Shown here: piece by piece, positions 1 to 64,000 of the stretch
Position numbering within the stretch: position 1 is the first letter of the stretch
How the letters are laid out: each line of letters begins with the position of its first letter
From: Paenibacillus harenae DSM 16969
GTDB lineage: Bacteria > Bacillota > Bacilli > Paenibacillales > Paenibacillaceae
Assembly: GCF_000422465.1 (NCBI RefSeq)
Contig: NZ_AULV01000015.1
Coordinates: 1 to 64,000, forward strand
Reading direction: 5' to 3'
DNA: 64,000 bases
Position numbers and translations under genes: made by a program
Notes under the pieces: generated by a model
What the model saw: the letters and a program-made list of their open reading frames with translations, nothing else
Told to the model about the DNA's origin: nothing
Database searches by the model: none

Positions 1-1
1 A

Positions 2-46
2 GAAGCTAACAAGGCCATAAAAAAGGTTACGGATAAACCAAAGTAA
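2..46 (+). CDS. 3' end of an upstream gene (partial)
   Basis: The window opens inside a frame that reads EANKAIKKVTDKPK and stops with TAA, 16 bases before the start of the truncated ABC ATPase. The lysine-rich tail and the close spacing suggest the last codons of a gene in the same operon. Short helical DUF1048-type or PadR proteins often precede DrrA-like ATPases in related bacteria, but 14 residues do not identify a family. Confidence 0.35.
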   Translation, partial: EANKAIKKVTDKPK

Positions 47-62
47 AAGGGGGGATATCGGG

Positions 63-529
63 ATGGAAAAAGCAATCGAAGTAAAAGGACTGCAAAAATC
101 CTACAAGCAGCATCACGTCTTAAAGGGCGTGGATTTCGAGGTGGAAAAGGGCAGTATTTTCGCCCTGCTCGGCTCCAACGGGGCGGGCAAGACAACGGTT
201 GTCAAAATCCTCACCACGCTGCTCAAACCAGACAGCGGAACCGCCACCGTAAACGGATTCGATGTTGCGTCGAAACCCGACAATGTGCGGCAGGCGATCA
301 GTCTGCGGCGTTTGTGCCGACCGAGTCGATGCCGACTGTCGTTCGCGTCTTTGCAGACAACCAGCCGGTGACCTCGATCGTGGAAGCTATTCGTGCGCTG
401 CTGTCAGGGCAGCCGGTGGGCCATGATATTTGGGTCGCTCTTGCGAGGTGCGTCGGGATTATGCTCGCAGCCTATTTCTTTGCAATGAGGGTGTATAATA
501 AAAAACTCGACCTGAACAGGTCGATTTAA
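63..529 (+). pseudogene. Collapsed drrAB-type ABC operon: ATPase N-terminus joined to permease C-terminus
   Basis: The first 80 residues are a good ABC ATPase N-terminus of the DrrA/daunorubicin-resistance type, with Walker A GSNGAGKTT near residues 37-45. At about position 301 the ATPase reading breaks off before the Q-loop. A different frame then carries the last 70 or so residues of an ABC-2 permease (AAFVPTESMPTVVRVFADNQ...VGHDIW), ending at 529. The signature motif, Walker B and most of the permease are missing. One deletion has therefore removed the end of the ATPase gene and the start of the permease gene and put them out of frame. The ribosome site and ATG are intact, so a truncated peptide could still be made, but no transporter. 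Confidence 0.85.
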
Positions 530-576
530 GGAAGTTCTTCGTGTTATCTAAAATGATCTTAGGACCGATAACCTTT

Positions 577-1206
577 TTATCGTCTTTTATTGTTGAGCAA
601 TCGATACAACCCATAAATGATAAGTAAAAATAGAGAATAAATGACAAGGACGATCATCCATTCCCCGGAACCAGAGCGCATATTGACTCCGACATAAGCA
701 AATACAAGCATGATCGGAATTTTGCCAATGAGGGTCGTTAATATAAATATTGGGAAAGGTAAACCAAATACGCCAGCATACATATTGATAAGTGACGCAG
801 GCATGATAGGGATCATACGTGCAATTAACAGCGACCAGAATGAATGGTTGTTAATAAACGTATTCATTTTTCGAAAAGAGGCGCTTCTCTCCACCCATAC
901 TTTTCCCTGGTTAATTAGCAAATAGCGGAATAAAAAGTAAATTAATACGGCAGCTAGCGTCGAGGCAGCGATGTTCATCAGACTACCCCACAATAGACCA
1001 TACATCGCTCCAATAACTCCGCCAACTAATCCGAACGGAATGCCAGGAACAGCGGCTAATATTACGATAAGTACAAAGACAATGATGAAGTCTCCATCCT
1101 TATCCTCATTAATCCAATTAATGAATACATCCGCATTCAAAAAAACGATTAACATAATTGCGACGCTAAGAGATGCAACCATCCATTTGTAAACTTTCAA
1201 ACGCAC
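577..1206 (-). CDS. TVP38/TMEM64 family (VTT domain) membrane protein
   Basis: A 209-residue hydrophobic protein with about five or six membrane segments. The central region, roughly residues 45-165, has the VTT/SNARE-associated pattern: a glycine- and proline-rich re-entrant stretch (VPGIPFGLVGGVIGAMYG) and the paired motif ARMIPIMPASLINMYAGVF. Relatives (YtxB, YdjZ, DedA superfamily) are small inner-membrane proteins linked to lipid or membrane homeostasis; their substrate is generally unknown. The annotated start is GTG at 1206 behind GGGGAG. A TTG two codons later has better spacing (about 8 bases) and may be the real start. Transcribed alone. Confidence 0.85.
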   Translation of the reverse strand: MRLKVYKWMVASLSVAIMLIVFLNADVFINWINEDKDGDFIIVFVLIVILAAVPGIPFGLVGGVIGAMYGLLWGSLMNIAASTLAAVLIYFLFRYLLINQGKVWVERSASFRKMNTFINNHSFWSLLIARMIPIMPASLINMYAGVFGLPFPIFILTTLIGKIPIMLVFAYVGVNMRSGSGEWMIVLVIYSLFLLIIYGLYRLLNNKRR

Positions 1207-1430
1207 GTCTCCCCTATTGACTCTCTGTCTAGCTTACTACGTTAAGCATACTAAACTCAAATCCAATTACGGACTTTTGCCGTGAGCAAAGTCGTAACTT
1301 TACAGCTGCACTCCCTTACGCTTCTTCTGCTGCATGGTAAGCCCAGTTAGCAGCGAGGCGAAGGAGAGCGGAACGAGAGCGAACCTGATGATCGGCTCCA
1401 TTGCGCTTGCGGCCGGGTTTCGCGGTAAAA

Positions 1431-1462
1431 ACAAAAAAAACTTCAGTTACAATTACAACTGA
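1431..1462 (-). terminator. Possible minus-strand terminator
   Basis: On the minus strand a TCAGTT/AACTGA stem (1443-1448 with 1457-1462) with an 8-base AT-rich loop is followed by a run of eight T residues (complement of 1431-1440). It has terminator form, but no gene directly upstream explains it. Confidence 0.4.
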
Positions 1463-1598
1463 GAGTTTTTCAGAAATCTTATAACGAGAGCGGAAGGGCG
1501 AAGCGGATTCCCAATCCCCCATTTTGGGACGTGATTCTCTTGTACTTTGGACCTCGCTTGGGAGTCATAAATCATCCCTCTTTCCGAAAATGAGTTAA

Positions 1599-1622
1599 AA
1601 CCGGCAGAATGTCCTGCCGGTT
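1599..1622 (-). terminator. Rho-independent terminator of the Gly/Tyr-rich gene
   Basis: A perfect 9-base inverted repeat (AACCGGCAG at 1599-1607, CTGCCGGTT at 1614-1622) with a 6-base loop, followed on the minus strand by a short T run. It lies 16 bases past the stop codon of the 1638-1973 gene. Confidence 0.8.
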
Positions 1623-1637
1623 CCCATACGGTAGAAA

Positions 1638-1973
1638 TCAAATAAAGAAAAATGGAAGTAAAAAAAGTGTGGTGATGAGAGCTAAATCAAGCCAATAACC
1701 TCCGTAGCCATAGCCACCGTAGCCGTAACCACCATAGAAGCCGGATAGTTTTGCATTCTTCTTAGAATTCGTTTTTTTTATTTTCCCTCCGGTTTTTGCT
1801 GACGCAAGTGTCAATGTTCCGTCACCAATCTCGCACTCGGTCAACAATACTCTTCCTCCACTTACTTCACTAACCGTTCCATAGTAATGCGTACCGTCAT
1901 GGGTGACCGCACAGACCTTCCGTCCGATAAGCGGATTGACAGTCTCATAGCAAACCGGATAAATCGGTTGCAT
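1638..1973 (-). CDS. Small protein with Gly/Tyr repeats and hydrophobic tail
   Basis: A 111-residue protein of no function I can name. The N-terminal half (MQPIYPVCYETVNPLIG...) looks like a small beta-rich SH3-like fold with the motif VTHDGTHYYGTVSEV. A lysine-rich linker follows, then tandem GYGGYG units, and finally a hydrophobic segment (LALITTLFLLPFFFI). Small proteins of this build are common in Bacillus and Paenibacillus and are often suspected of being spore-surface proteins, which is inference here. I chose the ATG at 1973 because GGAAGGAGAGAGGTT stands directly before it; the frame is open to 2021 but has no ribosome site there. Confidence 0.7.
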   Translation of the reverse strand: MQPIYPVCYETVNPLIGRKVCAVTHDGTHYYGTVSEVSGGRVLLTECEIGDGTLTLASAKTGGKIKKTNSKKNAKLSGFYGGYGYGGYGYGGYWLDLALITTLFLLPFFFI

Positions 1974-2134
1974 AACCTCTCTCCTTCCAAAAAGTAAAGT
2001 GACAATCGCCGTAGTATACATCGTAGACTATGACTGTTACCCCAGCTCCGTCTGTACTTTCGCCTTTTGTCCACAAAAATGGGTGCAGTCATCGACGTGA
2101 AACGGCATAGGATATTTAGAGAGGTGATAAGATT

Positions 2135-2845
2135 ATGGACTATCCTACGTTATTAGCCCGACTCGGCGAAGGAAGCGCACATCCCGGAGGTTTCCAAGCG
2201 ACCAAGGAACTGATTGAACGAATCAAGCTGCCTACTGGCACCAAAGTGCTCGAGGTTGGGTGCGGAACGGGCCGGACCGCCTGTTATTTAGCCAGTATGG
2301 GCTGTGACGTAACGGCGATGGACCGGAATGAAGCAATGGTCGAAAAAGCGAAACGCCGTGCGAGGTTGAGCGGAGCTCCCTTACGGATTGTTAAGGCAGA
2401 TGCCGCTTCCATGCCATTTCCGGATGCATCGTTTGATGTGGTTTTTGTGGAGTCGGTTACGGCATTTACGAAAGGGAGCTCGGCTTTGCGGGAGTTCTGG
2501 AGGGTGCTGAAACCAGGAGGAATCCTGTACGATCGTGAAATGGCGCTTACCAGAAAAATACCTGCGGCACATTTGCGGGAACTTCAATCATTTTATGGGC
2601 TCCTTCATCTGCGCACCGTTCCGGAGTGGCTGAAGCTGGTGCGGCAATCACGTTTTCAAAAATTGACCGTGTCCCGATTCTCCCCGATGAAACAACCGTT
2701 AACCGATATCGATCCCTTTCGGGTTATCGAACATAATCTGCTCTTAAATCAAGACACAATACGCATGATGACCAATAATGAACGCTTGATGAACAGGTTT
2801 GCCAAAGTCATGGGAAGCATTGTGATAACCGCATGGAAATCATGA
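2135..2845 (+). CDS. Class I SAM-dependent methyltransferase
   Basis: A 236-residue protein with the Rossmann-type methyltransferase core: motif I VLEVGCGTG at residues 38-46, an acidic residue after strand 2 (VTAMDRNEAM), the DAASMPF...SFDVVFVE segment near residues 88-104, and REFWRVLKPGG near 120-130. This is the Methyltransf_11 / UbiE-like pattern for small-molecule methylation. The acceptor cannot be told from sequence. The C-terminal 90 residues are variable. Start ATG at 2135 behind GAGAGGTGATAAG. It stands alone between genes of the opposite strand. Confidence 0.9.
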   Translation: MDYPTLLARLGEGSAHPGGFQATKELIERIKLPTGTKVLEVGCGTGRTACYLASMGCDVTAMDRNEAMVEKAKRRARLSGAPLRIVKADAASMPFPDASFDVVFVESVTAFTKGSSALREFWRVLKPGGILYDREMALTRKIPAAHLRELQSFYGLLHLRTVPEWLKLVRQSRFQKLTVSRFSPMKQPLTDIDPFRVIEHNLLLNQDTIRMMTNNERLMNRFAKVMGSIVITAWKS

Positions 2846-3049
2846 TAAAGCTAAAATAAGACAACCTAATCACTGCTACGATAAAAGGAGAAGATGCCTG
2901 GACAGTTTCTCGGGAACGAGGCTGACAGTGAGTTATTCGGATGGTGTACAAGTGAGGACGCAGTAAATATAATTTGGAAGGCCGGCATGAATAAGGCCCT
3001 TTGTGCTATACGGGACTATTCTCCGTGCCGTGCGAATCTTCTACGTATA

Positions 3050-3427
3050 TCACGGAGAGTCTTCCATGTCCAATTTTCGGATGCGCAGCAGCGCCGTCAA
3101 TATAATCGAAAAAGCCGCCATCGCCAGCATCGGAATCGTAATGAAGCCGAACCAGTTCAAGTAGTCGCCCTGACAGGAGACGGGACCGCAGGCAGCCAGC
3201 GCCGAGTCATGAGGAAGCTTCTGAAGCACGGTATGATAAAGCGAGAATCCGCAACCAATCGCGGCAATCGGTATCGCATATGCGATACAGCCGGCATCGC
3301 CCTTCGCATACGCAATGCCGAGCAGAAGCGCCAGCGGGTACATAAAGATCCTTTGAAACCAACATAGGCTGCATGGAAGAAAATGCATGACCTCGCTCAA
3401 ATACAGGCTTCCTGCCGTCGCCAGCAC
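3050..3427 (-). CDS. bdbC: BdbC/DsbB-like thiol-disulfide oxidoreductase, N-terminus uncertain
   Basis: Multi-pass membrane protein of the DsbB/BdbC family, which reoxidises a BdbD/DsbA-type partner and passes electrons to quinone. Diagnostic are the CSLCWFQR pair (Cys19, Cys22 of this frame) and the second pair CGPVSC (Cys80, Cys85) before the conserved GDYLNWFGFITIPM. From the GTG at 3427 the product is 125 residues and lacks part of the first membrane helix. The same frame continues upstream without a stop to about 3520 and encodes a lysine/glutamate-rich start plus the missing helix (VSFWLFLAWAAA), but contains no ATG, GTG or TTG. Either a rare start (CTG at 3511 or ATT at 3517) is used or the 5' end has suffered a frameshift. 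No bdbD neighbour is visible. Confidence 0.8.
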   Translation of the reverse strand: MLATAGSLYLSEVMHFLPCSLCWFQRIFMYPLALLLGIAYAKGDAGCIAYAIPIAAIGCGFSLYHTVLQKLPHDSALAACGPVSCQGDYLNWFGFITIPMLAMAAFSIILTALLRIRKLDMEDSP

Positions 3428-3520
3428 CGCAGCCGCCCACGCTAGAAACAGCCAAAACGATACCTTTTTCTCCTTTTTCTCCTTCTTCTCCCTCTCCTCC
3501 TGGATATCCAGTTCAATCCC

Positions 3521-3824
3521 TCGCTCTCGTCATGTCTTGTGCTATTTCCTATTATTATCTATAGGAGCCCGATATGTCATGACTCGAAAGAGCTATAGTC
3601 TGCAGATATAGGTTTCTTAAAAGATGCGCCGACCCAAATCCTGTATAACCACCATTTCGGTCATCAAGATTTTAAATTTGCTTCTTTATTATTTTTTACA
3701 AGTTACGCGCATTTCCTTTTATAAAATAACTTAACCGATGCACAGTTCAAATATAAACTGCTGACACCACGCTGTCAGGATTGCTTTACTATAATGAAAG
3801 AAGCATACGGGAGGAGGAGACGAT
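3521..3824. other. Divergent intergenic region
   Basis: About 300 AT-rich bases between the bdbC frame and the WYL regulator. It should hold the promoters of both genes. The only landmark I can point to is the GGGAGGAGG ribosome site before the regulator's TTG start. Confidence 0.5.
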
Positions 3825-4673
3825 TTGAGACTGGACCGACTGCTGGCCATTATGATGTGTCTATTTAATGAGACGAGGATCAGCGCAACCGGGCTGTCCG
3901 GGAGGCTAGGGGTTTCCTTGCGCACCGTCTATCGGGATATGGAGACGATCCTTCGAGCCGGCATACCCATCGTCTCGTTCCCCGGCGCAGATGGCGGATA
4001 TGAGATTGAGTCCGGTTACCGGGCCGAAAAAAAACTGCTGTCCCTCCATCATTTCGTATCCGTTTGCTCAGCTCTGCACGGTACGCCGCTGTCTGCGGAA
4101 AGCGAAGAAATCGAAGATTTAATCGCCGCTTCCTCCGGGATCTCGCAGGAGGATATCCGGGCGTTAATAAGGGCAGCTCATGGGCTGCGCATCGTCAGTA
4201 TTGACTATAGGGACAGCAGCGGATCGGAAACGAAGAGGACTGTAGAGCCGCATGGCCTATTTATGAAATACGGCAGCTGGTACATGTACGGCTACTGCCG
4301 CTTTCGCTCGGATACGAGGATATTCAAGCTGTCCCGGATCTGCCGGCTGGACAGCAGCATGGAGACCTTCTGTCCACGAAGCATTACGCTTCATGATGTG
4401 GATCAGCAGTTTCAACAGGTCGGACGCTCGGCGAAGCTGGATGTTGCGCTGCTGTTCTGCCGTGAAGCCGAGACGAGAGTCAGGGATGAGTTCCAAGCGG
4501 AGGAACTGACGGTCTTGCCGGATAACGGCATTCAGGTAACGGGCCGTTACTCTTCGATGGAAACCGCCGTGCGGCATATTCTCAGCTACGGCGAGCATGC
4601 GAGGGTACAACATCCGCCTTGGTTAATCGCCGAGCTTAAGAGCCGCATTGCGGCTATGGGGCGGATCTATTAA
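3825..4673 (+). CDS. YafY-type HTH/WYL-domain transcriptional regulator
   Basis: A 282-residue regulator. Residues 1-60 are a winged helix-turn-helix of the HTH_11 type (RLDRLLAIMMCLF...VSLRTVYRDMETI). A WYL-like effector domain follows from about residue 140 (RIVSIDYRDSSGSETKRTVEPHGLFMKYGSWYMYGYCRFR). WYL proteins sense small ligands or nucleic acid pieces and commonly control detoxification or repair genes. The start is TTG at 3825, fixed by GGGAGGAGGAGACGAT directly upstream. No obvious target gene is adjacent, so it may regulate itself. Confidence 0.88.
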   Translation: MRLDRLLAIMMCLFNETRISATGLSGRLGVSLRTVYRDMETILRAGIPIVSFPGADGGYEIESGYRAEKKLLSLHHFVSVCSALHGTPLSAESEEIEDLIAASSGISQEDIRALIRAAHGLRIVSIDYRDSSGSETKRTVEPHGLFMKYGSWYMYGYCRFRSDTRIFKLSRICRLDSSMETFCPRSITLHDVDQQFQQVGRSAKLDVALLFCREAETRVRDEFQAEELTVLPDNGIQVTGRYSSMETAVRHILSYGEHARVQHPPWLIAELKSRIAAMGRIY

Positions 4674-4775
4674 CGACGTCGATATAACGATTTTTACGCA
4701 AAAAAGATGTCTCCTGGAGGCTCGAAAACCTGCTTGGACACCTCATTTGGGCGGTTTTAGTTGAAGCGCCGGATT

Positions 4776-4813
4776 GGGGCGCTATTGGGGCGCTATTGGG
4801 GCGCTATTGGGGC
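4776..4813 (+). repeat. 11-base tandem repeat, about 3.5 copies
   Basis: Three perfect head-to-tail copies of GGGGCGCTATT (4776-4786, 4787-4797, 4798-4808) and a partial fourth (GGGGC) run straight into seven T residues. An AGCGCC arm just upstream (about 4765) can pair with the GGCGCT inside the first copy. The array may therefore act as a variable terminator behind the regulator gene. Confidence 0.85.
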
Positions 4814-4907
4814 TTTTTTTACGCATAAGGGGAAAACCTCCCTTTATTTTGGGCGAGAACGATTAGTTTTAAGCAATTAAAGGGAAAAACCGGCATTATT
4901 CGCACGG

Positions 4908-5291
4908 TTATCCGCTCAAACTCGGAAAGCGGATCAAATTAGCGGGAGAAATTCCGACTAGATCAAGCGTGCTCCGTGTTGAGGTAGAATTAAAGGTGCT
5001 TTTTCCCATTAAGCTCGATCCATACCACATACCACATAGCTCGATGTCCACGTCGACTTCGCCGCCCGCCGAGACGCCCGCTCCTGAACGATGTTCCGCG
5101 CTGACAGGAATTATGAACACTCCTCCCATTGACGCGACCGTGCTGCGGTAGGAATAATCACCGATTGTTATTTTGACCGCCGGCTTCTTTCCCGCCCCTA
5201 AGCTCTCAACGACCTCGTCCGGCACCTGAATGCCCGTCGCCGTTTTCTTGCTAAGATGGATGACCGCTCGAATTATGGCTATGTGACACGA
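4908..5291 (-). pseudogene. DUF1905 (YdeI/OmpD-associated type) fragment
   Basis: The frame reads KKTATGIQVPDEVVESLGAGKKPAVK...YRSTVASMGGVFIIPVSAEHRSGAGVSAGGEVDVDIEL, the standard DUF1905 beta-barrel core. Its usual first strand upstream of 5225 has no start codon (the only candidate is GTG at 5225, inside the domain). After VDIEL the family sequence stops and unrelated residues run to the stop codon, so the normal second half is missing. Truncated at both ends and most likely dead. Confidence 0.7.
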
Positions 5292-5306
5292 TCATCATCT
5301 ACGAGG

Positions 5307-6020
5307 CTAATCATCCAAAATCTCTTGCAAAAACTTGTCCCTGTTCAGTAAAAAATACTTCGTTATTTGATAATGGTCCGTCATCTCGTAATTGATCTCT
5401 TCAATGGCTTCGTTATCGAAGCTGTAGATAGTGGCGTCAGGATAACCTAGAAGAATCGGAGAATGGGTTGCAATTATAAATTGGCTGTCGCCCGATGAGA
5501 CTAAATCATGCAGGATTCTCAAAAACGACAGCTGCCGTTGAGGGGATAAAGCCGCCTCCGGCTCGTCCAATAAATAGATGGCTTTCCCCTTAAAGCGGTT
5601 GGAAAAGAGAGATAAAAAAGACTCGCCATGCGATTGTTGGTGCAAAGAGCGTCCGCCGTATGCGTCATAAGCTCCTACATCATCGATATGGGACGCAAAA
5701 TTGTAAAAAGACTCTGCCCGGAGAAAAAAACCTTTTGCAACTTTAGGCAGCCACGAAAGCCTGATATATTCGCCAAGCGCCGATTCGGAAGCATGTACGT
5801 CATAGTAGTTATTACGTCCTCCGCCTGCCGTATTAAATTCGCATTTCTCGGCAATAGCCTCCAGCAGCGTGGACTTGCCTGATCCGTTTTCCCCGACAAA
5901 AAAGGTAACTTTGTTTTTCAAATCCAGTTGTTGAAGGTTCTTAATCGATGGAATCGAGAACGGATACTCCTTAAAAGACGGAATCTGTTCATGCAGAAGT
6001 GCAATTCTCTTTAAGAACAT
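5307..6020 (-). CDS. AAA-family ATPase of the OLD/RecF-like (AAA_21) type
   Basis: A 237-residue single-domain ATPase with Walker A GENGSGKST at residues 43-51, an ABC-like signature region (SHGESFLSLF, 130-139), Walker B IYLLDEPEA (148-156) and the switch histidine in FIIATHSPILL. Proteins of this length are the compact, coiled-coil-less ABC/SMC-like ATPases found alone or beside nucleases in defence and repair loci. Here no nuclease partner is adjacent: one side is a DUF1905 fragment, the other a LysM fragment. Its function is therefore open. Start ATG at 6020 has only a weak upstream AGGTG. Confidence 0.85.
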   Translation of the reverse strand: MFLKRIALLHEQIPSFKEYPFSIPSIKNLQQLDLKNKVTFFVGENGSGKSTLLEAIAEKCEFNTAGGGRNNYYDVHASESALGEYIRLSWLPKVAKGFFLRAESFYNFASHIDDVGAYDAYGGRSLHQQSHGESFLSLFSNRFKGKAIYLLDEPEAALSPQRQLSFLRILHDLVSSGDSQFIIATHSPILLGYPDATIYSFDNEAIEEINYEMTDHYQITKYFLLNRDKFLQEILDD

Positions 6021-6089
6021 GTTGTCACCTGCGAATTCTTTTTGTTTTTATAGTACCATCTATTTGGTTGAGCCAAAAGAAAAACAGCC

Positions 6090-6108
6090 TCCGGCCATAA
6101 GAGCCGGA
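6090..6108 (-). terminator. Terminator after the LysM remnant
   Basis: A TCCGGC/GCCGGA stem with a 7-base loop, followed on the minus strand by GGCTGTTTTTCTTTT. It sits just past the stop of the LysM fragment and suggests that a real gene once ended here. Confidence 0.6.
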
Positions 6109-6123
6109 AACTTCGCTTGCAGC

Positions 6124-6288
6124 TCATTTGCTGCTTATACTCTCAATCGTAACGCGATAGGCTTGCGCAATATGATACAGCGTGTCGCCGCCGACGTATG
6201 GTTCGGCGGACAAGCCGGGATACAGATCGCCTGGCCGAATATTGATCCCCCGGACATTGCCTACAATAATAATGCAAAAGAAATTCAC
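6124..6288 (-). pseudogene. LysM-domain protein remnant
   Basis: A 54-codon frame too short to stand alone reads ...VRGINIRPGDLYPGL, the end of one LysM repeat, then GGDTLYHIAQAYRVTIESI, the beginning of a second, and stops at TGA 6124. LysM repeats bind peptidoglycan or chitin. Only one and a half degenerate repeats survive, with no ribosome site before the GTG at 6288. I read it as the 3' remnant of a LysM protein that has otherwise been deleted. Confidence 0.55.
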
Positions 6289-6347
6289 CCTTTCCGCGCT
6301 GTTGTCTTATACAAACTATGCTCGGAAAGGGCATCTGTTCCGATCGT

Positions 6348-6881
6348 TCAGGCGTTCTGCGGATTTAACGCGCCATTCTGCCGCAGGAACTCTGCGACTC
6401 GGTGGTTCCCCTGCTTAACGGCAAGAGCAAGAGGCGTTTCTCCGCCCTCCGCCTTCGCGTTGACATCTGCCCCATGCTCAAGCAACAAGCGGATCAACTC
6501 GATGTTGTCATCGTGAAAGGCAGCGGTATGCAGGCAAGTGTGGCCGTTGCTGTCGAACAGATCGGTCCCGGCATTACGCGCTAATAACAGCCGAATGACC
6601 TCCGTATTTCTCTCCCCCGCTATCGCGGCATGCAGAGCCGTATTGGAGGGAATAAATGATATTCTGGAATGAGAGATGGCGTTAACGTCAGCTCCATGGT
6701 CTAACAATAGCTGCACGGCATCCTTGTTCCCGTAATGCGCCGCGAATCCCAGAGGCGTAAGACCGTCGTTATTCTCCGTGTCCGCCAGGTCCGGATGAGC
6801 GTCCAAAATGGTTATTAACCGAGACAGATCCCCCGATTGTGCCGCCTGAAACAGATCGTTTATGATTGAACTCGTTTCCAT
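6348..6881 (-). CDS. Ankyrin-repeat protein
   Basis: A 177-residue protein made almost entirely of ankyrin repeats, about four or five copies, with typical cores such as DGLTPLGFAAHYGNKDAVQLL, TALHAAIAG, GHTCLHTAAFH and GETPLALAVKQGN, and with the turn LLEHGADVNA. Such proteins are protein-binding scaffolds; bacterial examples are usually cytoplasmic and of unknown partner. No signal peptide. I chose the ATG at 6881 because CGGAGGTATTTAAT precedes it; the frame extends 13 codons further but without a ribosome site. Confidence 0.88.
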   Translation of the reverse strand: METSSIINDLFQAAQSGDLSRLITILDAHPDLADTENNDGLTPLGFAAHYGNKDAVQLLLDHGADVNAISHSRISFIPSNTALHAAIAGERNTEVIRLLLARNAGTDLFDSNGHTCLHTAAFHDDNIELIRLLLEHGADVNAKAEGGETPLALAVKQGNHRVAEFLRQNGALNPQNA

Positions 6882-6971
6882 ATTAAATACCTCCGTTTCG
6901 TATTTTTGAATCATTGTCAACTGTCATGCATTTAAATTATAACAATTGCAATGGAATTGACTTCTTCAAAA

Positions 6972-7838
6972 TCACCTTTTTTGACGAAATTGAGAGGGAG
7001 ACCATGCAAAACGTTTGGAAAATAAACCGCTGAACGAACTGGGACTTTGAAGCCCTACTTCCAAACAAATATCTGTAATGGACTTATCCGTAGCAACAAG
7101 CAGCTTCTTTGCCTCCCGAAGCCTTACTTCCGATAGAAACTGGCGGGGAGTCATCCCAAACAATTGTTTGTAGCTTCTAAGAAAATGGTTTGGAGATAGA
7201 CATGCCGCATTTGCGATTTCCTTCAACGTTATAGGTTGATAATAGTATGCTGAGATATAATCATGACCAAGATGTACCCTTTTGAACAATTCCTCCCGGG
7301 TTGCGGCTTTCAGCGACTGCAGTTTCATCATATCCTTATGGACTTGACGGTGGACCTGTAAGAGCCTTTGAGATAATTCAAGCAATTTTTCATCTATCCA
7401 GTTATGATCACTCTGCTTATTTTTATATTCAGCCTTTATTTGAAACAAGGCGGGGGCCAGTAAATCATCATTGCAGTAAGTTTTTTCAACAAAATCGATT
7501 GACCTTGGCCTTGATGAGAACGGATCATCCAGGAGCTTCTCATTAGATGTTACCAAACTATGATAAACCTCTCCGACCATTCTTTCCGGGAAAAAGATAC
7601 AAAATGATTCTACGGGAACTTCTGATTCGATAGTTATCGAGTACTCTTGACCGTTATTGAGCAAAAGATAGTTACCTTCATTAACAGCGAAATGTCCATG
7701 GCCTGCATGATAATATGCACGTCCATTCATGAATGTTTTTATGGACAATGCCCCTGTTCCCTTCCAAAAGTAATTATTGCTTCTTGCATGCAGAATTGGA
7801 AGAAAGTTATGAGTATTTTTGCCCGGAGAATCAGCCAT
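6972..7838 (-). CDS. AraC-family transcriptional regulator
   Basis: A 288-residue regulator with an N-terminal cupin-like sensing domain (residues about 15-110, with the HAGHGHFAVNEGNYLLLNNGQEYSI strand pattern) and a C-terminal pair of helix-turn-helix motifs (about 190-288, SAYYYQPITLKEIANAACLSPNHFLRSYKQLFG and SITDICLEVGLQSPSSFSGLFSKRF). This build is usual for regulators of sugar or osmolyte uptake genes. Start ATG at 7838 behind GAGAGGGGTATCTG. The ankyrin gene lies 90 bases downstream on the same strand; co-transcription is possible but not shown. Confidence 0.9.
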   Translation of the reverse strand: MADSPGKNTHNFLPILHARSNNYFWKGTGALSIKTFMNGRAYYHAGHGHFAVNEGNYLLLNNGQEYSITIESEVPVESFCIFFPERMVGEVYHSLVTSNEKLLDDPFSSRPRSIDFVEKTYCNDDLLAPALFQIKAEYKNKQSDHNWIDEKLLELSQRLLQVHRQVHKDMMKLQSLKAATREELFKRVHLGHDYISAYYYQPITLKEIANAACLSPNHFLRSYKQLFGMTPRQFLSEVRLREAKKLLVATDKSITDICLEVGLQSPSSFSGLFSKRFAWSPSQFRQKR

Positions 7839-7945
7839 CAGATACCCCTCTCATTGAATAGCATCGTGTGCTTCTTCTGGATGGATGAGCGATTTCCCTG
7901 CTTTGTTTATAAGTTTAAAAGCTTTTTTCTTTCAAAAACATGAAA

Positions 7946-7972
7946 AGCCGCTCCCGATTGCCGGGAGCGGCT
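7946..7972 (-). terminator. Strong terminator of the giant SLH protein
   Basis: A perfect 11-base stem (AGCCGCTCCCG at 7946-7956 with CGGGAGCGGCT at 7962-7972), 5-base loop, followed on the minus strand by TTTTCATGTTTTT. It lies 14 bases beyond the stop codon of the 2729-residue protein. Confidence 0.9.
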
Positions 7973-7986
7973 TCTCTGTAACAAAA

Positions 7987-10900
7987 TCAGTTAATGAATT
8001 TCAAGTGCTTGAGCAGGCTTTCCAGCATGACGACCGCTTCGGCGCGCGTCGTCTTCTTGGCCGGAGCGAACGTTCCATCCGGGTTGCCCTTGATGATTCC
8101 CGCGGCTGCAACGTCGGCCGCCGCTTGCTGCGCCCAAGCCGCAATGCTGCCTTGATCGGCGAAGCCGCTCAGAGATGAAGCGTCTCCCGCTGCGGCAGAG
8201 CCTGCAAAGGCCATCGCTTTCGAGAGAATAACGGCCATCTCTTGGCGGGTGATCGTCCGGTCCGGCTTGAACGTACCGTCTTCATAACCGCTGATCAGCT
8301 CCGATCTCACGGCCGCCTCTATGAAGGCCGCGTACCAGCTGCTGCCGCCTACATCCGAGAAGGAAGAGGAGGAGCCGTTCCCCAGATTCAAACCGAGGGC
8401 GCGCACGACTAGTGCCGTAAATTCGGCACGCGTAACCGACTGCGAAGGTTTGAACTGCCGCTCGCTTACGCCATTGACGATAAGCTTGGAGGCAAGCGAT
8501 TCAACCGATTGCTTCGCCCAGTGATCCGGCTTCACGTCTTCGAACGATTTCCGGACGGACACCACCGTATAATAACTGTTGCCGTTCCGCTTCATGGTCA
8601 CCTGCGTTTGTCCGTCTGCCGCAGCAGCGAATGTGGACGGAACAAACATCAGCTTACCCGCCGTCGTATCGTATCGAACCGCTGTCGCGTTCTCCGTATC
8701 GATAGATTGGCCGAGCCATATCGTGCGTTCAGCGAATACGCCGCCGAACGAATGAAGCTCGACCGATTCCTCTCCAGCTTCGGCGAACACGATAAAGTCA
8801 TAGACGTCTCCGTGTACGGCTGCGCCCTCAGAACTTGCCGCTTGCTGTACGGCTGCCCGCACCTCATCGCTAGCAGGTTCGATGATGATGCTCACCGTAA
8901 CCTCACCGTCGAGTTGCCCCGCCGCTCCGTCAGCCAACACGCTTACCGGTACCGAGAAGCTTACTTTGCCGCCGGTTACGACGATGACCGCATCCGGACG
9001 TTTCGCTGCCGCATCGTTCAAGGCCGACAAAGGCAGTTTGGCCTTCAAGCCGCCATTCGGCGCAAGATCAGCAGAAAGCTTGATTTTGTTATCACCCGCC
9101 GCCAGCTTGTTCACCAAAGCGTTGAAAGTCCCGGCATTTATTTCCGTTACAGCCAACGGCCGCCCATTGGGACCTTTCTCCGTTTTCGGTTCAAGCTCAG
9201 GTCCAGGCGTCTGACCAGGCGTTCCCGGATTAGGCGACGATGTATCTTGTACATTCAACTGCAGAACCGCGACCGTACCGCCAACCTCATTCGCCACCAG
9301 CAGCAGCGGCTTTCCGGTCGGACTATCCGCTGCCGGAATGAATTCAATCCCTTCCGGTGCCGTGTCGGTCTCCAGATTGTTGTCCGGCGTAAATTCGCGC
9401 GTGTTTGTATAGTTGACGAATACAGGCTTCGTCGGGTCCGTCACATCGTAAATCATAATGCCGCCGATACGCTCCAGGCCAATAAAAGCGAAAATCTTAT
9501 CGCCGACTTTGCCGATTTTGATATCCTCCGGTTCCGGACCTTTCTTCGCGCTTCGGTCGTCCAAAGCCGTCTTGTTATTTCCGGCATTGAAATTTCCAGG
9601 CAAACGCTGCGCCGTAATTTGCTCGAAGCTATTGCCGCTGTCATAGATCAGCTTCATATCTTCGGTATCCCATACCGAGAAGGAGCGGGCGCCGTAAGCA
9701 TAGATGCCATCGGTCCCCATGTCGCTCGCCACTTCCAGTTTGTCATACTGCGATTTGCCTTGGAGGAACAGCGCAGCTGCCGAAGCCGGGTCCAGCTTCT
9801 TCTTCATGTCTGCTACCTTGCTGCCGTTCTCTCTTCCGGGCCATTCGGTCACATCGCCCTCGTTAGCCGAGAACAGATACGTCTTGCCGTTCATTGTATA
9901 AGCGGCTACGCCGTCAGGCATATACATGCCGTAGAACGGCACGTTCTCCAGATTTATTTCGCCGTCCTTCACCAAGTCAAGCGAATTGGCCGGGAGACTG
10001 TAATCCTTGAATCCGAATCCTTTGACCGATACGATCTTTTTCGTAGTCAGGTCAACCGCCGCTACCGCGTTATTCTCCTGCAGGGAGACATAAGCCTTCG
10101 TTTGGTCGTCGGACAGCGCGATATATTCCGGTTCCAAGTCGAAGATGGCATCCGCTTTGGCCCCTTTGCCTGTGATGAGTCCGCTGTCCGGATCGGAAGC
10201 GCCGCGGATATGCACACCGTCACCGATGATGGACGGATCGTCGAATTTCAACTGCACGACTGAATCGGTCTCCGTATCGACGATCGTAACGCTGCCTTCC
10301 GGATCTCCCGCTTCCGTGCGCGGCTCGGCTTCATCTGCCGTTAATACATACCTGCCGTCGGCCGTTACCTTGATCATGTCCGGCTGAACGCCTGCATCAT
10401 AGGATTTGAGAAGGTTTCCGGCATAATCAAGCATAAGGATTTTACCGGTTTTCAGCGGATCGGCTTCCTGCACCGCAACGAATACGCGTTTGGTCGCCGT
10501 ATTCACATCGACGCTCGTTAAGTCACCGTATACGAATCCGCCCTTTTCAACCAGCTCCTTGATCAGGACTGACTTCTCCTTCACGGGTCCGGCTGCATTC
10601 CCAAGCACGACAATATCCAGGGTAGGCGGATTGCCCCCTCCGTTCACCAAATAAAATTTGCCGTTATCCTTGTTGTACTTCACGATTTCCGCCACGCCGC
10701 CGTCGCTGTTCGGGGAGCCCGCGCGATAACTGCCGATTTTCGTGACGGAGAGCCTGTCCTTGATCGCTTCGTTAACCGTCAGAGCCAAGGTGACTTGCCC
10801 GGCTGCCGACGCGCCGTCCGTGACGGTCAAGGTTACGTTGTACGTTCCTTGCGATGGGTTCGCCGGCGTTCCGGCAATAACACCGGTCGACGCATTCAGG

Positions 10901-13900
10901 CTCAATCCTTCCGGCAGGCCACTAGCCGCGAAAGTGTACGGAGGCGTGCCGCCGCTCACAGTGATTGCTGCGGCATACGGCATTCCCGCTGCAGCATTCG
11001 GCAAACTCGTTGTCTCGAAAGCCAGCGGCTGCCGGACAACGCCCCATTCGCCGTCGGAGCCGCTGCGAGGTCCGTACAGAGCGACCGTATCGGTGGAAGC
11101 TTCGCTGTAATCGATTTGCTCAAAGTTGGCCTTGTTATTGTCCGTGTCGGTCAGATCAACTCGTCTAATCGCTTTTTTCTTGGACGTTCCTTCCGCTGAA
11201 CCGCTCGGGTATGCCGTTTCAAAGCCGTCGATATCGCTGCCCGAGTCATTGCTGCCCGTTCCAAGCAGATCGACATAACCTGCCGGCTTCGCAACAAACG
11301 GATTGGCGTCGGTCAGGAGCGTCTGATTGCTCATCAAAGCGACCTTCAAGCCTTTGTTGTTAATGAATCGATTCCAGTTCTGATCGGCTTTGGCCGATAG
11401 ATCGATTTTCAAATTGTCCGGTGAAGCGCCTGTCGCAGCCCCCGCGATCAGATACGACGAGCGGGCTTTGATCGTTCCCGTCAGATCCAGCTTGCTCCAT
11501 GGCTGCGTCGGACCAGTCGTTGCATTCGAGCCCCGGTCCGCATATTGCAGCGACCAGCCGCTCAAATCGATGTCCGAATTCGTCGGGTTGTACAATTCGA
11601 CAAATCCGTTGGACGCATACGTATCGGCTGCTGTCTTCAAGCCGCCGCCATACACCTGGTTAATGATGATATGGGGAACCGTTACGTCATATTTTCCATC
11701 CGCCGTATACGGTGTGCCCGCCGCAACCGGCTGCTGCGGATTGTTCGGATTGTTCGTAAGCGTCCATACGTCGGAATACGTCTTCCCGCCGAATGCATCC
11801 TCTGCTACCGCAAACCATTCATTTACCGCATTAGCGGAAAAATCGCTCCAACGGACCGCTACAAGCGTATCGCTTTGCACGTTCTCGCCGCTGCCGATCA
11901 GATGATCGGTATACACCTTCACGCCGAGGTAGTCGGTTGCGACTCGCTTCGCTTTCGGCGCGAGATCCAGATCAAGCGTGAATTCGTCTTTGCCTGGATA
12001 CTCCTCCGGATCGTAAAAATGGAGATCGCCTTCGCCATTGTTTTTAGATGGCGAATAAGTCACGATATGCAGCTTATTACTGTCGACATCGAACTGCATA
12101 AGGCGGATGTAACCGTCTCCTCCATTGGGACCGCCTTGATAATCCGCAAGCATCTGATAGACGTTGCGGTCAGGAGTGCCGTCCCCGTCATCGTCGATTG
12201 CATCAGTCAGCAGCTCGGCATCATGATAGTGGCCGGACAGCACCGCAATGACGTTCGGATTGGTCAGAACGACTTTCTCATAAATCTTCTCCGCGATCGG
12301 GCTCCGGTTGCCGGATACGAGCAAATATTCATGGAAGTTCAGAATCGCTTTCCGCTCGGGGAACTTCTTCAGCACCTCGTCCATCCATTTGATTTCCTCG
12401 TCACCAAGGCCCCAGCCCATATACATCATGATATAGTCGTTGCCGTTCGACGAGATCAGGTCATAATGACCGCGGTTGTTGTCATAAGAACCGCCGTAGG
12501 TCGGCTCGTCCTTGTATCGGTCCGCCCCGAAGTTGGCCCAGTATTGATCATAGGCGCCGAGCTTATGATCAACGTCATGGTTGCCGGCTAGTACGCCATA
12601 AGGAATATTCGCGTTTTCCAGCACCTTCATGTTCTTCGAAGCGACCACCCATTGCTCCGGCTTATCCGCTTCGTCGACAAGATCACCCGTGTGGAATACA
12701 TATTTGATCTTATACGCTTCCTTGTTGTCTGCAATCCAATTCACGATGCTTTCGTAAATATGCGGATAGCTCTCTGAATAATATTGCGTGTCGGACATCC
12801 AGACGAATGAATAATCGACCGATTCCGGCGAACTCGGCACTTCGTCCTGCACCAATACGTTAACCGTATGGTCCTTCGCGTAATCGCCGACCTCAATACG
12901 GCCCGAAAGCGTGAAATCTCCAGCCCCCGCGATTTTTACGTCCTGTGCATCCCACTTCGCAAGCGTATGGTTCCACACATACAGCGTAACTTTACGGCCT
13001 TCGAGCGATTTGCCCTTCCATTCGATATCCGCCAGGTCGGTTGCCTTAACCGATTCGTCCAGCTTCACTTCGAAGCGGTGATAAGGGAACTGCTCGTCCG
13101 AATCATCGGTCAGGTAGTCGCTGTCCGCTTTTGCGATTCGGGCATAATCGCCGTCGGTCATTGCCGTCTCGCCGGCAGGCGCCTGCTCGCGCGGAGGCTC
13201 GGTGTCGGCGGCGTTGCGGAAGCCCGTGAAGCTGCCGCGCTTCATCGCGTCGTACAAATAACCTCTATAGAAGGAAACCTTCATCGCGTCATCCGTCGGG
13301 TCCGTTACTTTGACGATGAGATCGGCCACAGCGTCCTGCATCGGGCCAATGATTCCTTGCGATACGAACACGGGCTTGTCAGGCGCTTCCACCGGCGTCG
13401 TGAACTTGATGGTCTTCATCGTCTTATTGTCGACCTTATCGGACGCTTCAATCGTCAGCGTATGCTCGCCGGCATTCAAGGAAACGGAGGAGACGGTATG
13501 CGGAAGTGCGACTTCCTCCCCGTCCAGCTTGGCTGCTACGTTCCCGACTCCGGCGATCTCGTCGGTCGCCTCGGCGTTAATGACGAAGCTGCCTTTGTAC
13601 GTCTGGCCGTCTTCCACAGTCGCCGTAATGGCCGGCGCCGTATTGTCAACCTTAACCTGCGCCGTAACGGCGTCTCCTCCGATGGCCGCCTTCACAGTGT
13701 AGGAGCCGTCGTCGACAGTTGTCGTGTCCCAGCTATACGCTTTCGATGTAAACTTATCGGCAGGAATGTTGAACGTAAAGTCGATGAACGGATTTTTCCC
13801 GGCGCTGTCGCCCATCTTTATCTCGGTGTTCGGATTCGCATACCGTAAATCATAATACTCGGTTCCATCCGCCAACACGAGCCTGACGTTCCGGATTTCA

Positions 13901-16176
13901 AAATCATCCTTGTTCTCTTCAGGACGATCGTCGAACGGTGACGATTTGGAGCCCGCACGGATCGAAACCGTATTGCTCGGGCCAGCCGTCAGCCGCTTCG
14001 AATCGATTGGAATCGTCAGAGTCTCGTATGCATTAATCGTGTCATCGAATGTACGCAAAATTTCGGCACCGATCGTCACCGCATTTTTAAAATACAGGTT
14101 TACGCTCTTCACTTCAAAAGCAAAGTAAGCGTCGGATTCGATCGCATGATACGTCATTTCCTGGGAAATCGCCTCGTCATTAATCGACAGCCCTATGGCG
14201 TCAGCTTCTGCAGCATTGGCCGTACCCTTAATGACCGTCTGGCCGGTAAGCACGTCGCCGTCAGCAGCGTTCAGGCGAAGGCCATCCTGAGGTAGGCCGC
14301 CGATAACGGTTAGACGATAGGTGTCGGTTGTCGTTTTATTAAAGCCGTCCGAAACTTCCAAATAATAATCGATATATTCCTTGCCGATCATTTCCGGCGA
14401 ATAGATCATGTGGTGGTACATCGAATCGGCAAAGCTTTGTTGCAGATAGCGCTTCGTGTAACCCGATTGCAAATTGTTTTTGTAAAATAACGCGACGGAT
14501 TTCACCGAGACGTCATCCTCCGCGTCAAATTTCAGCTCGACATTGCTGCTTGGGATAGCTTCCGACTTGCTTGTCAGGTTCGCCAGCTGCGGCGGAACCG
14601 TATCGTCCGGAACCGTCACGGTTATCTCCGGAACCTGTAAAGGCTTGACGCTCCCCGGCGTCGGAGCTTCCGTTCCGGCGCTAAGCTTAATCAGATTCGC
14701 CGTTCCGTTCGTCGGATAGCTGTAAAGAATACTTTTATCGGCAACGGTATCGTCGCCGTTTTCATTGTAGATCGCGACCGCCAATTCCTCGCCCGCGTTG
14801 GTCTTCACGATAAGTCCGCGAGGATCCCCATTTGCCATTCCGCCGGTATTCACCTTGACAATGTCGACATTGCCGACCAGACTCGTCTGATAGAAAGCAT
14901 TAAAATCATCGACCGTCAGATCGCCGTTCTGTCCGTTAATAACCCAGAATACCAATGTTTCTTTTGAAGGAATGATGATGTCTTCCTTGATGCCGGGCCA
15001 GATGACGTCCGCGTCCGGACCGGAAGCCGGGTAACGATAGACGAGCTTGTAGTCGTCGAAGTTCAAATCGCGGTCAGTATTATTGTAGATTTCGACAAAC
15101 TCATAGCCGTCCGCGGTGCCGACGTTGGTCGAGTCGGGGACCAGCTCGGTAATGAGAAACGGAGGCATGCCGTCGAAGTTCACGTTCGTGAGGGTTATGT
15201 TGAAGCTGTTCACCGGCGTCGATTTGGTCAACGTCCCGTCGGAAGCCTCAATATAATATTCCATGACGGGTTCGGTAAGCGCAGCCTTCGGAATCGCGCC
15301 CTCATATGCATTGCCCGTCCCTTTCGTTAATGGAGCTTGCGCATACCCCGCTTGGGAGCGCGGCTTATAGTATACGGACGCCGTCACAGTATCGTTATTC
15401 GCGTCTGTGATTTCGGCTTGAATCCATGCATCATTATCATTGCTTACGGTCGCAAGCGGCGTATGTACGATAACCGGAGGCTCGTTCGTTACGTCCGGCA
15501 GCACGACCTGCTCCGGCGGAATTTGCGCCGCTTCATACGAACCGGGCGTCGGCGTTGCCTTCAGCCCGAACTTGTCTTGTTCCTTGCCGCTTGCCGGCAC
15601 CGTGAATTGCACGCTTAGACCTGCGCCGACATCGGTTCCGAGGTAGCTCGCCTGAGCGATCTCCGCATTCGTCTTCTTGTTCTTGATGACGACCGCCCGC
15701 GATCCGCCATTGGCGAAACCCGGGAACCCGGCGACCTGCGTCAGCTGATTATCGGCGATGCTTGTCTTGTAATGGTCATTAAAATCAACAAGCGTCTTGC
15801 CGGAATTAGGATTATACCAAAAAACATGCAGCTCCCCCGGTTCAATCGTTACCGTAGGCAGCGTGTATTTGAAATCCGCACTAGAGCCTGACGTATAACG
15901 GTAGAGCAGCTGATAGTCCGCATTGGCCGCGTCCTCCGAACCGACGGCGAGCGCTTTGTTCGAGTTATTGTAAATCTCGAAATACTCATAAAGATCTGTG
16001 CCGGTATTGTCCGGCAGGATCTCTGTCACGAATAATTCCATCTGCGCGTATGCGCCGGCCTCTCCTTCCGCGTAAGCAGGCCGCGGTGAAGCCGGTAAAA
16101 TAACAGAGGTTGCCAGCATGCTGAAAGCTAACAGCAGCGGCAACCACCTTTTTAATCTTCGACGTTTCAATTCCAT
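7987..16176 (-). CDS. Giant SLH-anchored multidomain extracellular metallophosphoesterase
   Basis: A 2729-residue secreted protein. Approximate domain order: signal peptide (1-36); lamin-tail (LTD) domain 45-215; bacterial Ig-like; second LTD 337-510; further Ig-like beta domains to about 980; calcineurin-like metallophosphoesterase 1120-1315 with its metal ligands in MSDTQ, HTGDLVDE, GNHDVDH, FHEY and SGHYHD; third LTD from 1500; putative-Ig (GGTPPYTF) around 1730; a large beta-propeller of the choice-of-anchor I type, about 1807-2305, with phytase/alkaline-phosphatase-like flavour; a Pro-rich linker; and three SLH domains, 2544-2729. SLH domains bind pyruvylated secondary wall polymer, so the enzyme should sit on the cell surface, probably releasing phosphate from extracellular esters or nucleic acid. 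Start ATG behind GGAGGGGA. It is a single-gene unit with its own terminator. Confidence 0.92.
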   Translation of the reverse strand: MELKRRRLKRWLPLLLAFSMLATSVILPASPRPAYAEGEAGAYAQMELFVTEILPDNTGTDLYEYFEIYNNSNKALAVGSEDAANADYQLLYRYTSGSSADFKYTLPTVTIEPGELHVFWYNPNSGKTLVDFNDHYKTSIADNQLTQVAGFPGFANGGSRAVVIKNKKTNAEIAQASYLGTDVGAGLSVQFTVPASGKEQDKFGLKATPTPGSYEAAQIPPEQVVLPDVTNEPPVIVHTPLATVSNDNDAWIQAEITDANNDTVTASVYYKPRSQAGYAQAPLTKGTGNAYEGAIPKAALTEPVMEYYIEASDGTLTKSTPVNSFNITLTNVNFDGMPPFLITELVPDSTNVGTADGYEFVEIYNNTDRDLNFDDYKLVYRYPASGPDADVIWPGIKEDIIIPSKETLVFWVINGQNGDLTVDDFNAFYQTSLVGNVDIVKVNTGGMANGDPRGLIVKTNAGEELAVAIYNENGDDTVADKSILYSYPTNGTANLIKLSAGTEAPTPGSVKPLQVPEITVTVPDDTVPPQLANLTSKSEAIPSSNVELKFDAEDDVSVKSVALFYKNNLQSGYTKRYLQQSFADSMYHHMIYSPEMIGKEYIDYYLEVSDGFNKTTTDTYRLTVIGGLPQDGLRLNAADGDVLTGQTVIKGTANAAEADAIGLSINDEAISQEMTYHAIESDAYFAFEVKSVNLYFKNAVTIGAEILRTFDDTINAYETLTIPIDSKRLTAGPSNTVSIRAGSKSSPFDDRPEENKDDFEIRNVRLVLADGTEYYDLRYANPNTEIKMGDSAGKNPFIDFTFNIPADKFTSKAYSWDTTTVDDGSYTVKAAIGGDAVTAQVKVDNTAPAITATVEDGQTYKGSFVINAEATDEIAGVGNVAAKLDGEEVALPHTVSSVSLNAGEHTLTIEASDKVDNKTMKTIKFTTPVEAPDKPVFVSQGIIGPMQDAVADLIVKVTDPTDDAMKVSFYRGYLYDAMKRGSFTGFRNAADTEPPREQAPAGETAMTDGDYARIAKADSDYLTDDSDEQFPYHRFEVKLDESVKATDLADIEWKGKSLEGRKVTLYVWNHTLAKWDAQDVKIAGAGDFTLSGRIEVGDYAKDHTVNVLVQDEVPSSPESVDYSFVWMSDTQYYSESYPHIYESIVNWIADNKEAYKIKYVFHTGDLVDEADKPEQWVVASKNMKVLENANIPYGVLAGNHDVDHKLGAYDQYWANFGADRYKDEPTYGGSYDNNRGHYDLISSNGNDYIMMYMGWGLGDEEIKWMDEVLKKFPERKAILNFHEYLLVSGNRSPIAEKIYEKVVLTNPNVIAVLSGHYHDAELLTDAIDDDGDGTPDRNVYQMLADYQGGPNGGDGYIRLMQFDVDSNKLHIVTYSPSKNNGEGDLHFYDPEEYPGKDEFTLDLDLAPKAKRVATDYLGVKVYTDHLIGSGENVQSDTLVAVRWSDFSANAVNEWFAVAEDAFGGKTYSDVWTLTNNPNNPQQPVAAGTPYTADGKYDVTVPHIIINQVYGGGLKTAADTYASNGFVELYNPTNSDIDLSGWSLQYADRGSNATTGPTQPWSKLDLTGTIKARSSYLIAGAATGASPDNLKIDLSAKADQNWNRFINNKGLKVALMSNQTLLTDANPFVAKPAGYVDLLGTGSNDSGSDIDGFETAYPSGSAEGTSKKKAIRRVDLTDTDNNKANFEQIDYSEASTDTVALYGPRSGSDGEWGVVRQPLAFETTSLPNAAAGMPYAAAITVSGGTPPYTFAASGLPEGLSLNASTGVIAGTPANPSQGTYNVTLTVTDGASAAGQVTLALTVNEAIKDRLSVTKIGSYRAGSPNSDGGVAEIVKYNKDNGKFYLVNGGGNPPTLDIVVLGNAAGPVKEKSVLIKELVEKGGFVYGDLTSVDVNTATKRVFVAVQEADPLKTGKILMLDYAGNLLKSYDAGVQPDMIKVTADGRYVLTADEAEPRTEAGDPEGSVTIVDTETDSVVQLKFDDPSIIGDGVHIRGASDPDSGLITGKGAKADAIFDLEPEYIALSDDQTKAYVSLQENNAVAAVDLTTKKIVSVKGFGFKDYSLPANSLDLVKDGEINLENVPFYGMYMPDGVAAYTMNGKTYLFSANEGDVTEWPGRENGSKVADMKKKLDPASAAALFLQGKSQYDKLEVASDMGTDGIYAYGARSFSVWDTEDMKLIYDSGNSFEQITAQRLPGNFNAGNNKTALDDRSAKKGPEPEDIKIGKVGDKIFAFIGLERIGGIMIYDVTDPTKPVFVNYTNTREFTPDNNLETDTAPEGIEFIPAADSPTGKPLLLVANEVGGTVAVLQLNVQDTSSPNPGTPGQTPGPELEPKTEKGPNGRPLAVTEINAGTFNALVNKLAAGDNKIKLSADLAPNGGLKAKLPLSALNDAAAKRPDAVIVVTGGKVSFSVPVSVLADGAAGQLDGEVTVSIIIEPASDEVRAAVQQAASSEGAAVHGDVYDFIVFAEAGEESVELHSFGGVFAERTIWLGQSIDTENATAVRYDTTAGKLMFVPSTFAAAADGQTQVTMKRNGNSYYTVVSVRKSFEDVKPDHWAKQSVESLASKLIVNGVSERQFKPSQSVTRAEFTALVVRALGLNLGNGSSSSFSDVGGSSWYAAFIEAAVRSELISGYEDGTFKPDRTITRQEMAVILSKAMAFAGSAAAGDASSLSGFADQGSIAAWAQQAAADVAAAGIIKGNPDGTFAPAKKTTRAEAVVMLESLLKHLKFIN

Positions 16177-16270
16177 TCCCCTCCGCCAATAAATTGGTAT
16201 GAACCAAGCTACTTCATTCTATCGATGGTTTGTAAATGGAATGTTATGGCGATTTTAAGATTTCATGTTT

Positions 16271-17422
16271 CTACAATATTCGCTCGATAAACCAAAAAAC
16301 GCCAAAACCGCCGATCAGGACGGAAGCTCCGAGCTGGAGTCTCTGCTTATGATGCTGCCTGCCTTCAGGCGCAAGCAGCCGGGTGCGAATGAGCCACAGC
16401 AGCGGAACCGCAACCGCCAGCACGGCAACCTGACCGATCTCGACGCCAAGGTTGAAGGCAAACAAGGGAAGAGCGACGCGATCCGACAACTGATCCGCCA
16501 GCATGCCGGCAAAGCCGAAGCCGTGCAGCAGACCGAACAGCAGCGCGGTTAGCCAGCGCCGAGCGGTCGATTTCCCTATCACATTCTCCACCGCGATATA
16601 GATAATGCTTAGCGCAATGAGCGGCTCAACAATTGAAGCCGGCAGGGAGAAGATGCCAAGCGAAGCAAGCGCCAGCGTAACGCTATGGCCTATGGTGAAG
16701 GCGGTCACGATCGCCAGAATCGCCTTAAAGCTGCGTGCCGCGATCAGCAGGCCAAACAGAAATAGCAGATGGTCAAAACCGGTCCAAATGTGATGAATGC
16801 CAAGCGCGGTATAGTCCTTTAACGTCTTGACCCAAGATGCCTTTCCATCACCGGCGCCTACCGTATCGCCTCCCTGCTTGATTTGTATCAGATTATTCGT
16901 CGGGCTGAGCACCTGCTCAATCGACTGCCCGCCGAGATGGACGGTCGCAAGATTGCGGTGATTCGGATCCGTTCCGTCGGCGAATACGCCATATTGCACC
17001 ATGTACCGATCGATCGGTTGCTCGAAGCGATAGCGGACGGTCATGCCCACGACGGGGGTTCCCGAACGTTCCGTCAGCTCTATCTTCTCAAGCGCGCCAT
17101 CCGACAGCTTGCCGTCTCCCGTCACGATCAAATAATTGCTGACAAACGTTTCAAGCGCTTCGCCGGCCGCGTCCAGCTCCTCTTCAGACAAAACACCGTC
17201 CCCGTCTCCGTCGATCGAAAGCGCCTGGTCGAGATCATGTTCGGACAAGTATAGGGAATAGTACAGATCCTGCGTTTCAACCCGGATATCCGAGAAGCCC
17301 GTAGACGCAAAATGCGCCGAAGCCCTGTCGGCGGCCCCTGCCCCGGCAAATATAAATAATACGGCAAGCAGGACGAGCAGCCTTCCCCCCATCATTGCGT
17401 TACTCCTGGTGTGCATAGACAA
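16271..17422 (-). CDS. HupE/UreJ-like membrane protein with EF-hand-bearing ectodomain
   Basis: A 383-residue protein: signal peptide (about 1-35), an extracellular beta-rich region with a canonical EF-hand loop (DGDGDGVLSEEE, near residue 72), then six or seven membrane segments from about residue 195 that match the HupE/UreJ_2 family (GIHHIWTGFDHLLFLFGLL, GHSVTLALASLG, LLHGFGFAGML, FNLGVEIGQ). HupE proteins are proposed metal (nickel or cobalt) permeases, but this two-part subtype is uncharacterised and no hydrogenase or urease genes are nearby. Start: TTG at 17422, five bases from GGAGG, or ATG two codons further in. It lies 95 bases downstream of nothing but the giant gene's promoter side, on the same strand. 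Confidence 0.85.
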   Translation of the reverse strand: MSMHTRSNAMMGGRLLVLLAVLFIFAGAGAADRASAHFASTGFSDIRVETQDLYYSLYLSEHDLDQALSIDGDGDGVLSEEELDAAGEALETFVSNYLIVTGDGKLSDGALEKIELTERSGTPVVGMTVRYRFEQPIDRYMVQYGVFADGTDPNHRNLATVHLGGQSIEQVLSPTNNLIQIKQGGDTVGAGDGKASWVKTLKDYTALGIHHIWTGFDHLLFLFGLLIAARSFKAILAIVTAFTIGHSVTLALASLGIFSLPASIVEPLIALSIIYIAVENVIGKSTARRWLTALLFGLLHGFGFAGMLADQLSDRVALPLFAFNLGVEIGQVAVLAVAVPLLWLIRTRLLAPEGRQHHKQRLQLGASVLIGGFGVFWFIERIL

Positions 17423-17560
17423 ACAATCCTCCTCGACATGTAAGAGCAGCCCTTAGGGAAGCCTTTGGTCCCACTCTAGCAGAGGATCTTCACCTTTCGA
17501 TAATGCTCGTGTAAATCCGATGTAAAATGATGTCGGGAGCATGCCCGCGGCAAACGCCAA

Positions 17561-17597
17561 ATAACCCGAACCGGCCTTAGCCGGAATCGGGTTATTT
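17561..17597. terminator. Bidirectional terminator behind htpG
   Basis: AATAACCCGA at 17561-17570 pairs with TCGGGTTATT at 17588-17597, and an inner CCGGC/GCCGG stem extends the hairpin. It lies about 20 bases past the htpG stop. A and T tracts flank it on both sides. Confidence 0.85.
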
Positions 17598-17616
17598 CAA
17601 TTATTTTCGCCGTATG

Positions 17617-19500
17617 CTACACCATGATTTTGCAAATATCGTTCGTAAACTCGACCGGATCGTTGATCGGCAGGCCTTCTATCAGAAGCGCTTGGTTGTA
17701 GAGCAGCTGCGTATAGAGATTCAGCTTTTCTTTGTCGGTGTCGAAGGCAGCCTTGAGCGATTGGTACACCTCATGATTGATGTTAATCTCCAGTACCTTG
17801 TCCGCTTTGACGTCCTGGCTGTTCGGCATTGCCTTCAATATTTTCTCCATCTCGATCGTCAATTCGCCTTCGGCGGACAGGCAGACCGGATGGCTCTTCA
17901 GTCTCTTCGACGCTTTGACGCTCTTCACTTTGCCGGACAGCAGGCCGGTCATATGCTCGAAGAGATCCTTATTCTCACTTGCTTCCTCGTCGGCTTGCTT
18001 ATCGGACGCGTCCGATTCGATGCCCAGGTCGCCGCTCGATACCGATTTGAACTCTTTATCCTTGTATTTCATGACGATCTTGATCGCGAACTCGTCGATA
18101 TCGTCGGTAAAGTAAAGAATCTCATAGCCCTTATCGGCTACCAGCTCCGTCTGCGGCAGCTTCTCGATCCGTTCAATCGACTCGCCGGATGCGTAGTAAA
18201 TGTATTTCTGGTCTTCAGGCATTCTGGATACATACTCGTCCAGCGTAACCAGCTTCTTCTCCTTCGAGGAGTAGAACATCAGCAGATCCTGCAGGTCTTC
18301 CTTATTCATGCCGTAATCGTTATAGACGCCGAACTTGAGCTGACGGCCGAACGACTGGTAGAACTTCTCGTACTTCTCTCTTTCTTCCTTCAGAAGGCTT
18401 TGCAGCTGGCCTTTGATTTTGTTCTTAATATTCTTCGCGATGAGCTTCAACTGCCGGTCATGCTGCAGCAGCTCCCTGGAAATGTTCAGCGACAGATCCT
18501 CCGAATCGACCATACCTTTCACGAAGCTGAAATAGTCCGGCAGCAGATCCGCGCATTTTTCCATAATCAGCACGCCGTTGGAATAAAGCTCGAGTCCCTT
18601 CTCATACTCCTTCGTGTAATAATCGAACGGCGTATTCTCCGGAATGAACAGAATCGCGTTATAGACCACAGCGCCGTCCGCGCTGATATGAACATGCTTC
18701 AGCGGCTTATCGAAGCCGTATCTTTTCTCGAAGTAGAAGTTCTCGTAATCCTCTTGCGTGAGCTCATTTTTATTTTTGCGCCAGATCGGCACCATGCTGT
18801 TCACGGTTTGCTCTTCCTGATAGTCCTCGAGCTCGTTGTCCTCGCTGCCTTCCTTCGGCCGCTGCCCCTTCACATCCATCTTAATCGGGTAACGGATAAA
18901 ATCGGAGTATTTCTTAATGATGGCTCTCAGACGGTACTCCTGCAAATATTCATCGTATTGCTCATCTTCGTTGTTTTCTTTGATTTTGAGCGTAATTTCC
19001 GTACCTACCGTTTCCTTCTCGCACGGCACGATCGTGTAGCCGTCCGCGCCTTCGGATACCCACTTGTAGGCTTCATCGCTGCCCAATGCTTTGGAAATCA
19101 CGGTAACCTCGTCCGCCACCATAAAAGCGGAATAGAAGCCGACGCCGAATTGACCGATAATGTTGTGGCCGTCCTTCAGCTCATTTTCTTTCTTGAATGC
19201 GAACGATCCGCTCTTCGCGATTACGCCGAGGTTATTCTCCAGATCCTCCTGCGTCATGCCGATACCCGTGTCGGTAATCGTTAACGTTCTGCTTTCCTGG
19301 TCTGCCGTTACCTTGATGTAATAGTCCTCTTTATTAAACACCAATGAATCGTCGGTTAACGCTTTGTAATAGATTTTGTCAATCGCATCGCTGGCATTGG
19401 AAATAAGCTCCCTCAGGAAAATTTCCTTCTGCGTATAGATGGAGTTGATCATCATTTCCAGCAATCGTTTCGATTCTGCTTGGAACTGCTTCTTGGTCAT
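17617..19500 (-). CDS. htpG: Molecular chaperone HtpG (Hsp90)
   Basis: A 627-residue bacterial Hsp90, the usual length. The N-terminal ATPase carries the GHKL motifs [23 protein letters not shown] and [15 protein letters not shown]. The middle domain follows from about residue 220 ([39 protein letters not shown]) and the C-terminal dimerisation domain from about 510. I start it at the ATG at 19500, behind AAGGAGACCCGTTC; the frame extends 14 codons upstream but only through the operator region. A perfect CIRCE element lies just upstream, so HrcA control is likely. Monocistronic. Confidence 0.97.
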
Positions 19501-19531
19501 GAACGGGTCTCCTTTCAATTTAGAACATTGG

Positions 19532-19558
19532 TTAGCACTCAAATTGCCAGAGTGCTAA
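19532..19558. promoter_or_regulatory. Perfect CIRCE operator (HrcA-binding site) of htpG
   Basis: TTAGCACTC (19532-19540), nine bases, GAGTGCTAA (19550-19558): identical to the CIRCE consensus with no mismatch. It lies between the promoter and the htpG start, about 31 bases before the ATG, so it would be in the 5' untranslated region or at the transcription start, the usual place for HrcA repression. Confidence 0.95.
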
Positions 19559-19568
19559 TACTTCCTTT

Positions 19569-19598
19569 TATATAACATATCCTAATTTTTAATGTCAA
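19569..19598 (-). promoter_or_regulatory. Sigma-A promoter of htpG
   Basis: On the minus strand TTGACA (19593-19598), an 18-base spacer, then TATATA (19569-19574), or 17 bases to TTATAT one base over. The CIRCE element begins 10 bases downstream. Confidence 0.8.
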
Positions 19599-19672
19599 GC
19601 TGCTTTTAAAAGAAAATACAATACTCCCGAGCTGTATTAATTACAAAATCCGCATCGTTGGCAAGCATTTCC

Positions 19673-20899
19673 TTACCGGTACGTACATTGCTCGACCGAT
19701 ACCGTTTTTGCCCCGTGTAAATAAGCAAATGATTCAAGCGCTCTCTGCACACTTTCGCGAAGACCATCCGTGTAGTCGATTTCAGGCTCGATTTGCAGCA
19801 ATTGTACCGTCAAGCGGCCTAGTTTTGTATCCAGACGCGGGTCCATGCGGCCGATCAAACGGTCGCCGGCTAAAATCGGCATCGCATAATAACCATACTT
19901 ACGCTTGACAGCAGGCGTGTAAATTTCCCATCGATAATTGAAATCGAACAAGTCCGCTAACCGTTGGCGGCTCCATAATAAGTTGTCCAGAGGCGGGAGG
20001 AAGTGAACCGGTAATTCCGCTTCATTCTCGATAGCGCGGGCCCGGCCCTCGTCTTCCTGTGCGGAAAGCCGCTCCATATCCGAAGCTAATATGTAATAAT
20101 GCTTGTTTAATCCTTCGACTAAGACTTGTACGATTTCTCCCGATTTGACGTGCTGATCAATAGCCTCCCGTCGTTCTTTTGCGCTTAATGACTGCCAACC
20201 GAAACGGGGGTCGCTCGGTTCAAATACCCTGTACGCCCGAAAAAACTTTTGCATCATCGCTTCAAGCGCTTTGGCCTTGTCGATTCGCTCCGCTTGTTGA
20301 AGCAGTTCGACGGGAACGCTGCGCCTGGTGACATCAAACAGGCGTTGGTTTCCTTCTCTGCCGACTATTCTAATTTGCGCGGCGTCCGTCAATAAATTCA
20401 GCGCATGAGATGTAGCTTTTGTCTTGGCGTTTACATTATCCCAGTAGCCGTGTACCCTTTGATTGGATTCAAACGACTTTGCCGGCAGCGGACCTTCGTT
20501 TTCCAGCTTATGCAGCACTTGTTCGGCGATGGTCGAAATCATATCGATATGGGGCTGAACACGCTGCTGCAGTCGCCGACGGGTCGGTTCGAAAATAGGA
20601 TAGTCTTCCATCGGAATGACACATGCTGCGTTTGCTAAATATTCAAACACTTCGTTTTTTCGGAGCAGCTCATTCAGAATCGCCGGCTCGTAACCGTCAA
20701 TTCTTGCCGCCAGCGTCAGATGCTGATTCGGACGAACGGCAGAGACCGGGTCGATCTGAACGCATTCCAAATGCCGGATCATGTCCAGCACCCGCTGGCG
20801 CATCGCTTCCGCAGAGCTTGCGCATTCCTCCGGCGGTTGAAGTAAGAACTGCTTCTCCAGCAAAAAACGCCGGAGCGCTCGTTTCGTCGTTTGTAACAT
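19673..20899 (-). CDS. YcaQ/AlkX-type DNA glycosylase (HTH_42, winged-helix)
   Basis: A 408-residue protein of the HTH_42 (PF06224) family, with three winged-helix units. The N-terminal region holds LECVQIDPVSAVRPNQHL: the QxD triad (Q-I-D) corresponds to the catalytic motif of YcaQ/AlkX-like enzymes, which open interstrand crosslinks, as opposed to QxQ in AlkZ. Supporting motifs are NEVFEYLANAACVIPMEDYP, PLPAKSFE and the late FLPPLDNLLWSR...FDFNYRWEIYTPAVKRKYGYY with MDPRLD. It would act on alkylated or crosslinked DNA in the cytoplasm. The second of two adjacent ATGs (20899) has the better spacing from GGAGG. Next gene downstream is htpG, far enough to be separate. Confidence 0.88.
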   Translation of the reverse strand: MLQTTKRALRRFLLEKQFLLQPPEECASSAEAMRQRVLDMIRHLECVQIDPVSAVRPNQHLTLAARIDGYEPAILNELLRKNEVFEYLANAACVIPMEDYPIFEPTRRRLQQRVQPHIDMISTIAEQVLHKLENEGPLPAKSFESNQRVHGYWDNVNAKTKATSHALNLLTDAAQIRIVGREGNQRLFDVTRRSVPVELLQQAERIDKAKALEAMMQKFFRAYRVFEPSDPRFGWQSLSAKERREAIDQHVKSGEIVQVLVEGLNKHYYILASDMERLSAQEDEGRARAIENEAELPVHFLPPLDNLLWSRQRLADLFDFNYRWEIYTPAVKRKYGYYAMPILAGDRLIGRMDPRLDTKLGRLTVQLLQIEPEIDYTDGLRESVQRALESFAYLHGAKTVSVEQCTYR

Positions 20900-20917
20900 C
20901 ATGACTCCTCCCTTTGG

Positions 20918-22174
20918 CTAGCTTGTAGTTAATGGCAATGAAATGGTACAGACCGTGCCTTTGCCTTTTTCACTTTCATAAATAATGCTGCCTTTCATCG
21001 CCTCAATGATCCGTACTGCAACAGAGGTGCCGAGCCCTGTCCCGCTTTCTTTTGTTGTGTAGAACAGTGTCCCGATTCGCCGGATCTCTTCGGGGGTCAT
21101 CCCTTTGCCTTTGTCAATTATTTTCAGTTCAACCCGATCGCCTTTTACCGCCAATTTGATTTGTACCGCTGCCTTTTCCTTTGATGCTTCTACTGCGTTT
21201 TTAATAACGTTGACTAACGCCTGTTGAAGTTGATCGCGATCGGTATGTACATAAATTTGCTGTTCCAGTTGGCTATCGAACTGTATTCCTTTTAAACTTG
21301 CTAACGGCGTTAACAGTATAGTAATGTTTTCAATTAAATCTGCTAATGAAATTTTTTCGTATTTTGTCAATTTCGGCTTCGAAAAGTTCAGATAATCATT
21401 AATGATGACCTCTGCTCTTGCAAGCTCATTTAACGCAAATTGTAAATAATCTCGATTTTTACCCTCAACGATCGTTTTACTCATGAGTTGTAAAAAGCCT
21501 TGAACAACGGTCAATGGATTGCGGACCTCATGTGCGATGGAAGCGGCAACTTCACCTAATGTCTTCAGCTTTTCCGCACGTTGAATTTCCGCTTTCATTA
21601 TTGCTCGTTCGCAGTTGAATTCCTGAAGTGTAGAAGATAACCATGTCCCTAATGTTTGAACCAATCCAAAAAATAAAACGGCTCGAATGGGCTCAAAATC
21701 CAAGGGCTTTTCAACCTGTTTGAGCATTGTATAGGAAATTAGAATAAGCAGCATAACAACGGAGGGGATTACGGAAATGAGGATCACTGCTCTTATTCTC
21801 CGGCGTCCGGCTAAGCGGGCGATTTTCTTGGTAAATAATAAAGGCCCCAGAAACGCCAACGTAATGCTTATAAATCCAAACCATAATGCATCCCCGCCTA
21901 GATAAGTCCTGGTAGCCAATATCATTAGGTAGTTAATAAAACCGGCTATCGGTCCACCGTACACCGTAGAAATCACAAGAGGGACATACCTGAGATCCCA
22001 GTATAAATCCAGGGCGTAGTATGAGAAAATCAAACATAATGAGGATGAAATGCCATGTAAAAGTCCCACCGTATAAGGAGATTCGAAGTGACGCCAACGG
22101 TCGCCGAACGCTGTAAAGACTAATACGGGAGCTAAGACGATAAGGACGTTAAGAAATAGTTTTTCTAGTAACAT
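20918..22174 (-). CDS. KinB-like sensor histidine kinase (5TMR-LYT sensor)
   Basis: A 418-residue membrane kinase. Residues 1-185 contain six membrane segments of the 5TMR-LYT type (SYYALDLYWDLRYVPLVISTVYGGPIAGFINYLMI), as in KinB of B. subtilis. The HisKA box ASIAHEVRNPLTVVQG has the phospho-acceptor His215. The HATPase domain follows with N-box NVIKNAVEASKEKA, IDKGKGM and GTGLGTSVAVRIIEAMKG. No response regulator is adjacent, which fits an orphan kinase feeding the sporulation phosphorelay through Spo0F. That role is inference from the KinB resemblance. It lies 15 bases upstream of the glycosylase gene on the same strand. Confidence 0.88.
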   Translation of the reverse strand: MLLEKLFLNVLIVLAPVLVFTAFGDRWRHFESPYTVGLLHGISSSLCLIFSYYALDLYWDLRYVPLVISTVYGGPIAGFINYLMILATRTYLGGDALWFGFISITLAFLGPLLFTKKIARLAGRRRIRAVILISVIPSVVMLLILISYTMLKQVEKPLDFEPIRAVLFFGLVQTLGTWLSSTLQEFNCERAIMKAEIQRAEKLKTLGEVAASIAHEVRNPLTVVQGFLQLMSKTIVEGKNRDYLQFALNELARAEVIINDYLNFSKPKLTKYEKISLADLIENITILLTPLASLKGIQFDSQLEQQIYVHTDRDQLQQALVNVIKNAVEASKEKAAVQIKLAVKGDRVELKIIDKGKGMTPEEIRRIGTLFYTTKESGTGLGTSVAVRIIEAMKGSIIYESEKGKGTVCTISLPLTTS

Positions 22175-22372
22175 AACCTAGCGCAGACTCCTTATTAAAT
22201 AATTAATCAGAATAGCTGATTGTAAGTGTTATCTCTGCACTTGGCTGCCGCTGCGACGCGATGTTGGTTTAGCTTACCCTATTAATTCTTTATGGCTGCG
22301 TGATTCCCTCTTTAAAATCTTTTGTTGCCAAAGGATGGTTTCACTCTTTTTTACAACTTTTAAAACAAGGAA

Positions 22373-22410
22373 GAGGCCGCCCCTAAGCCAACGACTTTTG
22401 GGACAGCCCC
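22373..22410 (-). terminator. Terminator behind the fusB-type gene
   Basis: In the minus-strand RNA GGGGCUGUCCC (22410-22400) pairs over 11 positions, with G-U wobbles, with GGGGCGGCCUC (22383-22373), and an inner AAGUC/GGCUU stem can extend it. A pyrimidine-rich tail and TTTT follow. It separates the fusidic acid gene from the kinase gene. Confidence 0.65.
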
Positions 22411-22423
22411 TTTTTTTGAAGGT

Positions 22424-23101
22424 TTAAACAGGATACGAATAGCCCGTCAATCCGATAACCGATTCGATAAATTTTTCTAAAGCGGACGTGTCAGTCAGGT
22501 TCTTGTTGCATTCATGGCTATTCATGCACAAGTAATTGCCAACCGCTTTGTAGTAATCAGGCGAAGCGTTAGCCGGCCTTTTTTTGGATACCGCCGAGAA
22601 CAAGGCAAGCTCTTCATACCTGTTGCACAAAAAGCAAAAGCTCTTCTTGTTTGTGGGCGTGAATCTTCCTTCCAAACCAATGAATTGTCCGTTTAACGGA
22701 TAAACGATAAACAATTTATTCGTAGCTGCGTCGTTCCAACCGAGATAAGTGACATAACGATGGTCGATCATCGTTAAATCAGGAATTTTCAGCTTCTTGT
22801 TCTTCGGGAACAACTTCTGAATCTGATTTTTTGTAATTTGCGGAAATTCCGCCATATACGGCTCTAGCGTTCTCATATACTTTTGGAAATCTTCCGCTGT
22901 TTTTAACGCAGAAACCTCTTCCAGCATTTGTTTCCGGGCGTCTTCAGCATTCGGGAACAGTCCGACAATTTTTGCTTCCGTGCCGGATCTGACCGATTCC
23001 AGAACTTTCGGATCGGCAATCGTTCTGAGAGCCTGCTCGAGGATACCCGCCTGCTTCTTGATAAAATTATATTGGTGGTTTCTAATAAATGGTTCACACA
23101 T
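22424..23101 (-). CDS. fusB: FusB/FusC-type EF-G-binding fusidic acid resistance protein
   Basis: A 225-residue protein with the two-part FusB architecture. An N-terminal four-helix bundle (residues 1-80) precedes a C-terminal domain that ends in an unusual treble-clef zinc site: CFLCNRYEE (Cys156, Cys159) and YLCMNSHECNKNLTD (Cys192, His196/Cys198). FusB proteins bind elongation factor G and help free it from the stalled, fusidic-acid-bound ribosome. Chromosomal relatives occur in soil Firmicutes. Start ATG at 23101; its ribosome site AAGGAG (23112-23117) lies inside a hairpin. A promoter, a short leader ORF and alternating inverted repeats stand upstream (separate entries), so expression is probably inducible. 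Confidence 0.88.
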   Translation of the reverse strand: MCEPFIRNHQYNFIKKQAGILEQALRTIADPKVLESVRSGTEAKIVGLFPNAEDARKQMLEEVSALKTAEDFQKYMRTLEPYMAEFPQITKNQIQKLFPKNKKLKIPDLTMIDHRYVTYLGWNDAATNKLFIVYPLNGQFIGLEGRFTPTNKKSFCFLCNRYEELALFSAVSKKRPANASPDYYKAVGNYLCMNSHECNKNLTDTSALEKFIESVIGLTGYSYPV

Positions 23102-23110
23102 ATCGGTTCA

Positions 23111-23240
23111 GCTCCTTATTTGTATTCATACTGAAATAAGGCGCAAAGCCAAATATTAGAAACGATGTTGTGGGCGATATTACTGTTGATTCATCCGCCC
23201 ATGCAAAGTATCGCCCCTAAAATAGGCTTTGCATGAGACT
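23111..23240 (-). promoter_or_regulatory. fusB leader: mutually exclusive hairpins and hidden ribosome site
   Basis: In the minus-strand RNA, in order: CAUGCAAAGCC (23235-23225), GGGGCGAUA (23217-23209), CUUUGCAUG (23208-23200), UAUCGCCC (23179-23172), GGCUUUGC (23150-23143), CCUUAUUU (23141-23134) and AAAUAAGG (23121-23114). The first pairs perfectly with the third or, through GCAAAGCC, with the fifth. The second pairs perfectly with the fourth, across the third. The last two form an 8-base stem that covers the AAGG of the fusB ribosome site. The first three elements lie inside the leader ORF, so a ribosome stalled there would change the folding downstream. This is the layout of a translational attenuator. 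Confidence 0.7.
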
Positions 23241-23271
23241 TGCCAATCCGGCAATCCGGAATTGCCATCAT
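23191..23271 (-). CDS. 26-codon leader peptide upstream of fusB
   Basis: A short ORF (MMAIPDCRIGKSHAKP then ILGAILCMGG) starts at tandem ATGs behind AAAGGAGTTGGTA and stops 89 bases before the fusB start. A good promoter lies just upstream. The ORF overlaps the first inverted-repeat elements of the leader. I infer a regulatory leader whose translation, or stalling of EF-G during it, controls the downstream hairpins. I know no homologous peptide. Confidence 0.65.
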   Translation of the reverse strand: MMAIPDCRIGKSHAKPILGAILCMGG

Positions 23272-23301
23272 TACCAACTCCTTTGATGCATGGATAGGTA
23301 T

Positions 23302-23331
23302 AGTATATAAAATAACGCTGGTTCTTTTCAA
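23302..23331 (-). promoter_or_regulatory. Promoter of the fusB leader transcript
   Basis: On the minus strand TTGAAA (23326-23331), 18 bases, TATACT (23302-23307). Expected transcription start near 23295, about 24 bases before the leader ORF and almost 195 before fusB. It begins right at the stop codon of the preceding gene, so fusB is a separate unit. Confidence 0.7.
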
Positions 23332-23335
23332 TGGT

Positions 23336-23587
23336 TTAGCGGATTTTGGAAGCCGAGCCGGCTAATGCAAGCGAAGCGCTGATCGTTAATTTTTTTGTCC
23401 GGCTGCGCAATTCCTCCCGCGTTAGCTCTGACAGCTTGCCGCTCCGGCTTAATTCAATTAATGCCGCTTTAGCCGCCTCTTCCGCGCGTGTCCCGTCCTG
23501 CAAAATAAAATAGGCAACCTGATAGGCATAAGGCTCTAGCCTTCTCAAGATTTGAACGACCGGACTGGAGTGAATCGCCGCTTTCAT
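23336..23587 (-). CDS. Small sigma-70-region-2-like protein
   Basis: An 83-residue protein. Its middle (LRRLEPYAYQVAYFILQDGTRAEEAAKAALIELSR, residues about 14-48) resembles region 2 of sigma-70 factors, where AYQVAYYILQDEELAEDA is typical, but the promoter-recognising parts and region 4 are absent. Similar truncated sigma-like proteins occur in Paenibacillus without known function. I chose ATG at 23587, seven bases from GGAG; a GTG directly precedes it. It is the last gene of the GntR-ABC operon, 17 bases after the anchored protein, so a role tied to that operon is likely but unproven. Confidence 0.65.
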   Translation of the reverse strand: MKAAIHSSPVVQILRRLEPYAYQVAYFILQDGTRAEEAAKAALIELSRSGKLSELTREELRSRTKKLTISASLALAGSASKIR

Positions 23588-23604
23588 CACTTGTCTCCAT
23601 CCGT

Positions 23605-24801
23605 TCAGTCTGCAAGCTTTTCGACAATATTAATATTCAGCAGACGAAGATTCTCACTCAACTCCGCTCCCGTTTTCCCTTCGTCTCCAACTTCGACTGC
23701 ACGGCCGGCATACAGCAGCTCGCCATTGGCAAGATCAAGCACCGCGGCTCCCGGAATGCCGGCTTTATCATCTGCTAGAAGATATACCCGGTTCGATCTG
23801 ATCAGTGCAGATTTAATAACGCCCACCCCCAACTGCTCGGCCGTTAATGTAACGTAGGAAGTCTCTTGCTCTTTCGTTATGAAATTATACCTCGATAATA
23901 CGATACGGTCCTGTCTGACTTCAGAATAATAAAAATTATCCTGCTGCAGGCTATGCGCCATACCCGTGCCAAGAGCCTTGTGCCACAAAGGATCTGTCAA
24001 CTCAGTTAATAACCCTGACCGGTAGGAATAGGTATATTCCTTGCCGTTCAAAATGACAAAAATCATGTCCTGCGGTGCGCTAATGTAATCGGAAGCGATG
24101 ACCCTCGCCGTTTGCGCATCACTCTTATATTTGTTCTTATCACTCCAGCTTGCGAGCGTTGAATGACGAAGCTGTTCGCCGGTGCCGATATCAAACACGT
24201 ATACAACCAGTTCCTCCGTGATGCCTCGGTCGATATATTTTCGAAATAGAAGATGCGCCTCATCGTCCACACGCTGTACATCTTGTATAGACAATTGACC
24301 GTTATCCGGCATCTCAAGGATGGTCTGTTCGAAATCCGTTACTTTGCCTGAATCTTCAGACAGGAGAGAAAGCCGCAAGACGGATTTCTGGGCATCTGAG
24401 TTCAATCCTTTCGTTGTGACGTCGGCGTAAATCACCAGTTCTTCATCCCGATAAAAGCCGGTTTCGTATCCTTTTCCCCGCATGAAGGATTTATGATCTT
24501 TCAGAAGCTTCTGAATGTCTGGCTGGTTATAGAACCAGGAACGCGCATCCATCATCCTTTTGCGAAAAACTTTATCTTCACTTCTATATATACTTCCTTC
24601 GATATTCACATTCAAAGGCTCCGAACGCATATCTCCTAAATAAGAGCCGGAAAGACTGACAGCAGCGCCCTCTTCCGGTTCCCCTTGAACGGTCTCAAGC
24701 TTATATTCGGGCAAATGGTTCAGTCTGCCGATTGCATAATATGCGCCAATTCCGCTAATTGCGAGCACAGCGATTAGAATGGTTAAACCATAACGCCACA
24801 T
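23605..24801 (-). CDS. Membrane-anchored extracellular protein of the GntR-ABC operon
   Basis: A 398-residue protein with a single N-terminal membrane anchor (about residues 5-26) and a long outside domain rich in beta strands, with no cysteine lipobox. Segments such as LVVYVFDIGTGEQLRHSTLASW, EYTYSYRSGLLTELT and AAVLDLANGELLYAGRAVEVG suggest repeated beta-propeller-like blades. I cannot name the family. It follows the ABC permease by 51 bases in the same operon, so it may be the sensing or accessory part of the exporter. ATG at 24801 has GGAGG six bases upstream; another ATG at 24807 is too close to it. Confidence 0.7.
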   Translation of the reverse strand: MWRYGLTILIAVLAISGIGAYYAIGRLNHLPEYKLETVQGEPEEGAAVSLSGSYLGDMRSEPLNVNIEGSIYRSEDKVFRKRMMDARSWFYNQPDIQKLLKDHKSFMRGKGYETGFYRDEELVIYADVTTKGLNSDAQKSVLRLSLLSEDSGKVTDFEQTILEMPDNGQLSIQDVQRVDDEAHLLFRKYIDRGITEELVVYVFDIGTGEQLRHSTLASWSDKNKYKSDAQTARVIASDYISAPQDMIFVILNGKEYTYSYRSGLLTELTDPLWHKALGTGMAHSLQQDNFYYSEVRQDRIVLSRYNFITKEQETSYVTLTAEQLGVGVIKSALIRSNRVYLLADDKAGIPGAAVLDLANGELLYAGRAVEVGDEGKTGAELSENLRLLNINIVEKLAD

Positions 24802-24852
24802 ATACATCCTCCTTCTACGTTTGGTGATACAGCTTGCATTGAAAACATGACC

Positions 24853-25695
24853 CTACACCGTTATCTTTCCGGCAAGCAGTCTCATACCAAGCCACACCGA
24901 CACGCAGCTTACCAAAGCGCACATGACCAGCACAATGACGAATATTTCCTCGGGAAAAAAGGAAGAGCCCGGCGTTCCAACTCCCAGAAAAAGAATCGGG
25001 AACACGACCGCCAATCCGCATGCGCCCAAATACAGCAAGCCGTACAATATCCCCAAGCGGCGATAGCTTCTTTCCAGCAAAACAGCGGTAAAAATCGTCA
25101 ATATCGCGATTGTTCCTAAGCCATAGGAGTATAAAAATTGTTCAAACCCGCGAGGTATAAGCATTGCTAGCGCCTGATTTATGCTGATAACCTCCACGAT
25201 ATGGGAGTCTGCTCTGAGGTCCGCAGGAAGGACGAGCTTGAATATGAGCTGCTCGATCGGCAGCAGTACCAATTGAAACGAAACAAGCCCGAAGACGAAC
25301 AGAAGAAACGCGGTTATTTTGGCAAAATAAATGTTGCTTCTTGCCGCCGGAAGCATAAGCAGTCGGTAAATAAACGTGCTGCGGCCGATCCAGTCGCGGT
25401 ACCATATAATAAAAGCATATAAGCCAAGCACGGCAATACTGAGAAGGATCGGCAGACTGAACCATTGCTGCGTAATCATCATCACCCACTCGAACGTAAG
25501 CGGATCCTTTGCAGGGACAGGGGCAGAGCTGTTTCCGATATTTTGCGACAGCCGCTCTTCCCGTCTGGACAATTCCGTTAAAACCGTCACGATCAGGGCG
25601 CTTATCTGGCAGATCGCCGTAATCGCCATCAATGCGGCAAGCACCCAGCGGAAACGATGCACTTCCATGTGAACCAGCTTCAAATAACGATTCAT
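24853..25695 (-). CDS. ABC-2-type permease
   Basis: A 280-residue integral membrane protein with six predicted helices (for example VLAALMAITAICQISALIVTVL, LPILLSIAVLGLYAFIIWY, ITAFLLFVFGLVSFQLVLL). The cytoplasmic loop WIGRSTFIYRLLMLPAARSNIYFAKI is typical of ABC-2/YtrC-like permeases, where the phrase LPxxRxxxxxxK recurs. Its start codon overlaps the end of the ATPase gene by four bases (ATGA), so the two are translationally coupled. It most likely forms a homodimer with the ATPase, exporting a peptide or a cell-wall-active compound; the substrate is not readable. Confidence 0.85.
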   Translation of the reverse strand: MNRYLKLVHMEVHRFRWVLAALMAITAICQISALIVTVLTELSRREERLSQNIGNSSAPVPAKDPLTFEWVMMITQQWFSLPILLSIAVLGLYAFIIWYRDWIGRSTFIYRLLMLPAARSNIYFAKITAFLLFVFGLVSFQLVLLPIEQLIFKLVLPADLRADSHIVEVISINQALAMLIPRGFEQFLYSYGLGTIAILTIFTAVLLERSYRRLGILYGLLYLGACGLAVVFPILFLGVGTPGSSFFPEEIFVIVLVMCALVSCVSVWLGMRLLAGKITV

Positions 25696-26381
25696 GCCCG
25701 GTACACCTCTCTCATGACGTCAATCACCGATTTGCCTTCCCCGCTGCGCATCTCTTCGCAATCAAACGCCCGGCTTACCTTTCCGTCCTGCAGCAGAACC
25801 GCTTTATCGATGAGATGCTCGATTTCTCCGATTTCATGCGTCGTGAACAATACGCCCCGGCCTTCGATCAGTTCGCTCGTGAACACTTCCATGATCGCTT
25901 CCCGGCTGAACAGGTCGATGCCGGAGAACGGTTCGTCCATCAAGAGATAATCCGAATCTTGGCCAAGTCCGAGCAGCAGGTTGAATTTGGCCGCGGTGCC
26001 CTTCGACAGGCTGCCGACCCTATCCGAATACGATAGCCCGAAGAAGCGCATAAGCTCGCTTGCGCGTTCGCTGTTCCAGCTTTCATAGAAATCTTCCATA
26101 AACCGGAGCGCCTCGGCCAGCTTCATGCCGGTAGGCATCGTCAAACGGTCGGGAACGAATGCGATTCTCTCATACAGCTTAGGTCCCGGGGCTTGTCCGT
26201 CAATGCGGATCGAGCCTCCCGCGATCGGGGTCAGTCCCATGACAGCCTTCAGAATCGTCGACTTGCCTGCGCCGTTCACGCCGATGAGGCAGGTGATTTC
26301 CCCTTTATCGGCATTGAAAGAAACACCGTTCAGCACATCCCGGCGACGGTAACGTTTACGTATATCTTGTACTTCAATCAT
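25692..26381 (-). CDS. ABC transporter ATP-binding protein (YtrB-like)
   Basis: A 229-residue ATPase with Walker A GVNGAGKST (residues 33-41), signature SLSKGTAAKFNLLLGL (a non-canonical LSKG form common in this subfamily), Walker B YLLMDEPFSGID and the H-loop TTHE. Short ATPases of this type pair with a membrane permease and a GntR repressor, as in the YtrABCDEF system of B. subtilis, which responds to cell-wall antibiotics. It overlaps both neighbours by four bases, so the three genes are coupled. Confidence 0.92.
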   Translation of the reverse strand: MIEVQDIRKRYRRRDVLNGVSFNADKGEITCLIGVNGAGKSTILKAVMGLTPIAGGSIRIDGQAPGPKLYERIAFVPDRLTMPTGMKLAEALRFMEDFYESWNSERASELMRFFGLSYSDRVGSLSKGTAAKFNLLLGLGQDSDYLLMDEPFSGIDLFSREAIMEVFTSELIEGRGVLFTTHEIGEIEHLIDKAVLLQDGKVSRAFDCEEMRSGEGKSVIDVMREVYRA

Positions 26382-26773
26382 GCTTCCGGCGCCTCCTCGT
26401 ATGTCCGTTTGACCAGCAGCAGCAGCTCGTCGATCGGGACGTCGATTTTACGTACGGACGCCACGAACGCATGCACGGCTTCGCCGAGTAATTCCGACCT
26501 GATTTGATTAAGCAGCTCCGTATCGTTCGTGACCTTGCTGGGCGAATTGCCTTCCGTTATAATCAACCGCTGCTCCTCCATTTCCTTGTACGCTTTCTGT
26601 ACCGTGTTCGGGTTAATCTTCATCAGGCCGCCCAGCTCTCTTCGGGAGGGAATGACCTGACCCGGCAGCAGCTGCCCCGTAGCTATCCGTTCTTTGAAAT
26701 GCCGTACGACCTGCAAATAGACGGGATCTCTATTGTTGAACAAAATTTCTTTCCACCCACCGCTTGTGTTCAT
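26378..26773 (-). CDS. GntR-family (YtrA subfamily) repressor
   Basis: A 131-residue short GntR regulator: DPVYLQVVRHFKERIATGQLLPGQVIPSRRELGGLMKINPNTVQKAYKEMEEQRLI is the winged helix (residues 13-70), and a short helical tail of about 55 residues replaces an effector domain, as in YtrA. Start ATG at 26773 behind AGAGGTATCGCG; the frame extends 17 codons upstream over the operator. First gene of the operon. A near-perfect inverted repeat between its promoter and start is the probable operator, giving autorepression of the whole operon. Confidence 0.9.
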   Translation of the reverse strand: MNTSGGWKEILFNNRDPVYLQVVRHFKERIATGQLLPGQVIPSRRELGGLMKINPNTVQKAYKEMEEQRLIITEGNSPSKVTNDTELLNQIRSELLGEAVHAFVASVRKIDVPIDELLLLVKRTYEEAPEA

Positions 26774-26803
26774 CGCGATACCTCTCATTTCTAGCCAAGT
26801 GTG

Positions 26804-26819
26804 TGTACTAAGTAGTTCA
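26804..26819. promoter_or_regulatory. Probable YtrA-type operator
   Basis: TGTACTA-AG-TAGTTCA, an inverted repeat with one mismatch, placed 14 bases downstream of the -10 box and before the GntR start. YtrA-like repressors bind inverted TGTACTA-type half-sites, so this is the obvious site. Confidence 0.65.
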
Positions 26820-26833
26820 TACATCTAAGGTGT

Positions 26834-26862
26834 ATTATGCAGGTAATACGATAAAGTGTCAA
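26834..26862 (-). promoter_or_regulatory. Sigma-A promoter of the GntR-ABC operon
   Basis: On the minus strand TTGACA (26857-26862), 17 bases, CATAAT (26834-26839). Close to consensus, with the operator directly downstream. Confidence 0.8.
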
Positions 26863-26943
26863 CGTTTCCTGCGAAAAGGCAACTTTGAAGCTGTATAAGT
26901 CGATACCCGTTCGTTCGGGATGAGTTAAAACAAAAAACCGACT

Positions 26944-26961
26944 CCCCTGATCAATCAGGGG
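26944..26961 (-). terminator. Terminator of the glycerophosphodiester operon
   Basis: CCCCTGA/TCAGGGG stem with a 4-base loop, extended by CCGG/TCGG outside, followed on the minus strand by TTTTTTG and TTTT. It lies 20 bases past the last GDPD gene. Confidence 0.9.
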
Positions 26962-26981
26962 AACCGGTTCTTTCCTTCCAT

Positions 26982-27791
26982 TTAAGCCGGATAATCCGTA
27001 ATAATCCCGTCTACCCCCAGCTTCTTCATCCATCTCTCATCTTTCTCGCTGCGTATCGTCCAAGCCATGACCTTCCGGTCCCTGGCGTGGATTCTGGCTA
27101 TAAGCTTCTTGTCGATCAGCTCGAAATTATAGTTAATATAATCAGCGTAAGAAGCAAGCTCGTCCAGCGTTTCGTCCGAAAGCGGATGTTTATCCTTGTG
27201 GATGAGCACGCCAATCGGGATATCCGGCATCAGTTCATGCATGCGCCGCGTGGAATCGAAATCAAAGGATTGCAGCATCAAGCCTTCCAAGCGTCCATGC
27301 CGCTTTAATTCCTCCGCAAGCTTTTGTTCAAGTCCGGGGTACAGGTACGGCTCCTTGGTTTCGATCAGAATTCCGATTCTGCCGCCGAAGCGGTCAAGTA
27401 CTTCCCCGAGCGTCGAAATCGTTTCTTTCGAGTAACCGGGGTCATAGAAGCTCCCCGCATCCATGCGCTGAAGCTCCTTCAGCGCAAAATGATGGACGAA
27501 GCCCGATACGTTCGTCGTCCGGTCAAGCTTCGCGTCATGGATAACGACAAGCTCCCCGTCCTTGCTCATCCGCACATCAAGCTCGATGTAGTCGGCGCCA
27601 AGAAGCTCAGCCAGCTCGAAGGAAGCCATTGTATTCTCGGGGGCTAAGCCGGAGGCACCGCGGTGCGCGACAATCAGCGGCCCTTTCGCCGGGTTAGGAA
27701 TATAAGCGGAGAGGATTAACGCTGAACTGCATAGCAGCAGCAGCAGCAATCCGGCCTTGAGCCATACTAAGGAGATTTTACGTCCAGCCAT
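26982..27791 (-). CDS. Glycerophosphodiester phosphodiesterase, membrane-anchored or secreted
   Basis: A 269-residue GDPD preceded by a hydrophobic helix (about residues 6-28, LVWLKAGLLLLLLCSSALILSAY). The catalytic TIM barrel shows HRGASGLAPENT (His/Arg and Glu ligands), YIELDVRMSKDGELVVIHDAKLDRTTN (metal-binding E and D, catalytic His) and the C-terminal AWTIRSE...GVDGIITDYP. It hydrolyses glycerophosphodiesters to glycerol-3-phosphate and an alcohol, here outside the membrane. Start ATG at 27791 behind GGAGGAAGAGCG. Last gene of the nine-gene operon; the other GDPD, nine codons upstream, has no signal. Confidence 0.9.
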   Translation of the reverse strand: MAGRKISLVWLKAGLLLLLLCSSALILSAYIPNPAKGPLIVAHRGASGLAPENTMASFELAELLGADYIELDVRMSKDGELVVIHDAKLDRTTNVSGFVHHFALKELQRMDAGSFYDPGYSKETISTLGEVLDRFGGRIGILIETKEPYLYPGLEQKLAEELKRHGRLEGLMLQSFDFDSTRRMHELMPDIPIGVLIHKDKHPLSDETLDELASYADYINYNFELIDKKLIARIHARDRKVMAWTIRSEKDERWMKKLGVDGIITDYPA

Positions 27792-27824
27792 CGCTCTTCC
27801 TCCTCCTGTCCTCATTCCGCCGGC

Positions 27825-28565
27825 TTAGGAGGAAAGGGCATCTTGTCTGACAATACGCAGCAAGCGGTCCGGGCAGTTGGTCGTGATTCGCATATTCGGG
27901 TAATCGTGTACGATTCGGGCCAGCATCTCCGGCTCATCGACCGTCCATACTCCCATATCGATTCCGTTCATCGCCATTTCATCGACCAATGCGGGCGTGA
28001 CGAAAGCATGATGCATGGATACGCTGGCTGCCCCCGTGTAGCGAAGCTGATCGAGCAGAAGAGTCGGCTTGCCCATGAAAATCAAGCCCGTCTGGATGGC
28101 GGGCTCAAGCACCTTTACCAGCTTCATCGAATCATGATTGAAGGAAATAAGAACGACCTCTTCCTCCATGCCGTGCCGGCGGAAACACGCGATGACCGCT
28201 TCCTCGATGCCTTCGTATTCACCGCCCAATGCTTTGAGCTCCACATGCAGCTTGCAGCGTCCTTTCGCCAGCTCGAGCACTTCGTCAAGCGTCGGAATCC
28301 GCTCCTCTGCAAATTCCGGCGAGAACCAGCTGCCTGCATCCAATCGGCGCAGCTCCTCCAGCGTATGGGCCTTGATCGGCCCCGTTCCGCTGGATGTCCG
28401 GTTCAGCGTATGGTCATGCATAACGACAGGCACTCCGTCCTTGGAAAGATGCACATCCAGCTCTATGTTCGTAATGTCCGGCTCGGACAATGCCAGCCTG
28501 AAAGCCGCCATCGTATTCTCGGGCGCTTCTCCCGACCATCCGCGATGGGCAACGATTGTTATCAT
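27825..28565 (-). CDS. Glycerophosphodiester phosphodiesterase, cytoplasmic
   Basis: A 246-residue GDPD without signal peptide: HRGWSGEAPENTMAAF, IELDVHLSKDGVPVVMHDHTLNRTSSGTG, KLHVELKA and the closing GVWTVDEPEML are the family landmarks. It would release glycerol-3-phosphate from imported glycerophosphodiesters. The start is uncertain: ATG at 28565 or four codons upstream at 28577, both near GGATGGAAAGGAT. With its secreted neighbour it gives the operon diesterase activity on both sides of the membrane. Confidence 0.9.
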   Translation of the reverse strand: MITIVAHRGWSGEAPENTMAAFRLALSEPDITNIELDVHLSKDGVPVVMHDHTLNRTSSGTGPIKAHTLEELRRLDAGSWFSPEFAEERIPTLDEVLELAKGRCKLHVELKALGGEYEGIEEAVIACFRRHGMEEEVVLISFNHDSMKLVKVLEPAIQTGLIFMGKPTLLLDQLRYTGAASVSMHHAFVTPALVDEMAMNGIDMGVWTVDEPEMLARIVHDYPNMRITTNCPDRLLRIVRQDALSS

Positions 28566-28589
28566 TATCCTTTCCATCCTTTCATTTCT

Positions 28590-29522
28590 TTATTTGACGC
28601 CGTTATACACGAATGCTTTAATAATTTGCCGCTGCGATAAGAAGAATACGACCAGAATGGGCGCCACCAGAATCAAATTGCCGGCCATCAGCGTATTCCA
28701 GGTCGCGACGCCTTCCACATCCCTGATCTTTGCGATGCCGAGCGGCAGCGTTCTCGCCGTCTCATTCGTCGTCATGACGAGCGGCCAGAAGTAGTCGTTC
28801 CAATGAGCAATGAAGCTGAATAAGGCAAAGGTAACGAGCACCGGTTTAACCATCGGCACCATAATTTGAACAATGATTTTCCACTCGGCCGCCTGATCGA
28901 GGCGAGCCGCTTCAATCAGCTCATCCGAGATTTGCATGAACGCCTGCCGAAGCAGGAAGATGCCGAAAGCGCTCGAAGCGAACGGAAGAATGAGACCAAG
29001 ATGCGTGTTTAACAGTTTGAAGGCGCTCAGTTCCAAGTAGACCGGCAGGAAAATAAGCTGAGCCGGAATCATCAGCGTGACCATGACGATCCCGAACAGA
29101 AAGCCTGAGCCTTTGAACTTATAGCGGGCGAAGGCGAATGAAGCCGGAATAATCGTCAGCATTTGAAGAATCAGAATGCCGACTGCAATGACCACGCTGT
29201 TCACGAAATAGCTGAGAAAAGGCCCCGTGTTCCAAGCGTCGGCATAATTCTGCCAGACGAAATTTTCCGGTATCCATACCGGCGGGAATATCATCGTCTC
29301 CGGCAGCGTCTTCAGCGATGTGGAAATCATCCAGACAAAAGGCATAGCGAAGACAAGCACCAGCCCCAGCATACCGGCAACATTAATGACCTGCAGCACA
29401 GCCCGCAGTGCTTTGCGAAGCACCGCTTTGCCGCTGCGGACATCGGCCCGCTTGCCCTCGGCTGCGGTTCCGATCGAAGCGCTGCCGATCGTACGGTTTA
29501 CGGCTTTCAACATTTTCACCAC
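28590..29522 (-). CDS. ABC sugar-type permease, UgpE/MalG family
   Basis: A 310-residue permease with six helices and the EAA loop ELIEAARLDQAAEWKIIVQIMVPMVKPVLV (about residues 200-228), which contacts the ATPase. The long, polar N-terminal arm (about 40 residues) is unusual for UgpE. The GTG at 29522 lies one base past the stop of the upstream permease; ATG at 29513 is an alternative. With the next gene it forms the membrane channel of a CUT1-type importer. Substrate is inferred from context to be glycerol-3-phosphate or a glycerophosphodiester. Confidence 0.9.
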   Translation of the reverse strand: MVKMLKAVNRTIGSASIGTAAEGKRADVRSGKAVLRKALRAVLQVINVAGMLGLVLVFAMPFVWMISTSLKTLPETMIFPPVWIPENFVWQNYADAWNTGPFLSYFVNSVVIAVGILILQMLTIIPASFAFARYKFKGSGFLFGIVMVTLMIPAQLIFLPVYLELSAFKLLNTHLGLILPFASSAFGIFLLRQAFMQISDELIEAARLDQAAEWKIIVQIMVPMVKPVLVTFALFSFIAHWNDYFWPLVMTTNETARTLPLGIAKIRDVEGVATWNTLMAGNLILVAPILVVFFLSQRQIIKAFVYNGVK

Positions 29523-29525
29523 TTT

Positions 29526-30398
29526 CTAACGGTAATGAACGCGATTCGACAACAGCTTGAAATAGATGATCGTCAAGATTCCCACAATGACCAGCAGGAT
29601 AACGCCGGACGCGGAGGCATAGCCGATCTTGAAGAAGCGGAAGCCGTATTCATAGATGTAATACACGAGCGTACTGGTGGAATTGACCGGTCCGCCCTGC
29701 GTCATAATCGCGATCGTCTCGAACACCTGGAACGAGCCGATCATGTTGATGATGACGAGGAAGAAGATCGTCGGCGACAGCATCGGCAGAATCAGCTTCG
29801 AGAACGTTGTCCAAGGCTTGGAACGGTCCAGCGAAGCCGCCTCATAAATGTCCGCAGGGATGCTCTGCAGACCCGCGATAAAGACAAGCGCGTTGTACCC
29901 GAGCCCCTTCCAGACCGCAACCATGACAAGCGAGACAAGCGACGTGCCCGGATGGGACAGCCACTGCAGCTTCTCGAAGCCTGCAAGCCCGATTACCCAA
30001 TTAAGCAGCCCGTACTCGGGGTCCATCAGCCAGCTCCACAGCAGCGAAATCGACACGAGCGAAATAATATGCGGACTGAAGATGGCGCCCTGCACGAAGC
30101 CGTGGAAGAAGCTCTTCCGGTTAAGCCACAGCGCAAGCAGCAGGGCAAGGCCGGTCGTCAGCGTTACGGTCAGCACCGTATAGATCGTCGTATTGGAAAG
30201 CACCTTGCGGAAATCCTCATCTGCCAATAGATCCGCGAAATTTTGCAACCCCACATATGTCTTGGTCGGACTGACAAAGTTCCAGTCAAATAAACTCAAA
30301 TACATCATGTAGAAAATCGGGTAAATAAAAAATAATGAAAAGATAATAATTGCCGGTGCAACCATCCCGTAGGGACGAAGCTTATGCCATAAGGTCAT
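29526..30398 (-). CDS. ABC sugar-type permease, UgpA/MalF family
   Basis: A 290-residue permease with six helices and the EAA loop DIYEAASLDRSKPWTTFSKLILPMLSPTIF (about residues 192-221). First helix YGMVAPAIIIFSLFFIYPIFYMMYLSLFDWNF is standard for UgpA/MalF. Start ATG at 30398 behind GGGGGGATCTGAC, one base after the ATPase stop, so translation is coupled. Partner of the UgpE-like permease downstream. Confidence 0.9.
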   Translation of the reverse strand: MTLWHKLRPYGMVAPAIIIFSLFFIYPIFYMMYLSLFDWNFVSPTKTYVGLQNFADLLADEDFRKVLSNTTIYTVLTVTLTTGLALLLALWLNRKSFFHGFVQGAIFSPHIISLVSISLLWSWLMDPEYGLLNWVIGLAGFEKLQWLSHPGTSLVSLVMVAVWKGLGYNALVFIAGLQSIPADIYEAASLDRSKPWTTFSKLILPMLSPTIFFLVIINMIGSFQVFETIAIMTQGGPVNSTSTLVYYIYEYGFRFFKIGYASASGVILLVIVGILTIIYFKLLSNRVHYR

Positions 30399-30399
30399 G

Positions 30400-31473
30400 T
30401 CAGATCCCCCCGACGGTTGCCAGCTGCTTCCGGTTCGCCTGGACGCCCGAGCGCAATCTCTCCCCGCTAAGGCCGAAATAATAAAGATGCTCGTAAGGGA
30501 TTGTGACCTTCACGTGGTCGGCAGTGACGACGGGCGCAAGGAAGGTCTTGACGAAGAACACGCCGCTTCGCGATTGGATCTGATAAATTTGCTCCGCTCC
30601 CAGACTTTCGCGGGTCAGAATTTCGCCTTCTACGGTATAGCCTTCGCTATCCGGGCCCGCGTTAATGAGCGCTTGCTCCGGACGGAAGCCGACATAGCCG
30701 ATGCCGACGCTCGCCTGAATATCCAGTCCCTGAGCATCCCGCATTTGCATCGTATTCATAGCCGGCGTCCCAATAAACTCCGCCGTAAACAAGTTCTCCG
30801 GATCGTGATAGAGCTTCATCGGAGAATCGGCTTGCTGGATGACTCCTTTGTTCATGACGACGATCTCGTCGCCCATGGACATCGCTTCCACTTGATCATG
30901 CGTGACATAAACAAAGGTCGTGCCGAGCCGCTTATGGAGCTGAATCAGCTCCGTCCGCATTTGGTTGCGCAGCTTCGCGTCCAGATTGGAGAGCGGCTCG
31001 TCAAGAATAAATACCTTCGGCTGCTTCACCATCGCGCGCGCCAAGGCAACGCGCTGGCGCTGCCCTCCGGAGAGGTTCTGCGGCTTCTTGTCCAAATGGG
31101 GCGTTAATCCGACGATTTCCGAAATATCCTTCACCAGCTTATCGCGCTCGCCTCTGGCAACGCCGCGGTTCTTCAGCCCGAATTCGATATTGCCCCGCAC
31201 GCTCATCGTCGGATAGAGCGCGTAGTTCTGGAACACCATGGCCACATCCCGCATGCCCGGCGGCGTATCGTTCACGCAGGTGTCATCGATCCAGATCTCC
31301 CCGTCGGACTGCTTCTCGAGCCCCGCCACCATGCGCAGCGTCGTTGATTTCCCGCAGCCGGACGGGCCGACGAGAACCGTGAACGAACCGTCCTTGATCG
31401 TCAGATTCAGGTTCTGAATAACCGTGTCATCCTTGAACTTCTTGCTTATATTTTTCAGCTCGATCTTCGCCAT
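30400..31473 (-). CDS. ABC transporter ATPase, UgpC/MsmK/MalK family
   Basis: A 357-residue CUT1 ATPase: Walker A GPSGCGKST (36-44), signature LSGGQRQRVALARAMVKQPKVFILDEPLSNLDAKLR with Walker B, H-loop VTHDQVEAM, and a C-terminal TOBE-type regulatory domain (about 235-357, YVGFRPEQALI). It would power the UgpA/E-like permeases. Its 5' end overlaps the end of the HAD gene by 47 bases in another frame, an unusually long overlap, but the start MAKIELKNISKKF is the family's normal N-terminus behind GGAGGAG. Confidence 0.92.
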   Translation of the reverse strand: MAKIELKNISKKFKDDTVIQNLNLTIKDGSFTVLVGPSGCGKSTTLRMVAGLEKQSDGEIWIDDTCVNDTPPGMRDVAMVFQNYALYPTMSVRGNIEFGLKNRGVARGERDKLVKDISEIVGLTPHLDKKPQNLSGGQRQRVALARAMVKQPKVFILDEPLSNLDAKLRNQMRTELIQLHKRLGTTFVYVTHDQVEAMSMGDEIVVMNKGVIQQADSPMKLYHDPENLFTAEFIGTPAMNTMQMRDAQGLDIQASVGIGYVGFRPEQALINAGPDSEGYTVEGEILTRESLGAEQIYQIQSRSGVFFVKTFLAPVVTADHVKVTIPYEHLYYFGLSGERLRSGVQANRKQLATVGGI

Positions 31474-32338
31474 CCGGCAATCTCCTCCTTGTTATTTCTT
31501 CCTGAATCGATCGCATGAGCCGCTCCAGCTCATCCAGCCCGGTTAGCCGCAAATCCCATGCTTCCGCATCGCTGCTCGGGTAAGGGGAAATAAAGCAGGT
31601 TCTGCCGCCCAGCCGCTTGACCGGGTGCAGATCGTTCCACGGGTTATCGCCAACCGATAAAATTTCATGCGCCTCATAACCCTGCTCCAGCAGGGAAGCG
31701 AAGTAGGTCCGAATACCAAGCGGCTTCTCCGCCCCGCAGTACACTTCTTCGAACAGGTGGCGAATCTGCATATAATTCAGAAATTCGATGCCGGACTCCA
31801 GATACGTGTTGGTCATGAGTACCCGTCTGTCGACAGCCGTCAGCTCGCCGATCGCTTGGAACAAGCTGCTGCTGAAAGCGAAGCGGTGAGGCTCCTGCAC
31901 CATCTCCCGGCGCACCCGTTCAAAGGCGGCCTTCGTCTTCTCGTCAGGTATCCGGTATTTACGGCCGATGATGGCAGCAATCCCCCAAGGATCGCCGATA
32001 GGTATCAAATGCTCCGCCTGTGTCGGCAATTGCCCATACTCGCCGGCCCGATCGCCGATTGCGGCGCCATCCCATTGATAGCCCTGAACGAAGCTTTGCT
32101 CCTTCCGAATCAATGCCACATCGTCCCGCTTATGATAGAAATGACCGATTTGAAAAGGATGCTCACCGGTTAGAATAGCTCTTCCCGCCCTGATCGCCGA
32201 CTCGGTCTCGTGCTCATGCTCCGAACCTTCCAGCTGATAGCGGATGTAACGGTCGAGGAATGTATCCTCCTGATAGAGCGTGCCGTCCATATCGAAAATA
32301 ACGACTTTAATCCCGGACAACCACTTCATGTTGGACAT
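31427..32338 (-). CDS. HAD-superfamily hydrolase
   Basis: A 303-residue HAD phosphatase with motif I FDMDGTLY (residues 14-21, nucleophile and acid/base aspartates), motif II in RRVLMTNTYLESG, and motifs III/IV in EKPLGIRTYF and ILSVGDNPWNDLHPVKRLGG. The cap is large and C1-like (residues 25-165). Set inside a glycerophosphodiester operon, it may dephosphorylate glycerol-3-phosphate or a related imported phosphate; that is inference. The last 16 codons overlap the ATPase gene. Start ATG at 32338, with a second ATG three codons on. Confidence 0.85.
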   Translation of the reverse strand: MSNMKWLSGIKVVIFDMDGTLYQEDTFLDRYIRYQLEGSEHEHETESAIRAGRAILTGEHPFQIGHFYHKRDDVALIRKEQSFVQGYQWDGAAIGDRAGEYGQLPTQAEHLIPIGDPWGIAAIIGRKYRIPDEKTKAAFERVRREMVQEPHRFAFSSSLFQAIGELTAVDRRVLMTNTYLESGIEFLNYMQIRHLFEEVYCGAEKPLGIRTYFASLLEQGYEAHEILSVGDNPWNDLHPVKRLGGRTCFISPYPSSDAEAWDLRLTGLDELERLMRSIQEEITRRRLPDGEDRAEKYKQEVQG

Positions 32339-32364
32339 ATTCCGTTAACCCTCTCTCGCTTCGA

Positions 32365-33693
32365 TTATTTGCCGAGCTGCTTATTCGCCTTCTCCGCCGC
32401 CGCGTTTAAAGCATCCTGCGGGCTTGTGTTCGGATCGAGAATCGCCTTTTCGATCGCTTCCTTGATAAAATTCGCAACCTCAGGATAAGCGCTCTCCATC
32501 GGACGCGGTCTTGCATACTCCAATTGATCGACGGCTACCTTGTACTGAGGGAACTCTTTGAAATGCGTCTGCAGCTCTTCCGTTTCGAGAGCGGACATAC
32601 GAGTCGGCAAGTAACCGGTATTTTTGTGCTGGTAGATCGTGTTTTCCTTGGATGTCATCCATTTCAAAAATTCCCAAGCGGCTTCCTTCTGTTCCGTGCT
32701 GCCTTTGGATGTCATGACGAGCTGGCAGCCGCCTGTCGGCACGCCGTAATCTTTGTTAGCCGGCATGAACGCCGTAACCAATTCGAAATTGTTGCCTTTT
32801 GCAATTTCCAGGCTTCCGTTCACGCCTGCGGTGGAGCCGAATTTGAACGCCGACATTTGGTTCGACCAATCCTTATCCGCTGTAGCTCCCGCTTCATCGC
32901 CTACCGGTATTTTAATAAGCCCTTCGCTAGCCATACGCTTCCAGAATTCTACCGGAGCCACGCCTTCAGGCGAATTGAATGCAGCCGTCTTCCCGTCTTC
33001 GCTCAGCATTTGGCCGCCGCTTTGCGCAACCAGCGCTTCGTAATACCAAATATCTGCAGGCATCGTCATGCCGATCTTGCCTTTTTCCTTCAGTACGCGG
33101 GAATATTCCTCGAGCTCATCCCACGACTTCGGACCTTCCGGATCAAGGCCGGCGTCCTTCAGCATCGTAACGTTTTTATACAAAATCGGCGTGCTGCGCA
33201 TGAAAGGAAGCCCGTACAGCTTCTCGTCCACATAGGCGTTCCCCATCAAGCCGGGATTAAAGTCATCCAGCTGGAGCTGCTCCGCATCTCTTTCCGCGTA
33301 AGTTGTCAGCTCCTCCAGCATGCCCGAGCGGGCAAATACGCCGGTCGACGCGATTTCAAGATCCGTTACCGCCGGCGCGTTGCCTGCTGCGAACGCTGCT
33401 TGCACTTTGGCATGCAGATCGTTGTAGTTGCCTTGAAACTCAGCTACCACTTCAATGCGGTCCTGCGACTTGTTAAATTCATCGACCATATGCAGCTTGG
33501 CTTTCTCGATCTTATCTCCGAAAGCGTACCAATACTTAATGACCATTTTCTCGGAAGAACCTGAATTCGCGCCTCCCGTATTACCCGCAGCATTCGTCGC
33601 GCCGGCATTTCCACCCGCACCGTTTGTTCCGCAAGCCGCCAATACAACTACCATGAAGACCGCAAGCGTCAGTGCCGTTAGCTTTTTAATCAT
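32365..33693 (-). CDS. Solute-binding lipoprotein, UgpB-like
   Basis: A 442-residue extracellular binding protein of the CUT1 family. Lipobox VVLAAC with Cys21, a low-complexity Gly/Ala/Asn linker to about residue 50, then the SBP_bac fold (MVIKYWYAFGDKIEKAKLHMVDEFNKSQDRIEV; YGLPFMRSTPILYKNVTML; WEFLKWMTSKENTIYQHKNTGYLPTR). The ending resembles UgpB, which binds glycerol-3-phosphate and glycerophosphodiesters. Start ATG at 33693 behind GGAGAAAAGGACA; GTG at 33708 is less likely. A terminator hairpin precedes the gene, and the GlpP gene is just upstream. Confidence 0.9.
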   Translation of the reverse strand: MIKKLTALTLAVFMVVVLAACGTNGAGGNAGATNAAGNTGGANSGSSEKMVIKYWYAFGDKIEKAKLHMVDEFNKSQDRIEVVAEFQGNYNDLHAKVQAAFAAGNAPAVTDLEIASTGVFARSGMLEELTTYAERDAEQLQLDDFNPGLMGNAYVDEKLYGLPFMRSTPILYKNVTMLKDAGLDPEGPKSWDELEEYSRVLKEKGKIGMTMPADIWYYEALVAQSGGQMLSEDGKTAAFNSPEGVAPVEFWKRMASEGLIKIPVGDEAGATADKDWSNQMSAFKFGSTAGVNGSLEIAKGNNFELVTAFMPANKDYGVPTGGCQLVMTSKGSTEQKEAAWEFLKWMTSKENTIYQHKNTGYLPTRMSALETEELQTHFKEFPQYKVAVDQLEYARPRPMESAYPEVANFIKEAIEKAILDPNTSPQDALNAAAEKANKQLGK

Positions 33694-33744
33694 TGTCCTT
33701 TTCTCCACCTTTTCTTTGATTAAATGTGAGGTCGTAACAACAAA

Positions 33745-33795
33745 GAAACCTTAATCCGGCCGCAGACTTTAGCGTCCGCGGCTGATTAAGGTTTC
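33745..33795 (-). promoter_or_regulatory. Terminator in the ugpB leader, probable GlpP antitermination target
   Basis: GAAACCTTAATC (33745-33756) pairs perfectly with GATTAAGGTTTC (33784-33795), and an inner GCCGC/GCGGC plus AGAC/GTCC stem completes a hairpin of some 20 base pairs. On the minus strand TTTGTTGTT follows. It lies between the glpP-like gene and ugpB, about 50 bases before the ugpB start, so it would stop transcription into the transporter genes unless relieved. GlpP relieves exactly such terminators in the glpFK, glpD and glpTQ leaders of B. subtilis when glycerol-3-phosphate is present. Confidence 0.75.
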
Positions 33796-33860
33796 TCCAT
33801 TGCTCCAACCCATTGCTATTTACTTTTCATATTGATCATAAGGGACGACTATTAAATCTA

Positions 33861-33874
33861 TGTTATCGCTTTGC
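33861..33874. promoter_or_regulatory. Possible cre (CcpA) site
   Basis: GCAAAGCGATAACA on the minus strand matches the cre consensus TGWAANCGNTNWCA except at the first two positions. It sits upstream of the ugpB leader terminator, where catabolite repression of the transporter genes would make sense. Confidence 0.35.
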
Positions 33875-33879
33875 TAAGA

Positions 33880-34509
33880 TTATATAAATTTCCGGAGCTT
33901 CTTCTGCTCTTGGAAAGAATAAGACCCCTTCCAAAGCTCGGGCTTGGATGACGAGATCGCCGCCGCCCCGTTCCGCAGGCATTCTTGCGCCTGGCTTTCG
34001 TCGAACAATAAACCTCCGGTAATAATCGGGAGCGAGGTGAAAGCCTTCACCATACCGATCATTTCGGGAATGCGGGCCGGCATCACCTCGATAATGTCCG
34101 GCTCGGTCTGGCAGAGGCTCTTCGCGATATTATCCAGCCCTTCCGTATCGACAAGGAAAAAACGCTGAATCGTAATCAGCCCCATCTTCTTGGCGGTCTT
34201 TACGACATTGGTTTTGGTCGAAATGATGCCGGCAGGCTTGATGACCTTTGCCAAATAATCGAGACCGTAGATATCGGTGTTCAAGCCTCCGATTTTCTCC
34301 AGATGGAGGAAGACCGGTATTTGATGCTCCTTGAACACGTCCACGTAGCCCTTCAATACCCCGATATGGCCGGTTAACAGAAATACGCCGCTTAATTGGT
34401 TGCGCAGCGCCAAGGCTGTCTCGATATGCTTCGGCTCCTTGATGGAAGCGATCATTCGATGCGCGGCCAAGCCTTTGAAGAACTGGTCATGAGGAGTGAT
34501 GCTCTTCAT
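33880..34509 (-). CDS. glpP: Glycerol-3-phosphate-responsive antiterminator GlpP
   Basis: A 209-residue TIM-barrel-like protein matching GlpP: FKGLAAHRMIASIKEPKHIETAL, VFLLTGHIGVLKGYVDVFKEHQIPVFLHLEKIGGL, GLDYLAKVIKPAGIISTKTNVVKTAKKMGLITIQRFFLVDTEGL, DIIEVMPARIPEM and the closing PIITGGLLFDESQ...GAAAISSSK. GlpP binds leader RNA in the presence of glycerol-3-phosphate and prevents termination. It sits directly upstream of the terminator before ugpB and three bases after the phosphoesterase gene. Start ATG at 34509 behind AAGGAGGATAAGTC. Confidence 0.92.
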   Translation of the reverse strand: MKSITPHDQFFKGLAAHRMIASIKEPKHIETALALRNQLSGVFLLTGHIGVLKGYVDVFKEHQIPVFLHLEKIGGLNTDIYGLDYLAKVIKPAGIISTKTNVVKTAKKMGLITIQRFFLVDTEGLDNIAKSLCQTEPDIIEVMPARIPEMIGMVKAFTSLPIITGGLLFDESQAQECLRNGAAAISSSKPELWKGSYSFQEQKKLRKFI

Positions 34510-34512
34510 GAC

Positions 34513-35355
34513 TTATCCTCCTTGCGCCGTCGTCAGCAAAGGGACGATTAACCCGCGATCCGTTTCTTGGCCGCGCGCATCGGGATTATGCCGGAAATGC
34601 TTCATATGCCGATGAAGCAGGGGCGCATGGTCTACAACGTCCGCATCCGTAATGTCGACGGCAGAGATCCTGATTTCCTCCTCGGTAACGTCCACGATCC
34701 GAAAGCCATGCTGGTCCAGGCAGGCGGATAATTGCACAAATGTCCAATTATGCCTGCTGACGATCGAATCCACGTGCGTATGGCCGTTGAAGAAGAGACC
34801 CAGCCCTTTCTTCTGGCTTAAAATCGACCACATATCGATGTCCGGATGAATCGAACACTTATCCCTCTCCGACCTGGCGGTCGTGTTATATACCGGATGA
34901 TGGGCGAAGACGAGAAGCGGCTTCGTCCCGGAAGCCTTCACGGTCTCTTCGAACCACCGCAGCTGATCGTTGTCGATCCATCCGCCCCAATCCTCGAAGT
35001 CCATTTCCTTCGCCGTATTCAGGAATGCCATTAAGACATCACCTCTATCGATGGCATAGTAATCCTTCTGGCCGGTCATCTCCAGAACGTCCTTTTTTGT
35101 CTGCCCATAAAGATCATGATTGCCAAGCACGTGAATGAACTCTCTCTCCTTGCGCAGAATAATATCATATACCCCCTGCATCTCCACGGGGAATCCATAA
35201 TTCGTCAAATCTCCGAGCGAGATATGATAATCGGCCTCTACATCCAGAAATTGTCCAAGAAAGGTTTCATAAAAAGCCGTATGCGCCTCCCGCAAACCCG
35301 GTACCGACTCATCAATTTCGTGGTAATGCAAATCTCCCATAAGAACTAAACGCAT
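34513..35355 (-). CDS. Calcineurin-like metallophosphoesterase, GpdQ/cpdA type
   Basis: A 280-residue class III phosphodiesterase: GDLHYHE (metal site 1), HISLGDLTNYG, LGNHDLYG, FAHHPVYN and FNGHTHVDS supply the complete dinuclear metal set. The family includes GpdQ, which cleaves glycerophosphodiesters, and cAMP phosphodiesterases. Its place at the head of a glycerol-3-phosphate operon favours the first, as inference. No signal peptide, so it would act in the cytoplasm. Start ATG at 35355 behind GGAGGAATGCAATA. Confidence 0.88.
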   Translation of the reverse strand: MRLVLMGDLHYHEIDESVPGLREAHTAFYETFLGQFLDVEADYHISLGDLTNYGFPVEMQGVYDIILRKEREFIHVLGNHDLYGQTKKDVLEMTGQKDYYAIDRGDVLMAFLNTAKEMDFEDWGGWIDNDQLRWFEETVKASGTKPLLVFAHHPVYNTTARSERDKCSIHPDIDMWSILSQKKGLGLFFNGHTHVDSIVSRHNWTFVQLSACLDQHGFRIVDVTEEEIRISAVDITDADVVDHAPLLHRHMKHFRHNPDARGQETDRGLIVPLLTTAQGG

Positions 35356-35487
35356 TATTGCATTCCTCCCGGCTATCTTTTTTCCTTCCCTATCTATGGT
35401 ACAGGCCGAGTATTGTTTGATCGTTAAATAGGTGAGTAGTTTTTGTAAAGGCGGGGTGTTGAGATAAGGTTAACGAATGCCAGCTTA

Positions 35488-35671
35488 GTTGAAAATTTTG
35501 AAACTAAATGATTTTTTATCCCTGAATTAAGGAATTAATTTCAAATTTCGAGCCTAAACAACGGAAGTCGGTAGTCTATTTAAGGATTGAGTAGTATAGT
35601 TTCAGTTCTCGAAACTAAACTGCAATGAAATCGATGTTTTCGTAATTAATTTCAGTTTTTGACACTACTCT
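35488..35671. repeat. Four degenerate copies of a TTTCA-N-TTTT-GAAACTAA motif
   Basis: Similar 23-base motifs stand at 35488, 35538, 35599 and 35649, that is with spacings of 50, 61 and 50 bases. Copies three and four read GTTTCAGTTCTCGAAACTAA and ATTTCAGTTTTTGACACTAC; copy one is closest to a palindrome (GTTGAAAATTTTGAAACTAA). TAATTAATTTCA also recurs before copies two and four, so a longer unit was duplicated. Confidence 0.65.
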
Positions 35672-35754
35672 TACTTTGCATATTGTTTTTACGCACATGT
35701 ATACTACGAAAGTGGAAACTCACCTGTCGCCGTTCCGGTTGAATATTGACAAAA

Positions 35755-35782
35755 ACACCTCCCGCCATTTAGACGAAAGGTG
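35755..35782 (-). terminator. Likely terminator of the rhamnogalacturonan lyase gene
   Basis: A CACCT/AGGTG stem with an 18-base loop, followed on the minus strand by GTTTTTGTC. Modest stability, but it is in the expected place 23 bases past the stop. Confidence 0.5.
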
Positions 35783-35804
35783 CTTTGTATGGTTCCCTAT
35801 TGGA

Positions 35805-38800
35805 CTAATTCAAATGGAGTAGACGGTCGATAACAACCGCCGCCTGAGCGCGTGTCGAAAGCCCTTTCGGCCCGAAGATGCCTTCGCCGAGTCCTTCGAT
35901 AACGCCGTTCGCCTGCATGGAACGGATGGCTTCGGCCGCATACGCGGCAATCGCTGATTGGTCGACAAAACCTTCCGCGTCCGTACCGGTCTCTAGCGAC
36001 AGCTTCAAATACTGGGATGTCCGGTACGTGATAACGGCCATTTCCTCTCTTGTTATTTGATCGCCAGCGCCGAAGCTGCCATCCGGATTGCCCTGCACGA
36101 TTCCGAGCTCCTGGGCGGCTGCGATTGAGCTGTAATACCAAGCCCCTTCCACCGCGTCCGTGAAGGAAGATTCCGCAGCTTCCGACGATAAATCGAATGC
36201 GTACATCAGCATTTTAACAAATTCGGCTCGCGTCACTTTGCCGTTCGGCTCGAAGCTGCCGCTGCCCATGCCGTTTACAATGCCTTTGGCCGCAAGCGAT
36301 TCAATACTGTCCTTGGCCCACGCGACGGATGCGATGTCCGTGAAGTCGGCTTTCGACTGAGCCGCTGCAAAAATACTGAAATGGCCCGGTTTGAAGGTTG
36401 CCATCCCTGCAGCTGCATCGTACTTGCCGTTCTTCACAATCGAAAGCTCGCCCTTTTCGCTGATATGATAGACGACGATCTGATTCGGATTCTCTCCGGC
36501 CTTCAGCGCATAGGCCAACTTGACGGTAAGCGCATTCCCGAAGTTTTCCACGCTCTTACCGTCAATCAAGAATTGCAGGTCGTATGCAGCACTTCCATTC
36601 AGCTTTTGCTTCGCCTTATCGGAAAGCGCAGCAAGATCCGCCAGCTTCATGGAGAAGACGATCTCGGAAGAGGGAGCCCCGATTTTCTGTTGGAGCCATT
36701 TTGCATCTACCGTATAGATAACGGAGCCGAATCGGATTTCGACTGTACCGATTGTACTGATTGCCTCGCCTCTCAGTTCTTGTGCCGGGAGTTTTACCTG
36801 CACTTCAGCAGCGGTATGCGAAGTTACATCGATCACCAGCCTATGATCTTTGGCGGCTGCGATCAGTTGTTGGATTTCCGATGCCTTAAAACTTACCACC
36901 TTTTTATCGCCCGTATCCGGCACGGTTATGCCGCCTTTCCCTCCTTCTTCGCTTCCGCCGTCATCGTCTGGCGAATCGGACACGGTATAAATATTCGGAG
37001 CGGCCGGCTCATCCATCCCCGTTCCCAGGTAGAATCCGGTATGCGGCGGCTGGTTGTAACCCGTGTTCTGCCAAGCGACGCCCAGTCTGTATATCGGATC
37101 TTGCATAAGCGTATAGATCCTCTTATCCGTTAAACGGGTTGTAGCGTAAATTCGGAGCGCTTGGCTGTCTTCGGTACGCAGGACAAGCTCTTCTCTCCAA
37201 TCGCCTAGCAGGTCCGCCTGCAGAACGGGATTGCCCTTCGTATCGTTGTTCGAATAGGTGCCCGTAAATCTCTCGATATTAACCAACTTATTGTTGTTAT
37301 AATCCCACTTGTCGATCTTCGGAATACCTGCCCGCAGCGGGTCGCCCAGCCATTCATGATCGAACAGCTCACGGCTCAAATCGCCATCCCACCAGATCGC
37401 AAAGTTGGAGGACGGGATGCTCTGCGCGATTCGCTCGCCTGCAGCGGAGAACAGGCCTCCTGTCGTACTGTTCCATGCCCCGTCGATCGCCCAGGCCTCC
37501 TCCCCTTCTGAACGGGGATCGATGTCGGCCGTTAAGCCGCGGCCCGTATCCACGCCGGTCTGAAGCTGTCCCCACAGCACCCGTCCTGAACGGGCATCCT
37601 TCATGTCTGCGGAATACTTCACAGATGTATCCTCCTGCACGGCAAACAATTCAAGGCCTAAGCGATTGGGGTCAAGATCGCCGAGGTGCATGGCATCCCC
37701 ATGACCGAGTCTGGAATTCCAGAGCGCGGTGCCGTCGTCGTCGATTGCAGCGGCACCGGTTATAATCTCGTCCTTGCCGTCGTTGTCCACGTCGGCTACG
37801 CTGAGCTGATGATTCCCTTGTCCGGCAAAGCCTTCATTGCCCGGCGTATTGGAATCGAAGGTCCAGCGCTTCGTCAGCTTGCCGTCCCGCCAGTCATAGG
37901 CAACCAGCACCATTCTTGTATAATAGCCTCGCTGCATGACAACGCTCGGATGAACTCCGTCCAAGTAGGCGATCGCAGCCAGGAAGCGGTCAACGCGGTT
38001 GCCGTAGTTATCCCCCCAATCGTTCACATTGCCCCGCGCCGGCTCGTAATCTTCCGTAGCGAGCGCCTTCCCTGTCGCCCCTTCGAAGACCGTATGGTAT
38101 TCAGGGCCGCTCAGAATATATCCGTTTGAATTGCGGTAATCGGCATTCTCGTCGCCGATCACGTTCCCTTGGCCGTCCACCGTGCCGTCCGCTGTGCGGA
38201 AGGTGACCTCGGCTTTGCCGTCCCCGTCCAGATCGTAGACCATAACGTCCAGATAGTGGGCGCCGGCGCGGATGTTTCTGCCGAGATCTATCCGCCACAG
38301 GAAGGTTCCGTCCAGCTTATACGCATCCACCAGCGTGTTGCCCGTATAGCCGGATTGCGAGTTATCCTTCGAGTTGGTCGGATCCCACTTCAATACGATT
38401 TCATATTCGCCGTCCCCGTCCAAATCGCCCACACTGGCGTCATTCGCCCTGTAAGAATACTCCTCGCCCGTTAACGTAACCCCGCCTTCCGGCTTCCGAA
38501 GCGGAATCGTCAGGTACTCCGTATCCCATACGCTCACAAGCTTAGTCTCCATCTTCTCGGAGCCGCCAATGACGGCACGCACCGTATAAGCGGAATCCGC
38601 AGTCCCTTCACTGTCCACGTAATTCGTGCTGTCCGTTATGGGCCGGGCGTTCACGCGCTTCCCGTCACGGTACAGATTGAAGGCGATATCGGCAGGGTCC
38701 GTTCCCAGCAAACGCCAGCTTACGAAGACACTATTGGACTCCTTAATCGCTACCAGGCCGCGGTTCAGATATTCCATCTGACGGGCCGGGAGCTTCTTCG

Positions 38801-40073
38801 GCGTTTCGCTTACCGTCACACCAATCGATTCGACCGGCTCTTCCCCTTCGTATCGATAGACGCCTTTTACCACGAATTGATAGGTCTTATCGTTATCCAG
38901 TCCGTCAACGGCGGCCATATAATGTCCTTTCTCAACCGTATCGGCAAGCATCAGACTTTGATCGTTCTGAACGAGGTAGACATTCGTCTTTATGAAAGCC
39001 GGATCGACGGTCTTCTCCCAGCCGATCAGCACCTTGCCGTCATGCCCTTCCGTCGCAACGAAGTTGACGTTCGGCGCTTTCTCCAGCCGGTTGACGGAAA
39101 CCGTGTATGTCTTTGCGACATTCGTATAGACATTGGAAGTGACCGTCACATCAATGTCCGTACCGCTCCCGCCCAAGCTTATCTGGACAGCCTCCCCGCT
39201 AATTGCGGGCTCCTGCCCTACTTTCAGGCTGACTCCTTCCTCATAGCTGGCTGTTGGAACAACCGAAAGGGTCTCTGCCCAATACGGCACGTCTACCGTA
39301 TAATTGCTGACGGACGGAGTAAAGGCCGGCGATAAGCCCGGCATATAGCTTCCTGCGCTGAGCGCAAGGCTGCTCAAGTTGGTGTCAAGTGATGTGACAC
39401 GTACATTGGCAAGGTTAATCTGGCCTCCATTCGGGTTCACGTAAAACCCGAAGCTGCTGATTCTCGACCTGCCGCTGTAGAAGCCGTCAGCCCACAACAC
39501 CTCGGTTCCGGTCGTCAAATCCTTGATGTAGACCTCGGATTTCTTCTGCGGTACATTGAACACCATCTTGAATCGGTACCAATGCGTTGAATCGTATTTT
39601 ATTTGGTTCTCTGCGGCCGCGTTATGGCGCTTGATCACACCGCCGTCAAGCTGATAGCGCAGCACCGCCGCATTTGTCGCATTTACTTTGCCGTCCATGA
39701 CCCACAGCGTACCGCCCGAGCTTGCAGGCAGGTTCACGTCGAATTCCACGATAAGGCCCCCGCTCTGCGCAGCGAACCTCTGACCAAAATAAGAGGAGCC
39801 CGTTGATTTGTTGACAATCTCCGCATAAGTGGACTCGGTGACCGTCGCCGGTACGATATTGACCATAGGCGCTGCGCCTTCCTTCGTCCATGTGTTGCCG
39901 CTGCCGATCGTAAGCTCGCCAGATTCATAGCTGCCAAAGTCGTCATCAACGAGCACGGCGTCAGCCGCATAAGCAGGCAGCGGGCCCCAAGGAGCAACAA
40001 GCGATGCCAGCAAAACGCAGACAAGCAGTTTGGACACCAGAGCATAAAATGGTTTTTGCTTTACTGTTGGCAT
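35805..40073 (-). CDS. SLH-anchored family 11 rhamnogalacturonan lyase
   Basis: A 1422-residue secreted enzyme: signal peptide (1-37), a concanavalin-like beta sandwich (about 40-228), a cadherin-like beta domain (about 232-325, LSSLALSAGSYMPGLSPAF), a fibronectin-like segment, and the polysaccharide lyase family 11 beta-propeller (about 428-1015) with its repeated calcium-binding DxDGDGxxE loops (VGDLDGDGEYEIVLKW, YDLDGDGKAEVTFRT, VADVDNDGKDEIITG). A linker domain follows and then three SLH domains (1243-1422). PL11 enzymes cleave the backbone of rhamnogalacturonan I from pectin by beta-elimination. The SLH tail would hold it on the cell wall, so pectin is attacked at the cell surface. Start behind AGGAGGTCATTTATTCACA, somewhat distant. 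Confidence 0.93.
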   Translation of the reverse strand: MPTVKQKPFYALVSKLLVCVLLASLVAPWGPLPAYAADAVLVDDDFGSYESGELTIGSGNTWTKEGAAPMVNIVPATVTESTYAEIVNKSTGSSYFGQRFAAQSGGLIVEFDVNLPASSGGTLWVMDGKVNATNAAVLRYQLDGGVIKRHNAAAENQIKYDSTHWYRFKMVFNVPQKKSEVYIKDLTTGTEVLWADGFYSGRSRISSFGFYVNPNGGQINLANVRVTSLDTNLSSLALSAGSYMPGLSPAFTPSVSNYTVDVPYWAETLSVVPTASYEEGVSLKVGQEPAISGEAVQISLGGSGTDIDVTVTSNVYTNVAKTYTVSVNRLEKAPNVNFVATEGHDGKVLIGWEKTVDPAFIKTNVYLVQNDQSLMLADTVEKGHYMAAVDGLDNDKTYQFVVKGVYRYEGEEPVESIGVTVSETPKKLPARQMEYLNRGLVAIKESNSVFVSWRLLGTDPADIAFNLYRDGKRVNARPITDSTNYVDSEGTADSAYTVRAVIGGSEKMETKLVSVWDTEYLTIPLRKPEGGVTLTGEEYSYRANDASVGDLDGDGEYEIVLKWDPTNSKDNSQSGYTGNTLVDAYKLDGTFLWRIDLGRNIRAGAHYLDVMVYDLDGDGKAEVTFRTADGTVDGQGNVIGDENADYRNSNGYILSGPEYHTVFEGATGKALATEDYEPARGNVNDWGDNYGNRVDRFLAAIAYLDGVHPSVVMQRGYYTRMVLVAYDWRDGKLTKRWTFDSNTPGNEGFAGQGNHQLSVADVDNDGKDEIITGAAAIDDDGTALWNSRLGHGDAMHLGDLDPNRLGLELFAVQEDTSVKYSADMKDARSGRVLWGQLQTGVDTGRGLTADIDPRSEGEEAWAIDGAWNSTTGGLFSAAGERIAQSIPSSNFAIWWDGDLSRELFDHEWLGDPLRAGIPKIDKWDYNNNKLVNIERFTGTYSNNDTKGNPVLQADLLGDWREELVLRTEDSQALRIYATTRLTDKRIYTLMQDPIYRLGVAWQNTGYNQPPHTGFYLGTGMDEPAAPNIYTVSDSPDDDGGSEEGGKGGITVPDTGDKKVVSFKASEIQQLIAAAKDHRLVIDVTSHTAAEVQVKLPAQELRGEAISTIGTVEIRFGSVIYTVDAKWLQQKIGAPSSEIVFSMKLADLAALSDKAKQKLNGSAAYDLQFLIDGKSVENFGNALTVKLAYALKAGENPNQIVVYHISEKGELSIVKNGKYDAAAGMATFKPGHFSIFAAAQSKADFTDIASVAWAKDSIESLAAKGIVNGMGSGSFEPNGKVTRAEFVKMLMYAFDLSSEAAESSFTDAVEGAWYYSSIAAAQELGIVQGNPDGSFGAGDQITREEMAVITYRTSQYLKLSLETGTDAEGFVDQSAIAAYAAEAIRSMQANGVIEGLGEGIFGPKGLSTRAQAAVVIDRLLHLN

Positions 40074-40341
40074 TGTGAATAAATGACCTCCTTAAATGAT
40101 TGCGTTCGTCTCCGATAAGCTTGTCCCGGTTCAATCTCCTTCCTCCCTCCGGCAATAAAGCGCTTCCAAATCGCCGGATCATTTTTCTGAATTACCGGTT
40201 TTCCTCCACTTACTTTCAATGCTTTCATTTCCATTATAGGCAGTTTCTATAGCGTAACCAATTAAAAAACAGTTTGAAATGATGAAAAATCAGTGTTTCT
40301 GTCCGCACATATCCGTACCGAAAGATTAGCTTCAAAAAACA
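40074..40341. other. Upstream region of the lyase gene
   Basis: About 270 bases. On the minus strand TATAAT (near 40232-40237) could be a -10 box with a weak TTGGTT -35 box 18 bases upstream. The only other landmark is a cre-like palindrome, listed separately. Confidence 0.4.
40155..40168. promoter_or_regulatory. Weak cre-like site before the lyase gene
   Basis: TGGAAGCGCTTTAT on the minus strand shares the central AAGCGCTT core of CcpA sites but misses three consensus positions. Catabolite repression of a pectin lyase would be expected. Confidence 0.3.
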
Positions 40342-40391
40342 AAGAAGATTGTCCTATCCATTTGTTAGGCCAAATGGCAGGCAATCTTCTT
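40342..40391 (-). terminator. Terminator of the ABM gene
   Basis: AAGAAGATTG (40342-40351) and CAATCTTCTT (40382-40391) pair perfectly, with an inner CCATTTG/CAAATGG stem; TGTTTTTTG follows on the minus strand. Confidence 0.85.
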
Positions 40392-40406
40392 GACTTTTAC
40401 TTCGTG

Positions 40407-40721
40407 TTAAAAAGAATACTCTCGTTCAACTTTACAAATTTTGATTTTATAATTCCGGTACCAGACTTGCTTACCTTTCTCCTGGGCAACTTTGTGAAAT
40501 TGATTCTGCTTCCAATTGCTTATTGCCTCCAGACTATCCCAATAGGAGACGGTAATGCCGGCACCTGACGCATCCCTTACGCCTTCCACTCCTAAGAATC
40601 CGGGTTGCTCGGCTGCAAGCAGTTCCATTTTTTCAGCCATGATGTTATAACCGTTATCCCCTTCCGTACGTTGACTTGAAAATATGACTGCATAATACGA
40701 TCCGTTTGACTCATGAACCAT
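40407..40721 (-). CDS. Antibiotic biosynthesis monooxygenase (ABM) family protein
   Basis: A 104-residue ferredoxin-like protein with the ABM pattern: YYAVIFSSQRTEGDNGYNIMAEKMELLAAEQPGFLGVEGVRDASGAGITVSYWDSLEAISNWKQNQFHKVAQ. Single-domain ABM proteins are heme- or quinone-linked oxygenases or mere stress proteins; no heme ligand can be assigned. ATG at 40721 has GGAAGG upstream; six codons earlier (40739) another ATG lacks a ribosome site. Divergent from a LysR regulator 126 bases away, which probably controls it. Confidence 0.85.
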   Translation of the reverse strand: MVHESNGSYYAVIFSSQRTEGDNGYNIMAEKMELLAAEQPGFLGVEGVRDASGAGITVSYWDSLEAISNWKQNQFHKVAQEKGKQVWYRNYKIKICKVEREYSF

Positions 40722-40847
40722 TCCATCAAGTCCTTCCATAAAAAAGTCTTTGTATATATTAGACTATACTATTATCATTTAAATAAAAAAAATGAATGTT
40801 TATAATAGATTAAATGAATATTTCTTATGCACTATTGGAGGGTAAAC

Positions 40848-41717
40848 ATGAATCTAGTTAAATACCAGATCTTCAATAAGGTAGTTGAACTTGGAAGTCT
40901 AACGAAAGCAGGAGAGAAGTTGAATCTAACACAATCAGCAATCAGCCACGCGATCTCCAGTTTGGAACTAGAATTCGGACTCAGTCTGCTCATAAGGAAC
41001 AGGTCGGGTATCCGCCTCACCAACAATGGGGAACATTTGATCCCGCACATTAGGGAAATCCTGCAGCTTAATGAAAAACTTAATCAAGAGATCGCCGCGA
41101 TAAAGGGAATAGAAATCGGTACGGTACGAATCGGTACTTTCTCAAGTGTATCTATTCAATGGTTACCCCGGATTATGAAAGATTTTCAGAAGCAATTTCC
41201 TCATATCGAAATAAAATTACTTGATGGCAATTACTACGAAATAGAAGAATGGATTGCAAACGGAACCGCTGATTTTGGTTTTGTGAACCTGCCTGCTGCC
41301 GGAGCGTTTGATGTGGTGCCGCTTCATGAAGACAGGATGATGTGTATTATGTGTGCGGACCATCCCCTCAGCCGTCAAACCGCCATACGGATAGAACAAT
41401 TGATCGATGAGCCCTTTATCATGCCTGTTGCGGGTTGTGACACCGATGTAAAGCGTATTTTTACGCAAAATAAACTCATACCGAACACCAAATATGAATT
41501 AGAAGACGACTATGCCATAATCGCCATGGTACAAAACGGTTTAGGGTTAAGTATTCTCCCTGAAATGATTTTGTCGCAACTCCCGGACAATGCATGCTGC
41601 CGTCCATTGGAAGGTGGGTATTATCGCTCCATCGGCATTGCGGCCACATCTTCTAAAAATGTCTCTCCAGCGGCAAAAAAGCTGATTGAATTTATAACAA
41701 AATGGATCACTCCATAA
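40848..41717 (+). CDS. LysR-family transcriptional regulator
   Basis: A 289-residue LysR regulator: N-terminal helix-turn-helix (MNLVKYQIFNKVVELGSLTKAGEKLNLTQSAISHAISSLELEFGLSLLIRNRSGIRLT) and a periplasmic-binding-protein-like effector domain from about residue 85 (VRIGTFSSVSIQWLPRIMKDFQKQFPHIEIKLLDG). Start ATG at 40848 behind TTGGAGGGTAAAC. Divergent from the ABM gene; the AT-rich spacer between them should hold the operator. Confidence 0.92.
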   Translation: MNLVKYQIFNKVVELGSLTKAGEKLNLTQSAISHAISSLELEFGLSLLIRNRSGIRLTNNGEHLIPHIREILQLNEKLNQEIAAIKGIEIGTVRIGTFSSVSIQWLPRIMKDFQKQFPHIEIKLLDGNYYEIEEWIANGTADFGFVNLPAAGAFDVVPLHEDRMMCIMCADHPLSRQTAIRIEQLIDEPFIMPVAGCDTDVKRIFTQNKLIPNTKYELEDDYAIIAMVQNGLGLSILPEMILSQLPDNACCRPLEGGYYRSIGIAATSSKNVSPAAKKLIEFITKWITP

Positions 41718-41754
41718 AGTTGGCGGGTCACCTAAGCCATCATTCCATAGACAG

Positions 41755-41792
41755 AATGCCAAGGTCATCCCTGTTGAGATGACCTTGGCATT
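41755..41792. terminator. Bidirectional terminator between lysR and the ABC exporter
   Basis: A perfect 15-base stem (AATGCCAAGGTCATC with GATGACCTTGGCATT) and an 8-base loop separate two convergent genes. Confidence 0.9.
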
Positions 41793-41833
41793 CCGGGTTT
41801 AACTAAAATGCTTTTTCACTTCGTAAATATCCG

Positions 41834-43570
41834 CTATCCACCTACCTGCTTCGCATACAGGCGCGCATACACTCCGTCTTCGGCAAGCAACCCATCGTGC
41901 GTCCCTTGTTCCGCAATACCGTCCTCTGTTAATACGATAATCCGTCCGGCATTGCGGATGGTGGACAGGCGATGTGCAATGACGATCGTTGTGCGCCCCT
42001 TCGCTAACGATTCCAGAGACTCCTTGATCATGCTCTCGCTTTCGTTATCCAGCGCGCTTGTCGCTTCATCCAGGATTAGAACCGGCGGATTCTTCAGGAA
42101 TACGCGGGCGATGCTTAGGCGCTGCTTTTGACCGCCCGACAGCTTAACGCCTCGCTGCCCGATCTCGGAGTTGTAGCCGTTGGGCAGACTCGCGATAAAG
42201 TGATGCGCATTGGCATGCTTGGCTGCCGTCATTACTTCTTCTTCGGTTGCTTTGGGATTCCCGTAGCGGATATTATCCATCACAGTGCCTGCAAAAAGGT
42301 AAACATCCTGCTGCACAATGCCAATGCTCTGCCTCAGCGAATGCAGTTCAATATGGCGAACGTCGATCCCGTCCAGCAGCACTCCGCCTGCCGTTACATC
42401 GTAGAATCGCGGGATAAGCGAGCATAACGTCGTTTTTCCCGCTCCGGACGGTCCCACTAACGCTACATACTCTCCCGGCTGTATACGAAACGACAGGTCT
42501 GACAAGACATGGACCAAGTGGTCCTCGTAACGGAAGGAAACCTGCTTGAATTCAATTTCCCCCTGCACCTTGGACAAGGTCAGCGCATCCGGTTTGTTTT
42601 CAATTGCCGGCTTCAAATTCATGATTTCCATAAACCGCTGAAAGCCCGTAAGCCCTTCTTGCAGCTGCATGCTCATATGAGTCAGTCTTTGAACGGGCTC
42701 AAGCATAAAGCCGATATACAATAAAAAAGTGAGCAAATCCGCTAGATCTAACGTCTGGTTGACGATATTGGCACTGCCAAATACGACTACCGTGATCGTA
42801 ATCATTTGGATAATCGATTCAAAGCTATTATAGAAGAGCGCTTCTGCCTTATACGTCTTCTTTCGGCTGTCGAGGAAACGATTATTTTCCCGATTAAATT
42901 TCTCGATCTCCAGCTGCTCGTTGGCAAACGATTTGACTACGCGGATTCCCGAAAGACTGTCCTCTACCTGTACGTTTACATCCCCGATCCGCTCTTTGTT
43001 TCTTCGTAAAGCCTTGTTCAACATCTTATTGAAATAGAAACTAAAAACAGCCAGGACGGGTAAAAAACAAAATACGGCAATCGTCAAGGGAGCGTTAATC
43101 GAGAATAAAATAACAAATGCGCCGGTAAACCGGACAAAATATTTCATGTAGTCTTCCGGACCATGATGGTACAGCTCGGAAAGCAGCAGCAGATCGTTTG
43201 TTATCCGGGACATGAGCTGGCCTGTCTTTTCCTTATCGAAAAAGCTGAAGGAAAGCTTCTGCATGTGTGCGAACAGCTCGCTGCGCATATCGCTTTCCAT
43301 ACGCGCCCCGATTTCATGACCTTTGTAATCCACAAAATAGTTCCCGATGTTCTGAATCGCAACTAAAACGAGCATCAGCCCGCCAATCTTATACACTTCC
43401 TTCAGGGCGACGGACAAGTTTCCTTCGAGAACATCCTTCGTAATATAACGAACGAGCAGCGGAAATACCAAAGTCAGGGCAGATACGAGAAAGGCGCAGG
43501 ACAATATCAAAATAAACAACAATAAATACGGTTTATAGTAAGAGAAAAATTTCTTTACCGGAAAATGCAT
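41834..43570 (-). CDS. Multidrug-type ABC exporter (MsbA/BmrA/LmrA family)
   Basis: A 578-residue half-transporter: six membrane helices (1-310), then the ATPase with Walker A GPSGAGKTT (about 371-379), Q-loop IGIVQQDVYLFAGTV, signature LSGGQKQRLSIARVFLKNPPVLILDEATSALD and H-loop VIAHRLST. It acts as a homodimer, or with an unseen partner, exporting lipophilic drugs, lipids or peptides. Start ATG at 43570 behind AAAGGGGTTAATC. A 20-codon ORF and competing inverted repeats precede it (separate entries), so expression may be induced by its own substrates. Confidence 0.93.
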   Translation of the reverse strand: MHFPVKKFFSYYKPYLLLFILILSCAFLVSALTLVFPLLVRYITKDVLEGNLSVALKEVYKIGGLMLVLVAIQNIGNYFVDYKGHEIGARMESDMRSELFAHMQKLSFSFFDKEKTGQLMSRITNDLLLLSELYHHGPEDYMKYFVRFTGAFVILFSINAPLTIAVFCFLPVLAVFSFYFNKMLNKALRRNKERIGDVNVQVEDSLSGIRVVKSFANEQLEIEKFNRENNRFLDSRKKTYKAEALFYNSFESIIQMITITVVVFGSANIVNQTLDLADLLTFLLYIGFMLEPVQRLTHMSMQLQEGLTGFQRFMEIMNLKPAIENKPDALTLSKVQGEIEFKQVSFRYEDHLVHVLSDLSFRIQPGEYVALVGPSGAGKTTLCSLIPRFYDVTAGGVLLDGIDVRHIELHSLRQSIGIVQQDVYLFAGTVMDNIRYGNPKATEEEVMTAAKHANAHHFIASLPNGYNSEIGQRGVKLSGGQKQRLSIARVFLKNPPVLILDEATSALDNESESMIKESLESLAKGRTTIVIAHRLSTIRNAGRIIVLTEDGIAEQGTHDGLLAEDGVYARLYAKQVGG

Positions 43571-43576
43571 GATTAA

Positions 43577-43665
43577 CCCCTTTAGGTGTTATTTGCTGAA
43601 CACGACAAGGGTACACTTCATTCTATCAAGCAGAAACGCCTATCGGCGTCCTAGTGTTCCACCCT
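43577..43665 (-). promoter_or_regulatory. Exporter leader with alternative RNA pairings
   Basis: In the minus-strand RNA AGGGU-GGA-ACAC (43665-43654), inside the leader ORF, can pair with GUGUACCCU (43616-43608). The CCCUU at 43611-43607 can instead pair with AAGGG of the exporter's ribosome site (43583-43577), reinforced by GUGUU/AACAC between them. Between these lies a small ACGCC/GGCGU hairpin that overlaps the leader stop codon. The two pairings exclude each other. Confidence 0.5.
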
Positions 43666-43702
43666 CATTGGCATATTTGGGTTGAATCATCTTGTTTTTC
43701 AT
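43640..43702 (-). CDS. 20-residue leader peptide before the ABC exporter
   Basis: MKNKMIQPKY followed by ANEGGTLGRR and TAG, behind a perfect TAGGAGG ribosome site eight bases upstream of the ATG. It ends 69 bases before the exporter start. The strong ribosome site makes translation likely. Two readings are possible: a regulatory leader, as for bmrB upstream of the BmrCD exporter of B. subtilis, or a tiny secreted peptide exported by the neighbour. The overlapping hairpins favour the first. Confidence 0.6.
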   Translation of the reverse strand: MKNKMIQPKYANEGGTLGRR

Positions 43703-43851
43703 GATATGACCTCCTATGTGAATACCGCTTTGTAAGCTTAATTTCATTTTACATAAACCATCGCATCCATAATCGGTAGAGAATAGTTATGATTAAATAT
43801 TACCGCGCTGGCATTGGTTAACAGAATGGATAAGCTGATTCCGCTGTATCC

Positions 43852-44622
43852 TTACATTTGAATTTGAACATAAAGAACACCTTCATCCCAATTCCCCGAT
43901 TCGGCCGTACATTCCCCTCGCGGATTAAATAGATACCCGCCGCCTGGAAAGTCTTCATCAATCGTACGCCCTGCTTGCGTGGCAACACCGATATAAATAG
44001 CTTCTTCGGCGGCATACTTCCCTAATTTCTCTATACAGTTCGTTCTCCACCAGTTATATCCGGATGACCAATTCCGGGATTCCTGTTCCCCGTATAATCC
44101 GGGAGCGGCGCTTTCAAGAACGATTTTGGCGCCTTTTTGAGCATATTCGCTAAAGATGCCCGGATCGTCGATGTCAGCGCAGACGGATACGCCGAAGGTT
44201 AATCCGGGAATGTGAAATACCGGCTGTTGGTCGCCGGGAGCAAACCATTCCGCTTCTCCATCTTTTATCGTTTTTTTACGATAGCAACCAAGCAGCCTCC
44301 CGTTATAAGCAACAAATTGACTAATATACGGCTTGCCCTCCGGGTTATATTCAACAAATCCGGCTATTACACAAATCGAGTAGAGACCGCTTAATTGAAT
44401 GATTTGGCCGATCGCACTGTGATCTATAGTTATAACTGCATGGGGATACTTGCCGGGATCGATATATCCGGTCACATTCATTTCGGGAAAACAGACGATA
44501 TCCGCTTCGTTCGTTTTAGCTGCGGCTACGTAGTCCCTCATTACATTTACATTACGGTCGATCGCCGCTTTTTCACAATTCATTTGAACCAAAGCCATTT
44601 TTATAGCCTTCTTCTTGTCCAT
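43852..44622 (-). CDS. Carbon-nitrogen hydrolase (nitrilase superfamily)
   Basis: A 256-residue single-domain amidase with the Glu-Lys-Cys triad: CFPEMNVTGY (Glu47), YRKKTI (Lys117) and VSVCADIDDP (Cys148). It hydrolyses a carbon-nitrogen bond of an amide or nitrile; the branch (N-carbamoyl amidase, omega-amidase or another) cannot be fixed by eye. Start ATG at 44622 behind AAGAAGCTGAACTGTA. It is probably transcribed with the small membrane protein 23 bases upstream. Confidence 0.88.
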   Translation of the reverse strand: MDKKKAIKMALVQMNCEKAAIDRNVNVMRDYVAAAKTNEADIVCFPEMNVTGYIDPGKYPHAVITIDHSAIGQIIQLSGLYSICVIAGFVEYNPEGKPYISQFVAYNGRLLGCYRKKTIKDGEAEWFAPGDQQPVFHIPGLTFGVSVCADIDDPGIFSEYAQKGAKIVLESAAPGLYGEQESRNWSSGYNWWRTNCIEKLGKYAAEEAIYIGVATQAGRTIDEDFPGGGYLFNPRGECTAESGNWDEGVLYVQIQM

Positions 44623-44645
44623 TACAGTTCAGCTTCTTTCCAATT

Positions 44646-44978
44646 TTAATAAAGGTCAAATACAACTAAAGCGATATGACATATGAGGTACAAAGCCAGT
44701 AAACTATTGAAAATAACCGGCGTAACCATTTTAAGATCGAATTTATATTTCTTTAAAAAAGAACGATACATAAGAAAAACTACGCTTAAAAAAATGAAAT
44801 AAAACATCGGGAACCCAATGCTGTAAACAAGCTTTTCAGTTAATCCAATATCTCCTGGCGGTCCATCTGCTGCTGTAAACCGAGACAAGCTTATCCACAT
44901 AAAAACAACTGCTTGAAAAACATAGGTACAGAGTATAGCCCCAGCCAAAAAAAATAAATAAGGTAACGACTTTTTCAT
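44646..44978 (-). CDS. Small four-helix membrane protein
   Basis: A 110-residue hydrophobic protein with four predicted membrane segments (LPYLFFLAGAILCTYVFQAVVF, LVYSIGFPMFYFIFLSVVFLMY, VIFNSLLALYLICHIALVVF). I do not recognise the family. Start ATG at 44978; the AGGCGG before it belongs to the end of a GNAT fragment, so the ribosome site was supplied by foreign sequence. Followed closely by the nitrilase gene. Confidence 0.65.
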   Translation of the reverse strand: MKKSLPYLFFLAGAILCTYVFQAVVFMWISLSRFTAADGPPGDIGLTEKLVYSIGFPMFYFIFLSVVFLMYRSFLKKYKFDLKMVTPVIFNSLLALYLICHIALVVFDLY

Positions 44979-44989
44979 TTTTCACCGCC

Positions 44990-45060
44990 TCATTCCACTC
45001 TTCATCAATAACACTATAAACCACATTTTATATTTTTTCCTGAGTATTCCTTCTTTTTTT
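44990..45060 (-). pseudogene. GNAT acetyltransferase C-terminal remnant (partial copy of 46920-46996)
   Basis: On the minus strand the DNA is nearly identical to the last 75 bases of the GNAT gene at 46887-47440 (KEGILRKKY...VVYSVIDEEWN). The copy here has a short internal deletion that shifts the frame. It ends in the region that serves as the 5' flank of the membrane-protein gene. A piece of the acetyltransferase gene has therefore been duplicated 1.9 kb away or both derive from tandem paralogs. Confidence 0.8.
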
Positions 45061-45062
45061 CT

Positions 45063-45212
45063 TCAATCAACGTTTCGTAGAAGGATCTTCGCACCAAGCG
45101 GCACTCCGACGCCGTAAATGACAACGACCTCTAGTTGAAGTTGGCGATAAGTATGCGCTCTTAGAAAAACTGTTCCCCAATATAATATAAACAGCAATTG
45201 CAGCGCTACCAT
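45063..45212 (-). CDS. Possible 49-residue membrane protein or fragment
   Basis: An open frame encodes MVALQLLFILYWGTVFLRAH... ending VVVIYGVGVPLGAKILLRNVD, two hydrophobic segments separated by a basic turn. No ribosome site precedes the ATG, and the frame continues open for about 50 codons upstream without a start. It could be the 3' part of a deleted membrane protein. Low confidence as a live gene. Confidence 0.3.
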   Translation of the reverse strand: MVALQLLFILYWGTVFLRAHTYRQLQLEVVVIYGVGVPLGAKILLRNVD

Positions 45213-45264
45213 GATAAAAATTGATTCGTGTAATGTATCCTCAGCGGGGGTTACGTTTGGAAAG

Positions 45265-45286
45265 TTAGTAACCTTAAGGTTACTAA
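45265..45286. promoter_or_regulatory. 22-base perfect palindromic operator
   Basis: TTAGTAACC-TTAA-GGTTACTAA without mismatch, 88 bases before the aldo/keto reductase start. TTGGAA (45257-45262) and TACTAA (45281-45286) around it could be -35 and -10 boxes 18 bases apart, so the palindrome would fill the promoter spacer. That is the arrangement of MerR-type sites; a HxlR- or MarR-type repressor is equally possible. No regulator gene is adjacent. Confidence 0.6.
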
Positions 45287-45373
45287 TTAAAGCTAAAGTG
45301 CGTACTTTTCTAATGCGCTTCTTTTAAGCTATGATTGACATTATTCAAATTTGAAAACAGGAGAATGGATAAA

Positions 45374-46348
45374 ATGAAGTATAGGCGCGTAGGGAAAAGT
45401 GGAATCAAGGTCAGTGAAATCGGGCTCGGCAGTTGGCTGACGTATGGAACAGCTACCGAGAAGGAAGCGGCCGATGCTTGCATCCGGCAAGCATTCGATA
45501 GCGGTATTAATTTCTTTGACACGGCTAACGCATATAATCGAGGAGCCGGCGAGGAAGCGATGGGAGCCGCTTTGAAGCCGTACCCGCGCTCCAGTTATGT
45601 GCTTTCAACGAAAGTCTTTTTTCCGATGGGAAAAGGCCCTAATGATCGCGGTCTTTCCCGCAAGCATATCATGGAGCAGTGCAACGCCAGCTTAAAGCGG
45701 TTAGGTGTCGAATATATCGATATTTATTTCTGCCACCGCTTTGATCAGGAGTCACCGATAGAAGAAACGCTGCGCGCGCTCGACGACCTGACGGCGCAAG
45801 GGAAAATTCTGTACGCAGCTGTCAGTGAATGGAGCGCTGCACAGATTGCCGAAGCATCGGGTATTTCCGAACGTTTGAATCTGCGTCCGCTTGTCGCCAA
45901 CCAACCGATTTACAACATGTTTGAGCGTTATATTGAGCGGGAAGTCTTGCCGGTCAGCGATAGAGCCGGCATCGGGCAAGTTCTGTTCTCGCCTCTTGCG
46001 CAAGGGATTCTGACCGGCAAATACAAGCCGGGAGCGGAGCTTCCAGCGGACAGCCGGGGGGCGAACGAATCCGTGAACGGCGTGTTGAAGAGCTATCTTC
46101 GCAATGATGTCCTTGAATGCGTGTCCCAGTTGGACCGTTTGGCACAGGATGCGGGAATAACCTTGGCACAGTTGTCGCTGGCTTGGGTACTTCGGCATCC
46201 TGGAGTCTGCTCCGCTTTGATCGGCGCTTCCCGTCCCTCCCAGATTCAGGAGAATGTAAAAGCCGTCGAAGTTGCGCTCACGAACGATGTCTTGAACGAA
46301 ATCGAGCGAATTTTGAAAAGCGTAGAAGGCTTCGCTCCGCTGCGCTGA
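45374..46348 (+). CDS. Aldo/keto reductase, potassium-channel beta-subunit-like (YghZ/YhdN group)
   Basis: A 324-residue NADPH-dependent TIM-barrel reductase: MKYRRVGKSGIKVSEIGLGSWLTYG start, FFDTANAYNRGAGEEAMG (Asp and Tyr of the tetrad), LSTKVFF (Lys), FCHRFDQ (His), then SPLAQGILTGKY and SALIGASRPSQIQENVKA, the cofactor loop. It reduces aldehydes, ketones or quinones and often serves in electrophile detoxification. ATG at 45374 is chosen for spacing to AGGAG; ATG at 45365 touches it. A strong palindrome lies upstream and a terminator downstream, so it is a single-gene unit. Confidence 0.92.
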   Translation: MKYRRVGKSGIKVSEIGLGSWLTYGTATEKEAADACIRQAFDSGINFFDTANAYNRGAGEEAMGAALKPYPRSSYVLSTKVFFPMGKGPNDRGLSRKHIMEQCNASLKRLGVEYIDIYFCHRFDQESPIEETLRALDDLTAQGKILYAAVSEWSAAQIAEASGISERLNLRPLVANQPIYNMFERYIEREVLPVSDRAGIGQVLFSPLAQGILTGKYKPGAELPADSRGANESVNGVLKSYLRNDVLECVSQLDRLAQDAGITLAQLSLAWVLRHPGVCSALIGASRPSQIQENVKAVEVALTNDVLNEIERILKSVEGFAPLR

Positions 46349-46381
46349 TTCGGTCTGTATGATTCAAACCTCGCACAAAAC

Positions 46382-46414
46382 AGCCTTAGTTTGGTATTTC
46401 ACCGAACTAAGGCT
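46382..46414 (+). terminator. Terminator of the aldo/keto reductase gene
   Basis: AGCCTTAGTT (46382-46391) and AACTAAGGCT (46405-46414) pair perfectly around an inner GGT/ACC. A weak AT-rich tail follows. Confidence 0.85.
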
Positions 46415-46484
46415 ATCATAATTTGACGGGTTGTTCATCTAAGGCGGAATCCAATCTTAGCCGCTGGTTTGGAACTTTGAGAAT

Positions 46485-46690
46485 TTACCAAGGCAGTTTC
46501 TGCCCCATATGAATAAACGAACCCGTTTCGAAATCATCGCCCTCTAAAGACAAATCCACCTGCGTCTTAGCGCCTTCCGCAACCTCCATGTCCGAATGGA
46601 GACTATTCGAAGAATTAAATTCCGAGTTAAACGAAAACGGCTCAATGAACGGCTTGTCGCCATTTATCGATTCTCCGGAGGCTGCTGCTT
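46485..46690 (-). pseudogene. C-terminal remnant of an unidentified protein
   Basis: On the minus strand an open frame of about 67 codons has coding-like composition and ends KLPW-stop at 46485 (SINGDKPFIEPFSFNSEF...EVAEGAKTQVDLSLEGDDF...GSFIHMGQKLPW). It begins at a stop codon inside the neighbouring repeat cluster and has no proper start; the internal ATG lacks spacing to a ribosome site. I do not recognise the family. It looks like the tail of a secreted or beta-rich protein whose body was lost. Confidence 0.45.
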
Positions 46691-46699
46691 ACCAGCATT

Positions 46700-46881
46700 T
46701 AACGGATATGAGAGACACTAATTCAAAAAAACCATTAATATCGAAATGTAACGGACGTGAGAGACGTTATTTCTAATAAATCAAAGGGAATATGGCAAAA
46801 ATCCGCCCTATAAGGCTTCTCATATCCGTTAGATTTTTAAATGCCTCATTTTAGGGATGATAACGCCTCTGACGTCCGTTA
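46700..46881. repeat. Repeat cluster: two direct and two inverted copies of a TAACGGA-type unit
   Basis: Direct copies TAACGGATATGAGAGACACT (46700) and TAACGGACGTGAGAGACGTT (46749) are followed by inverted copies ending at 46831 (reads TAACGGATATGAGAAGCCTT on the other strand) and 46881 (TAACGGACGTCAGAGGCGTT). Both pairs are spaced about 50 bases. The segment can fold into long alternative hairpins. It separates two gene remnants. Confidence 0.8.
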
Positions 46882-46886
46882 AACCG

Positions 46887-47440
46887 TTAGCCACGAGACC
46901 TAAGCCGATGCTTAACATCATTCCACTCTTCATCAATAACACTGTAAACTACATAATCTAATCCATTATATTTTTTCCTAAGTATTCCTTCTTTTTGGGC
47001 TCCCAATCGTTCGATCGCTTTCTGAGAACGGGTATGGGTCGCCGTTGTAATCATTTCAACACGAACAGCTTTCCATTCTTCAAAAGCATATATAACAAAT
47101 ACTTGCACTCTGAATTTACCAAAGTTCGCCACACTTCAGGAGAATACCATGTCCAACCGATATTCAAATTCTTATGTACGGAAGATATTCTCAAATAGCG
47201 GGTCATCCCGACCATTTTGTTTAGCGTTTTATCGTATACGGCATAAGGAAATTCCTCTCCGCGTTCCCTTGCTATTATCGCTGTACGTATGAAGCTCTGC
47301 ATTTCATTCATATTTTGTATTTTAGTCGGAAGGTTTTCCCAGATTAGCGGAGATTGCGAACACTGGTGCAAGGAATCCGCATGCTCCAATTCAAGTGGGA
47401 TTAATGTTACTCTTTCACCTTCTAATTGGATAAAATTCAT
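46887..47440 (-). pseudogene. GNAT acetyltransferase with a frameshift
   Basis: The first frame (47440 down) gives a normal RimJ-type GNAT start: MNFIQLEGERVTLIPLELEHADSL...VYDKTLNKMVGMTRYLRISSVHKNLNIGWTWYSPEVWRTLVNSECKYLL. The second frame continues it with AFEEWKAVRVEMITTATHTRSQKAIERLGAQKEGILRKKYNGLDYVVYSVIDEEWN. The switch lies near 47088-47098 and needs one extra base, so a single-base deletion split a gene of about 180 codons. Missing from the first product are the acetyl-CoA-binding helix and the last strands, so it is probably inactive unless the deletion is a sequencing error. Confidence 0.85.
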
Positions 47441-47513
47441 TGCCTATCTCCTTCCGTTGCTCTATCTAATCGAAGTACTAGAAGCTGCCCCATTAACAAA
47501 ACAAAGGAGCAGC

Positions 47514-47544
47514 CACCATCGCATACTGCTCCTTGATCGAATCG
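47514..47544 (-). terminator. Terminator of the small membrane protein gene
   Basis: AAGGAGCAG (47514-47522) and CTGCTCCTT (47536-47544) form a 9-base stem followed on the minus strand by TGTTTTGTT. Confidence 0.85.
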
Positions 47545-47559
47545 CACTCGGATTCCGAG

Positions 47560-47721
47560 TTAAAAAAAGACCAGTAAAAAATCAAGCGAAACAACAGCAA
47601 CTGCAGCGTGAAGTAAAATCGTCATCCAAACCTTTCGGGGCACCTTGAAATCTTGAATCAACATCACGACCGACCATACGAAAATAACCAGCAGAGCAAT
47701 TTGAACTAAAAAGCTAGGCAT
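47560..47721 (-). CDS. 53-residue two-helix membrane protein
   Basis: MPSFLVQIALLVIFVWSVVMLIQDF is followed by a charged turn KVPRKVW and a second helix MTILLHAAVAVVSLDFLLVFF. It has GGGGAGG upstream and its own terminator, so I take it for a real gene. Unknown family. The frame reaches 47757 but without a ribosome site. Confidence 0.65.
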   Translation of the reverse strand: MPSFLVQIALLVIFVWSVVMLIQDFKVPRKVWMTILLHAAVAVVSLDFLLVFF

Positions 47722-47792
47722 GATATAAGAACCTCCCCTATGCTTGTCATCATTCACTATATGATGATCAAGCGGGAATCGTTCTAGTTTAT

Positions 47793-48710
47793 TTATGGAG
47801 ACATCATCGATTCCGCGAAAGCAACATGCTTAATGAGATTCGGATATTCCTCAGGGGTTGCGCCATCTTCTACGCACCAGCATATTCCCATTGCCGTTTC
47901 CACAAATAGACATTGCCTCAATATATCGTTTGGAATATGAAGAATTTCTTCAAAGCGGTCAATGATATCGTTTATTTTGCTAGCTAATTCCGTCGTTATT
48001 TCATCGCCAAATTCATTTAATATAAAACGCGGAACATCAAATACGGGATCTCCTATTACGCCTTTAGGGTCTATAATTTTATACTCTCCATTCGTACCCA
48101 GCAAAATATTATCATGGTGAAAATCGCCATGAAGCAGCATCTTTTTCGAATATAGAGCAGAAACCGATAAGCAAATCTCATTTGCTTTTTTCATATATTC
48201 ATATAATGGTTTGCAATCCTGCCGCTTGCTCATGTATTCCGTTATCCGGCCAACCCACCCTGTATACGTCGGATATATTTCTGAATGATCGGGCGTTACA
48301 TGCAAGCCCTGATACAGGGAACAAAATACGGATAATCTTTTATCGAGAGAGCTCTCGTCTCTTAAAGGAGTCCCGGGCTGTACACACTCTTCAAGAATGA
48401 CGCCGTTTTCAATATCAGCATCAAAAACCTTGCAAAATCGTCTGCCGTTATATTGGCGTAAAGCTTTACATTCCGTTTCTATTTCACCTGAAGAAGGATT
48501 ACCTATTTTAAGCACTGCGCTTCCAAAGCTTTCTGAATGGCATTTAAAAACTAAGTTTGCGGAATAGGAAGGAATCAATTGGAATGAGGTCAACGCCCAT
48601 TTAGCGGCATAGGCTTCAATATCCCTCAGAACCTTTTCATAAAAAGCTTTACCGAATCGATTTATGATATTTTCCATTTCTTTTTGACTGAAATTATAAT
48701 GCTTATTCAT
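47793..48710 (-). CDS. Aminoglycoside phosphotransferase-like kinase (APH(6)/hydroxyurea group)
   Basis: A 305-residue kinase-fold protein: nucleotide-binding strands with KIGNPSSGEIETECKALRQY, the hinge GVILEECVQPGTPL, catalytic loop LLHGDFHHDNILL (Asp) and IDPKGVIGDPVFDVPRF (metal-binding Asp). The overall layout matches streptomycin 6-kinase-like (APH_6_hur) proteins, which phosphorylate aminoglycosides. Chromosomal members often have unknown natural substrates, so resistance is not proven. ATG at 48710 overlaps the end of the lipoprotein gene upstream by 8 bases. Confidence 0.82.
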   Translation of the reverse strand: MNKHYNFSQKEMENIINRFGKAFYEKVLRDIEAYAAKWALTSFQLIPSYSANLVFKCHSESFGSAVLKIGNPSSGEIETECKALRQYNGRRFCKVFDADIENGVILEECVQPGTPLRDESSLDKRLSVFCSLYQGLHVTPDHSEIYPTYTGWVGRITEYMSKRQDCKPLYEYMKKANEICLSVSALYSKKMLLHGDFHHDNILLGTNGEYKIIDPKGVIGDPVFDVPRFILNEFGDEITTELASKINDIIDRFEEILHIPNDILRQCLFVETAMGICWCVEDGATPEEYPNLIKHVAFAESMMSP

Positions 48711-49161
48711 TATTCGGATCGACCTCCGTCCCTTTTTTTTCAAATTGACTTAAATGTAAAGTCTCACTCTTATTATTCCATTTTATAATGACCATCATTT
48801 TTTCATTATGATTCCCGACAATATCTTGTATCAAGTCCCCCTCAAATTGTATTGGAAAATGAGTTTTATCTATTTTATCGTAACGAAGTGTTTCCGCTAT
48901 GTTCCCATTTCTCGTGCCGTATGAAAATACAATTTCTTGGGCTGCTAATAATTCAGAAATGCTGCCTTTGTAGAAAAAGTTGATTTCCACGTTTTCTTTC
49001 TCTGTTGGAGTAACATTTGTTTTATATTGAGCATCCCAATTTTCGCCTTCCGCATAAAAAATAATTTCCGCATTTTTCTGCTCGTTACCTGAACATCCGG
49101 AAACCAAAAAAATAAGAGCAGCTATTAATAAATAGCTTAATCCTAATCTATTCGAGTTCAC
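48703..49161 (-). CDS. Small lipoprotein of unknown function
   Basis: A 152-residue lipoprotein: hydrophobic N-terminus and lipobox LVSGC (Cys23), then about 130 residues of mixed beta/polar sequence (NAEIIFYAEGENWDAQYKTNVTP; VEINFFYKGSISELLAAQ; HNEKMMVIIKWNNKSETLHL). Similar small lipoproteins with an EGENWDVxY start are common in bacilli and have no known function. Start GTG at 49161, fixed by GGAGGAGGATTT. Overlaps and is co-transcribed with the kinase gene. Confidence 0.8.
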   Translation of the reverse strand: MNSNRLGLSYLLIAALIFLVSGCSGNEQKNAEIIFYAEGENWDAQYKTNVTPTEKENVEINFFYKGSISELLAAQEIVFSYGTRNGNIAETLRYDKIDKTHFPIQFEGDLIQDIVGNHNEKMMVIIKWNNKSETLHLSQFEKKGTEVDPNNE

Positions 49162-49356
49162 AAATCCTCCTCCTTCTCGCAATTCTGTATATAGCTATCC
49201 TCGTTATTTAGACGCAACCCCGCATGGTAAGTTTCACCAGAATAATCGTTATTATAGAAAAGGCCCATTTTATTAAAAAATCAATGTACGAATTTCGGCG
49301 GCATCCTTTTATGGAAACGATATAATTAAACCAGCGATAAAGTAAGGAGGAGCGGA

Positions 49357-50403
49357 ATGATAACGACCGAACTTAAATTGGAGTATTATCAGGCATTAAT
49401 CCATAAAAAATCAGAATATGAAGGTGTTTTCTACGTAGGAGTCAAGACAACCGGCGTATTCTGCCGACCCACATGTCCGGCAAGAAAACCAAAATTCGAA
49501 AATTGCGAATTTTACGATACGGCTAAGCAAGCGCTTCTCGCTTCATTCCGGCCCTGTCAACGCTGCCGCCCGCTCTCGCATCCAAATCATGTCTCAGAGC
49601 TTGTTCAACTGCTTGTTAATGCCGTGGAAGAAAATCCAGAACAACGATGGACGGAGAACGACTTTCGGAAACTGTCCGTAGATGCAGCAACCGCGCGCCG
49701 CCAGTTCAAAAAGCGTTTTGGCATGACTTTTGTAGAATATGCCAGGGCCAGACGCATGGGCATCGCAATGAAGCAGATCAAAGCGGGTAACGCTGTAATT
49801 GAAGCGCAACTAACCGCCGGCTACGAGTCCAGCAGCGGTTTCAGGGACGCGTTCTCACGCATTATGGGGGCGGCGCCAACTCTTCTTGGCGATCATCATA
49901 TTTTAAAGGCATCATGGTTGGATACGCAACTTGGGCCGATGATTGCCATCGCGGATGAAGAAGCCCTTTATTTGCTCGAGTTCGTTGACCGCCGAGGCTT
50001 AGAGCGCGAGGTCGAACGACTTCGATTAAGAACAAAATCAGCAATTATTCCGGGTCACACTGCGCCCATAATTTCGATTCAGAGTGAATTGGAAGATTAT
50101 TTTAACGGCAAACGCTTTGAATTCAAAACGCCTTTGTATTTGCTGGGATCTTCTTTTCAAAAAGAGGTCTGGGAACAGCTGAAAAAAATCCCGCCCGGAC
50201 AAACTTCAACCTATGCCGATGTCGCAGCAGCGATTGGAAGACCCAGCGCTTATCGTGCCGCAGCTCAAGCAAATGGCGCCAATCAGCTTGCGATTGTCAT
50301 TCCTTGTCACCGCGTCATCAACTCAAATGGCGAATTCGGCGGTTACGGCGGAGGATTATCCCGCAAACGCTGGCTGCTGCAGCATGAAAAAGAAGGTCTA
50401 TGA
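49357..50403 (+). CDS. ada: Fused Ada protein: methyl-DNA repair and AraC-type activator
   Basis: A 348-residue three-part Ada. N-terminal zinc/methylphosphotriester domain with Cys36, Cys40, Cys67, Cys70 (VFCRPTC, RPCQRC); central AraC-type helix-turn-helix (about 85-180, SVDAATARRQFKKRFGMTFVEYARARRMG); C-terminal O6-alkylguanine methyltransferase (from about 190) with the reactive Cys317 in VIPCHRV. As in E. coli, methyl transfer to the N-terminal cysteine turns it into an activator of repair genes. B. subtilis splits these functions into AdaA and AdaB. Start ATG at 49357 behind AAGGAGGAGCGGA. The phosphatase gene follows 28 bases later and may be co-transcribed. Confidence 0.95.
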   Translation: MITTELKLEYYQALIHKKSEYEGVFYVGVKTTGVFCRPTCPARKPKFENCEFYDTAKQALLASFRPCQRCRPLSHPNHVSELVQLLVNAVEENPEQRWTENDFRKLSVDAATARRQFKKRFGMTFVEYARARRMGIAMKQIKAGNAVIEAQLTAGYESSSGFRDAFSRIMGAAPTLLGDHHILKASWLDTQLGPMIAIADEEALYLLEFVDRRGLEREVERLRLRTKSAIIPGHTAPIISIQSELEDYFNGKRFEFKTPLYLLGSSFQKEVWEQLKKIPPGQTSTYADVAAAIGRPSAYRAAAQANGANQLAIVIPCHRVINSNGEFGGYGGGLSRKRWLLQHEKEGL

Positions 50404-50431
50404 TTGCATCTTATTATTAGGAGGTTATGAC

Positions 50432-50956
50432 GTGATTTATGTGGTTAGACATGGACAAACCGATTTGAACAAAGAAGGAAGACTTCAAGGAAGACAAGGG
50501 CTGCCGCTAAATGAATATGGCATCGAGCAAGCCAGGTCGTTAAGAGAATCCCTTCAAAATATAAAGTTTGACTATGTATTTTCCTCCCCGCAAGAGAGAG
50601 CTGTTCAAACGGCAGAATTAGCAACGGGCGTAAAAGCAAAAGTTGATCCGAGACTGGATGTCTTTGATTTAGGTGAAGCCGACAGCCTAAAAAAAGGCGA
50701 AGTTCAAATGGTTGGGGGAGTCCCTGATTCTAGTATTTATAAAGGAGTCGAAGAAATCCATAGCTTCATTAAACGGGTTTTTGAATTTATGCAGGAACTT
50801 AAAAATGAATATGGTTCGAGAGATATAAACATTTTATTATCTGGACACAGATGTACAACCGGTTGTATCGGCGCTTATTTTGAGGGCATACCGGAAGACG
50901 GGAACATTTTGAAATTCTCATCGGATAATGGTCATTATAAAGTGTATACATTTTAA
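50432..50956 (+). CDS. Histidine phosphatase (phosphoglycerate mutase-like)
   Basis: A 174-residue single-domain histidine phosphatase. The start MIYVVRHGQTDLNKEGRLQG carries the RHG phospho-histidine motif, FSSPQERAVQTAE the second arginine, and LLSGHR the second histidine. Substrates of such small enzymes range from sugar phosphates to alpha-ribazole phosphate, and none is indicated here. Start GTG at 50432, fixed by AGGAGGTTATGAC; a longer in-frame opening upstream overlaps ada and is not needed. Confidence 0.88.
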   Translation: MIYVVRHGQTDLNKEGRLQGRQGLPLNEYGIEQARSLRESLQNIKFDYVFSSPQERAVQTAELATGVKAKVDPRLDVFDLGEADSLKKGEVQMVGGVPDSSIYKGVEEIHSFIKRVFEFMQELKNEYGSRDINILLSGHRCTTGCIGAYFEGIPEDGNILKFSSDNGHYKVYTF

Positions 50957-50971
50957 ATATGTCAAAAAAAA

Positions 50972-50997
50972 GAGGAGCTGCTCCGAAGCAGTTCCTC
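50972..50997 (-). terminator. Terminator of the VOC gene
   Basis: GAGGAGCTGCT (50972-50982) and AGCAGTTCCTC (50987-50997) form an 11-base stem with one G-U pair, followed on the minus strand by eight T residues. Confidence 0.9.
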
Positions 50998-51032
50998 TCG
51001 GTAGTTCTAAAGCTGGCTCCATATAAATGGCT

Positions 51033-51380
51033 CTAATCCTTTAGTTCAATACGATTACCTTCGGGATCAATAATAACGCCTATCGTTCCCCAATCAAAGG
51101 TCTTCACTTCGACGGGTACTCCGCGTGTCTCCAGTTCTAAAACGGCTGAAGCAAAATGATTAACGTTGAACCGAATGACAATTGGATTTTGTGCTCTTGT
51201 CTTCTCTTTATCCGAAGCCACTCCGTTATCTTCTAACATGAGATAACTGCCGCCGAAGTCCAAAATAGATAGACTTTCACCTCGTTGGCGGACATTCATG
51301 CCAAGCCGTTCCGAATAGAACGTTAACGCTGATTCGTAATCCTCGCAGAACAGAATAATTCCGGTCTCTTTAATATCCAT
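51033..51380 (-). CDS. VOC-family protein (glyoxalase/bleomycin-resistance fold)
   Basis: A 115-residue protein with the two beta-alpha-beta-beta-beta halves of the VOC fold: ETGIILFCEDYESALTFYSERLGMNVRQRGESLSILDFGGSYLMLED and NPIVIRFNVNHFASAVLELETRGVPVEV...WGTIGVIIDPEGNRIELKD. The closing DPEGNRIEL supplies the usual metal-binding Glu. It may be a drug-binding or lactoylglutathione-lyase-like protein; the substrate is unknown. Start ATG at 51380 behind GAGGTGATAGCTG. Confidence 0.88.
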   Translation of the reverse strand: MDIKETGIILFCEDYESALTFYSERLGMNVRQRGESLSILDFGGSYLMLEDNGVASDKEKTRAQNPIVIRFNVNHFASAVLELETRGVPVEVKTFDWGTIGVIIDPEGNRIELKD

Positions 51381-51480
51381 CAGCTATCACCTCAACTTGT
51401 TTTATCAAGCATAGCTGATTTATTTTACGAAAGCGTCCGTACATTGTCGTATTTCCGTATTAAGTCAAAGGGCTGAGATT

Positions 51481-52497
51481 TTAGCGGCCTCTGCTGATTC
51501 GGAATGCTTTTTCAACAAGAATAAGAATTTGAATAGCCACGATAAGTCCGATGATATAGATTAGGCCTGCCGTGGAACGATCCCAAATCCGGCTAACCGT
51601 TTGAAACGCTTCGCTCCCTTCCGGCGTCAATCCTGCAGCGGCCAATTGCAGCATAAAATCGGGATTCCATATGGTTAAGTTCGAGAACATGATCAGTGCC
51701 AGGATGAAGTGGGCAGCATTGACCAGGATATCAAAGCCGATTAGCTTTATCGTCCATCTGCCCGCGATCAACTTCATCGTATCCTTCAGAACGCTTAAAC
51801 CAAACACAGCCCAGATGAACGGCAGGAACCCGCTGAATACCTCTTCATTGAAAAATGGCGCTATCGTCGGGGAATTACTCTGAAATCTCCAAACTCCGAA
51901 TAAATCGATTGAGAAGGTAAAGAGGACTAAGAACAATACAGTAAAGAGGATGCCGGCAATAGGATCGCTCCGTTTTATACGGTTCCGTTGATCGGGCAGG
52001 GGAGCTAACTCGGACGGCTTCCACCTATCTGAAGTCATGATCCCCAAATTCTCCTTCTTAACTCCCGCATACTCAACCAGGCCAAAGATGATCGTCACCC
52101 ATGCGAATGCTTGGAAGCAGCCCATCAGGAGAGAAACCAGATTGCTTACAAAATGTTCAAGGATCTGGACGGGATTTATAATGGTTTCGATCAGGAACGT
52201 GACGGTCATAGCGATGCCAACGGACAGGAGTACGATTTTAAGAACAGACAGATAAGTCGTAAAGAGCTCGGGGCTGATCAAATATCTTTTTGTTCCCCGA
52301 TATTTCTCCGCCAGCTCTCTTGGATTTCCAAGCTCAAGCAGCACCGCCTCTACATCCTCCGAAGTCGCTGCTCCTCCTTGGACACGATCCTCCAGCATAT
52401 CCTCGATCAATCCCTGCAGCTCTTTCTCAATATCCGCTCTCTGCCGTTCAGGCAGCCTCTGTGTCACCGCATAGATATACCTTTTAACCAGCTCCAT
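51481..52497 (-). CDS. HAAS-domain membrane protein
   Basis: A 338-residue protein: N-terminal HAAS signalling domain (residues about 2-70, ELVKRYIYAVTQRLPERQRADIEKELQGLIEDML...LELGNPRELAEKYRG), then six membrane helices. HAAS proteins are regularly encoded directly behind a PadR regulator, as here, and are thought to sense membrane state. Start ATG at 52497, eight bases from GGAGG; the gene overlaps the end of padR by 14 bases. No extra partner such as a bactofilin or ABC gene follows. Confidence 0.85.
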   Translation of the reverse strand: MELVKRYIYAVTQRLPERQRADIEKELQGLIEDMLEDRVQGGAATSEDVEAVLLELGNPRELAEKYRGTKRYLISPELFTTYLSVLKIVLLSVGIAMTVTFLIETIINPVQILEHFVSNLVSLLMGCFQAFAWVTIIFGLVEYAGVKKENLGIMTSDRWKPSELAPLPDQRNRIKRSDPIAGILFTVLFLVLFTFSIDLFGVWRFQSNSPTIAPFFNEEVFSGFLPFIWAVFGLSVLKDTMKLIAGRWTIKLIGFDILVNAAHFILALIMFSNLTIWNPDFMLQLAAAGLTPEGSEAFQTVSRIWDRSTAGLIYIIGLIVAIQILILVEKAFRISRGR

Positions 52498-52840
52498 TGT
52501 CATTTCCTCCTTGAATTAAGCTATCAAGACTAACGACCATGCTCTTCCACTCCCGACAAAGCTGCTCATAAGCTTCTTTTCCCTTTGGACTTAGCAAATA
52601 GTACTTTCGAGGACGGGCCTCATTGGTATCCCATTTGCTCTCCAGTAGTTCTTGCTTCTCTAATCTGCGAAGGAGCGGATATAAGGTGCCGGGATCAATA
52701 TTAATGCCCTTCTGTTCTAATATTGTGACTAATGAGTAGCCGTATTGGGGTTCGGATAACTGGCTGAGCACACCGATGATAATCGTTCCGCGCCGCAGCT
52801 CTTGCGTAAGACCATTGATTGTTTCTTTGATGTCCGTCAT
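52484..52840 (-). CDS. PadR-family transcriptional regulator
   Basis: A 118-residue regulator with the PadR winged helix: RRGTIIIGVLSQLSEPQYGYSLVTILEQKGINIDPGTLYPLLRRLEKQELLESKWDTNEARPRKYYLLSPKGKEAYEQL, followed by a single dimerisation helix (subfamily 2). Start ATG at 52840 behind AGGAGTTGATGAT. Overlaps the HAAS gene; the pair is probably autoregulated. Confidence 0.92.
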   Translation of the reverse strand: MTDIKETINGLTQELRRGTIIIGVLSQLSEPQYGYSLVTILEQKGINIDPGTLYPLLRRLEKQELLESKWDTNEARPRKYYLLSPKGKEAYEQLCREWKSMVVSLDSLIQGGNDNGAG

Positions 52841-52960
52841 ATCATCAACTCCTGTTTTTATTATACTGTATGTAACACACTATTGTACATAGACCAATAA
52901 GATTTTTTATAAATTATTATACCCCAGTGAATATAATAGCCTCTTTCCGGACAAAAAAAA

Positions 52961-52984
52961 CCGCCATCCTTTATCGGATAGCGG
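52961..52984 (-). terminator. Terminator of the AraC regulator gene
   Basis: CCGCCATCC (52961-52969) with GGATAGCGG (52976-52984), eight of nine pairs, followed on the minus strand by eight T residues. Confidence 0.85.
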
Positions 52985-52999
52985 CCGCGGCCAGTTGTA

Positions 53000-53866
53000 C
53001 TATAATATGGAGCGTGCAGCGGCATTCACCTGCCGTAATTGGCGGGGGGAGCAGCCGTACTTGAGCCTGAACGTACGTTCAAAATGCTGCAGCGTATTGA
53101 AGCCGGAGCCGAAGCACACTTCCGTCACCGGCAGCTCGGAGCTCAGCAGCAGCGATCTGGCGAAGTTCAATCGCAGCTCCTGCAGGCAGCTTTGATACGT
53201 AAGACCGACTTGCTTTTTAAACATTTCACTAAAGTAATTCGCCGACAGTCCCGACAGATCAGCGATATGCTCTAAGGTCACCGGCTCGCGGAAGTGGTGC
53301 TGAAGGTACGACAGCGCCTTCTCTATCGAAGCATGAAGCGAGCCTGCCGCTCTAACCGGACTGCTTGTCTTTCGGCTATCGTTATTTCGGGATAGATCGA
53401 TGAGCAGCCGCTCCACGCAGCCTTGAATGACGGCTTCGCTCTCGCGATCGCGATGGCGGGTTTCCGTCCAGATCCGGGCAAACTCGCGTTCCATATCAGC
53501 GGCCGACTCGCCTTCAAACGTATGAATCAGATTCGTCGAGCGCTCCAGCAGCCGACTTAGCAAACCGTCTTTTATCATATGTTCATGGAAAATAAAATTG
53601 TATAAATGAATCGTCTGTCCGTCATCCGGAATGATCTCGTGAAAATCCGCCGTCGACAGCAGGAACGTCATGCCTCTGGCCATCGGCATGGGGACACCGT
53701 TCACAATATGCTTGCCCGTCCCCGATTGAACGAAGGCCATCTCGAAAAAATCATGCCAATGCGTCGATATCGTACGGCCAATCTGATGCTTGAACATTTG
53801 GTAAGGGGACGGCAAACTTAAGAAATTTTTACTGAGCAGCCGCTCAGGCGTCCTATTTCCCTGCAA
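53000..53866 (-). CDS. AraC-family regulator of the PhyH/isomerase cluster
   Basis: A 288-residue regulator with an N-terminal cupin (HWHDFFEMAFVQSGTGKHIVNGVPMPMARGMTFLLSTADFHEI, about residues 35-80) and a C-terminal double helix-turn-helix (about 185-288, SYLQHHFREPVTLEHIADLSGLSANYFSEMFKKQVGLTYQ and VTEVCFGSGFNTLQHFERTFRLKYG). Start TTG at 53866 behind GGGGGCGGCAAC. It is the third gene of a minus-strand set with the isomerase and dioxygenase genes, 23 bases apart, and presumably controls them. Confidence 0.9.
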   Translation of the reverse strand: MQGNRTPERLLSKNFLSLPSPYQMFKHQIGRTISTHWHDFFEMAFVQSGTGKHIVNGVPMPMARGMTFLLSTADFHEIIPDDGQTIHLYNFIFHEHMIKDGLLSRLLERSTNLIHTFEGESAADMEREFARIWTETRHRDRESEAVIQGCVERLLIDLSRNNDSRKTSSPVRAAGSLHASIEKALSYLQHHFREPVTLEHIADLSGLSANYFSEMFKKQVGLTYQSCLQELRLNFARSLLLSSELPVTEVCFGSGFNTLQHFERTFRLKYGCSPRQLRQVNAAARSIL

Positions 53867-53889
53867 GTTGCCGCCCCCTCGTTCCCCTG

Positions 53890-54696
53890 TTATTTAATAA
53901 GTACCGACTTTGCATGTTGCGCAAAATGATCGGTCATCCATTGATTCACTTCCCACAAATCAGCGACGGGCTCATTCGTATAAGGAATGGTCGGCATATA
54001 GCCCGGAGGCCCGAATTCCGCCGTAAATGTCGCTTCCGTTTTTCCCTGGCTTTGCTGATGCTCCAGCATGCGTCTCCACCAGCCCATAAACAAGGATAGC
54101 TCCGTCTTATATTCAGGCGCTGCCGGGTGAGAGACTTGAGGGCCTTCCGGGTATCCGACCCGCCCGTGAATATGAATGGTTCGCGAGATCGCTAGCGCGA
54201 TGGCATCCTCCTGGTCATCAAGATGCGATTCGCATACATTCATCCAATGGCTGAAATCCGCCGTGATGTGGAGCGAAGGGAATTTCCTCAGCAATCGCGC
54301 GGTCGTCCATGGCGTGAACATCGCCCTCTGCCGGTGCGTCTCGTGACCGACCGGAATGCCGAGGCGCTGCTCGACGGCGAGCGCCTCTTCGAAGAAACGG
54401 TCCTGCTCCTGCTCCGTCATGCAGTCACGCGCAGAGTGCGATACGATGAGTAAAGGCTCGAATGCTGCCGCGCGTTCCGCCTGTTCGGCAAAGCTGCTTA
54501 TATGATCGTTTTGCGTAAAAATTTGCGGAATGTAAGCGAACTCATACCGTTCCAGCAGCGATCTGAATAAGGACTCATTCTCCGGCGACGGCATAGGCCC
54601 TTCAATGCCATTATAGCCTGCTGCCGCTATTCTCGACAATTGCTCCTCGTACGTGCCTTCCAATCCCCACAATGCTTTGATCAGATTAAGCTTCAT
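53890..54696 (-). CDS. Sugar phosphate isomerase/epimerase-like TIM-barrel protein
   Basis: A 268-residue AP-endonuclease-2-type barrel: KLNLIKALWGLEGTYEEQLSRIAAAGYNGIEGPMP, GHETHRQRAMFTPW, ITADFSHWMNV, THIHGRVGYPEGPQ and TAEFGPPGYMP provide the usual metal ligands (Glu, His, Asp, His, Glu). Relatives isomerise or dehydrate inositols and keto-sugars. Start ATG at 54696 behind AGGAGGTTCAGT. The dioxygenase gene upstream is 25 bases away in effect, so the two form an operon. Confidence 0.88.
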   Translation of the reverse strand: MKLNLIKALWGLEGTYEEQLSRIAAAGYNGIEGPMPSPENESLFRSLLERYEFAYIPQIFTQNDHISSFAEQAERAAAFEPLLIVSHSARDCMTEQEQDRFFEEALAVEQRLGIPVGHETHRQRAMFTPWTTARLLRKFPSLHITADFSHWMNVCESHLDDQEDAIALAISRTIHIHGRVGYPEGPQVSHPAAPEYKTELSLFMGWWRRMLEHQQSQGKTEATFTAEFGPPGYMPTIPYTNEPVADLWEVNQWMTDHFAQHAKSVLIK

Positions 54697-54721
54697 ACTG
54701 AACCTCCTAGGGTAAGTTTGC

Positions 54722-55459
54722 TTACGCATTCACGAAACGGTTCCCGGCAAGATCCTTGCCTCTGGCCAGCCAAATTTTATGATTCGCATTTTTTTCTTCA
54801 ATCACCTTAGCTTCCGTCGAGAAATAACGCATCGTATAGCCACAGCGGCGAAGAGGACTTTTGTTCGGCGCGGCCCCATGAATGATTCTGGAATCATGCA
54901 GCGAGCATTCGCCGGGCTCGAGCTCGAAATAGACGGCCTTCGAATCATCAACCTTGCGGATTTCCGTTTCAAAAATGTTCTCGTTGCCGTCCACCTGATC
55001 ATACTCGGAGAAGCCGTTGTTATGCGTTCCCGGTATGACGCGCATGCACCCGTTTTCCTTTGAGCTGCGGTCAATCGCCAGCCAGACGGTTACGATTTTG
55101 TCGAAGCGGTCCAGTCGCCCGTTCCAATACGCGGAATCCTCATGCCAAGGCGTCTGCTTGCCGATGAGCGGCTCCTTGCAAATAAAGTGGCTGGACCACA
55201 GTCCGATATTCGCCCCGATAATCGGCTCAACCAGATCAAGCACCTCATCGCTCAGCAAAAATTTCAATAACCGCTCATCGCGAAAATGCGGCGTATCCAG
55301 CTCGCTGTTCAGCCTTCTTCCGACCTGCTCCCACTGCTCTTCAAAAATATTCGACAGCTCCGTCATTTTATCCTGGCTGAATAGCTGCTTTTTGTACAGG
55401 GTGTATCCGTACCTTTCGTAATGCTCGACCTCCGCGGTTGACAGGTTTACAGTTGGCAT
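54722..55459 (-). CDS. Phytanoyl-CoA dioxygenase (PhyH) family protein
   Basis: A 245-residue Fe(II)/2-oxoglutarate oxygenase of the PhyH type. TPWHEDSAYWNG holds the His-x-Asp-like iron ligands, IIHGAAPNKSPLRRCGYTMRYF the distal His and the 2-oxoglutarate-binding Arg, and CMRVIPGTHNNGFSEYD is typical of PhyH. Bacterial members hydroxylate small metabolites. Start ATG at 55459, eight bases from GGAGG; first gene of the set with isomerase and AraC regulator. The natural substrate is unknown. Confidence 0.9.
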   Translation of the reverse strand: MPTVNLSTAEVEHYERYGYTLYKKQLFSQDKMTELSNIFEEQWEQVGRRLNSELDTPHFRDERLLKFLLSDEVLDLVEPIIGANIGLWSSHFICKEPLIGKQTPWHEDSAYWNGRLDRFDKIVTVWLAIDRSSKENGCMRVIPGTHNNGFSEYDQVDGNENIFETEIRKVDDSKAVYFELEPGECSLHDSRIIHGAAPNKSPLRRCGYTMRYFSTEAKVIEEKNANHKIWLARGKDLAGNRFVNA

Positions 55460-55680
55460 TTGCATTCCCTCCGAATACGCATAGGATATTTTCATATTTC
55501 CTATAGTAATTGCTTCCCTGTTTGATTGCTTCCTATGGCTTCAGATAAAGTAAACATATTTTCGGATTTGGATTTCTTTTATGGATTAGGCCTGCGCCGT
55601 TTCCCGGTTCCGATCTTCACATAGACTATCCCGTACATCCATCGCTCAGGAAAATCCTTATTGCTGAAAGGAAGTATCCG

Positions 55681-56814
55681 ATGAAGATTTTAGCCATTGC
55701 CCCAGATAAACTGCCGCTCCCGCCAATCAAGGGAGGATCCGTCGAAGCCGTGATGCATAATATTTTTACTAGAATGGCCAAGACGGAACAGGTAACTCTG
55801 GTCAGCTGCACGCACGCGAGATTACCCAAAACGAATACGGCTGCAAGCGGAAGGCTGAAATATATACGTTTCCCCTATCCCGGCGGCAGCACATACATCC
55901 ATACGGCTATGAGAAAATTAAGAAAAAGCAAATTCGATGTCATTCAAATTGATAACCGGCCGACCTTTCTTCCCGCGATACGAAGAGCATTCCCAAGAAC
56001 GCCTATTATTCTGTCGCTCCACTCTCTTCATTTCTTATCCCAATTAACGCGCAGCCAAGGAAATGCCGTGCTTCGTCATGCGAACGGGGTGACATGCGTC
56101 GTCTCCTCGCTCTCCAATACGTTTAAAGCCAGATATCCGAGACACGCCGCAAAATTCAGATCGATTCTGCTTGGCGTCGACACCGTCAAATTCCGGCCAA
56201 GATCTCAAGCCTATAAAACCGCCATACGGAAGAGATATGGACTAAACGATACCTACAACCTTCTTTTTGTTGGACGAATCATTCCCAGAAAAGGACTTCA
56301 TACCTTGGTGCAAGCAGCCGCACGGCTTCGAAAAACGAATAAGAAGGTCACGATCGTCGCCGTCGGCGCCTCCTGGCCGGGGACAAAGAGAGAAACCCCG
56401 TATATGCGTAAAGTAAGGCGGCTAGCCAAAAAAATGAATGTCCCGATCCGGTTCACCGGATATATCTCCCCGAGCAAAATACATGAAATGTACCATCTCG
56501 CCGATATATTCGTTTGTCCGACACAGTTCAAAGAAGGCTTTGCCTGCGTAAATTCCGAGGCGATGGCTTCCGGGATCCCGCTTGTCGCTTCCGCTCGCGG
56601 CGGCATATTGGAGGTCGTCCGGCATGGGAGCAGCGGACTTCTGGTCTCGGCCTATCGGAGTCCTGCCGCCTTCGCTAAAGCGCTGGCTCAAATCATGCAC
56701 AATCCGGCTTTGGCCAAACGTCTTGCCGGCGGCGGAAGAGCCCGTGTCGTGTCGAACTTCAGCTGGGCAAGCACAGTAAGAAATTTAAAATCGTATTATC
56801 GGAGCAAAATGTAA
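55681..56814 (+). CDS. GT4 glycosyltransferase, CotSA-like
   Basis: A 377-residue GT-B enzyme. N-terminal domain MKILAIAPDKLPLPPIKGGSVEAVMHNIFTRMAK with the GGSVE acceptor loop; C-terminal domain with NLLFVGRIIPRKGLHTLVQAAARL, FTGYISPSKIHEMYHLADIFVCPTQFKEGFACVNSEAMASGIPLVASARGGILEVVRHG, the sugar-nucleotide-binding E(x7)E (EGFACVNSE). Its closest-looking type is CotSA, a spore coat glycosyltransferase. Start ATG at 55681 behind GAAAGGAAGTATCCG. Two bases separate it from the epimerase, so they share a transcript. Confidence 0.88.
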   Translation: MKILAIAPDKLPLPPIKGGSVEAVMHNIFTRMAKTEQVTLVSCTHARLPKTNTAASGRLKYIRFPYPGGSTYIHTAMRKLRKSKFDVIQIDNRPTFLPAIRRAFPRTPIILSLHSLHFLSQLTRSQGNAVLRHANGVTCVVSSLSNTFKARYPRHAAKFRSILLGVDTVKFRPRSQAYKTAIRKRYGLNDTYNLLFVGRIIPRKGLHTLVQAAARLRKTNKKVTIVAVGASWPGTKRETPYMRKVRRLAKKMNVPIRFTGYISPSKIHEMYHLADIFVCPTQFKEGFACVNSEAMASGIPLVASARGGILEVVRHGSSGLLVSAYRSPAAFAKALAQIMHNPALAKRLAGGGRARVVSNFSWASTVRNLKSYYRSKM

Positions 56815-56816
56815 CG

Positions 56817-57728
56817 ATGCGGATCCTCGTGACCGGCGGCGCCGGTTTCATCGCCTCGCATATAGCCGAACGTTTTGTTCATGACGGGCATCAAGTGACG
56901 GTACTGGATAACTTAAGCCATGGGAAAATCCGGCATATCCCCCCGCGGGTTCATTTTCTTCAGGCGGAGCTTGCAAGCCCGGAGGTCGAAGACCTCTTTA
57001 AGACGCTCAAGCCTGAGATCGTCTGTCATCATGCAGCACAAATCGACGTCGTCACCTCAATGAAGCAGCCGTTAGCCGATGCAGGCACGAACATTCTGGG
57101 GACGCTTGCGCTCTTGCTCCACTGCAGAAACTATGGGGTGCAAAAATTCATCTACGCGTCTTCCGCCGCTGTATACGGAACGCCAATGTATTTGCCCATT
57201 GATGAGAAGCATCCCGTCAAGCCGCTTTCCTGTTACGGCATTTCCAAGCATACGCCCGAGCATTATATCGAAGCCTTCTCGAATCTGTATGGTCTGGATT
57301 ACACGATTCTTCGCTATGCGAATGTCTATGGGCCCAGACAGGATCCTACGGGCGAAGGCGGCGTCATCTCTATTTTTCTAAACAAAATAGAACGGGGCGA
57401 GGCTCCGGTTATATACGGTGACGGCCAGCAGACCCGGGATTTTATCTATGTCAAAGATATCGTCAGCGCTAACGCTGCCGCATTAACCAGAGGAAGCCGG
57501 CAAATTCTGAATGTAAGCTGTAATCAAGCCACCTCTGTCCTGGAATTGCTGCAGCTGCTTGCGGTCCTAACGGGCAAAACGATAGTGCCTGCTTACAAAC
57601 CCGCCTTACCCGGCGATATCCTTCATAGCGTTCTAAACAACCGGGCAGCGATATCCGCGTTAAATTGGTCCCCCGAATATTCCGTTCCGGAGGGGTTAAA
57701 GGATACGCTCACCTCCCAATCAGGTTGA
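56817..57728 (+). CDS. NAD-dependent sugar epimerase/dehydratase (GalE-like)
   Basis: A 303-residue short-chain extended reductase: TGGAGFIASHIAERFVHDGHQVTVLDNLSHGK (NAD-binding GxxGxxG), ASSAAVYGTP (Ser), YGISKHTPEHY (Tyr-x3-Lys) and RYANVYGPRQDPTGEGGVISIF, typical of UDP-glucose 4-epimerases. It would supply an activated sugar to the glycosyltransferase just upstream. Start ATG at 56817, behind GGAGCAAAATGTAACG. A spore-coat or exopolysaccharide role is inference from the CotSA-like neighbour. Confidence 0.9.
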   Translation: MRILVTGGAGFIASHIAERFVHDGHQVTVLDNLSHGKIRHIPPRVHFLQAELASPEVEDLFKTLKPEIVCHHAAQIDVVTSMKQPLADAGTNILGTLALLLHCRNYGVQKFIYASSAAVYGTPMYLPIDEKHPVKPLSCYGISKHTPEHYIEAFSNLYGLDYTILRYANVYGPRQDPTGEGGVISIFLNKIERGEAPVIYGDGQQTRDFIYVKDIVSANAAALTRGSRQILNVSCNQATSVLELLQLLAVLTGKTIVPAYKPALPGDILHSVLNNRAAISALNWSPEYSVPEGLKDTLTSQSG

Positions 57729-57749
57729 TTCTTTAGCCTGGATAAACGA

Positions 57750-57787
57750 AACAGCCGGCCAGGATAGATCTATCCTGACCGGCTGTT
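57750..57787. terminator. Bidirectional terminator between epimerase and MFS genes
   Basis: A nearly perfect 19-base inverted repeat (AACAGCCGGCCAGGATAGA with TCTATCCTGACCGGCTGTT) and no loop to speak of, between convergent genes. Confidence 0.9.
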
Positions 57788-57795
57788 GTTCTTCA

Positions 57796-59145
57796 TTATT
57801 CATCAAACTTATATGACAAGGAAGCCTTCACTTCCAGCTTCCGGTTCCGGATCCATAATGAGCTAAGGAAAGCAACGATGCTTCCAATAAGCCCGAACAG
57901 GAATAAGTAATGGAAGCCGTCCAGCACATCGCTTTGCCCGTAGAGAAGAGCTCCCATCACGGTAACCCCGACGGCCGTGCCGATGTTGCGGCAGAACATA
58001 AGAAAGGAGGTCGCGATCCCCTTCTGATGAGGCTCTACCAGCTGCTGGGCGGATATCATCGATACCGTGGACGTAAGTCCGAATGCCAGCCCCATCACGG
58101 TCATCGCCCCGAGTACATACCAGAAGCCCGTGTCCTCGTTAATGAGGAAGAAGGTAATACCGGATAATACGAGCAAAATATTCCCGATCACCAGAAGCCT
58201 ACGGTATCCGTATTTCAGCACCCACTTTCCGGCCGGCACCGATACGACCATCCAGCCGACCGCCATCCCGAGCAGGGCCAGACCGCTCATAAACAAGCTT
58301 TGCCCGGCGACATCCTGCAGGAACAGCGGAATGAAGCTGCCGATTCCGAACAGTGCCGCGCAAGCCGCAAAGCCGTTCACATTAATCCATCGGATCGTAG
58401 GATCCTGGATTAACGATAACGGAACAATCGGTGAGGTCTGCTTTTTCTCATAATAATAGAAGATAACCATAACCGCAGCTCCGAGCGCGGCGACAAGAAG
58501 CTGGTACTGCTCCAGCACCGTAACCAGCAGAATTAGCGTGACGCCGATGGCGAACAGCACGGCACCTATGTAATCGATGCTTGTTTTCTTCGGCGTGTAT
58601 ACCTCTTTGTAAGGCAGCAGCGTCACGAACGCCAGCAGGCATACCGGCAGATTCACATAAAAAATCCATCTCCAGCTCATATATTCCACGAAAAAAGCTC
58701 CCAATAACGGAGCGAGAATCGCCGATAGCCCCCACATGCCCGTGAACAAGGCTTGAATCTTGCCCCTCTTCTCCACGGGAAACAGATCGCCGGCAATAAT
58801 CATCGGAAACGGCATCATAATACCGGCGCCGATCCCTTGCACCGCCCGGAAGATGACAAGCTGCACCATGCTCTCCGAAATGCCGCACAGCAGCGAGCCT
58901 GCCAGAAAAAATAAAATACCGAAACCAAAAACATGCTTCCTGCCGAAAATATCCGAAATTCTTCCCGCCACCGGGGAGAGCACCGTGCAAAAAATCATGT
59001 ACGACGCGAACGACCAGGCATACAGGTCGAACCGGCCAAGCTCCTCGGCGATGATCGGCATCGTCGTGTTCATAATCGTCGTATCAATGGAAGCGACCAG
59101 CATCGCCAATACGATGCTGACCATCACCGTCGTTCTGCTTTTCAT
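57796..59145 (-). CDS. MFS drug exporter, EmrB/QacA (DHA2) family
   Basis: A 449-residue transporter with about 14 membrane segments. Helix 1 has the family's SIDTTIMNTTMPIIAEELG (motif D1), loop 2-3 GRISDIFGRKHVFGFGILFF (motif A), and helix 5 RAVQGIGAGIMMPFPMII (motif C). Such pumps use proton motive force to expel lipophilic cations, antibiotics or dyes; the substrate is unknown. Start ATG at 59145 behind GAGAGGTGTCAGA. No regulator is adjacent. Confidence 0.92.
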   Translation of the reverse strand: MKSRTTVMVSIVLAMLVASIDTTIMNTTMPIIAEELGRFDLYAWSFASYMIFCTVLSPVAGRISDIFGRKHVFGFGILFFLAGSLLCGISESMVQLVIFRAVQGIGAGIMMPFPMIIAGDLFPVEKRGKIQALFTGMWGLSAILAPLLGAFFVEYMSWRWIFYVNLPVCLLAFVTLLPYKEVYTPKKTSIDYIGAVLFAIGVTLILLVTVLEQYQLLVAALGAAVMVIFYYYEKKQTSPIVPLSLIQDPTIRWINVNGFAACAALFGIGSFIPLFLQDVAGQSLFMSGLALLGMAVGWMVVSVPAGKWVLKYGYRRLLVIGNILLVLSGITFFLINEDTGFWYVLGAMTVMGLAFGLTSTVSMISAQQLVEPHQKGIATSFLMFCRNIGTAVGVTVMGALLYGQSDVLDGFHYLFLFGLIGSIVAFLSSLWIRNRKLEVKASLSYKFDE

Positions 59146-59207
59146 TCTGACACCTCTCTCACACAGGCCCGCTTATGGAATTGTCATTTTCACACAGCCG
59201 ACTGGCT

Positions 59208-59798
59208 CTACTCCTTACGGAACGCTTCATTGTAACAGCGCCTGCAGACCGGCTTATAATCCTCGTTGCCGCCGATTTGAATCTGTTCGCCCGCATTCAT
59301 CGGCTGTCCGTCGTTGAAGCGGATGACCATCGTTGCTTTACGGTCGCAATACCAGCAAATCGTCTTGATCTCCTCGATCTTATCCGCCTGCACGAGCAAG
59401 TTGTAGCTTCCCTCGAACAGCTGGTTTTGAAAATCGTTCTTCAGACCGAAGGCCATCACCGGTATATTAAGCTCGTCCACAACCTGAGTAAGCTCAAGAA
59501 TATGATGCTTCTTCAGAAACTGCGCCTCGTCGATTAGTACGCAATATATCTTCGAAGGCGCGGCGGCGGCGGTGAATTCCTTCACGCTTTCATAGAGATT
59601 CGTGTTCTCGTATACCGGAATCGCCGCCCGTTCGAAGCCGACGCGCGAACCGACCCGATCCTCGCTGCCCCTTGCGCCGACTGAAGGCGAATAAATAAGT
59701 ACCGGCTTGCCCTGCTCCTCATAATTGTGGGCAACCTTAATAATTTCAAACGACTTGCCGCTGTTCATCGTTCCGTATTTGTAATACAACTGTGCCAA
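59208..59798 (-). CDS. tdk: Thymidine kinase
   Basis: A 196-residue type II thymidine kinase: P-loop YGTMNSGKS at residues 8-16, catalytic region [14 protein letters not shown], lasso and thymidine-binding segments [20 protein letters not shown], and zinc cysteines CWYC and CRRC. It phosphorylates thymidine for salvage. The start is TTG at 59798, placed by GGAGGAGATTGGA; the family N-terminus [16 protein letters not shown] fits exactly from there, whereas the upstream ATG at 59858 adds an unrelated 20 residues. Confidence 0.95.
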
Positions 59799-59878
59799 TC
59801 CAATCTCCTCCACTACCCGTTCAGTATTCCTATTATACAGGAAGAAGGCGTGTGCCAAAATAGCAGGAGCAATAATTA

Positions 59879-60685
59879 TTAATTGGCTGCCTCTGCAGCA
59901 TTTTTATTCGATTCTTCCTTTTCGCCAGACAAGAACCAGCCGCCTAGGGCAATGAGAATGAGCACCAGGTAGAAGGTCGCTTTCCAGGCCGTAGAATGGG
60001 CGAAGCCGTGAGGAATGACATCTAACGACGGATGAGACAGCGTCACGACCGCCAATTTCACGCCTACCCAGCCGACGATTGCGAATGCGGCGGTTTCTAG
60101 CCCCGGCCTGCGCTCAAGGAGCTTAACGAATACAGTCGCCGCGAAACGCATAATAACAAGTCCGACAAAGCCGCCTATAAAAATAACGATGAAATGACCG
60201 CCGTCCATCCCCCCGATTTTCGGAAGATTCGTAACAGGAAGCGCAACCGCAAGCGCGACTGCGGCCAGAATCGAATCGACGGCGAACGCGATATCCGCAA
60301 CTTCAACCTTGAGGACCGTTACCCAGAAGCTGCTTCCCTTCTTGGCCCCGGTATCTTCTTTCTTCACCGCCGCGTCGACATTCTGATCCGCTTTCTTAAC
60401 GATCGCTTTTCTGAATAGATGATTCATGGCGACGAACAACAGATATAAAGCTCCGATCGCCTGTACTTGCCATACATCCACGAGAAACGATATGGCGAAC
60501 AAGGAACCGAACCGGAATATGAACGCTCCGGCCAGACCGTAGAATAAGGCCTTCTTCCGTTCCTTCTCGGGCAAATGCTTGACCATGATCGCGAGGACTA
60601 GCGCGTTATCTGCGGCAAGCAGCCCTTCAATGGCAATAAGAACGAGCAGCACCCAACCATACTCCAACAACAAACCTAACTCCAT
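59879..60685 (-). CDS. TerC-family membrane protein (YkoY/MeeY-like)
   Basis: A 268-residue TerC protein with about seven or eight helices. The paired acidic motifs of the family are visible: [20 protein letters not shown] and [21 protein letters not shown], which bind a divalent metal. A yybP-ykoY riboswitch precedes it, the known control of Mn-linked TerC proteins; B. subtilis relatives YkoY (MeeY) and YceF (MeeF) load secreted proteins with manganese. Start ATG at 60685 behind CGAGGAGGAATCAGG. The telA gene upstream is a separate unit. Confidence 0.93.
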
Positions 60686-60727
60686 CCTGATTCCTCCTCG
60701 TTTTTTCGGTTAGCAGGCAACAAAAAA

Positions 60728-60758
60728 GAGACCTCTGCCTTGGATAGGCAAAGGTCTC
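60728..60758 (-). terminator. Expression-platform terminator of the riboswitch
   Basis: GAGACCTCTGCCT (60728-60740) and AGGCAAAGGTCTC (60746-60758) pair over 13 positions, with TTTTTTG after them on the minus strand. It lies between the aptamer and the TerC gene, so transcription continues only when it is prevented from forming. Confidence 0.9.
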
Positions 60759-60761
60759 GCT

Positions 60762-60858
60762 AACAACGTTGCAACGTTGCCAATAAAGCCGGAGAAGTGT
60801 ATTCTCGTATTGACGACTTTATTGTGGCAGCTACTCCCCTTTGTTACTATTGCTAACC
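60762..60858 (-). ncRNA. yybP-ykoY (manganese) riboswitch aptamer
   Basis: On the minus strand the hallmark AAAGGGGAGTAGC stands at about 60847-60835, followed by the two-stem junction and ending near CAACGTTGCAACGTTG and CGAGACC. The fold brackets the conserved loops that bind Mn(II). On binding, the downstream terminator is disabled and the TerC gene is transcribed. AAAGGGGAGUAGC in the loop and the neighbour gene TerC make the identification firm. Confidence 0.9.
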
Positions 60859-60944
60859 TGATACACTGATTTGTGCGGTGTTGCATACAAGTTGATACGT
60901 ATGGAGGTAGAGACGGTTTCTTTTTTTATATCGCTTACCGGTAA

Positions 60945-62039
60945 TTATTCTAAAAAACCTTTTGTCGCAGCCGCCGGAATTTCAGCTTGAGCCGCCCCGG
61001 ATCCGGCTTGAATACCGAGACGTTGTCCAACCTGCTGGTTGATCTGCGTCATCTTCTGCGTCTGCTGAGATACGGTTTGAATAATTTGACGGTTCGAATT
61101 CTCGTACTTGTCCATTGCCGAGAACAGATCCGACATCGCGCGTTCTACCAGCTCCATGCTCATGGCCGGCTTCGTCAGCGCCTGATTCGCTTTCTCGCTT
61201 GTCTCATTCAGAAGGCGGGCGTTCTCGGCGAACTGGTTGCCCAGCATTTCGTTCGTCGAATTAACGGCCTCGATCGCTTTCATCTGATCGTCAATCGCGC
61301 TGGCAATCAGAACGGATACCGACATCAAGTGCTGCGTCTTATCGATGGAGCTGTCCAGCGCGTCCATCAGCTTATCGTTCGTGTCGTTAATGATATCGGT
61401 CGCGGCAATGGCTTGCTGGTACAGCATGATCATTTCCGTATACGTTTGAAGCTTCGTGACGACCTTCCGGAGCCCGCGTTCCAGATACGTCTTGCGGTGC
61501 TCGTTCTCCGGCTTGGCGATTTCCTCCTCGAACATTTGCTTCAGGCGATTGCCGTATTCCACCAGCAGTTGCAGATCGTAAACATTGTCCAGACTGCTCC
61601 GCTTCAGGTTTCTCATGTGGACGACATTTTCTTCCAGGTTATCCCGGCCGTCGCGCAGCGACTTCACGATGACCTGGACGTTTGTTTTGGCCGATTGGTA
61701 TTTATAAATATAGTTCTTCATCGGCGCCTTGCGAAGCAGCTTCTGAACAAGCGTAAGCTGCTTGCTCCGGCTAAGATCCTCGACCTCGCTGCGCAGCTTC
61801 AGCATATTGTTCGCCACCTCGTTGCGCTTGCCGGACATAAGATCCGACAGCGGCCTCTCCAGCATCGTAAGCGTCTGGCCGGAGCGCTCCAGCGTCTTCT
61901 GGCCTTTCTTCGTAATCTCATCCATCAAGGAATCCAGATTGGCGGGATCCGTCGTCGCTACCTTCTGCATCGTGCTTTGCACTTCTTGCTCCAGCTTGTT
62001 CAGATCCTCGTTTTTAATCGATACGAGCTGTGTTGCCAT
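60945..62039 (-). CDS. telA: Toxic anion resistance protein TelA
   Basis: A 364-residue coiled-coil protein of the TelA/YceH family: the conserved block LERPLSDLMSGKRNEVANNMLKLRSEVEDLSRSKQL, ENVVHMRNLKRSSLDNVYDLQLLVEYGNRLKQMFEEEI and YTEMIMLYQQAIAATDIINDTNDKLMDALDSSIDKTQHLMSVSVLIASAIDDQMKAIEAVNSTNEMLG. No membrane segments. In the Ter-associated systems TelA is thought to act with TerC-like and XpaC-like membrane proteins in a membrane stress or metal-linked complex. Start ATG at 62039 behind AAAGGGGGAATAACC. Same strand and order as XpaC and ATP-grasp upstream. Confidence 0.93.
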   Translation of the reverse strand: MATQLVSIKNEDLNKLEQEVQSTMQKVATTDPANLDSLMDEITKKGQKTLERSGQTLTMLERPLSDLMSGKRNEVANNMLKLRSEVEDLSRSKQLTLVQKLLRKAPMKNYIYKYQSAKTNVQVIVKSLRDGRDNLEENVVHMRNLKRSSLDNVYDLQLLVEYGNRLKQMFEEEIAKPENEHRKTYLERGLRKVVTKLQTYTEMIMLYQQAIAATDIINDTNDKLMDALDSSIDKTQHLMSVSVLIASAIDDQMKAIEAVNSTNEMLGNQFAENARLLNETSEKANQALTKPAMSMELVERAMSDLFSAMDKYENSNRQIIQTVSQQTQKMTQINQQVGQRLGIQAGSGAAQAEIPAAATKGFLE

Positions 62040-62119
62040 TGGTTATTCCCCCTTTATTAGTCGTTCAATCGATATCGCTGCTGGATTAATTCAGCCTTCG
62101 TGCGAAGCTCCATCAGGTC

Positions 62120-62770
62120 CTACTGTTCGATGGTCTTCGTGTAGAAGGTCAGCTTCGAGTCAACATCCTTTATGCCGTCAAGCAGCAGGCGGCGGTTTTG
62201 CCGCTTGGCCTCGCCGCTGAGCCGCAGGAACGGATTAATGGTCGAATTCAAATCCTTCCTGACCAGGCGGACGATATTATGGTTGATGCTTGAATCGCCA
62301 AGCGCGACCAGGTCCGGAATTAATCGGTTGAGGCGCGCAAGCAGCGCAAGCGTTTTCTGAACGATCTCGTCGTCCAGATTATTCTGCTCGCCTTCCAGCA
62401 AAATCATATCTTCGATGATTCCGATATATTCCAGAGCGGAAGCAAGCTCGGGATCCTGAACCGGCGCCGGCGAAGCCGCCTGCTCGGCCGATTGCGAAAC
62501 ACTCGGCTGAGGCGAGCCTTGCTGACCCGGGACCGATGCGGCAGCATTCGTCTGCTGCTGAAGCTCCTGCGGCCTTGACTGCTGCCCGTTCGCAAGCGTT
62601 CCTTCTGCGGTTTGCTTCCCATTCCGCCCGTTCCAAACCAAAGCCCCGAATAAGCCGATCGCCGGTATGGCTATTGCGATGTAGGGAGAAGAGGTTACCC
62701 AATATACGACAAGCGCAACCGCGTAGCTTCCCAGCGCGATACCTGCCGTCTTCTTCGTCGTACTTTTCAT
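62120..62770 (-). CDS. XpaC-like protein (YceG/5-bromo-4-chloroindolyl phosphate hydrolysis family)
   Basis: A 216-residue protein: two N-terminal membrane helices (about 8-48), a Gln/Ser/Pro-rich linker (about 50-105), and a helical C-terminal domain, ALEYIGIIEDMILLEGEQNNLDDEIVQKTLALLARLNRLIPDLVAL, typical of XpaC, the usual gene neighbour of telA. The old family name stems from a phosphatase-like phenotype and does not prove an enzyme. Start ATG at 62770 behind GGAGGTGCGAC. Confidence 0.85.
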   Translation of the reverse strand: MKSTTKKTAGIALGSYAVALVVYWVTSSPYIAIAIPAIGLFGALVWNGRNGKQTAEGTLANGQQSRPQELQQQTNAAASVPGQQGSPQPSVSQSAEQAASPAPVQDPELASALEYIGIIEDMILLEGEQNNLDDEIVQKTLALLARLNRLIPDLVALGDSSINHNIVRLVRKDLNSTINPFLRLSGEAKRQNRRLLLDGIKDVDSKLTFYTKTIEQ

Positions 62771-62829
62771 GTCGCACCTCCAGCCTGACTATGCAGGAAT
62801 TGAAGCCTAAGCCTGTATACCTCTATCAA

Positions 62830-63885
62830 TTATCTCGTTTTTTGGGCCAATAAGTCAATTTCAAAATCAGGCTGCTTCATAATCAGCGGCTGCTCCACAT
62901 ATCCGGCCTGTATGCCGAACCGCGGCGCCGGAGGCTCAATCGCCTTTCCCTGCAGCGCCTGCACGGCCAAATAAGGCATATTTACGCCGGATAGGCAAGT
63001 AATATATAGTCCGCCCGACATGCGAGGGTTGATCTCAAGCAATTTGGGAATGCCGTTGCTGTAGCGTACCTGAATGTTAAAGGCATATGGAATCCGCAGC
63101 GATATTGCAATCCGTTCCGCCATTTCGAGCAGCTCCGGCACCGCCTCCAGCAAATACGTCCGGCCGGTCGATTTGCGTCGCGGAATCGCCGTTATCAAGT
63201 CGCCCTCCGCAGTCGCCACGCAATCGATGCTGTATTCGACGCCGCTAAGCAGCTCCATCACCATCAGATTGTCAAAGCGTTCCACGCTCGACAGCGTATC
63301 ATAAGCCTGTTGAAACGACGTAGACAGCGTCACGTAACCGTACAGCTCGCGCAGCGGATCCCGCTCGTCATCGATGATCCGGAAGCCCATGCCGCCCTCC
63401 GATTTCGTCGGTTTAAAGCAGACTCTATGGCCCGCGGCCGTCAGCTCCTCATAGGCGCGTTTGAACTCCCCTGCCGTATTCGCGACGCGGTAGTCCGGAA
63501 TGGCCACCAAGCCTTTGCCCTCGACCGTCTCATAAAATTTATCCTTCTCGACCATCGAATCGAGCAGCGCGATATCTCGGCATACCATAACCTTCGTACC
63601 AATCTCATCGAACAAATGCGCATATCTCGATATTTCTTCCATATGAAGGCGCGGAATGAACAGGTCGATCCGATTCTCCCTGCAATAATCCACGCAGAAA
63701 TCGACGTAGTCCCGCCCGACAACGGCCGGCTCCGTTCCCGGATGATCGGAAGCCACCAGCGACATATGGTTTATGTCGGGATGCGTTCCGAAAAACTCGA
63801 ATTTCTCACCGTCCGGATTTTCCCTGATCATATTAATGTAATGATAAGCGACCGAAAACCATCGATTCATATAAACTCGCGTCAT
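62830..63885 (-). CDS. ATP-grasp protein of the Ter/TelA-associated group
   Basis: A 351-residue ATP-grasp ligase: pre-ATP-grasp domain (1-115, VYMNRWFSVAYHYINMI, EENRIDLFIPR-like strand), then KDKFYETV...VCFKPTKSEGGMGFRIID (nucleotide-binding lysine and glycine-rich loop), VMELLSGVEYSIDCVATAEGD and FNIQVRYSNGIPKLLEINPRMSGG (metal ligands Glu and Asn). ATP-grasp enzymes of this group are repeatedly encoded with telA and TerC-like genes and are proposed to build a nucleoside-like metabolite. Start ATG at 63885 behind GAAGGAAGAAGG. A further gene of the set begins at the window edge. Confidence 0.88.
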   Translation of the reverse strand: MTRVYMNRWFSVAYHYINMIRENPDGEKFEFFGTHPDINHMSLVASDHPGTEPAVVGRDYVDFCVDYCRENRIDLFIPRLHMEEISRYAHLFDEIGTKVMVCRDIALLDSMVEKDKFYETVEGKGLVAIPDYRVANTAGEFKRAYEELTAAGHRVCFKPTKSEGGMGFRIIDDERDPLRELYGYVTLSTSFQQAYDTLSSVERFDNLMVMELLSGVEYSIDCVATAEGDLITAIPRRKSTGRTYLLEAVPELLEMAERIAISLRIPYAFNIQVRYSNGIPKLLEINPRMSGGLYITCLSGVNMPYLAVQALQGKAIEPPAPRFGIQAGYVEQPLIMKQPDFEIDLLAQKTR

Positions 63886-63920
63886 GGCTGAATACCTTCT
63901 TCCTTCTCATTAAGAATGGT

Positions 63921-63998
63921 TTACCGGTTCCGGCTGAGCTTCCCTGAGGCATCCCGGATAATGGCTTCCAGAAGCTCCTCCGAGGCATATGCCCCCTG
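63921..63998 (-). CDS. 3' end of the next gene upstream (partial)
   Basis: The minus strand entering from the window edge reads QGAYASEELLEAIIRDAS...GKLSRNR and stops at 63921, 36 bases before the ATP-grasp gene. The spacing says same operon. The 25 residues do not identify the family; phosphoribosyltransferase, HAD or StiP-like genes are the usual neighbours. Confidence 0.5.
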   Translation of the reverse strand, partial: QGAYASEELLEAIIRDASGKLSRNR

Positions 63999-64000
63999 TG

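Follow-up and report, generated by a model that had tools for sequence, protein, structure and literature searches.

A conserved leader RNA in front of fusB-type and other genes of the Bacilli, probably a peptide-independent translation attenuator

The leader of the fusB-type gene in the window (the whole stretch of 64,000 nucleotides of Paenibacillus harenae DSM 16969 DNA that was analysed) was taken in the initial annotation for a single elaborate environmental case. It turned out instead to belong to an RNA family which occurs across the class Bacilli and precedes several unrelated target genes. As judged from the sequences, this conserved element very likely regulates its targets through a short ORF and two mutually exclusive folds, and it probably represents a new, reused family of translation attenuators working independently of the leader peptide, with a stalled ribosome as the switch and with one strand, B, shared by two alternative partners, D and G. 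Conservation extends to the ORF, to the two exclusive pairings, to the stem that covers the ribosome site and to a pairing with fusB codons 4-8; the stems also covary. The proposed leader-controlled switch is thus well supported, because a divergent set of leaders shows conservation of ORF and stems as well as covariation; lack of covariation and of a conserved ORF had been named beforehand as the outcome speaking against it, and the opposite was found. The leader is a concrete conserved regulatory candidate that occurs across a large bacterial class and matches no Rfam family.

The whole regulatory array, consisting of promoter, upstream ORF and alternative stems, is located on the minus strand (23331-23078) 5' of the fusB-type gene (22424..23101, minus strand), which encodes an EF-G-binding protein of 225 amino acids. 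Its original assignment holds, as the product scores above the cut-off for both PF07299 (N-terminal; 78.6 bits, cut-off 27.1) and PF16571 (zinc finger; 37.4 bits, cut-off 27.2), while none of the named resistance types FusB, FusC, FusD and FusF (NCBIfam) was found over its curated cut-off (best FusD, 104.6 bits, cut-off 450). The fusB-type protein likely frees ribosomes jammed by fusidic acid, and under the mechanism proposed below fusidic acid is also a likely inducer. In the order of transcription, the leader comprises the promoter, a ribosome site, an ORF of 26 codons and elements named A to J, all on the minus strand. The promoter pair described initially, TTGAAA (-35, 23331-23326) and TATACT (-10, 23307-23302) with a spacing of 18 nt (23302..23331), is present, and a TATAAT-like -10 box is kept in the alignment of relatives, but the promoter call by itself does not exceed chance (two found versus 1.9 expected in shuffles). 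The 203-nt leader folds better than all of 200 shuffled sequences (z -3.27).

The ribosome site of the upstream ORF, AAAGGAG, lies at 23278..23284, followed by the ORF itself, MMAIPDCRIGKSHAKPILGAILCMGG (ATGATGGCA...GGCGGATGA; 26 codons plus stop, 23191..23271), which was located where it had been proposed, running from 23271 to 23191. Hairpin A (GGCAAT/ATTGCC, 23250..23266) is placed inside codons 2-8 of this ORF; among 86 compared leaders, 70 form all six pairs at the best placement versus 2% of shuffles, and the compensatory forms GGTAAT/ATTACC, GCTAAT/ATTAGC and GGCAAA/TTTGCC are found. Further downstream, B (CTCATGCAAAG, 23227..23237) pairs with D (CTTTGCATGGG, 23198..23208), and C (GGGCGAT, 23210..23216) pairs with E (ATCGCCC, 23172..23178). 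The strand B' (GCAAAGCC, 23225..23232) overlaps B and has G (GGCTTTGC, 23143..23150) as its alternative partner, a helix lengthened by C' (TTTTAGGGG, 23214..23222) through pairing with F (GTTTCTAATA, 23154..23163). F can also pair with J (CCATTTATTAGAAAC, 23078..23092), which corresponds to fusB codons 4-8 and is marked by the codon lock described below, and G with the region 3' of the fusB ribosome site. H (CCTTATT, 23135..23141) is the anti-ribosome-site strand, and I (AATAAGGAGCTGA, 23108..23120), delimited in the alignment of leaders, comprises the fusB ribosome site and a conserved tail. All the repeats and stems listed initially could be located on the minus strand, that is the crossing perfect repeats and their third alternative (CATGCAAAG/CTTTGCATG, GGGCGATA/TATCGCCC and GCAAAGCC/GGCTTTGC) and the stem AAATAAGG/CCTTATTT covering the fusB ribosome site. 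Beyond that list we noted hairpin A, the C'-F extension of GCAAAGCC/GGCTTTGC, the pseudoknot order of the crossing repeats and the pairing of the leader with fusB codons 4-8 (23092-23078), which is outside the originally described interval 23102..23335. In their order along the RNA, B-D and C-E form an H-type pseudoknot; B'-G and C-E are nested.

In the alignment of 86 leaders, 98.7% of the cells are paired for B-D, 99.3% for B'-G, 89.5% for C-E, 92.7% for F-J and 93.4% for GH-I, versus 38-51% for whole structures in a control with partners slid. Cells changed on both sides numbered 26, with 12.8 expected and none of 500 shuffles as high, and in F-J (nine of its ten pairs counted, as one helix) four of the nine pairs were changed on both sides. 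The pair types of B-D, C-E, F-J and GH-I in these 86 fusB leaders did not go beyond shuffles (168 of 500), and neither did B'-G, C-E and H-I by two measures (294 and 411 of 500) or by the covariation score (53 of 500); the covariation term of RNAalifold was small (-0.46 kcal/mol). Change counts exceed shuffles only in part in this set because its sequences are so alike, and a divergent set was needed for the same reason. We therefore compared, in 47 representatives of at most 78% identity (47 of 48; one without a clear G was dropped), the duplex energy of each strand with its own partner and with permuted partners, using 20,000 permutations, a control that preserves composition and not relatedness. 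Own partners were better for B-D (-16.48 versus -14.03), C-E (-10.53 versus -8.72), B'C'-FG (-22.17 versus -16.89), C'-F alone (-5.89 versus -4.20 kcal/mol) and H-I (-7.71 versus -6.17 kcal/mol), and for each of these five stems no permutation out of 20,000 matched the observed energy (p<=5e-5). Pairing counts and permutation thus also define the strands D, E and G. Ranks of own over swapped partners in 46 leaders were 0.71 for B-D, 0.59 for C-E, 0.89 for B'C'-FG and 0.71 for H-I with wide windows, and 0.71, 0.70, 0.85 and 0.71, respectively, in the 47 representatives with windows set around D. Pairs have been re-invented with different sequence: the C-E pair GGGCGAT/ATCGCCC is replaced by AGCGTT/AACGCT, CAGCGGTT/AACCGCTG or TGGCAATG/CATTGCCA, and CTCATGC/GCATGGG by CTCCATGC/GCATGGAG, CTCTATGC/GCATAGAG or CTCCGTGC/GCACGGAG. 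Since B-D and B'C'-FG both covary, B is held by two mutually exclusive partners. Duplicates (L048, L049, L094, L098, L099) and decayed or chance matches (L216, L233, L234, L151, L169) were left out of these counts, as was L074, in which the search found no B or ORF although it scores 68.9 bits with the covariance model R2 (see below).

In each of the 86 aligned leaders, including that of the window, the upstream ORF passes the GCAAAG of B and terminates 5' of G; the stop is located before D in 57, in D in one and between D and G in 28. GCAAAG is read in all three frames (62, 17 and 7 of the 86 leaders; 73, 70 and 14 of 157 in a wider set; the counts are anchored on GCAAAG, and the starts of L029, L030 and L071 were placed by hand). 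Among 164 leaders of all target classes (L029, which contains an N, was left out), in which starts were chosen blind to the end of the ORF, 158 have a ribosome site and start, and 157 of these 158 ORFs go beyond B; the sole exception is L231, whose start was apparently picked wrongly, and six leaders gave no call. Of 48 representatives 45 were testable, and in all 45 the frame of the ORF is open through B, compared with 21 and 29 for the other two frames and 25.4 expected when the interval is shuffled. From this openness of the frame through B, together with the varying frames, we conclude that the reach of the ORF to B is under selection and that the encoded peptide, in all likelihood, is not; the peptide is not conserved because the frame of the ORF shifts among leaders.

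These results bear on the possibility that the B-D/C-E pseudoknot acts as an aptamer, binding a small molecule, CD3324, FusB or a ribosomal factor, with the ORF playing a minor part. B-D and C-E stand in H-type pseudoknot order and both covary, the sequence is better conserved than one would expect of a switch based on pairing alone (29 of the 297 alignment columns are invariant in the 86 leaders), the HTH-like CD3324 protein is often encoded directly 3' of the leader, and a structure paper names autocontrol of FusB synthesis as one possible role of nucleic acid binding by FusB. However, many of the conserved stretches are explained by the two alternative pairings, an aptamer needs no ORF that is open through B in every testable representative, and Rfam 15 contains no family reaching its gathering score in the window or in 20 divergent loci. 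We thus regard a ligand- or protein-binding leader as unlikely. Still less probable is a nascent-peptide attenuator of the ermC kind, in which a specific leader peptide and the drug together would stall the ribosome; a short ORF with a good ribosome site that overlaps the switching strand is what such a system would have, yet the same RNA is read in three frames and its stops are scattered, and those pieces of peptide that are shared follow from the conservation of the RNA itself. Peptide-specific attenuation was rejected on the grounds that the ORF frame through the same RNA varies among species.

At the other end of the leader, the fusB ribosome site is unpaired with a mean of 0.17 in the 86 leaders versus 0.39 when the upstream sequence is shuffled, and the value is lower in 77 of the 86. 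The pairing of the leader with J is reflected in a codon lock. Of the 86 genes, 75 encode F-I-R-N at this position; all 75 use ATT for Ile, 74 use AGA for Arg, 71 use AAC for Asn and 59 use TTT for Phe, whereas elsewhere in these genes the same codons account for 46%, 23%, 53% and 51%, respectively. Of 26 loci with a CD3324 gene situated between leader and fusB, 12 could be parsed; none of these 12 has AGA (six have another Arg codon and six another residue), while AAC is found in four and ATT in eight. CD3324 genes starting with M-K-Y (n=59), in turn, use AAA for Lys in 54 (57% elsewhere) and TAT for Tyr in 57 (77% elsewhere). Where CD3324 intervenes, the bias is thus seen in its first codons instead of those of fusB; as the lineages differ between the groups, the comparison is suggestive.

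If the leader is a translation attenuator that senses ribosome position, B-D would form first in the nascent RNA, leaving F and G free to clamp, together with H, the fusB ribosome site and first codons (OFF). A fast ribosome would run onto B', so that F-G would again be free (OFF). If held at about codons 7-9, a ribosome would occupy no more of B than its 5' half, and B'C' could then draw F-G off the clamp (ON). Neither an empty nor a freely translated leader would thus be ON, and a leader with a ribosome held midway would be. Because frame and stop vary, the signal would be the position of the ribosome rather than the peptide, and it likely arises from fusidic acid or from anything else that slows EF-G-driven translocation. 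The stall at about codons 7-9 is derived from the toeprint edge, about 16 nt beyond the first base of the P-site codon according to PMC9226507, and from the commonest distances between start and B (for fusB leaders 32 nt, seen in 54 of 100; for CD3324 leaders 37 nt, seen in 32 of 52); a preference for these codons is our assumption, since under fusidic acid ribosomes would be expected to halt at many different codons.

Folding calculations agree with parts of this scheme. D needs the 5' half of B and G does not. Minimum-energy folds contain B-D in 44 of 47 nascent RNAs, and the full-length leader contains B'-G in 28 and B-D in 17 of 47, a split which makes the proposed direction of the switch tentative. 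With the edge of the ribosome in the 5' half of B, the mean P(B'-G) of the 47 leaders rises from 0.62 to 0.85 and P(B-D) falls from 0.33 to 0.01; with the ribosome over B and B', P(B'-G) is 0. Of the 47 individual leaders, 19 gain more than 0.05 in P(B'-G) under the favoured stall and seven show a decrease, and the openness of the ribosome site changes from 0.19 to 0.27 over the 47 leaders. In the 86 leaders, open and closed states could not be told apart by forcing B-D or B'-G, the ribosome site being 0.16-0.22 unpaired in free, B-D-forced, B'-G-forced and B-masked folds. Sliding masks over 82 leaders (L050, L051, L054 and L055 were left out) moved the mean openness from 0.20 to at most 0.24 in 57 short-ORF leaders and from 0.15 to at most 0.22 in 25 long-ORF leaders, with an outlier of 0.34 in the 12 leaders having codon 17. 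In the leader of the window itself, openness goes up from 0.38 to 0.76 with a ribosome placed over B, but this pattern fails for the family. The nearest-neighbour model therefore keeps the ribosome site mostly closed in every state modelled, and as none of these states opens it much, we infer the ON state and its trigger. Either H-I would be opened by tertiary structure, kinetics or a further factor, or the direction of the model is wrong.

Control could also be exerted at the level of transcription, with the stalled ribosome preventing an intrinsic terminator as in the vmlR leader of Bacillus subtilis, for which a related anti-antiterminator logic is described. A scan of the window, however, revealed nothing resembling a terminator on the minus strand from 22380 to 23420, and the stem H-I, which covers the ribosome site, covaries; this alternative has little probability. 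A conserved untranslated region without a switch, or stems arising by chance, would fit the thermodynamics, which give no clearly open state, but is contradicted by the comparative tests (permutation, frame openness), the codon lock and the unrelated targets and is highly improbable.

The distribution of the leader was followed in 46 loci of named genomes, in genomes of the same genus (44 of 51 with a match) and of the same family (224 of 295 with a match, 30 loci supplied). The leader is located directly 5' of the gene in 41 of the 44 matching loci of the genus set (L074 being counted on its R2 score) and is absent from L089, L090 and L091; G002 has in addition a second, partial match. Among the 46 named loci it is directly upstream in 32; in Brevibacillus laterosporus (L022) and Peribacillus deserti (L033) it is found one gene further up, 5' of a CD3324-family gene, and in the remaining 12 no leader was detected in the 3-kb flanks. 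A covariance model of B to I (R1) has a single strong match in the own genome (125.7 bits; runner-up 17.3). Within the order it matched 232 of 296 genomes, many of which have two to four hits. A second model built from divergent members (R2) matched 97 of 398 genomes of the class Bacilli, in 28 of 146 genera, and eight of 299 genomes in a sample of the phylum, one of which (G1035) is outside the class. This lone non-Bacilli match in the phylum sample (L282) is situated 5' of a CD3324 gene and was perhaps transferred. A pattern scan of viral contigs found nothing.

The genes behind 196 leaders (164 plus 32) were assigned to classes with short motifs and tblastn, and in example cases with family scans. 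Directly downstream are 107 fusB-type genes, 79 genes of the CD3324 family, six beta-lactamase-fold hydrolases and one gene each for a SpoU methylase (nearest models RlmB and NshR/TsnR, both far under cut-off), a Mef-like MFS transporter and an APH/homoserine-kinase-like protein, with L254 unclassed; these proportions are not frequencies, because the leaders were picked by model score and from chosen genomes. Both CD3324 and fusB are present in 28 loci (26 places; L248 and L249 repeat L201 and L202), with the leader first by coordinates, and Pseudalkalibacillus has the CD3324-fusB pair annotated. The leader is found together with CD3324 on plasmids of Paenibacillus polymyxa and Paenibacillus sp. 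IHB B 3084. L207 (G658:C4) contains two identical copies of the leader about 640 bases apart (1768-1896 and 2533-2661), each 5' of a CD3324 gene (identical over the compared part), and a fusB-type gene further downstream; this is a tandem duplication of the leader-CD3324 unit. The own genome encodes two CD3324-family genes (L286, L287), neither locus having a convincing leader match. On a Priestia megaterium plasmid (L240, 249-2136), a fusB-type gene without the leader is located directly behind an annotated macrolide family glycosyltransferase. A beta-lactamase-fold serine hydrolase, as encoded at L164, L150, L256, L258, L259 and L261, is an odd target for a translation sensor, and our guess is that it acts on a ribosome-targeting antibiotic rather than on a beta-lactam.

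As the same RNA precedes methyltransferase, efflux-like, phosphotransferase-fold, hydrolase and CD3324 genes, it can serve as a guide to genes likely responsive to stalled translation, and ribosome sensing that is independent of the peptide becomes directly testable. Tentatively, the leader might be seen as a portable elongation-stress sensor of the Bacilli, which would read the progress of a ribosome in the short ORF irrespective of the peptide, with hairpin A as a load for EF-G and the fixed distance between start and B as a ruler; copies of this device would have come to precede six or more unrelated gene families, most of them of the antibiotic-resistance type, and its clamp re-fitted to the first codons of each gene.

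Our literature search, with subscription papers and preprints mostly outside its scope, found no description of this RNA, of its CD3324 target or of fusB-type leaders outside staphylococci, and a 2025 review calls the regulation of FusB homologues unknown. For the staphylococcal fusB leader of plasmid pUB101, the literature describes a translational attenuator in which ribosomes stalled by fusidic acid bring about an alternative mRNA structure. The two leaders thus have in common a short leader ORF 5' of a fusB gene and the reported stalling logic, and inspection of the pUB101 record by eye reveals a short ORF as well as complementary stretches close to the fusB ribosome site. In this record (L239, 735-880), the end of an ORF of 20 codons is complementary to a downstream strand which is, again by eye, also complementary to the region just 5' of the fusB ribosome site, a similar logic in unrelated sequence. 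R2 did not match the pUB101 leader up to an E value of 10, and with a protein identity of only 29%, the two systems are alike in their working at most. In vmlR of B. subtilis, stalling in a short ORF suppresses an anti-antiterminator, so that a ribosome-protection gene is turned on, and ORF variants from other species also work (PMC9226507); vmlR acts on an intrinsic terminator, whereas none was found for the leader in the window. Rfam 15 families likewise include structured 5' leaders, yet none reached its gathering score here.

Two features of a translation attenuator are found in the family studied here: a leader ORF with its own ribosome site, predicted from sequence with Shine-Dalgarno motif and start in 158 of 164 leaders, and exclusive stems together with a stem over the target ribosome site (B-D, B'C'-FG and H-I), which covary. 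With the translational attenuators of erm and cat genes it has in common the leader ORF, the mutually exclusive stems and the sequestered ribosome site. It differs from the erm/cat type in that the leader peptide is not conserved and the frame is free, and also in the order of its strands (B-C-D-E-F-G-H-I), in a pair of helices capable of forming a pseudoknot, and in a clamp that extends into the coding sequence of the regulated gene.
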